Virus record (IMG/VR): IMGVR_UViG_3300025652_000683
Span: 1-21,075 of that record
DNA length: 21,075 nucleotides
Origin: a virus
Strand: one strand, 5' to 3'
In this document: positions 1 through 21,075 of the stretch, piece by piece
How the letters are laid out: the number at the start of each line of letters is the position of its first letter
Position numbering within the stretch: the first letter of the stretch is position 1
The notes under the pieces: generated by a model
Database searches by the model: none
Seen by the model: only the letters and a program-made list of their open reading frames with translations
Told to the model about the DNA's origin: nothing
Made by a program: the position numbers and the translations under genes

Positions 1-54
1 TAATAAGTTTTCTAGTTCTTTTTTAATTAAATTTATACGATAACCATAATTCAT
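1..54 (-). CDS. Start of an unidentified gene, cut by the left edge
   Basis: An ATG at 54-52 opens a frame with no stop to the window edge and reads MNYGYRINLIKKELENLL. Its ATG shares one base with the TAA of the initiator gene upstream (TAATG). The same tight coupling is used at several other junctions here, which is the main reason to believe the start. The visible 18 residues are lysine-rich and probably helical after residue 7. Being next after a replication initiator, it could be a helicase loader or another replication protein, but nothing in the visible part shows this. Confidence 0.55.
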   Translation of the reverse strand, partial: MNYGYRINLIKKELENLL

Positions 55-797
55 TAGTTTATACCTTTTTTAACTTCTAATATTCTTTCCATAGCCTTCT
101 TATATTCTAAACTATCTTTACCAAAAAGTGTATTAAAATACCAATCAGGTTCTATAGATTGCCAACCTTTTTCTTCACACATTGCCAAAGCATCTTCTGG
201 CGTTCCACCACCAACAAAAATATATCTTAACTTCTCAGCTAATCTTTTTGCTGCTGTTTCTGTAAGCTCTTTTTTAATTCCCTTGCGATATTTAATAAAA
301 CTATCTGCTGAATTTTCTTCTACTAACCATTCACATAAAATAGTCCTAACACTTATATAAGGTTTAATGGATGGTTCTAAGGATGGTTTGGGTGCATCTC
401 CTGCAGGGGTAGGGGTGCAGCTGCTGCGTGGGTAGGGGTGCATCTCCTGCAGGGGTGCAGCTGTTACATGGGGTTCTCTAGTGTTCTCAAGTGTTCCAAT
501 ACGTTCCAGGTTAAGAGAATAGTCTACAGTGTACCCAGTTTTACACTTTTTCTGTCCAGCCTCAGTTAATAAACCTGAAGAAACCATATCTCTCATATTT
601 GTCTGAAGCGTTCTAATAGCCATCTCCAAATCAGCAGCCATATTCTTTTTGCTAACCCAGATACCACTGCCATCATCACTAGCCTTGTCTGCCATATACA
701 TTAGGATTGCTTTTTGAGTAGTAGAACCAATCCGTTTTGTTTGGACTAAATTACTTACTAAATTTGACAATTTTTTTACCCTTTCTTTGTTGGGCAA
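54..797 (-). CDS. Winged-helix phage replication initiator-like protein
   Basis: This 247-residue protein probably binds the phage origin and starts replication. Residues about 16-90 look like the helix-turn-helix domain of phage replication proteins (RIGSTTQKAILMYMADKASD, then SKKNMAADLEMAIRTLQTNM, which fits the recognition region). Residues 105-145 are a Pro/Ala-rich linker whose DNA carries the iteron-like repeats at 390-459. Residues 150-247 form a helical C-terminal part with a GW-x-I-x-P type motif (GWQSIEP) seen in phage O-like and DnaD-like replication proteins. The start is weak: a TTG at 797-795 with an AAGG 14 bases upstream, and an in-frame TAA at 806-804 prevents extension. A second frame with a better ribosome site overlaps the start and may mean a frameshift (see findings). 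It lies downstream of the Cro-like gene in the same direction. Domain class is fairly sure; the initiator role is inferred. Confidence 0.75.
   Translation of the reverse strand: MPNKERVKKLSNLVSNLVQTKRIGSTTQKAILMYMADKASDDGSGIWVSKKNMAADLEMAIRTLQTNMRDMVSSGLLTEAGQKKCKTGYTVDYSLNLERIGTLENTREPHVTAAPLQEMHPYPRSSCTPTPAGDAPKPSLEPSIKPYISVRTILCEWLVEENSADSFIKYRKGIKKELTETAAKRLAEKLRYIFVGGGTPEDALAMCEEKGWQSIEPDWYFNTLFGKDSLEYKKAMERILEVKKGIN
390..459. repeat. Four iteron-like GGGTGCA repeats inside the initiator gene
   Basis: GGGTGCA occurs at 390-396, 413-419, 436-442 and 453-459, with spacings of 23, 23 and 17 bases. A 20-base direct repeat is exact at 391-410 and 437-456, a 13-base repeat (AGGGGTGCAGCTG) at 411-423 and 451-463, and another 13-base one (GGGTAGGGGTGCA) at 407-419 and 430-442. 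CTGCAG and CAGCTG palindromes each occur twice. On the coding strand the element is read as Ala-Pro, His-Pro, Thr-Pro and Ala-Pro, so it falls in three different frames. In lambda the origin iterons lie in the same kind of place, the linker of the O gene. Origin function is inference. Confidence 0.6.
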
Positions 798-838
798 GAT
801 CGTTTATGTTGACCTTGCATATTTCATTGGTTTTGACA

Positions 839-847
839 TTATGCACA
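839..847 (+). promoter_or_regulatory. Candidate DnaA box TTATGCACA
   Basis: TTATGCACA fits the TTATNCACA DnaA-box consensus. It lies about 40 bases upstream of the initiator start. A single nine-base match in AT-rich DNA is weak by itself; the reason to list it is the second, perfect box at 4220-4228 and the nearby iteron-like repeats. Confidence 0.3.
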
Positions 848-867
848 AAACGTACCTTTTTGGGAAG

Positions 868-896
868 CCCACAGTATTACCTCACTGTGGGTTTTT
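868..896 (+). terminator. Terminator-shaped hairpin, T-run on the + strand
   Basis: CCCACAGT (868-875) and ACTGTGGG (884-891) form a perfect 8-base-pair stem with an 8-base loop, followed on the + strand by TTTTT (892-896). This has the shape of a rho-independent terminator for rightward transcription, yet the genes on both sides are leftward. Read leftward there is no U-run after the stem, and the stop codon of the Cro-like gene falls in the loop. It may therefore act as a 3'-end hairpin or attenuator between the regulator and the initiator. Confidence 0.5.
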
Positions 897-1068
897 CCTT
901 TTCAATTAGGTAATCGGATAGTTTTTTAACTGTAGAATAATATACATCCTCACCTTTCATAATGCGGTAAACAGTATGCTTAGAAATGCCTACATCCCTT
1001 ATGACTTTAGCAAGAACACGCCCATCTAAACGCCTTACTATTTCCTCAGTTGTTAAAATATTTTCCAT
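877..1068 (-). CDS. Cro/CI-type helix-turn-helix regulator
   Basis: This 63-residue DNA-binding protein probably represses one or both of the promoters just upstream of it. Residues about 17-45 fit a lambda-repressor-type HTH (LAKVIRDVGISKHTVYRIMKG), and the protein is little more than this domain, as in Cro proteins. I chose the ATG at 1068-1066 because GGAGAC stands eight bases upstream. A longer frame to 1197 adds 43 hydrophobic residues that cross the promoter region and overlap the divergent gene, so it is not credible. The stop codon falls in the loop of the hairpin at 868-891. It is divergent from the rightward operon at 1158. Whether it is the only regulator of this phage cannot be seen here. 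Confidence 0.8.
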   Translation of the reverse strand: MENILTTEEIVRRLDGRVLAKVIRDVGISKHTVYRIMKGEDVYYSTVKKLSDYLIEKEKPTVR

Positions 1069-1084
1069 AAAAAAGTCTCCATTG

Positions 1085-1102
1085 TGCAACTTTATGGTTG
1101 CA
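1085..1102. promoter_or_regulatory. Operator-like inverted repeat TGCAAC-N6-GTTGCA
   Basis: Two perfect 6-base arms (1085-1090 and 1097-1102) are separated by TTTATG. The site covers the expected start point of the leftward promoter and touches the -35 of the rightward one. An 18-base dyad beside a Cro-type gene is the expected form of a dimeric repressor operator. Binding by the 877-1068 protein is inference. Confidence 0.5.
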
Positions 1103-1125
1103 TATATAAGACTAATAATTATATA
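1098..1125 (+). promoter_or_regulatory. Candidate rightward early promoter
   Basis: TTGCAT (1098-1103) and TATATA (1120-1125), 16 bases apart, precede the rightward operon that starts at 1158. The -10 lies in the second of two TATATAAGAC direct repeats (1103-1112 and 1120-1129), which could also be regulator sites. The region is very AT-rich, so chance -10 matches are likely; position and gene layout support the call. Confidence 0.45.
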
Positions 1126-1131
1126 AGACAA
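1103..1131 (-). promoter_or_regulatory. Candidate leftward promoter for the Cro-like gene
   Basis: On the minus strand TTGTCT (1131-1126) and TATATA (1108-1103) have a 17-base spacer. The start point would be near 1096, inside the inverted repeat at 1085-1102. The GGAGAC ribosome site and ATG follow at 1080-1066. This promoter overlaps the rightward one, so polymerases cannot occupy both at once. Confidence 0.45.
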
Positions 1132-1157
1132 TAGTAAATAAAAAAAGGTACGAAAAA

Positions 1158-1406
1158 ATGGACAACAAACTAGGTCAAAAACATCCAAGCCCATCACAAC
1201 TACGGCTATATATAACTAATGCAATTTTAGAACTTAAAGACAAAGAATTTGCTGAAAGAAATTATGGCGAACCAGTTAAGTATACTTTTGGTGCAAAAGC
1301 CATCTCTGTTATAGATGAAGCAATAACAAAAGCTTGTAATGACTTTGATAAAGATGGGATTTTTGCTGGTATTCGCTCCAATAAAAAGGAGACAGAGGAT
1401 GCCTAA
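1158..1406 (+). CDS. Unidentified small early protein, first gene of the rightward operon
   Basis: This 82-residue protein was not recognised. It is charged and probably mostly helical, with no membrane segment or signal peptide. The start is an ATG preceded by AAGGTACG nine bases upstream. Its last codons overlap the start of the next gene by eight bases (ATGCCTAA), and the next gene's ribosome site (AGGAGA) lies inside it, so the two are translationally coupled. As the promoter-proximal gene of a recombination operon (annealing candidate, SSB, NinB-like), it may act in DNA metabolism or as a host takeover protein; the sequence itself does not say which. Confidence 0.75.
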   Translation: MDNKLGQKHPSPSQLRLYITNAILELKDKEFAERNYGEPVKYTFGAKAISVIDEAITKACNDFDKDGIFAGIRSNKKETEDA

Positions 1407-1989
1407 ATTACCAGAAAAGCTAGTTAAATTACTAGAAGAAATAAACATCACACAACATAAAGCAGTATGGGATTGTCACGGCACTCCTGTAATGCTGCAT
1501 AAAGCTTTAGAAAAAATAGCTGCACATAAAAATATTATGTTTGATGCACCACAGATTATATCTTGTGATGTCGCCTCTAAAGAAGCTGTTATATGCGTTA
1601 CAGGACACATGGAGAACGCTACAGAGTGGTCAATAGGTGAAGCTGCACCTTACAACAATAAAAACAGTTATCCGTTTGCTATGGCAGAAAAACGCGCCAA
1701 AGATCGTGTTATACTTAAACTTGTGGGCTTACATGGTGATGTATACTCAGAAGAAGAAGCAGACGATTTTAAAAACGCAAAGCCACAAGAGCAAGAATTT
1801 GCCGTTGCTAATATACAAGAAAAAGTGGATGCCTGGTTAGAGTTTTTTCAAACGTGTGGTTGGGATAAATTTAAAGCTAACCAAGCAAAATTTAAAAAAT
1901 TTCTTAACAACCCCAATATCAATGAAGATCAATATAACCAACTAATAGATGCAAGAGATAAATTAAATAAAGAATTTGGAGTGGAATAA
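1399..1989 (+). CDS. Putative phage single-strand annealing/recombination protein
   Basis: This 196-residue protein lies directly upstream of SSB. I chose the ATG at 1399 (AGGAGA seven bases before it) over an earlier in-frame ATG at 1339 that lies deep in the previous gene. Residues about 60-115 run CVTGHMENATEWSIGEAAPY and then SYPFAMAEKRAKDRVILKL. A conserved strand with a G-x-A motif followed by a helix with A-x-x-KRA-x-D-R resembles the core of Rad52/Sak/Erf-type annealing proteins (for example the S-x-A-x-KRA helix). Length and position fit that role, which would be homologous recombination of phage DNA together with the SSB. Family membership is by eye only; a conserved phage protein of other function remains possible. 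The C-terminus (from about 135) is helical and may be a separate domain. Confidence 0.5.
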   Translation: MPKLPEKLVKLLEEINITQHKAVWDCHGTPVMLHKALEKIAAHKNIMFDAPQIISCDVASKEAVICVTGHMENATEWSIGEAAPYNNKNSYPFAMAEKRAKDRVILKLVGLHGDVYSEEEADDFKNAKPQEQEFAVANIQEKVDAWLEFFQTCGWDKFKANQAKFKKFLNNPNINEDQYNQLIDARDKLNKEFGVE

Positions 1990-1992
1990 TCA

Positions 1993-2352
1993 ATGAAACA
2001 GATTACAATCGCTGGACGCGTAACAAAAAACGCAGAAGTAAAACAGTTTGATACAAATAGTGTTGTTAACTTTTCTGTAGCTGTTGACGATGGCTACGGA
2101 GAAAACAAAGGTACACTATTTTTTGACTGCGAATATTACAGAACAGGTATAGCAGATTATTTAGTAAAGGGTACGCCAGTTGTTGCTGTAGGTGAGCTAA
2201 AGACCAGGGAATATAACGGAAAGACTTATTTAAAGGTTAAAGTCCAAGATATTCAAATGATGGGTAAGGCTTCAAGTAACAGTTATTCTACTACACAGCA
2301 AAATGATCAGACACAAACCAATCAGGATATGGACGATGAAATCCCTTTCTAA
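1993..2352 (+). CDS. ssb: Single-stranded DNA-binding protein
   Basis: This 119-residue OB-fold protein coats single-stranded DNA during phage replication and recombination. The N-terminal strand is typical (ITIAGRVTKNAEVKQFD, then VVNFSVAVDDGY), followed by FFDCEYYRTGIADYLVKGTPVVAVGEL and YNGKTYLKVKVQDIQM. From about residue 95 there is a short flexible Gln/Asn/Ser-rich linker and the acidic tail MDDEIPF, the standard SSB tip that recruits partner proteins. It is shorter than E. coli SSB (178 aa) because the linker is short, as is usual for phage SSBs. It starts three bases after the previous stop, with GGAG at 1978-1981. The next gene overlaps its tail. Confidence 0.95.
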   Translation: MKQITIAGRVTKNAEVKQFDTNSVVNFSVAVDDGYGENKGTLFFDCEYYRTGIADYLVKGTPVVAVGELKTREYNGKTYLKVKVQDIQMMGKASSNSYSTTQQNDQTQTNQDMDDEIPF

Positions 2353-2743
2353 AATTCAGGTATACTTAAAAGATGGTCAATTGCTGCCATGTACTCAGTT
2401 TGACGCAGAACAAATAGAAGAACACAAACAAAGTCAGACGTTTGATTTAATAGCTACTGGTAAGCGATCTAACCCACATCACAGTTTGTATTGGGCAACA
2501 TTAAACAACGTGTGTAAGGCTACTGGAAAGTGGCCTACACATAGACACTTACACGATGAACTTAAATGGGCTTGTGGTTATGTGCGTATGCGTTGGAATG
2601 GTCTAGCAAACTGTCATATGCGAATAATTGATAGCATTAGTTTTGATGATATGGATCAAAAAGAATTTAATAAATACTTTGAAATGGCTATGGAAAAGTT
2701 GTCTGAGGCGATAGGTTATGACCCACTACACCGTAACCCCTGA
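2336..2743 (+). CDS. NinB/DUF1367-like phage protein
   Basis: This 135-residue protein matches the pattern of phage NinB/DUF1367-type proteins: a small N-terminal strand region, then RSNPHHSLYWATLNNVCKAT, a Trp-Pro motif, a helix starting with LHDELKWACGY, and a C-terminal helix opened by ISFDDMDQKEFNKYFEMAME. In lambda, NinB (Orf) is a recombination mediator that binds SSB and single-stranded DNA; the place right after ssb fits such a job. I chose the ATG at 2336, 17 bases inside ssb, because an earlier in-frame ATG (2303) would overlap ssb further and has no ribosome site. Family assignment is by eye. Confidence 0.6.
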   Translation: MKSLSKIQVYLKDGQLLPCTQFDAEQIEEHKQSQTFDLIATGKRSNPHHSLYWATLNNVCKATGKWPTHRHLHDELKWACGYVRMRWNGLANCHMRIIDSISFDDMDQKEFNKYFEMAMEKLSEAIGYDPLHRNP

Positions 2744-3167
2744 ACATCTAAAACGTGAATTAGAGCTTGCAGAATATTTATCTAAAAAATGGAATTGCTG
2801 CGTCCAACATCAATATAAATACAGCATTTATGATTGTGTTGCTCATAGAAACCATGAACCAAAAGCATTTGTAGAAATGAGGGTGGTTAATTATGCAGCC
2901 GATGATTTACCAGAAATAATGATACCAATGTCTAAAATAATGGATGGTCAGCAACAAACTAATTTAACTAAGATACCATCTTTTTTTGTTGTGTATTGGT
3001 ATAAATGTAAAACTGTTAAATTTGTTGATGTAAATAATATAGAATGTATTCCAAAATTTAGAGTCACTAAAATGAATATGAACAGAACAAATAAACCTAA
3101 AGAAGTAGAGGTCGCGCGATTTGTTCCAAAAGAAGTTTTCACTTATGTAGGACAAAATATAATATGA
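2718..3167 (+). CDS. Putative PD-(D/E)XK-fold phage protein
   Basis: This 149-residue protein resembles small phage proteins with a restriction-endonuclease-like core. Asp39 sits in YSIYDCVAHR. A strand (AFVEMRVVNY) carries Glu53-x-Arg55 where a nuclease would have E-x-K. A helix with Lys73 (MIPMSKIMDG) and a strand (SFFVVYWYK) follow, the usual order of such domains. The Lys to Arg change in E-x-K could weaken or abolish cutting, so this may be a DNA-binding relative instead. It overlaps the NinB-like gene by 26 bases and the next gene by four (ATGA). It has no membrane segment. The fold is inferred from the order of elements only. Confidence 0.45.
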   Translation: MTHYTVTPEHLKRELELAEYLSKKWNCCVQHQYKYSIYDCVAHRNHEPKAFVEMRVVNYAADDLPEIMIPMSKIMDGQQQTNLTKIPSFFVVYWYKCKTVKFVDVNNIECIPKFRVTKMNMNRTNKPKEVEVARFVPKEVFTYVGQNII

Positions 3168-3403
3168 CAAATTACACAGATGAACAAATAATGATAAGAG
3201 CAATGCCTTGTCCAAAGTGTTTTGCTCAACCAAGAGAATTATGTAAAAGAAAACCACAAAAAAACGGTATTGTAAGAAACCATCACGAACGTCAAAAATT
3301 ATTCCATGACCACATTGCACAAGTTGCGCGAGGCCGTATGCTTTTTGAATTTTATACGGTGGCAACCACGCGAGAACAATTAGATGACTTTTTAAGTTGG
3401 TAA
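3164..3403 (+). CDS. Small zinc-finger phage protein
   Basis: This 79-residue protein has a likely zinc site: Cys16-x2-Cys19 (MPCPKCFAQP), Cys27 (ELCKRK) and His40/His41 followed by Arg (NHHERQ). This is the layout of the short C-x2-C-x7-C-x(n)-H-x-x-R finger found in many phage proteins, usually taken to bind nucleic acid. The remainder is helical. Its ATG overlaps the previous stop by four bases (ATGA), and the following gene starts five bases after its own stop. It belongs to the recombination operon, so a DNA role is likely, but no activity can be stated. Confidence 0.65.
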   Translation: MTNYTDEQIMIRAMPCPKCFAQPRELCKRKPQKNGIVRNHHERQKLFHDHIAQVARGRMLFEFYTVATTREQLDDFLSW

Positions 3404-3407
3404 ACTA

Positions 3408-3746
3408 ATGACTAATTTAGCTGGACGCCCACCAACAGGGCAGAAAATAAAAGTAAAAAAGAAAGATACTAAATATCTGCAAGCTATCAGGGAAATGCCT
3501 TGCTGCGTTTGTCAGCGTTTCGGTGAGAGCCAAAACAGCCCTACAACAGCGCATCACCCAATACACGATAGATTTAGCACTGAGAAACGCCCTGACAGTA
3601 CTGCTATTCCGTTATGTGAGGGGCATCACCAAGGGCTTTGGGATCAAACTAAAATAGCTTTACATAAAGAAACAAAGCTGTGGCGTGAGACTTATGGCCC
3701 TGATTATTCTTATTCACCAGGATTTGTCCAAGACACTGACATATAA
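3408..3746 (+). CDS. HNH-type nuclease-like protein (Ref/DUF968-like)
   Basis: This 112-residue protein has a beta-beta-alpha-metal nuclease pattern: Cys32/33-x-x-Cys35 (PCCVCQ), His49-His50 (TTAHHPIHDRF), then Cys70 and His73/His74 (IPLCEGHHQGLWD). A C-terminal LHKETKLWRETYGPD completes the pattern. Phage P1 Ref and DUF968 proteins share this layout; Ref is a RecA-dependent single-strand-directed nuclease. The zinc-binding Cys/His set and the catalytic His pair appear intact. The N-terminus is Lys-rich and may contact DNA. The last 37 bases overlap the 3' end of the convergent RusA gene, an association also common for these two families. Nuclease fold is likely, exact activity inferred. Confidence 0.75.
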   Translation: MTNLAGRPPTGQKIKVKKKDTKYLQAIREMPCCVCQRFGESQNSPTTAHHPIHDRFSTEKRPDSTAIPLCEGHHQGLWDQTKIALHKETKLWRETYGPDYSYSPGFVQDTDI

Positions 3747-4147
3747 AGCACTGCACCACGATCAGGATGACAATACATCTTTCTAGCCTTTATACTGGTT
3801 ACTTGCTTATCAGAGACATACACAGCGCCCTCCATGCCATCTAACGCTGCTTTTACTATATTGTCTAAGTCAGGTTTTGTTGTGTGCTGTAGAGCGCCAT
3901 ATTCAGCCTCCATGCGTTTTACGTTAGACCATGACTTAGGTATTTCCATGAACGCTATTATTTCTACTGACACAAAACGCTCTGTCATATCTAGTTTCAT
4001 GTTCTGCATTGCTTTCCAAGCTGCTGCTTGAATACGGCTTTCATATTCCCTGGTTTTATCTGGCGTATATGCCTTGCCTGTTCTGGTGAACCTGGGTCTG
4101 CCCTTGCCTTGTGGTTGACCTGATACCTCAATTTCTACTTTGTACAC
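3710..4147 (-). CDS. rusA: RusA-family Holliday junction resolvase
   Basis: This 145-residue homodimeric endonuclease cuts Holliday junctions made during phage recombination and replication. Residues 10-35 show the N-terminal signature GQPQGKGRPRFTRTGKAYTP. KPDLDN at 91-96 supplies two metal-binding aspartates (93 and 95), and Asp113 (VSDKQV) fits the third, matching Asp70, Asp72 and Asp91 of E. coli RusA; the enzyme looks intact. It starts with GTG at 4147-4145, with AGG eight bases upstream. It is the only leftward gene between 1158 and 6872 and converges on, and overlaps, the HNH-like gene. A promoter candidate for it lies at 4177-4205. Confidence 0.93.
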   Translation of the reverse strand: MYKVEIEVSGQPQGKGRPRFTRTGKAYTPDKTREYESRIQAAAWKAMQNMKLDMTERFVSVEIIAFMEIPKSWSNVKRMEAEYGALQHTTKPDLDNIVKAALDGMEGAVYVSDKQVTSIKARKMYCHPDRGAVLYMSVSWTNPGE

Positions 4148-4176
4148 TGCTTTAACCTGTCAATTGATTTTTATTA

Positions 4177-4205
4177 TTTATAGTTTTTATCAAATTTTTT
4201 TTCAA
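4177..4205 (-). promoter_or_regulatory. Candidate leftward promoter for rusA
   Basis: On the minus strand TTGAAA (4205-4200) and TATAAA (4182-4177) have a 17-base spacer, with the GTG of rusA about 30 bases on. The match is good for a sigma-70 type promoter, but the DNA here is almost pure A/T, which makes chance matches common. Confidence 0.45.
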
Positions 4206-4219
4206 TCTTGTTAAATAAA

Positions 4220-4228
4220 TTATCCACA
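4220..4228 (+). promoter_or_regulatory. Perfect DnaA box TTATCCACA
   Basis: TTATCCACA equals the strong DnaA-box consensus exactly. It sits between an A/T-rich stretch (about 4161-4220) and the -35 of the rightward promoter (4234). It could let host DnaA control the promoter, or form part of an origin. Confidence 0.45.
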
Positions 4229-4233
4229 TAGGG

Positions 4234-4262
4234 TTGACTTGTCTCACATAAGAGACTAATTT
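4234..4262 (+). promoter_or_regulatory. Rightward promoter with an operator-like palindrome in its spacer
   Basis: TTGACT (4234-4239) and TAATTT (4257-4262) are 17 bases apart. The spacer holds a perfect inverted repeat, GTCTC (4241-4245) and GAGAC (4252-4256) with a 6-base gap, the same 6-base gap as in the dyad at 1085-1102. A repressor bound here would cover the promoter face. The string AGACTAAT (4253-4260) also occurs at 1109-1116 in the other control region. It drives the gene at 4289 and probably the small-gene operon. Confidence 0.6.
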
Positions 4263-4288
4263 AGCGGTATAACAGAGAGGTACACATT

Positions 4289-4864
4289 ATGGCATATGAC
4301 GAAAACCACGAATATGAGCATCATTACCACCCAGCTATAAAGGCTCGTAAAATAGCTAATGCTGCTAACACAAAGCGTAAAAACTGGCTTGCATCTGACC
4401 CACGCGCAGCAGAAATTATAGAATTTGTTTCTGGCTATGAAGCATCAAACAATGGTGTAGGATTTTTTAACGCTGTAAATTACGGAATACAGACATACGG
4501 TAAACCTACTGACAATATGCGCGATAAAATGGTTGCCATACTTGATAGACGCGCTGCACAAGCTGCTGAGTGGGCAGAGCAAGATGCTAAATGCGAATAT
4601 GTTGGCAAAGTAGGTGAACGTCAATCTTTCTCAGTAGTCGTTATGCACATTGTAGAATTAGAAACAATGTATGGTTTTTCTTACATCAACATTTGTCGTG
4701 ACGCTGATAACAACGTTATCGTTTATAAAGGCACACAAAAGTGGAAAAAAAGCTCACAAATTGATTGTGTTGCTACCGTCAAAGCTCACGATGTGCGCGA
4801 TAATGTAAAGCAAACTATTATCCAAAGACCATCAAAAGTAATGATTGATGGAGAGGATTATTAA
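4289..4864 (+). CDS. Early protein with a C-terminal OB-like nucleic-acid module
   Basis: This 191-residue protein is only partly recognised. Residues about 100-185 (EYVGKVGERQSFSVVVMHI, a FSYINICRDADNNVIVYKGT stretch, and CVATVKAHDVRDNVKQTII followed by QRP) follow a pattern found at the end of several phage and helicase-associated proteins, where a small beta-barrel ends in A-T-V-K-x-H-x(n)-V-K-Q-T-x-x-x-R. It is likely to bind nucleic acid or protein. Residues 1-95 are helical and charged with a His-rich start (HEYEHHYHP). The ATG follows GAGAGGTAC and the promoter at 4234-4262, so this is the first gene of its operon. A GNRA-type hairpin follows its stop directly. Confidence 0.6.
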   Translation: MAYDENHEYEHHYHPAIKARKIANAANTKRKNWLASDPRAAEIIEFVSGYEASNNGVGFFNAVNYGIQTYGKPTDNMRDKMVAILDRRAAQAAEWAEQDAKCEYVGKVGERQSFSVVVMHIVELETMYGFSYINICRDADNNVIVYKGTQKWKKSSQIDCVATVKAHDVRDNVKQTIIQRPSKVMIDGEDY

Positions 4865-4879
4865 GGGGCGTAAGCCCCT
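4864..4879 (+). other. GUAA tetraloop hairpin at a gene end
   Basis: AGGGGC (4864-4869) and GCCCCT (4874-4879) form a 6-base-pair stem closed by GTAA, a GNRA tetraloop. It begins at the last base of the stop codon of the 4289 gene. No T-run follows, so it is not a standard terminator; an mRNA-stabilising or processing role is more likely. The next gene starts 29 bases on. Confidence 0.5.
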
Positions 4880-4907
4880 ACACCACAATTTAGGAAAGGT
4901 ACAAAAA

Positions 4908-5225
4908 ATGTGTAAACCAATGACAAAAGAAGAAAGACAAGCGTCAGTAACGCGCGAAAAAATTAATCATAGTTGGGCAATGATGAAACCACATTACCAA
5001 CATATACCAGTAGAGTATCGTGGCTTTGAATTTGTATTAGAGGTTTATTACTCTTTTACAGAAAGCCAATACAGCGACGAATTACAAGGCTGTAGTGCAG
5101 ACTTTGATGTTTGTGACTTGCACCACCCAGAAAGAGCTAGACCTATCTCAGCGCGGCTCTCCAAGGCTCTAATAGCCGAATACCACAACAGTATCCATGA
5201 GCAGTTAGTAGAGGAGCATGTATAA
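4908..5225 (+). CDS. Unidentified early protein, 105 aa
   Basis: Not recognised. The ATG at 4908 is preferred because AGGAAAGGTAC stands just upstream; an in-frame ATG at 4845 lies inside the previous gene and would run through the hairpin. Residues 1-25 are basic and helical. The middle alternates strands (YRGFEFVLEVYYSFTES) and has three Cys within an acidic stretch (GCSADFDVCDLHHPER). The C-terminal part is a helix (ISARLSKALIAEYHNSIHEQ). No membrane segment. The last base of its stop is the first base of the next ATG (TAATG), so the two genes are coupled. Confidence 0.7.
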   Translation: MCKPMTKEERQASVTREKINHSWAMMKPHYQHIPVEYRGFEFVLEVYYSFTESQYSDELQGCSADFDVCDLHHPERARPISARLSKALIAEYHNSIHEQLVEEHV

Positions 5226-5434
5226 TGCGTGTTAAATTAGACATTATGGAACAAGAAGAAATGGCATGGTCTGCGTTTGCTGACATATTGCCAACTTGTG
5301 AGACATTAGGTGATGCACAAGAAAAAGCACACAAGCTAATGAAAGAACGCAACTTAGAAGAATACATAGAAGAAAATACCATAGACGAAACAGTTACTGA
5401 ATACTGGAACGAAAGATGGAGTAAATACATATGA
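5225..5434 (+). CDS. Unidentified small acidic protein, 69 aa
   Basis: Not recognised. It is strongly acidic and helical, rich in Glu (MEQEEMAWSAF, LEEYIEENTIDETVTEYW), with several Trp in amphipathic positions. Small acidic early phage proteins often bind host enzymes or mimic DNA, but there is no motif here to support a target. It is coupled to both neighbours: one-base overlap upstream (TAATG) and a four-base overlap downstream (ATGA with the 5431 gene). Confidence 0.65.
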   Translation: MRVKLDIMEQEEMAWSAFADILPTCETLGDAQEKAHKLMKERNLEEYIEENTIDETVTEYWNERWSKYI

Positions 5435-5523
5435 GCAAGCAAGAAAGATGGATAGCGTTTTTCTGGGCTGTAATGCTTGGACTAGCAGTCATTAATATAG
5501 ATACGTTTTTTGTGGTGCAATAA
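5431..5523 (+). CDS. Tiny single-TM membrane protein, 30 aa
   Basis: The ATG at 5431 overlaps the previous stop by four bases (ATGA), and its TAA shares one base with the next ATG (TAATG), so the frame exactly fills the space between two genes. The product begins MSKQERWIAFFWAVMLGLAV, a short basic start followed by one hydrophobic helix (about residues 7-22), then a short tail. It would sit in the inner membrane. Function unknown. No obvious ribosome site, so it probably depends on coupling. Confidence 0.6.
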   Translation: MSKQERWIAFFWAVMLGLAVINIDTFFVVQ

Positions 5524-5720
5524 TGGAAACCTGGAACGAAATAAATGAGAGACATAGGCGTGAACGGCTTAACCTAGTAGCGCAATTCTCAAAACAAACC
5601 ACGCAAACAGAAGCAGCAAAAAAACTAGATATGTCTTTGCAAGCCCTTAATAACTTTGTGCATAGAAATAACATACATTGGAGCATTATCAAACAAGGCA
5701 TTAGAAATGAAAAAACTTAA
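5523..5720 (+). CDS. Small helix-turn-helix protein, 65 aa
   Basis: Residues about 24-50 (TTQTEAAKKLDMSLQALNNF then VHRNNIHW) fit a helix-turn-helix: a first helix TEAAKKL, a turn at DMS and a recognition helix LQALNNFVHR. This pattern resembles the small HTH domains of phage regulators and of terminase small subunits. The preceding residues are a basic helix (NERHRRERLNLV). It may regulate early genes, but a DNA-packaging or nuclease-associated role is also possible. It overlaps the next gene by 14 bases. Confidence 0.6.
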   Translation: METWNEINERHRRERLNLVAQFSKQTTQTEAAKKLDMSLQALNNFVHRNNIHWSIIKQGIRNEKT

Positions 5721-5889
5721 TCACGGACAAGAACAGGAGCTTAAATATTTTAAACAACAAGAAGCTAAATGGTCTGAGGAAAGGTATAAAAATGACCATG
5801 ATAAAAACGCTTGGAATAATTATGAATTAGCAAAAACAGAGTTAAAACTGTTTGTAAGTAAATTGAGGAAAGAAGGTTACAACATATGA
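5707..5889 (+). CDS. Unidentified small helical protein, 60 aa
   Basis: Not recognised. I chose the ATG at 5707 (AAGG about 10 bases upstream) because the earlier in-frame ATG at 5656 lies far inside the HTH gene. The product is almost wholly charged and helical (QEQELKYFKQQEAKW, ELAKTELKLFVSKLRKEGY) with coiled-coil character. It overlaps the next gene by four bases (ATGA). Confidence 0.6.
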   Translation: MKKLNHGQEQELKYFKQQEAKWSEERYKNDHDKNAWNNYELAKTELKLFVSKLRKEGYNI

Positions 5890-6065
5890 ATTATATAGAG
5901 GCATTTAAAAGTAAATTTCAAAGATTACCAACAGAAACAGAAATAGGTTTCCTAATGGTAGCAGTAGCAGAAGAAGACCAAATGAACCCACAGACAAGAG
6001 CAAATCGTTTTATGAGAAATGGATTTGTTGCAACTACATATCAAGAATGTCGTGGGGAAGAATAG
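5886..6065 (+). CDS. Unidentified small protein, 59 aa
   Basis: The ATG at 5886 overlaps the stop of the previous gene by four bases, with AGGAAAGAAGG upstream in the coding sequence. The product begins MNYIEAFKSKFQRLPTETEI and contains GFLMVAVAEEDQMNPQTRAN. It looks like a compact helical protein; FMRNGFVATTY near the end is a possible turn-strand. No family recognised. Its stop codon lies in the loop of the hairpin at 6053-6078. Confidence 0.65.
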   Translation: MNYIEAFKSKFQRLPTETEIGFLMVAVAEEDQMNPQTRANRFMRNGFVATTYQECRGEE

Positions 6066-6078
6066 GAGTACTTCCCCA
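6053..6078 (+). other. Hairpin spanning a stop codon
   Basis: TGGGGAAG (6053-6060) and CTTCCCCA (6071-6078) form a perfect 8-base-pair stem. The 10-base loop contains the TAG stop of the 5886 gene and an AGGAG. A-rich sequence follows, not a T-run, so it is not a normal terminator. It could stabilise the upstream mRNA or modulate termination of translation. Confidence 0.5.
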
Positions 6079-6111
6079 AAAAATTAATACAAAACCAATG
6101 AGGAAAAAACA

Positions 6112-6330
6112 ATGCTAAAATACTTCACATTTATGGTATTAACTTATTTTATCCAAGGCGAACAAACAACGCATAACATAGTATTTCCATCATATGACGC
6201 TTGTAGCCATTCTAAGGAGGCTATGTACGCTATAATGGAATATCAGCACGATGATGTGCTAATTTACTGTAAGGGTACTCAGGTGGCTTCTAATACGCTT
6301 GTAAAGCCTATGCCTAGACCAACTAATTAA
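6112..6330 (+). CDS. Small exported-looking Cys-pair protein, 72 aa
   Basis: The product starts MLKYFTFMVLTYFIQGEQ, a short hydrophobic segment fitting a signal peptide or anchor, followed by a soluble part with Cys31 and Cys53 that could form a disulfide in the periplasm. The core VFPSYDACSHSKEAMYAIME resembles the late 58-aa protein at 8576-8752 in spacing and residues. AGGAAAAAACA precedes the ATG. A superinfection-exclusion or envelope role is possible but not shown. Confidence 0.65.
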   Translation: MLKYFTFMVLTYFIQGEQTTHNIVFPSYDACSHSKEAMYAIMEYQHDDVLIYCKGTQVASNTLVKPMPRPTN

Positions 6331-6343
6331 AATTTTGTATAAT
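6315..6343 (+). promoter_or_regulatory. Candidate promoter for the GNAT-like gene
   Basis: A perfect TATAAT (6338-6343) has TAGACC (6315-6320), a 4 of 6 match to TTGACA, 17 bases upstream. It overlaps the end of the 6112 gene and would give a short leader for the gene at 6372. A separate promoter fits an accessory gene added at an operon end. Confidence 0.4.
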
Positions 6344-6371
6344 TATAAAAATACTTACTGGAGAAAACTTT

Positions 6372-6872
6372 ATGAAAGTAAGATTAGCCGAATTAAATGA
6401 TTTAAAATATATTCATTCTTTATCAAAAATAGAAAGCAATGCTTTAGGTTTTATCCCAAATACTGCATATGAAGCAGCAATTACTGGTGAAAAAACTGGT
6501 AAAAGATGGTCAAATACTTGTAATGATAAACTATGGTTATGTGAAGAAAATGGAGATAAAGTTGGTTTTCTCTTAATGTCTTTTGGTAGGTGGTCAAAAG
6601 TAAATCAAATAGCTATTCAAGAAGATGCAAGAAGAATTGAAAGAGGAAAAGCATTAATAGATGCAGGAATGAAGCATGGTCAGAGCAGGGGCATACAAGA
6701 TTTTGCTTGTGGTTGCGCTGATGATTTGGCTAGTAATCAATTTTGGAAAGGCGTTGGGTGGAAACAGTTGGGAGATAGAAAGGGAATTTCTCATAAAAAC
6801 ACTTGGAAAGAGACATCAAAAAGAAAAGTTAATATTTATCATTTCCAACAAAACAGTTTATTTTTTAATTAA
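6372..6872 (+). CDS. GNAT-like N-acetyltransferase
   Basis: This 166-residue cytoplasmic protein resembles acetyltransferases that move the acetyl group of acetyl-CoA to an amine. The N-terminus VRLAELNDLKYIHSLSKI is the usual first strand and helix. GFLLMS (65-70) is the central strand. Residues 77-103 (VNQIAIQEDARRIERGKALI) fit motif A, the acetyl-CoA loop. DLASNQFWKGVGWKQLGDR (118-136) is motif B. The normal R/Q-x-x-G-x-G/A loop is changed here (ARRIERGKAL), so cofactor binding may differ. A TGGAGAAAAC ribosome site precedes the ATG. It looks more A/T-rich than its neighbours and has a promoter-like site of its own, as accessory 'moron' genes often do. Its stop overlaps the convergent endolysin gene by four bases. 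Substrate unknown. Confidence 0.75.
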   Translation: MKVRLAELNDLKYIHSLSKIESNALGFIPNTAYEAAITGEKTGKRWSNTCNDKLWLCEENGDKVGFLLMSFGRWSKVNQIAIQEDARRIERGKALIDAGMKHGQSRGIQDFACGCADDLASNQFWKGVGWKQLGDRKGISHKNTWKETSKRKVNIYHFQQNSLFFN

Positions 6873-7477
6873 CTAAGCCATTTATATATTTTTATGGTTT
6901 CTTCTTGGCGGTGCTTTAATCCATTGTAACCGCCATTTACTCTTTTTGTCAGAGCCTTAACGCTTTCTGATGATGGAGTAACATCACACATATCCCAAAG
7001 CTTGTTACGCTTAAAAAACCAGATAGCACTTTCCATAGGATAATCTGTTGCAACCAGGTCTGGGTCTTTCATTACTTCTGGCAGGTTCATATCATTGGCA
7101 AACATGGCGTAATTTTCTTTAAACGTGCATTGTAAGAAGCCTCTACCGCGCCATAAATAACCTTGACCATTGTTGCCATATCTGTGTCCGTAAACCCTAT
7201 CAGCAAGCGCCTGTGGGTTTCTAGCGCACGTTTCAGCTTCACTTTCGCTGTCAAAATATTTACCAAAAACTTTAAGAATAGATGCTGTAGAATAATTTAG
7301 GTTTTCTTCTGTGTAACGAAATGTACCACTTTCATGCACTAACTGCCCTAGAAAGTGCGCTCCACGCTCTGGGTTTAACGTGTAGTGATTGCAGATAGCT
7401 TTAGCGGTATTAGGGCCAAAACTACCGTCAGCACTTGAGCCTATTTTAACCTGGAGTTTTTTTAATGCTTCACTCAT
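6869..7477 (-). CDS. Endolysin, GH19 chitinase-like muramidase
   Basis: This 202-residue enzyme probably cuts the peptidoglycan glycan strand at lysis. The GH19 core is clear: GQLVHESGTFRYTEENLNYS (44-63) holds the catalytic Glu49 and the second acid Glu57/Glu58; GRGFLQCTFKENY (111-123) and VNGGYNGLKHR (180-190) are conserved substrate-site segments. No signal peptide is seen, so release should depend on the holin. I start at ATG 7477, which overlaps the upstream gene by eight bases with AAAGG upstream; a longer frame to 7579 lies inside that gene. It is the last gene of the late operon and meets the GNAT-like gene end to end. Confidence 0.9.
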   Translation of the reverse strand: MSEALKKLQVKIGSSADGSFGPNTAKAICNHYTLNPERGAHFLGQLVHESGTFRYTEENLNYSTASILKVFGKYFDSESEAETCARNPQALADRVYGHRYGNNGQGYLWRGRGFLQCTFKENYAMFANDMNLPEVMKDPDLVATDYPMESAIWFFKRNKLWDMCDVTPSSESVKALTKRVNGGYNGLKHRQEETIKIYKWLS

Positions 7478-7739
7478 TAACAAATTCCTTTGTTCCACAT
7501 AATCGTTCGTAAACCATATCGGTTGTATATGCTTCTGCCCATTTATTTTCTGTGAATGTACAGAATACCCAAAGATCATTTACATCATCATTTAACAAAT
7601 TAATAATATCTTGCTGCGCGGATACTTGGCCTTGAAGATGTTCAATGTCATGAACGATGTTGCTTATGTACCACACCAAACCAACTAATTGCACAGCCAT
7701 AGCAAAAACTAACGCTACTGGTATTTTCATATCAGACAT
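7470..7739 (-). CDS. Small membrane protein with coiled coil, possible spanin/lysis accessory
   Basis: This 89-residue protein has one N-terminal membrane helix (about 6-24, VALVFAMAVQLVGLVWYI), then a likely coiled coil (28-58, VHDIEHLQGQVSAQQDIINL) and a C-terminal part with Cys60 and Cys81. This is the layout of an inner-membrane i-spanin (Rz), but it lies before the endolysin and no lipoprotein partner (Rz1) was seen inside it or beside it. AGAGGTAATT precedes the ATG. It lies between the holin and the endolysin, so a lysis role is likely. Confidence 0.6.
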   Translation of the reverse strand: MSDMKIPVALVFAMAVQLVGLVWYISNIVHDIEHLQGQVSAQQDIINLLNDDVNDLWVFCTFTENKWAEAYTTDMVYERLCGTKEFVNE

Positions 7740-7741
7740 AA

Positions 7742-8122
7742 TTACCTCTTAAAGAATTTCTGTACGCCTCTAACACCAAAAGATGCAGAGATTGCTATGC
7801 CCAAGCTGTAAAAATACCAGTCTGGTGCTTTAGAAAGCTGTTCAAAGCCTTTATCTACCCACCCTTCAGTGCCTGGAATAAACGCCAAAACAAGCGGAAT
7901 AGACAGAACAATTACAAACCACTCGTCTTTCCAGCTTGATTGCGAACCTTGCGCCATTATGCGCTCCCAGTCTGCAACAGAGGTTTCCTTACTAAGCATA
8001 ATCTTTGCTTTTGCTTCTGCTTCTGTAAGTTTTAATTTTGCACTTGCAGCTTGTGCTTGTGATTTTGCATCAAGCCAACTACCTGCTAAACCTGCTATCG
8101 GCCCAATAATTGATTGTAGCAT
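7742..8122 (-). CDS. Holin, GTA-type 3-TM family
   Basis: This 126-residue protein should make the inner-membrane hole that releases the endolysin. It shows the features of the three-TM holin family known from gene transfer agents: a hydrophobic N-terminus (2-16), an Ala/Lys-rich helix (20-45), then SSWKDEWFVIVLSIPLVLAF (62-81) as a membrane helix, AFIPG and WVDKGFEQLSKAPDWYFYSL (88-107), and a last helix with SASFGVR (113-118). The W-K-D-E, P-x-WY and FG-x-R residues are the family hallmarks. A GGAGGAAAAC ribosome site precedes it, and TGATG overlaps the upstream stop by one base. Confidence 0.85.
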   Translation of the reverse strand: MLQSIIGPIAGLAGSWLDAKSQAQAASAKLKLTEAEAKAKIMLSKETSVADWERIMAQGSQSSWKDEWFVIVLSIPLVLAFIPGTEGWVDKGFEQLSKAPDWYFYSLGIAISASFGVRGVQKFFKR

Positions 8123-8469
8123 CAGTTTTCCTCCATCTGAATACTGGTCTTCTTGCTTTCAGCCTTTGCACTATAAGCGTTAAAACCCATAAATGCAGCT
8201 ACTACTCCTGATGCAGCAATAACGTAAACACTGGCAATATCTGTTATCAAACTTGCTGCTTTGTCAAATCCAAGGACAGAAGCAAGCAAAATAATAAACG
8301 GATAAATCAACATCCCCATCAAAGCAAAACCTGTAAAACGACGCTCTGCATTGCGCTTTAGATCACGATCAATCATTTCTAATCTACGATCTTCCAAAGC
8401 TATTTTATTCCACTCTGCCTTTTCTATTACACCGTTATTATTCAAATCGGCTTTATCAAATTCTGTCAT
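8122..8469 (-). CDS. Two-TM membrane protein with an EF-hand loop
   Basis: Residues 8-19 (DLNNNGVIEKAE) match the 12-residue EF-hand loop at all ligand positions: Asp1, Asn3, Asn5, Gly6, Ile8 and Glu12. Then follows a charged helix (24-45) and two membrane helices (about 45-68 and 75-98), with a charged tail. This would be a small inner-membrane protein with a cytoplasmic calcium-binding head, if the N-terminus is inside. Position directly before the holin suggests a lysis accessory or second holin. ATGA overlap with the 37-aa gene upstream. Calcium binding and lysis role are inference. Confidence 0.7.
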   Translation of the reverse strand: MTEFDKADLNNNGVIEKAEWNKIALEDRRLEMIDRDLKRNAERRFTGFALMGMLIYPFIILLASVLGFDKAASLITDIASVYVIAASGVVAAFMGFNAYSAKAESKKTSIQMEEN

Positions 8470-8579
8470 CTCTTCGCCCTAGCATATGCAATTGCTATTC
8501 TTTTTTCTCGTGTGATTATAACAACTTTTCCAGATTTGTCATATATTATGTATTTTCCGCGAAATTCTTTAAGTATCAC
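8466..8579 (-). CDS. Tiny basic protein, 37 aa
   Basis: A GTG at 8579-8577 overlaps the stop of the previous gene by four bases (GTGA), and its TGA overlaps the next ATG by four (ATGA). The product starts MILKEFRGKYIIYDKSGKVV and ends in a Lys/Arg-rich helix (TREKRIAIAYARAKR). It looks like two beta strands plus a basic helix. No family recognised. The double coupling is the support for it being a gene. Confidence 0.55.
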   Translation of the reverse strand: MILKEFRGKYIIYDKSGKVVIITREKRIAIAYARAKR

Positions 8580-8752
8580 AACTCTATTTGAATACAGACT
8601 ATTTTTGAATTGTCGTTTGTTACAAGAACTTTAGCTTCTTCTTTAGCTATTTCGCAGACTTCTTTTTTTGTGTAGCTGCCAACGTGATAGTGTTGAAATT
8701 CATTACCGTTAGCTGCGCTAGTTGTTAATTGAACCCATAATAATACCCACAT
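8576..8752 (-). CDS. Small exported-looking Cys-pair protein, 58 aa
   Basis: The product begins MWVLLWVQLTTSAANGNEFQ, a short hydrophobic start with a possible cleavage after Ala-13, then a soluble part with Cys33 and Cys53. VGSYTKKEVCEIAKEEAKVL resembles the core of the early 72-aa protein at 6112-6330: a Ser-Tyr pair, a Cys, a Lys-Glu pair, and a second Cys about 20 residues on. Both could fold in the periplasm with a disulfide. The ATG shares a base with the upstream stop (TAATG), and the stop overlaps the next GTG. Confidence 0.6.
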   Translation of the reverse strand: MWVLLWVQLTTSAANGNEFQHYHVGSYTKKEVCEIAKEEAKVLVTNDNSKIVCIQIEL

Positions 8753-9231
8753 TACCAGCGCCCTTGCTTGCTTCCCCAGAAATAAAATAACCCAAATAAT
8801 ATAGCTGCACCAATGCTAAATATTACTGCACCTATTGCAAAATTTATTGCAGCATCAATTCTAGCTTGTTTTTTGTATATTTCATCTTTTCTTTGTTTTC
8901 TCATTTGCGCCTCTATTGACAAAATTTCATCCCATTTTTTTGGCCCAAAATTCCAACTAACATAGTCTTTTAGCTCCGACCGCATACGCGCCATTTCTTC
9001 CTTTTTTGCCCAAAGAAGTGTCGCGGTTTCCATGTCAGAACCTTTAAAAGTTTTTTCCCAGAAGGGTGGATTTTTATGACGCTCTTCTATTTGCTGAAAA
9101 TCAGAACACGCTTTACCCCAATTTGCTAAAGCACCACCCATTTCAGAAATATCTTTATAAGTGTCTAAACCTGCGCGGAGAGTTTTATATGCCCCAGTTG
9201 CCAGGGCAACGCAAGAAACTGGGTCAATCAT
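8752..9231 (-). CDS. Conserved-type phage membrane protein, 159 aa
   Basis: The N-terminus MIDPVSCVALATGAYKTLRA and the segment FQQIEERHKNPPFWEKTF resemble a protein that recurs in marine podoviruses with no known function. Residues 30-125 are helical and charged, with a possible coiled coil. One strong membrane helix (about 129-151, INFAIGAVIFSIGAAILFGL) ends the protein. It could be an inner-membrane protein of the lysis block or a virion protein that enters the membrane at infection. TAATG overlaps at both ends link it to its neighbours. Confidence 0.65.
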   Translation of the reverse strand: MIDPVSCVALATGAYKTLRAGLDTYKDISEMGGALANWGKACSDFQQIEERHKNPPFWEKTFKGSDMETATLLWAKKEEMARMRSELKDYVSWNFGPKKWDEILSIEAQMRKQRKDEIYKKQARIDAAINFAIGAVIFSIGAAILFGLFYFWGSKQGRW

Positions 9232-9401
9232 TAGACCTTAGTAAGAATAGAAACCAACATTAAAATAATTGCGCCAGCACTGCCAAGAATAACCACTTCC
9301 ACCCTTTGTATTCTTGCCATCATTTGTTTCCAGCGTTCATCAAGTTGAGTTTCCACTTTTACTACCCTTTTATCCAAAGATGCTAATGTTGGTTTATTCA
9401 T
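9231..9401 (-). CDS. XhlA-like coiled-coil/TM protein, 56 aa
   Basis: The product starts MNKPTLASLDKRVVKVETQL, continues as an amphipathic helix (DERWKQMMARIQRVE) and ends with one membrane helix (about 35-53, VVILGSAGAIILMLVSIL). This helix-then-anchor layout is that of XhlA/hemolysin-type lysis accessory proteins, which work with a holin. The ATG lies one base after the previous stop, and its TAA shares one base with the next ATG. The family link is by layout only. Confidence 0.6.
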   Translation of the reverse strand: MNKPTLASLDKRVVKVETQLDERWKQMMARIQRVEVVILGSAGAIILMLVSILTKV

Positions 9402-9402
9402 A

Positions 9403-9687
9403 TCAATATCCGTTTGCTACTAACTTAGAAAAATCGCCACTCATTAGTTTCTTTTTAACATATTCTTGAAACTCTTGCGATCCTATATTTGCGCCACACT
9501 CTTTAGCCCACATTTCTGCAATGACAAAAGGGATAGAACCAGCTAACCGCATTTCGCTGTTAGGGTTGTGACCTTCTATGTTTCGTTCCTTGTTAAAATC
9601 AAGTATGCGTTGTACGTCCTGAGAACGCTTTACAACGAGCTTTCCATCTTCTGTGTGGTAAGAGGTATTTAATACTGTATTGCTCAT
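9403..9687 (-). CDS. Small phage head-region protein, 94 aa
   Basis: This protein begins MSNTVLNTSYHTEDGKLVVK and contains MRLAGSIPFVIAEMWAKECG (about residues 46-65) and EYVKKKLMSGDFSK. The M-x-x-x-(G/A)-x-IP-x-V-x-E-x-W pattern is one I associate with small proteins next to phage capsid genes; function is not known to me. I start at ATG 9687, which overlaps the previous gene's stop by four bases (ATGA); a longer frame to 9711 adds residues inside that gene. Being two genes after the capsid, a head-completion or tail-attachment role is possible. Confidence 0.6.
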   Translation of the reverse strand: MSNTVLNTSYHTEDGKLVVKRSQDVQRILDFNKERNIEGHNPNSEMRLAGSIPFVIAEMWAKECGANIGSQEFQEYVKKKLMSGDFSKLVANGY

Positions 9688-9953
9688 TCTGGGGCTTCTC
9701 CACCTTCCCACGCTTCATTTACGTCAGGAGTACTTGGGTCATCTGCTTTTAACTGACCTTTTGCGTTTCTAGCTCTTTTGGGTTTCAGAAACATATCTTT
9801 AAGCTCTGAGGCTTTAATAAACGGATACGCAATAGCCATGCCAGCATCTATCAAAGCTTTGGCTTCAGCGTCATCTAATTCTATTTCATCATCTTTTACA
9901 CGTGGGCTACCATTAGCCCAAGGTTTTCTATCTGTAGTAATTTTTATTTTCAT
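9684..9953 (-). CDS. Small protein after the capsid gene, possible head accessory, 89 aa
   Basis: The N-terminal half (MKIKITTDRKPWANGSPRVK, then DDEIELDDAEAKALIDAGMA) follows a pattern seen in small phage head-associated proteins, where a short beta barrel ends in an E-x-x-x-L-I-x-x-G-x-A motif. The C-terminal half is flexible and rich in Lys, Pro and Glu. I prefer the ATG at 9953 because GGAG stands six bases before it; an ATG four codons earlier (9965) would itself contain this ribosome site. It follows the capsid gene and its 3' hairpin. Confidence 0.6.
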   Translation of the reverse strand: MKIKITTDRKPWANGSPRVKDDEIELDDAEAKALIDAGMAIAYPFIKASELKDMFLKPKRARNAKGQLKADDPSTPDVNEAWEGGEAPE

Positions 9954-9969
9954 ATAAAACTCCATTGGT

Positions 9970-9991
9970 AGAGGGGCATTGCTGCCCCCCT
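9970..9991 (-). other. GCAA tetraloop hairpin after the capsid gene
   Basis: On the minus (sense) strand the arms AGGGGGGCA and TGCCCCTCT form a 9-base-pair stem with one G-U pair, closed by GCAA, a GNRA tetraloop. It lies six bases after the capsid stop and before the GGAG of the next gene. No U-run follows, so it is probably a stabiliser of the capsid mRNA end or a processing site. Confidence 0.5.
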
Positions 9992-9996
9992 TAGTA

Positions 9997-10989
9997 TTAT
10001 GATGCGTTTATATCTGCAACAACACCATGTGCCTTCTGTGAAGTCACCTGTAAGCCATATTCGCAGGAAATGAGGCGTCTTTCGCTCAGACCTGTTTTCG
10101 CTAATGGCTCTTGCTTTGCTGTTTGTAGATAAGCAACTTCCGCATAGTTTGGATCAAGAACAAAAACATCTGGTGTATAATCTACACTAGACACTGTTCT
10201 TACACGCATATGACGGTTTGGCACTATCTGAAGCTCACCAAAATCACTGATATACACATCAATAGCAGCATTTAGTTTGCTATCTTCAGCTTCCTTAAAG
10301 CGCGTTGCGTTACCAGTAAAAGTTGATATTTTTTGCTTCTGTGCAGAACCACACATAACAATAGTTGGCGTAGCACCAGAACTCCAGCAATCTGCAATTA
10401 CAGATTTAAGAAGTGTCTCTGTAATAGGACGCAAAGTCCCATCTGTTGCTGCTGCATTTACCGAACCACTTTCACCTGTTCCAGATGTAGTACCATTAGC
10501 ACCACCTGAACCACGAGATACGTTAGAAGTAAGGTAAGCTGGTAGCCCTGCTGTTTGTCTAGCAGTACCAGAAGAGCCCACAGCGGCAGCTACGTTACTA
10601 AGTAACATGGCTTCCATGTCTCTTTTTAACTCGCTTAATTTGTAAGCTACTTGCTTTGCAACAGTTTGTGCGTTTGCCACCCCGTTGACTGCCTGATTGG
10701 TTGAACTTACTTCTACAACCTTGGCGCTGATCTGCGTATATCCGCCCTTACGAACAGCGTTAGTTGGTGCTGTGTTGGATAGTCCTACATCACCCTCTAT
10801 CTGCCTGTTTGCGCCAGTAGCCGCCAGGTCAACTTCACTCCACTCAAAGTAAGTGTTGTCAACGTTGCGTGTGCCAATAGCAGACATAAAAACAGTCTCC
10901 GTTGGCGAAATTGAGGCCATAGCAGAAGCTAAATCCTCTCTTATTGTAGAGACATCATAAGTCTCATTTGTATTTGCTGTAACAGCCAT
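9997..10989 (-). CDS. Major capsid protein, SU10/DUF5309 type
   Basis: This 330-residue protein forms the icosahedral shell (HK97 fold). The N-terminus (TYDVSTIREDLASAMASISP and TVFMSAIGT) and the middle (GYTQISAKVVEVSSTNQAVN, then LSELKRDMEAMLLSNVAAA) match the pattern of DUF5309 capsid proteins of SU10-type podoviruses. IDVYISDFGELQIVPNRHMR and VFVLDPNYAEVAYL are the late conserved strands, and KAHGVVADINAS is the usual end. No N-terminal prohead region is visible, consistent with a separate scaffold gene upstream. An AAAGGATAC ribosome site precedes the ATG. A GNRA hairpin follows the stop. Confidence 0.9.
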   Translation of the reverse strand: MAVTANTNETYDVSTIREDLASAMASISPTETVFMSAIGTRNVDNTYFEWSEVDLAATGANRQIEGDVGLSNTAPTNAVRKGGYTQISAKVVEVSSTNQAVNGVANAQTVAKQVAYKLSELKRDMEAMLLSNVAAAVGSSGTARQTAGLPAYLTSNVSRGSGGANGTTSGTGESGSVNAAATDGTLRPITETLLKSVIADCWSSGATPTIVMCGSAQKQKISTFTGNATRFKEAEDSKLNAAIDVYISDFGELQIVPNRHMRVRTVSSVDYTPDVFVLDPNYAEVAYLQTAKQEPLAKTGLSERRLISCEYGLQVTSQKAHGVVADINAS

Positions 10990-11012
10990 TGCTGTATCCT
11001 TTCATGCAAAAG

Positions 11013-11999
11013 TTAGTTATTCATAAGGAAATCTGCAACATCATCAATGCTACCCGTTCTCCTCATTGCTGCCTCTGCTTTTTTAGCTTTGGATACTCGT
11101 CCAGAATTTGCCGCACGTTTAGCTGCTGGTTTGACTACTGGCCTAGCGCCTTCGGCTTTTTGTTGAGCCTTGCCCTTGTTAGCCTGTAAGTCTTGCCATT
11201 TTAACGCATCATTTAGTATACGGACTTCTTCAGCAGTTTTAACAGTTCCAATTTGCTCATCTGTTAAATTGTAATGTTTTTTTGCTTTAGAAGACATATC
11301 TTGAATAAATACGTTACGCTTCTCAGGATCAGCAAATTCAGGCATCCATTCCGACAAGCGTTGCGCCTGTTGTTCTAGAAACTGATTGTTCTGCTGTTGC
11401 CTTTGTTGCGCTTCTTGCTGCGCCACATAATTAACCTGTTGGTCAAATTGTTGGCGTTTTTCTACGGCACGACGATATTCTGCCTCTTTCTCTAAATAGC
11501 CTAGAGGGTCACTAGCTTGTAGTTCCTCAGACGGATATTCGGGAATAGACGGAACATTGCCATTCTGCACTTGTTGTACCATTTGCATAAGCATTTGGCG
11601 TTCCTGGGCAATTTGATGCTGTTGCTGTTCTAAAGTCTTTTTAGTTTCAGCAGTGTCAGCCATGCCCTTTTGGATATACTTTTGCCCTGAATAGCCACGT
11701 TTAAGCTCGTCCAAGGTTACCTGTTTTTCCGTTCCGTCAATTTTGACGGTGTATACAGGCTCTTGTTGAGCTTCGTCCTGTTCAGCTTCTTCGTATTCCT
11801 CACCCATATCATCATCGTTGGCTTGGGCTTCAACGTCATCCTGTTCTTCTTCTACATCTTCTATTATTTCGGTCTGACCGTCATCAGTTGCCTCTACAAC
11901 TTCTTCTGTAGATTTCTCAGGATTATTTGGCGTTTCTATAATCAAATTATCGGCAACCGCCTGTAAATCATCGCCGTTGATGGGGTTAGTCGTTTCCAC
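11013..11999 (-). CDS. Capsid scaffolding protein
   Basis: This 328-residue protein probably guides capsid assembly from inside and leaves before DNA packaging. It has the usual build: a very acidic N-terminal region (about 30-80), a conserved segment VTLDELKRGYSGQKYIQKGM (94-113), a long Gln-rich coiled-coil (about 120-225), and a basic C-terminus (about 285-328, KPAAKRAANSGRVSKAKKAE) where phage scaffolds bind the coat. The start is GTG at 11999, preceded by AGGGAAGGG. It overlaps the previous gene by 14 bases and precedes the capsid gene with a 23-base gap. Confidence 0.85.
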   Translation of the reverse strand: METTNPINGDDLQAVADNLIIETPNNPEKSTEEVVEATDDGQTEIIEDVEEEQDDVEAQANDDDMGEEYEEAEQDEAQQEPVYTVKIDGTEKQVTLDELKRGYSGQKYIQKGMADTAETKKTLEQQQHQIAQERQMLMQMVQQVQNGNVPSIPEYPSEELQASDPLGYLEKEAEYRRAVEKRQQFDQQVNYVAQQEAQQRQQQNNQFLEQQAQRLSEWMPEFADPEKRNVFIQDMSSKAKKHYNLTDEQIGTVKTAEEVRILNDALKWQDLQANKGKAQQKAEGARPVVKPAAKRAANSGRVSKAKKAEAAMRRTGSIDDVADFLMNN

Positions 12000-12234
12000 G
12001 GTGCTTTCCCTTCCCTCTTATGAGCGTGAGAGCGTCTATATCCGCTTGTAGTTCACGCTGGATTGCATTTAACGCTAGTATCATACTATGCGCCTTTTCA
12101 CGCTTTTCTACTTCCGTAGCCGCGCTATTCGCAAAAACATTCATTTGTTGTTCTCGCAAATTCTGCATGGTTTTCATAAACCAATCATTCTCTAATAAAG
12201 ATTTAGACCGTTTGGCCTTTTGCTCAATATCCAA
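11986..12234 (-). CDS. Small helical protein between portal and scaffold, 82 aa
   Basis: This protein starts at a TTG (12234-12232) that overlaps the portal end by 11 bases. The sequence KAKRSKSLLENDWFMKTMQN and the later HSMILALNAIQRELQADIDA follow the pattern of small helical proteins found between portal and scaffold genes in alphaproteobacterial phages, where the R-x-x-L-L-x-(D/N)-x-x-F motif recurs. Its role is not known to me. No ATG is available near the start, so TTG is the only credible choice; the conserved motif begins by residue 8, which supports it. Confidence 0.65.
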   Translation of the reverse strand: MDIEQKAKRSKSLLENDWFMKTMQNLREQQMNVFANSAATEVEKREKAHSMILALNAIQRELQADIDALTLIRGKGKHRGND

Positions 12235-14335
12235 CGCCCATACCCATCATTTGTTCATTATGTGGTCTGCTTGCGTCTTGTTCAGCTTTAATACTAGCCG
12301 TATCTACAGCAGTGCCGTATTTACCTAAAATCTCAGCAACTTTTACAGCCAAATCTTGCACCATTTCATCCCTGGATAAATCGTCATCCATGCCTAATTT
12401 GTGCATTTTATACTGCATATCCATTTGAGCTTTAGACATATCTACTTGCGCTCTTGTTTGCGCTTTCATTGCCTCTGTTTGCATAAATGCAGCATTTGGA
12501 TCAGGTTGTTGACCTTGCATCATTTGCTGTTGCTGCATCATTTGCTGTTGTTGCATCATCATTTGTTGCTCTATTTCTGGCGTCATAGGCATAAAATAAC
12601 GATCTGCATTTCTCACACCACCAATAGCCAACATATCAGCCATTGTATTTCTTATTTGTGTAAGGGTCACTACTCCGTTGTTAGCACCATATGTATTATA
12701 TATTTGCTGTTGAATACCAAACGCTTGCTGTAATGCTGCCATACGTTCATTCTCACGCCCTGTACCTATGCCTACATTTACACTTAAATCCATATCTGTT
12801 TCCCAAGCTGCTGGATTAACAGGTACGAAAGAGCCATTTAAACGCATCATTTCTTCACCGTCTGCGTTTTTAACCATTAGCTCTAGCATTAATGAAAACA
12901 GTTGTTTCATGCCACCTTCAGCAAAGTTCCTTGCAATTACTTCTGCTTGACCTGTTTGACCTTCCATAGAAGCAGCTACCGCTGTTGCTGTAGAGGATTT
13001 AAGCACATCAGGGTCTAACCCTTGCGCCATTTTAGAAACACCAGTTTTATTATCTACCAATTGATCAAAATACTGCAATGCTGGTAATGTGCTTCCAGCA
13101 GTAAATGGTACAGACATTTCACTTATTGCACCTGGTGATTTAACTCTTACAATGCGCCCAATTTCGTTATTTAAAAGATCATCAACGGCTACCTGACCAT
13201 CCATAATTTGAAGACCAGGATTGTTTGTTAATGCAACATTATCTAAAATACCACGCAACATAGAAGTTGCAGCATCTTGGTCATCCATTACTAAATCAAC
13301 TAAGCTTGTGCCGAAAAATGCGTGTGGCTCTGGATCACACTCAAATATAGCATATGGTGCATTATCAGCTTCATAGAAGTTTAATACTTTGTAGATAGAG
13401 CCAGCACATATAAACTGATACAATTTAGGTATTCCAGTACCCTCAATATCTAATTCCATATATGCCTGGGTAACGGTTATTTTCTTTGAAGCTGTAGTAA
13501 TATTTTCATCACTATCTTCATCTATAGAGTACCCTCTACGAGCAAATTCTGCTTCATCATCAACAACGCTGTATTGACCACCCTCTAAACCATCTAAGTC
13601 TTCTAGCTTAAAGCCCATAGCCAACAAATCACCCACACGCATTTCTGTGCTGTGACCACAAATATAGAAATTATCAATTCCACGAGCATTACGATCTACA
13701 AAGAAATCTTCTGGTGGTACGCTTTCTATACAAATATCACCCTTGGGAATTGTTCTTGATATTTTTACATCATGCTCTGGAACTTCTATGTCTATGCCCA
13801 TGTCATCTACACTGATGCTCATACGCATTTCATGCTCTATAACTTCTACTTCATCATCTTCTACCAACAAGGCAAAAGCTTCTTCACTTAAATTAGTAAA
13901 AGTGTGAATTTCTTGGTCTGTTTCTTCATTATAATAGACATAGGCAATGCCAGTTTTCTTTACTAAAGCATCTTGAAAGAGGTCATTTAAAACTTTATAG
14001 CCATTATGCTGTTGAAACTTATACGAAATATAAGAAGTAGCCTGTTCAGCTAATGCCACATCTTCTGGCCCTCTAGGAACAAATTCTACAGGCTTATCAT
14101 TTGTTAAGAAAATACGTTGAATAGATGGCTTTATGCCACGAACTACTTCCCTGCATTTTGTAGCAACACATTTAGATCGCCCATCTTCATGCCCTATATC
14201 TACTTCACCATCAAAATACCTTTGTGATTTAATCCTTCTTGGAGATATTTCAGCCTCTATAAAATCCACGGCATCCTCAATAGCTTTGGAAACAATGCTT
14301 TCAATTTGTGTTTGATCTAATGGTTCTAATCGCAT
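12224..14335 (-). CDS. Portal protein, P22-like
   Basis: This 703-residue protein forms the dodecameric ring at one capsid vertex, through which DNA enters and leaves. The N-terminus (ISPRRIKSQRYFDGEVDIGH, then KCREVVRGIKPSIQRIFLTN) and the following wing and stem regions match the pattern of P22-type portals (P22 gp1 is 725 aa). DLFQDALVKKTGIAYVYY, CSRIYK-type segments and VDDLLNNEIGRIVRVKSPGA are further conserved parts. The C-terminus is rich in Gln and Met (about 580-615) and encoded by an 18-base tandem repeat; in P22 this end forms a long helical barrel. The TAG of the upstream gene is part of its TAGGAA ribosome site. Confidence 0.92.
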   Translation of the reverse strand: MRLEPLDQTQIESIVSKAIEDAVDFIEAEISPRRIKSQRYFDGEVDIGHEDGRSKCVATKCREVVRGIKPSIQRIFLTNDKPVEFVPRGPEDVALAEQATSYISYKFQQHNGYKVLNDLFQDALVKKTGIAYVYYNEETDQEIHTFTNLSEEAFALLVEDDEVEVIEHEMRMSISVDDMGIDIEVPEHDVKISRTIPKGDICIESVPPEDFFVDRNARGIDNFYICGHSTEMRVGDLLAMGFKLEDLDGLEGGQYSVVDDEAEFARRGYSIDEDSDENITTASKKITVTQAYMELDIEGTGIPKLYQFICAGSIYKVLNFYEADNAPYAIFECDPEPHAFFGTSLVDLVMDDQDAATSMLRGILDNVALTNNPGLQIMDGQVAVDDLLNNEIGRIVRVKSPGAISEMSVPFTAGSTLPALQYFDQLVDNKTGVSKMAQGLDPDVLKSSTATAVAASMEGQTGQAEVIARNFAEGGMKQLFSLMLELMVKNADGEEMMRLNGSFVPVNPAAWETDMDLSVNVGIGTGRENERMAALQQAFGIQQQIYNTYGANNGVVTLTQIRNTMADMLAIGGVRNADRYFMPMTPEIEQQMMMQQQQMMQQQQMMQGQQPDPNAAFMQTEAMKAQTRAQVDMSKAQMDMQYKMHKLGMDDDLSRDEMVQDLAVKVAEILGKYGTAVDTASIKAEQDASRPHNEQMMGMGVGY
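12518..12571. repeat. Three tandem 18-base repeats in the portal gene
   Basis: Units at 12518-12535, 12536-12553 and 12554-12571 begin GCATCAT and are nearly identical in the first two, changed in the third. They encode the Gln/Met-rich run of the portal C-terminus (QQMM and QQQQMM blocks). The repeat keeps the frame, so gain or loss of a unit would lengthen or shorten the helical barrel by six residues. Confidence 0.7.
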
Positions 14336-14342
14336 GTTATTC

Positions 14343-16112
14343 CTATCTAGGTATAGTAGTAGCTGCTAACATTCTTAATAGATTGTTTTTTTCTAAATCT
14401 GTAATCATTTGGTTTTTCAAATAATTTTGTCCTAACGGTGTAGAAACTGCTTGGTTTCTTAGTGGACTTAATAATGATCCAGCAGTTGCAGCAGTCGCGG
14501 CTATTCCTGGGTCTCCTGTAAAACCATAAGCTGCTGCCCCAAATCGCGCTGCATCTGTACCTGCACCGCCCTGACCTACTGCTGCCAAACGTGGTTGTGT
14601 TCCTGATTGTGGCAATGGCTTCAATACAACAGAGCCAGCTTTTGCTAAATTGCTTAGATCAGACTTCCCAAAAAGATATTGGCGCTTAAAAACTTGCCCA
14701 GCACTTGTGCGTAAATTTTGTGGAGTAACCAAACCGCTTGTTGCATCTCCAGCTTTCATTAATGTTTTTTCTATTGTAAGAAAATCTCTATATTTTTTAT
14801 TTGTATCAACCCATAACTTTGATTGTTCTTTTGTTAAGTTTCTATTAATTAAATCTTTAACAATTGAAATTGTTTCTCTTGCAAATTGTCCGTCAACATC
14901 ACCGCGTCTTGTCATGTCATTTAAAGTAGCATGGAAACGCTTAATCTGATTTCCACTAAGAGACTGACCTGTTCGCGCTGATGTTTTCAATGCACTATCA
15001 ATTTCCCGAAAAATTGGTGCAGCCATAGATGGAGATACTTGACCGCCATAAGTACCTAAAATTTTACTTAAATCTTCTAAATCTTTTGTTGTAGGAACAA
15101 TTTTGGAGTTTTTAAATTGTATTGCGCCAATAGAATTATTAAAATTAACTCCTAGTTGTTTATATACAGCCTCCAACATTTCTGGCGTTGCTCTATTAGC
15201 ATCTATTCCAATTCTTTTTAAAGCAGCACGACTAAAGGCTTCATAAGACGCTTCTTGTAGGTTTTTACCAGCAGCAGTGGCTTCTTCCCACGCTTTAATA
15301 TTTACATCATCAGTTAATAGACCAGCACTTGGCACAACACCTTCTGCTTCTAATAAATCTAATTGCTCCTTTGTAGCCCCACCAAGTTGCCCACCTTTAG
15401 GACTAATTACCTTTTTAAAAATAGTAGGTGAAAAAATTGCACTAGCTACTTCTACAGGAAATTGTAAATTTGTGCCTTTAACCCCTTCAAATTGACCAGC
15501 AAAATATGAAGTAATAGCTGGAACTACTCCCTGAGTGACAATGTTCTTACCAGCAAATGGAACAAACTCTGTAACTCTTTCAGTTACTGCGCCAGCCGTT
15601 GTTTTTGGTTCTTGATTTACAAATGCGTCAAGTGATGGAATATCTTTGCGAACTTGGCTTAATCTGGGTGGATTTAAAAGTGTTTGACCCAAACTTTGAT
15701 TGGAAACTTCTTCTGACGCCCCGACATCCCTATTACCAGTGACCGCATCAATAGAAGCTCTTGTTCTATCATCATATAATTGTTCATTGCCAGTGAGTTT
15801 ATTATAGCCTTTTTCTATTAAATTTGCGCCTAGTCCAACAATGTCTCTTGGTGCATCAATTAAACCTTCTACAACATTGTAAGCGCCTCTAGGAACAGCT
15901 TGGGCAACATCCAAAATTCTATCTGTAAAATTAATATTTTGATCATTTACTTGATCGTTTATTTTTCCCGAAAACAAATCAACATTGAATTTCTTTTTTG
16001 CAAAATTTTCTAATTGTTCAATTTTTTGCAATTTTGAACTATCATTTTTTATTGAATTATATTCAGTTTCTAATTCTTTTAATGTCATTTCTGACAGCTT
16101 TTTTTGCGCCAT
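14343..16112 (-). CDS. Putative DNA ejection/internal virion protein, 589 aa
   Basis: No enzyme motif was recognised. The N-terminal 60 residues are charged and helical; the middle (about 75-225) is Gly/Ala-rich with PRGAYNVVEGLIDAPRDIVG and VTQGVVPAITSYFAGQFEG, possibly membrane-active. The later region (about 255-470), from LDLLEAEGVVPSAGLLTDD to FLTIEKTLMKAGDATSGLVT, follows a pattern that recurs in large internal proteins of phages. The C-terminus is Gly/Ala-rich. Being next to the portal and another ejection-type gene, it probably enters the host with DNA. A GGAG from the previous gene's last codons serves its ATG. Function is inferred from context. Confidence 0.55.
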   Translation of the reverse strand: MAQKKLSEMTLKELETEYNSIKNDSSKLQKIEQLENFAKKKFNVDLFSGKINDQVNDQNINFTDRILDVAQAVPRGAYNVVEGLIDAPRDIVGLGANLIEKGYNKLTGNEQLYDDRTRASIDAVTGNRDVGASEEVSNQSLGQTLLNPPRLSQVRKDIPSLDAFVNQEPKTTAGAVTERVTEFVPFAGKNIVTQGVVPAITSYFAGQFEGVKGTNLQFPVEVASAIFSPTIFKKVISPKGGQLGGATKEQLDLLEAEGVVPSAGLLTDDVNIKAWEEATAAGKNLQEASYEAFSRAALKRIGIDANRATPEMLEAVYKQLGVNFNNSIGAIQFKNSKIVPTTKDLEDLSKILGTYGGQVSPSMAAPIFREIDSALKTSARTGQSLSGNQIKRFHATLNDMTRRGDVDGQFARETISIVKDLINRNLTKEQSKLWVDTNKKYRDFLTIEKTLMKAGDATSGLVTPQNLRTSAGQVFKRQYLFGKSDLSNLAKAGSVVLKPLPQSGTQPRLAAVGQGGAGTDAARFGAAAYGFTGDPGIAATAATAGSLLSPLRNQAVSTPLGQNYLKNQMITDLEKNNLLRMLAATTIPR

Positions 16113-16117
16113 GCAAT

Positions 16118-17113
16118 TTACTCCATGTATAAACTGCCAAACAATGGCTTATCTTTAAAATATTCTTCAGCAGCAAGTTCAAAATCAAATCTGTTTACAA
16201 TGTATTGTTTGCCATTATTTATATCTGACTTCATATACTCATTTGCAAAATTTCTAAGTTCAATTTTACGATTATCTAACAGTTCTTGAGCAAACAACAT
16301 ACTTCTTATTGTTTTAGGATTATAATTTTGATTTGCTCTCATAGCATCAAGATAAACAACATCACTAGCACTTACACCCACACCTAAACTACCACCTGAA
16401 GCATCAAGAACAGTTTGCTTAACCAATGCTCCAAATTCTTGATTACTTGAAACATTTGCGTCACCAAAACCAAATCTTTCTGCCCATTGCTTTGCTTGAT
16501 TAAAAAACTCTTGTCCTATTCCACTGGTAAAATCTTGACTTTGTGATAATTGTATTTGCCTACGAATAGTATTGAGAGACTGTTTTGCATTTTTAGCCTG
16601 ATCAAATACTTCGTTTGTATATTTGTACCCAGCATCTACTGCTGCTTGCGCTTCTGGCTTTGCAGACATATCTACCAATGGCGGCTGTTTGCCAAATTTT
16701 TGAGCATCTATTTCTGACATACCCAAAACATTCTTTGCATACTCATAATTTTCTATTGCAGACGTACCTGTTTTGCCTGGTTTTGCGAAAACTTGATTAT
16801 AGTACAGTGCCATTGCGTCTTTAACGCTTAAACTATTATTTTCCAAACCAGCTAAAATTTGAGCAGCTACAGTATCACCTTGACTTGCTTTTTGTTGCAA
16901 AAACTGAATGGTTTTATTTTTATTGCCTTGAGCAACACGCTGTGCACCCTGTTCTCTAATTTGCTGTCCAGCCCTCATTTGTGGCAGTATCAACGGATCA
17001 AGAGCAGCACCAAATTGTTGCAATGGCGTTAAACCAGTTTGCTCGTTTGGCTTTCTCATGCGCTGAAAAAAACCTAACAAACCGCTTTGTTGTGGATCAG
17101 GGTTCATTGTCAT
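16118..17113 (-). CDS. Putative internal/ejection virion protein, 331 aa
   Basis: The protein starts MTMNPDPQQSGLLGFFQRMR and has a Gln/Ala-rich helical first third. Its C-terminal half (about 190-320), from QAKQWAERFGFGDANVSSNQ through QTVLDASGGSLGVGVSASDV to a helix with KTIRSMLFAQELLDNR, follows a module I associate with phage injection-type proteins (a G-G-x-L-x-x-G-x-S-x-x-D core). It probably lies in the virion near the portal. TAGGAG, formed in part by the previous stop, precedes the ATG by six bases. An ATG two codons later is an equally possible start. Confidence 0.55.
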   Translation of the reverse strand: MTMNPDPQQSGLLGFFQRMRKPNEQTGLTPLQQFGAALDPLILPQMRAGQQIREQGAQRVAQGNKNKTIQFLQQKASQGDTVAAQILAGLENNSLSVKDAMALYYNQVFAKPGKTGTSAIENYEYAKNVLGMSEIDAQKFGKQPPLVDMSAKPEAQAAVDAGYKYTNEVFDQAKNAKQSLNTIRRQIQLSQSQDFTSGIGQEFFNQAKQWAERFGFGDANVSSNQEFGALVKQTVLDASGGSLGVGVSASDVVYLDAMRANQNYNPKTIRSMLFAQELLDNRKIELRNFANEYMKSDINNGKQYIVNRFDFELAAEEYFKDKPLFGSLYME

Positions 17114-17122
17114 TTTTTTCTC

Positions 17123-18334
17123 CTAACCAGTTGGAAACTGTGATGCTACTTGCAAATAATTAAATAAACCTGGGTTCTGACTTACTGTGTTTCCAGTTAA
17201 GTTTCCAGTTTGCCCTGTAACAGTACCAAGCATTGTGTTTAGACCTTGCGCTGGGCCACCTCTATATCGCTGCTGTTCTGCTTGTGCTTGATCTATCAAT
17301 TGCTGCTGAATACCGCGCTGTTGAGCGCCTTGTGCAGCCATACGGTCTTGTATTGCAGTGCCGTAACCAAAACTAGTTCTACCTAAATTAGATAATTGAT
17401 TAGCAGCTTGCAATCTTGTTGCCATGTCTTGCCGACCTGTATCAGCAAAAGTTCTTGCTGCTGACATACCTAGTTGTTCAGCTTGAGCAGCCTGACTTCC
17501 TAAACTTGCAGCACTCGCTCTACGAGCATTAGCAGCAGCTAAATCTGCTTGAGACATTGCTTGAGAGCCTTGTAAATTCAAATTAGCACCCTGTAGTCCA
17601 GCAGCTTGATTTAGTTGCTGTGCAGTCATTCCCTGTTGAGCGCCAAAACGTCTAGCCTGATCTTCCAAACCAACATTAGTTCTACCAATTGCACTTTGTT
17701 GACCAACATCAAATTGTGCAGCTTGCAATGCCTGATTATAACCAGTGTTGTAAAGTGGGCTTAAAGCTTGACCTGTTTGACGCATTGCCGCTTCATCTAA
17801 TCTGTCTTGCTCAACATCTCTACGGCTTCCAAACGCTTTTCCTTTTGCGACCCTTGATGCTAAGTCAACATTTGATAATTGCCTTTGTCTCTCTATTGCA
17901 TCAGCAACAGGATTTATTACTTGCTGTTGATATGGGTTCATATAGGCTGATAAACCTACAGCAGCACGATCTGGCCCTGTTTGCTGTGCCGCCTGATAAG
18001 AAGTACCTTGTACATTTTGTGGGTTGTAGCCCATAGCTTGCTGAAAGCCACCCATAGCAGCTTGATTTGCTTGATAATTACTACCAGCAGTCAAGGCATT
18101 TGTTGCAGCGGTTGGTGCTTGATAATTCATACCAGCCGACATTCTATTCATTGCCCTTGGGTCAGTTGCGTAAGTAGTCCCAGCCGTAGTTGCTCCCAAA
18201 GCTTGCGTTTGTGCCGCTGCTGCTTGCTGAAAAGGATTTACCCCCCCTGCGCCTTGAACATTAGGCATTGGCGCTACTGGCGTTGGCTGTGGAGTTGCTA
18301 CTTGCCCACCTGGTGTTTGTCCCCTACTACCCAT
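17123..18334 (-). CDS. Ala/Gln-rich virion structural protein, 403 aa
   Basis: The protein is dominated by Ala, Gln and Gly with many short repeats of A-A-Q and N-Y-Q-A types; it should be largely helical and coiled. The segment SAYMNPYQQQVINPVADAIE (about 129-148) and the following FGSRRDVEQDRLDEAAMRQ and GYNQALQAAQFD follow a pattern common in structural proteins of marine phages, also seen in pilot-type proteins. Pro/Gly-rich N-terminus (1-35) is disordered. It probably helps DNA entry or forms part of the tail. Its TAG stop also forms the start of the next ribosome site. Confidence 0.6.
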   Translation of the reverse strand: MGSRGQTPGGQVATPQPTPVAPMPNVQGAGGVNPFQQAAAAQTQALGATTAGTTYATDPRAMNRMSAGMNYQAPTAATNALTAGSNYQANQAAMGGFQQAMGYNPQNVQGTSYQAAQQTGPDRAAVGLSAYMNPYQQQVINPVADAIERQRQLSNVDLASRVAKGKAFGSRRDVEQDRLDEAAMRQTGQALSPLYNTGYNQALQAAQFDVGQQSAIGRTNVGLEDQARRFGAQQGMTAQQLNQAAGLQGANLNLQGSQAMSQADLAAANARRASAASLGSQAAQAEQLGMSAARTFADTGRQDMATRLQAANQLSNLGRTSFGYGTAIQDRMAAQGAQQRGIQQQLIDQAQAEQQRYRGGPAQGLNTMLGTVTGQTGNLTGNTVSQNPGLFNYLQVASQFPTG

Positions 18335-18343
18335 AATATTCTC

Positions 18344-18784
18344 CTATTTCCCACCACTGCTTTGCATTTCTAACTCTACAGGTTGGTTTTCTAACGCTCT
18401 TGAGCCAACTTCTCCTGTTTCTGGATCAATACCAAAGCTTTCTGTATACTGAGCAAAAGCAGGGTTTTCATCTCTTAATAATCCAATTGCTTGATCTGCT
18501 AATGGTCTAGCAGAATATCCCTGAATATCACCCTCATATTGCATTGCTTGTGGCATATAACCTGACCTGTTTGCTGTAGGCATACCAAATGCGTTCGCTT
18601 GCATATCAGTATATTGCATCGCCATTTGTTCATCAGGGCTTAATGCAGCTACTGTTGGGCCGTATGTAGGAACATAAGTAGCCTGTTGAGTTGCAACATC
18701 TCTACCCATCCCATAAGTTTGTTGAACCCCTGTTTCCGCAAATTTTGGTAAGGTTTGTTTTGTTTCTTGAGAGCCACCACCCAT
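18344..18784 (-). CDS. Small structural-type protein, 146 aa
   Basis: Not recognised by family. The N-terminus MGGGSQETKQTLPKFAETGV and the Tyr/Gly/Gln-rich middle (ATYVPTYGPTVAALSPDEQM, SGYMPQAMQYEGDIQGYSAR) resemble the N-terminal part of the next gene's class of proteins, so it could be a partner or a split-off piece of it. It has no membrane segment or Cys. TAGGAGAT, including the upstream TAG stop, precedes the ATG. A minor virion role is inferred from position. Confidence 0.55.
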   Translation of the reverse strand: MGGGSQETKQTLPKFAETGVQQTYGMGRDVATQQATYVPTYGPTVAALSPDEQMAMQYTDMQANAFGMPTANRSGYMPQAMQYEGDIQGYSARPLADQAIGLLRDENPAFAQYTESFGIDPETGEVGSRALENQPVELEMQSSGGK

Positions 18785-18793
18785 AATTATCTC

Positions 18794-19186
18794 CTAATCA
18801 CTTTCACTATTATTTAAATCAAATGCGTAATTAGCACTTTTTAATTTCCACCCTAATGGCGCTAATGCTTTTTTCCAACCTAATCTACCTGTGATTGTTC
18901 CACCAGTGCAACCCTGACCAACCGCCCAATTAGTTATATCGTTGTTCATATCTATTAATTGTTCCAAATCACCACCAGCTAAAAACAGATGTAATACTTT
19001 CTTTTTAGGATATACCACAATTTCTGTGACAATGCACCCCTTTGGTGCAGCCCATAATTGCATCCTCATTTCAGCAATACCTAAAACAATATCATCAAAA
19101 GTATGTGTGCCACCTGAGTATTGCAGTGCATCCTCTATCCAAGGCTGACATCTTTCTAAATCATCGCTTAAAATAAAATCTTTCAT
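18794..19186 (-). CDS. GNAT-fold phage virion-cluster protein, 130 aa
   Basis: The sequence ERCQPWIEDALQYSGGTHTF, then IVTEIVVYPKKKVLHLFLAG, GGDLEQLIDM and GRLGWKKALAPLGWK follows a conserved pattern of phage proteins with a reduced acetyltransferase-like fold, placed in structural operons of many tailed phages. The usual acetyl-CoA loop of GNAT enzymes is not visible; AGGDLEQL stands in that place. It may be structural, or modify a virion or host protein. No strong ribosome site is visible before its ATG. Confidence 0.7.
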   Translation of the reverse strand: MKDFILSDDLERCQPWIEDALQYSGGTHTFDDIVLGIAEMRMQLWAAPKGCIVTEIVVYPKKKVLHLFLAGGDLEQLIDMNNDITNWAVGQGCTGGTITGRLGWKKALAPLGWKLKSANYAFDLNNSESD

Positions 19187-19190
19187 AATT

Positions 19191-19535
19191 TTACCATGTA
19201 CTTAACGCAACGCGTTTCCAAATTGCAGTAGAACCATCATGTGTGCCAACGCAAATATAAATATAATTAGTATCCCACGCAATCATCCCAGCCACATCTC
19301 CAGCAGAACCAACATTAGACGCTGGTGTACTTTGTTTAGTTGCAACCTGTTTAAATGATCCACTAGAAGATACTACAACATATTTTTTTGTTCTATCCCA
19401 TAATAAAACACCATCTTCAGCAGCAGAAGAATATTGGTCAGTAGCATCTAATTGATTGAGAGCCTTGCCAAGAAACTTCCTAATATTTTCAGCCCATGAT
19501 TGTATATCTGGTGTATACGGTGGGACAATCCTCAT
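19191..19535 (-). CDS. Tail accessory-type protein, 114 aa
   Basis: The N-terminal third is helical (WAENIRKFLGKALNQLDATD). The rest is beta-rich, with LLWDRTKKYVVV and MIAWDTNYIYICVGTHDGST followed by WKRVALSTW. This last pattern (G-x-I-A-x-D-x-x-Y-I-Y-x-C plus a Trp near the end) recurs in phage tail or fibre proteins and is likely a small trimeric binding module. It overlaps the gp10-like gene's stop by four bases (ATGA), with GGGAG upstream of its ATG. Probably part of the tail tip. Confidence 0.6.
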   Translation of the reverse strand: MRIVPPYTPDIQSWAENIRKFLGKALNQLDATDQYSSAAEDGVLLWDRTKKYVVVSSSGSFKQVATKQSTPASNVGSAGDVAGMIAWDTNYIYICVGTHDGSTAIWKRVALSTW

Positions 19536-21010
19536 CTACTCCCACCTTGCCGCGTATCTAATCGCATTATGCCCACACGCCAATCTGACGCTGTGTTGCC
19601 CTCTACACGCATACGAACTTGACGCCCTTGAAACCTTACAGATGTTGGGTTGCTCATTGTAAATGGGCCGTAAGTTGTTTCAGCAGCAGTAGGATAAAAC
19701 CTTGTTTTAAACTTTGCAGTAACGTCACCTAATGTTTTTTCATCAGGTATAAGTTCTACAACATTCATTAAGTTTTCACCATTTCCAATTGATATTGGGC
19801 CTGTTTCAGCAAATGGCGTTCCAGTGTCATAATTATAACCTATTTCGTGTTCGTATAAGATACCATTGCTTTTGATATACATAGGGTAACGAAATACACC
19901 ACGATCAACTCCAGCAGTGCGATCCATAGAACCAGTAGTCCATATGTTTTCTGCGTAATCGTAAGCTACATATCTGTTACATTCCATGCTATCTGAGCTA
20001 GGATAAAACCACCATATTTCATTCCAAGCAGAGTTTACTACAGCACTAACTTTACTACGTTGGTCATTATTAAAATCAGAAAAAACATAATCTCCAACTT
20101 CACATGGTATATCTTGAACTCTACCACCAGAATAAGCAAAGAAACCACGCTGACCCATCCAGAACACTCCAGCGTCTACAGCTACAGCAGCAGCAGCGCC
20201 TATTAACCCACAAGACGTTCCAACTCTTTCTAGACCATAAACAAATGGTGGCCCTTGATAGGTCATGCTGTGAGCGTCTTCTGTGGTTAAAATCAGTGAT
20301 TGCCCTCTTGTTCTTACACCTCGTAAAATAACACCATTAGTCTGTAGTAGTATATCACCAGCTTGGTTTGTAGCGGCTGCTGTCCAGGTTGTGTTATCTT
20401 CTTGATCTGACCACTGCACTTTTCGGCTATCACCACCAGCGCCAAAACAAACTACAAATCTTTCTTCTGTAACCATAAACCCAGAACAAGAAGTAGGCGA
20501 GTTAGTTACTTGTGCAGCTTTAACAGCATTATTTAATTGCCATTGGTACAGCTTACCATCGTCAGGAGACATAGCTAGAAGAAATTCTCCATAGTTATCT
20601 AATGCCCAAACGGTAGCTTTTAATATGTTTTCACTGTCGGCTCTTGGAAGTCCGTATTCCTCACGCCCATAAAAACTAGCGCCATAACCAGTGTTTATAG
20701 TTGCATCTACACGCCCAGCAGTAAGTCCAACAGGAGTAATATCTGTTGAAGTTCCATCAGCTTGTAATGCGTACAATTTGTTAAAAGTTCCAGTAGCTAG
20801 TCTTCTGTTTGCGCTGTTATCTTCCCAGGCTATTATTGAACGAGCAACACCGCTAATATTTACGCTTTGCCTTTGACGCCAACCACCTATAGGACGCAAA
20901 GCGTCTTCATGCCAGCGAACTAAATCTACATCACGCCATCTACCTTGAGACATAAGATCAGTGCCATTTCTATACTGACCTTTTGGAATTTGCATAGAAA
21001 TTAACGGCAT
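19532..21010 (-). CDS. P22 gp10-like packaged-DNA stabilisation/tail protein
   Basis: This 492-residue protein probably joins the portal to the tail and closes the packaged head. It is beta-rich throughout, with repeated strand pairs typical of a propeller (for example RSIIAWEDNSANRRLATGTF, ENILKATVWALDNYGEFLLA, GSRKVQWS-type and RGVRTRGQSLILTTEDAHS). The N-terminus MPLISMQIPKGQYRNGTDL and the RWHEDALRPIGGW motif are the pattern of gp10-like proteins, which in P22 have 472 residues. A C-terminal domain (from about 390) is a separate beta module. AAGGTGA precedes the ATG. Function is by family pattern and position. Confidence 0.75.
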   Translation of the reverse strand: MPLISMQIPKGQYRNGTDLMSQGRWRDVDLVRWHEDALRPIGGWRQRQSVNISGVARSIIAWEDNSANRRLATGTFNKLYALQADGTSTDITPVGLTAGRVDATINTGYGASFYGREEYGLPRADSENILKATVWALDNYGEFLLAMSPDDGKLYQWQLNNAVKAAQVTNSPTSCSGFMVTEERFVVCFGAGGDSRKVQWSDQEDNTTWTAAATNQAGDILLQTNGVILRGVRTRGQSLILTTEDAHSMTYQGPPFVYGLERVGTSCGLIGAAAAVAVDAGVFWMGQRGFFAYSGGRVQDIPCEVGDYVFSDFNNDQRSKVSAVVNSAWNEIWWFYPSSDSMECNRYVAYDYAENIWTTGSMDRTAGVDRGVFRYPMYIKSNGILYEHEIGYNYDTGTPFAETGPISIGNGENLMNVVELIPDEKTLGDVTAKFKTRFYPTAAETTYGPFTMSNPTSVRFQGRQVRMRVEGNTASDWRVGIMRLDTRQGGSR

Positions 21011-21018
21011 TATTCACC

Positions 21019-21075
21019 TTACGTTTTTACTAATAATTCTGTCGCTGAAATAGCAGTCCCTGCCAGTACACTTGG
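21019..21075 (-). CDS. End of an unidentified gene, cut by the right edge
   Basis: The minus strand is open from the edge to a TAA at 21021-21019. The visible 18 residues read PSVLAGTAISATELLVKT. The short Ser/Thr/Ala-rich beta-like end, directly upstream of the gp10-like gene, would fit a tail or fibre protein, but this is too little to name it. Confidence 0.45.
   Translation of the reverse strand, partial: PSVLAGTAISATELLVKT

Follow-up and report, generated by a model that had tools for sequence, protein, structure and literature searches.

A probable lambda-type replication origin within the O-like initiator gene of a marine phage, and a phased AACC element adjoining its iterons

The 21-kb genome fragment of a marine phage analysed here (IMG/VR virus record IMGVR_UViG_3300025652_000683, positions 1-21,075, hereafter the window) very probably carries a lambda-type intragenic replication origin within an O-like initiator gene, as judged from comparison with related and known systems. 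Origins inside the initiator gene are already known in phages lambda, phi80, P22 and L, and the iteron part of the window adds to these. The more interesting points are the natural switches of initiator specificity found among relatives and a phased AACC element next to the iterons. The features are collected in Table 1.

Table 1. Features of the putative origin and its surroundings in the window.
Feature	Positions	Strand	Remarks
Downstream ~160-aa gene, start	1..54	-	ATG overlaps initiator stop; position of lambda P
O-like replication initiator ORF	54..797	-	TTG start, 247 aa; phrog_678 (1.7e-19) and other initiator PHROGs
C-terminal domain, residues ~145-247	57..365	-	Exchanged among relatives
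Moderately A+T-rich stretch	261..360	-	70-75% AT in 40-bp steps, gene mean 62%
Phased AACC element AACCATCCTTAGAACCATCCATTAAACC	361..388	-	Putative strand-opening or strand-capture element; three AACC 12 bp apart
Iteron 4: TGCAGGAGATGCACCC	390..405	-	Dyad, same letters as iteron 2
Iteron 3: CGCAGCAGCTGCACCC	413..428	-	One mismatch in left half
Iteron 2: TGCAGGAGATGCACCC	436..451	-	Dyad
Iteron 1: TGTAACAGCTGCACCC	453..468	-	Left half TGTA, a one-base variant; exact TGCA in relative L002
N-terminal winged-helix DNA-binding domain, residues ~12-101	495..764	-	AlphaFold2, pLDDT mostly 78-90
Predicted recognition helix, residues 61-74 (IRTLQTNMRDMVSS)	576..617	-	In relatives, Q65-T66-N67 change along with the iteron word
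Small Cro-like HTH gene	877..1068	-	Upstream of initiator, same direction; phrog_18104 transcriptional regulator (1.9e-11)

The original prediction of an initiator-like protein is borne out by the match to phrog_678, while Pfam HTH_36 gives 24.7 bits, just below its cut-off of 25. AlphaFold2 models an N-terminal winged helix (helices 26-38, 50-57 and 61-74; strands 77-85 and 88-95), and most PDB structures matching the fold of the model are DNA-binding domains of the winged-helix type (best E 0.009). An O-like initiator with an N-terminal winged helix, as in a lambda-type origin, is thus present by PHROG assignment, model and fold matches. The complete protein has a mean pLDDT of 72, with a disordered linker at residues 109-143 followed by a helical C-terminal domain that is presumed, by analogy to lambda O, to contact the helicase or its loader.

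GGGTGCA is found on the plus strand at positions 390, 413, 436 and 453, with the predicted spacings of 23, 23 and 17. The whole window holds 6 copies for 2.2 expected and the remaining two are isolated. Read as TGCACCC on the coding (minus) strand, the four copies occupy frames 2, 1, 0 and 2 and give the peptides AP, HP, (C)TP and AP, confirming that the same DNA encodes Ala-Pro, His-Pro, Thr-Pro and Ala-Pro in different frames. The four words fall inside the disordered linker, that is, between the DNA-binding and C-terminal parts, where they had been placed. Each of them forms the right half of a 16-bp dyad iteron, TGCA-N5-TGCACCC (minus strand). Since the left half, judging from relatives, counts too, the array runs from 390 to 468: the four 7-bp words initially described stand, but the 7-bp unit and the extent of 390-459 do not. 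The earlier description also recognised the GGGTGCA array while missing the GGTT/AACC repeat that adjoins it at 361-388. The window has four iterons within the initiator coding sequence, between its domains, and these are inverted repeats (TGCA-N5-TGCA, or TGAA-N5-TTCA in a sister clade), as in lambda-type origins.

A search left free to pick any four similar 16-mers at spacings of 14-28, with synonymous-codon resampling of the same peptide as null, returns exactly the 390-468 array with a score of 24.4. The 440 resampled sequences average 14.1 (sd 1.4, maximum 18.4) and none of them (0/440) reaches the window score. Used as positive controls, lambda (24.0) and P22 (22.8) have their annotated iterons recovered by the same program, spaced 20/24/23 in both and lying in several frames. 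Among 41 representatives of the window family, 35 score above all of their own synonymous nulls; L136, L159 and L214 show no clear excess over theirs. The spacing class alone was discarded as a significance test and the score was used instead: 517 of 2040 nulls land in the class, an unfair comparison because synonymous nulls keep part of the array via the peptide.

The arrangement is closest to that of the lambda origin in gene O, which likewise has mid-gene iterons ~330-350 nt into an O-like initiator gene, four inverted-repeat iterons read in several frames with a shorter first spacing (20/24/23 versus 17/23/23 in the window), and an opening region directly 3' of iteron 4, as proposed here. 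The lambda cro-O-P gene order also resembles the succession of a cro-like HTH gene, the initiator and a ~160-aa gene, although the iteron word is unrelated and the downstream gene of the window is not recognisably P. P22, L and phi80 (gene 18 or 15 origins) have their own iterons inside O-like genes too, with different words. P22 has the 20/24/23 spacing and, unlike the window, a DnaB-type helicase gene follows; phage L carries its own distinct repeat (PMC8022706). Annotated iterons start 20, 24 and 23 bp apart in lambda, and 20, 21 and 21 bp apart in phi80. The array of the window sits where those of lambda, phi80 and P22 are annotated, so that the parallel originally drawn with gene O is upheld, and this position, together with the conservation of the array but not of the peptide (see below), supports the reading as a candidate origin. 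Lambda O binds as a dimer to its iterons, which are inverted repeats, and opens the tract next to them; plasmid iterons bind monomers (PMC5043065). Iteron plasmids (RK2 with TrfA and others) have iterons beside a repeat-bearing opening element, a strand of which is captured by the initiator (PMC4081077), but in the Pfam comparison, the one made for homology, the window initiator gives no match to the double-winged-helix Rep proteins (TrfA/RepE), and its model combines one winged helix with an unrelated helical C-terminal domain, unlike the double winged helix of plasmid Rep.

Binding of an initiator inside its own gene would block transcription as well. Many initiators autoregulate, and the repeats could be initiator-binding sites whose main use is autoregulation or control of copy number, through a transcriptional roadblock or handcuffing, with replication starting elsewhere. 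We regard this as unlikely, for the corresponding arrays of lambda, phi80 and P22 serve as origin (PMC8022706) and an operator role leaves the conserved adjoining AACC element unexplained.

We privilege the reading of the array as an origin, and its evolution was followed in 43 IMG/VR loci related to the window initiator (L002-L044). All 17 close homologues (L002-L018) keep the four words at 17/23/23 while the linker peptide varies, in agreement with the claim that the DNA rather than the peptide is kept; alignment of homologues, suggested as a check for peptides that stay while repeats go, gives the opposite picture of repeats that stay while the peptide changes. A word changed singly, to TGCGCCC, is seen in L018. 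In L019-L025, whose DNA-binding domain is 72% identical to that of the window, three of the four words are TTCACCC instead of TGCACCC at unchanged spacing, a concerted change that forces the replacements Met to Val, Cys to Phe and Ala to Ser, each in a different frame. Iterons 2 and 4 of this sister clade are altered in both halves, giving TGAA-N5-TTCACCC, and iterons 1 and 3 in one half each. The loci that have the C-terminal domain alone in common with the window (L026-L044) have no such words, and a search of L033 found nothing comparable; the array thus follows the DNA-binding domain rather than the C-terminal one. The N- and C-terminal domains of the initiator are swapped independently, L019-L025 combining the DNA-binding domain and array of the window with a different C-terminal domain.

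In a scan of 2.9 million viral contigs, CACCC at 17/23/23 occurs at 28 loci, which are related sequences rather than independent events, and 28/28 are in O-like initiator genes: 27 belong to the window family and one (L051) is an initiator with a different N-terminus. An alignment search with the N-terminal domain finds 80 viral loci and 80 loci of GTDB, most of the GTDB ones from Rhodobacteraceae. De novo search in this wider family finds four dyads at 16-18/22-23/22-23 except in a few divergent relatives, with differing words and peptides; the first spacing is 17 outside the chromosomal group. Words are clade-specific (TGCA, TTCA, GTCCCGCWGCGGGAC, ACCGGTCAA and GGCCAC), the chromosomal group has a 16/23/23 spacing, and the arrays are weak or lost in several relatives of the SSRAVRxH clade (L099, L130). 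The L051 initiator, whose N-terminus is unrelated, carries five or more iterons TGAACRAYCGTTCACCCC at 12093-12160, with a spacer of 6 bp and, again, a TTCACCC core. In Rhodobacteraceae, chromosomal relatives of the initiator with an intragenic 16/23/23 array (L167, L182, L191, L199, L219 and others) occur near tRNA-Arg(CCT) or tRNA-Tyr genes (L182, L219, L199), beside MobC/NikA and relaxase genes (L182) or with a Mob_Pre gene (L199). These loci resemble mobilisable elements that have integrated and that carry a replication module of phage type.

The recognition-helix triplet was compared with the dyad half-site in the window family and in a Pseudomonas-type family that shares ~27-31% identity with it. 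The O-like initiators of Pseudomonas phages Itty13, LESphi3 and PotUPM1 have TGCACCC dyad iterons and a Q-type recognition helix like the window, but differ in protein sequence (~27-31% identity), iteron number and C-terminal domains. Counts refer to sequences with a recurring half-site, one mismatch being permitted in the tally; automatic calling of dyad centres on consensus matrices and a strict-palindrome tally were abandoned because their registers are unreliable. TGCA goes with helices QQA (32/32 scored sequences), QTN (15/15) and QGA (8/8), TTCA with RIH (20/23) and also with RQH, and TGCC with RNA (9/9), these counts not being independent events since the sequences cluster by descent. 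QKV and QKA pair with TTCA and QKC with TTCG (three QK sequences in all), the pairing of QK with TTC being seen in both families, while QRT and QRN pair with GTCA. The correlation is what direct reading of the iterons by the recognition helix predicts. Natural specificity changes of initiators become visible in this way, the helix and most iterons shifting together across codons in three frames, and, with many uncultured relatives to align, a code of DNA recognition by O-type initiators can be put to the test.

These data bear on two further explanations of the repeats. The array is a tandem repeat, with a 46-bp near-duplication, in a disordered linker of low model confidence, and its neighbouring units partly co-vary as expected from gene conversion; it might thus be a minisatellite born of replication slippage where a Pro-rich peptide is tolerated, without function as DNA. 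That possibility is strongly disfavoured: the spacings of 17, 23 and 23 are invariant though not multiples of three, unrelated words hold the same spacing and track the recognition helix, and synonymous resampling destroys the array. Selection on repeated (A/H/T)P motifs of the linker, compatible with the proline found at every word, is just as improbable, one DNA word encoding different residues in three frames and its change bringing radical residue changes in all three together.

Within the origin proposed here, a second element adjoins iteron 4 on its 3' side. GGTT is present on the plus strand at 361, 373 and 385 (AACC on the coding strand), a three-AACC pattern that occurs once in the window, no copy being expected by chance. 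It is kept as DNA: relatives conserve CAAACCATCC-N3-GAACCATCC in all three frames, read as KPSLEPS, NHPLNH and QTILEPSLN. Chains of at least three AACC at 10-12 bp are found in 36/41 representatives of the window family versus 15% of codon permutations, and in 45/46 members of the Pseudomonas-type family versus 4%. In Itty13, LESphi3 and PotUPM1 the phased AACC comes right after the last iteron, like in the window. AACC every 11-12 bp directly 3' of iterons is present also in L231-L238 and L245-L324, across unrelated O-type initiators; a scan with the L231 initiator matched itself alone. Scanning viral contigs for AACCATCCTTGAACCATCC yields 8 loci, of which 7 are O-like genes beside iterons; among these are three sets whose iterons are unrelated. 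Lambda and P22 have no AACC element and carry purine-rich ACAAAAGACA repeats in the corresponding place. Four phased GAACC words are common in initiator genes as well: of 44 ORFs sampled, 20-21 have an initiator PHROG match, 2 of the 44 having been added from the AACCATCCTTGAACCATCC scan and simple repeats being also among the matches. GAACC periodicity alone is not specific, because simple repeats make up many of the scan matches that lie outside replication genes. Other viral contigs (L357, L365, L388, L390, L404) have nearly perfect GGTTC repeats of 11 bp that lie beyond any recognised initiator ORF, and some of these repeats may be origins of other kinds.

The open-licence literature that was searched gave no account of the AACC element. 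The comparison suggests, with somewhat less than even confidence on our part, that about 3-4 AACC words phased at 11-12 bp form an undescribed second origin element common to several unrelated families of O-type initiators. As AACC is constant when the iteron word changes, its reader would be something common to these families, either intrinsic melting combined with strand capture or a host replication protein. The element may be a strand-opening or capture site by analogy to the lambda opening tract, of which O binds a single strand (PMC7466680), and to plasmid Rep proteins that capture repeat-bearing single strands (PMC4081077). It seems to be general, and gives the poorly understood step of strand opening a candidate that is defined by sequence. 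If the element is indeed shared in this way, it and the helix/iteron code would compose a modular two-part grammar for O-type origins. Origins of uncultured phages could be located from sequence through iteron spacing and AACC phasing.

For the events at 361-468 we infer the following sequence. The winged-helix domain, probably dimeric, would bind the four TGCA-N5-TGCACCC dyads in its own gene and the bound iterons would be bent into an O-some-like complex. The resulting strain would open the adjoining DNA, starting at the strand-asymmetric AACC element, and the opened strand would be captured. The C-terminal domain would then recruit the replicative helicase or its loader.

Besides the strand asymmetry of the AACC element, the presumptive opening region shows an adjoining A+T content that is only moderately raised. 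The A+T-rich stretch beyond the element is a possible, weak continuation of the opening region. The 60 bp past iteron 4 have 70% AT, a mild rise equalled or exceeded by 15% of windows that was not retained as origin evidence. GC skew, a check proposed with the original prediction, was calculated and set aside: it tracks gene orientation in the window, which makes it uninformative here. The ~160-aa gene, whose overlap with the initiator stop is complete in L002, has no Pfam, PHROG or lambda P match, and its candidacy as a lambda P homologue (probability 4%) was dropped. Divergent from the initiator, an early operon at 1158-2743 (plus strand) encodes SSB and a NinB/Orf-type protein, with two genes without family match ahead of them; this SSB/NinB operon runs the opposite way to the initiator.
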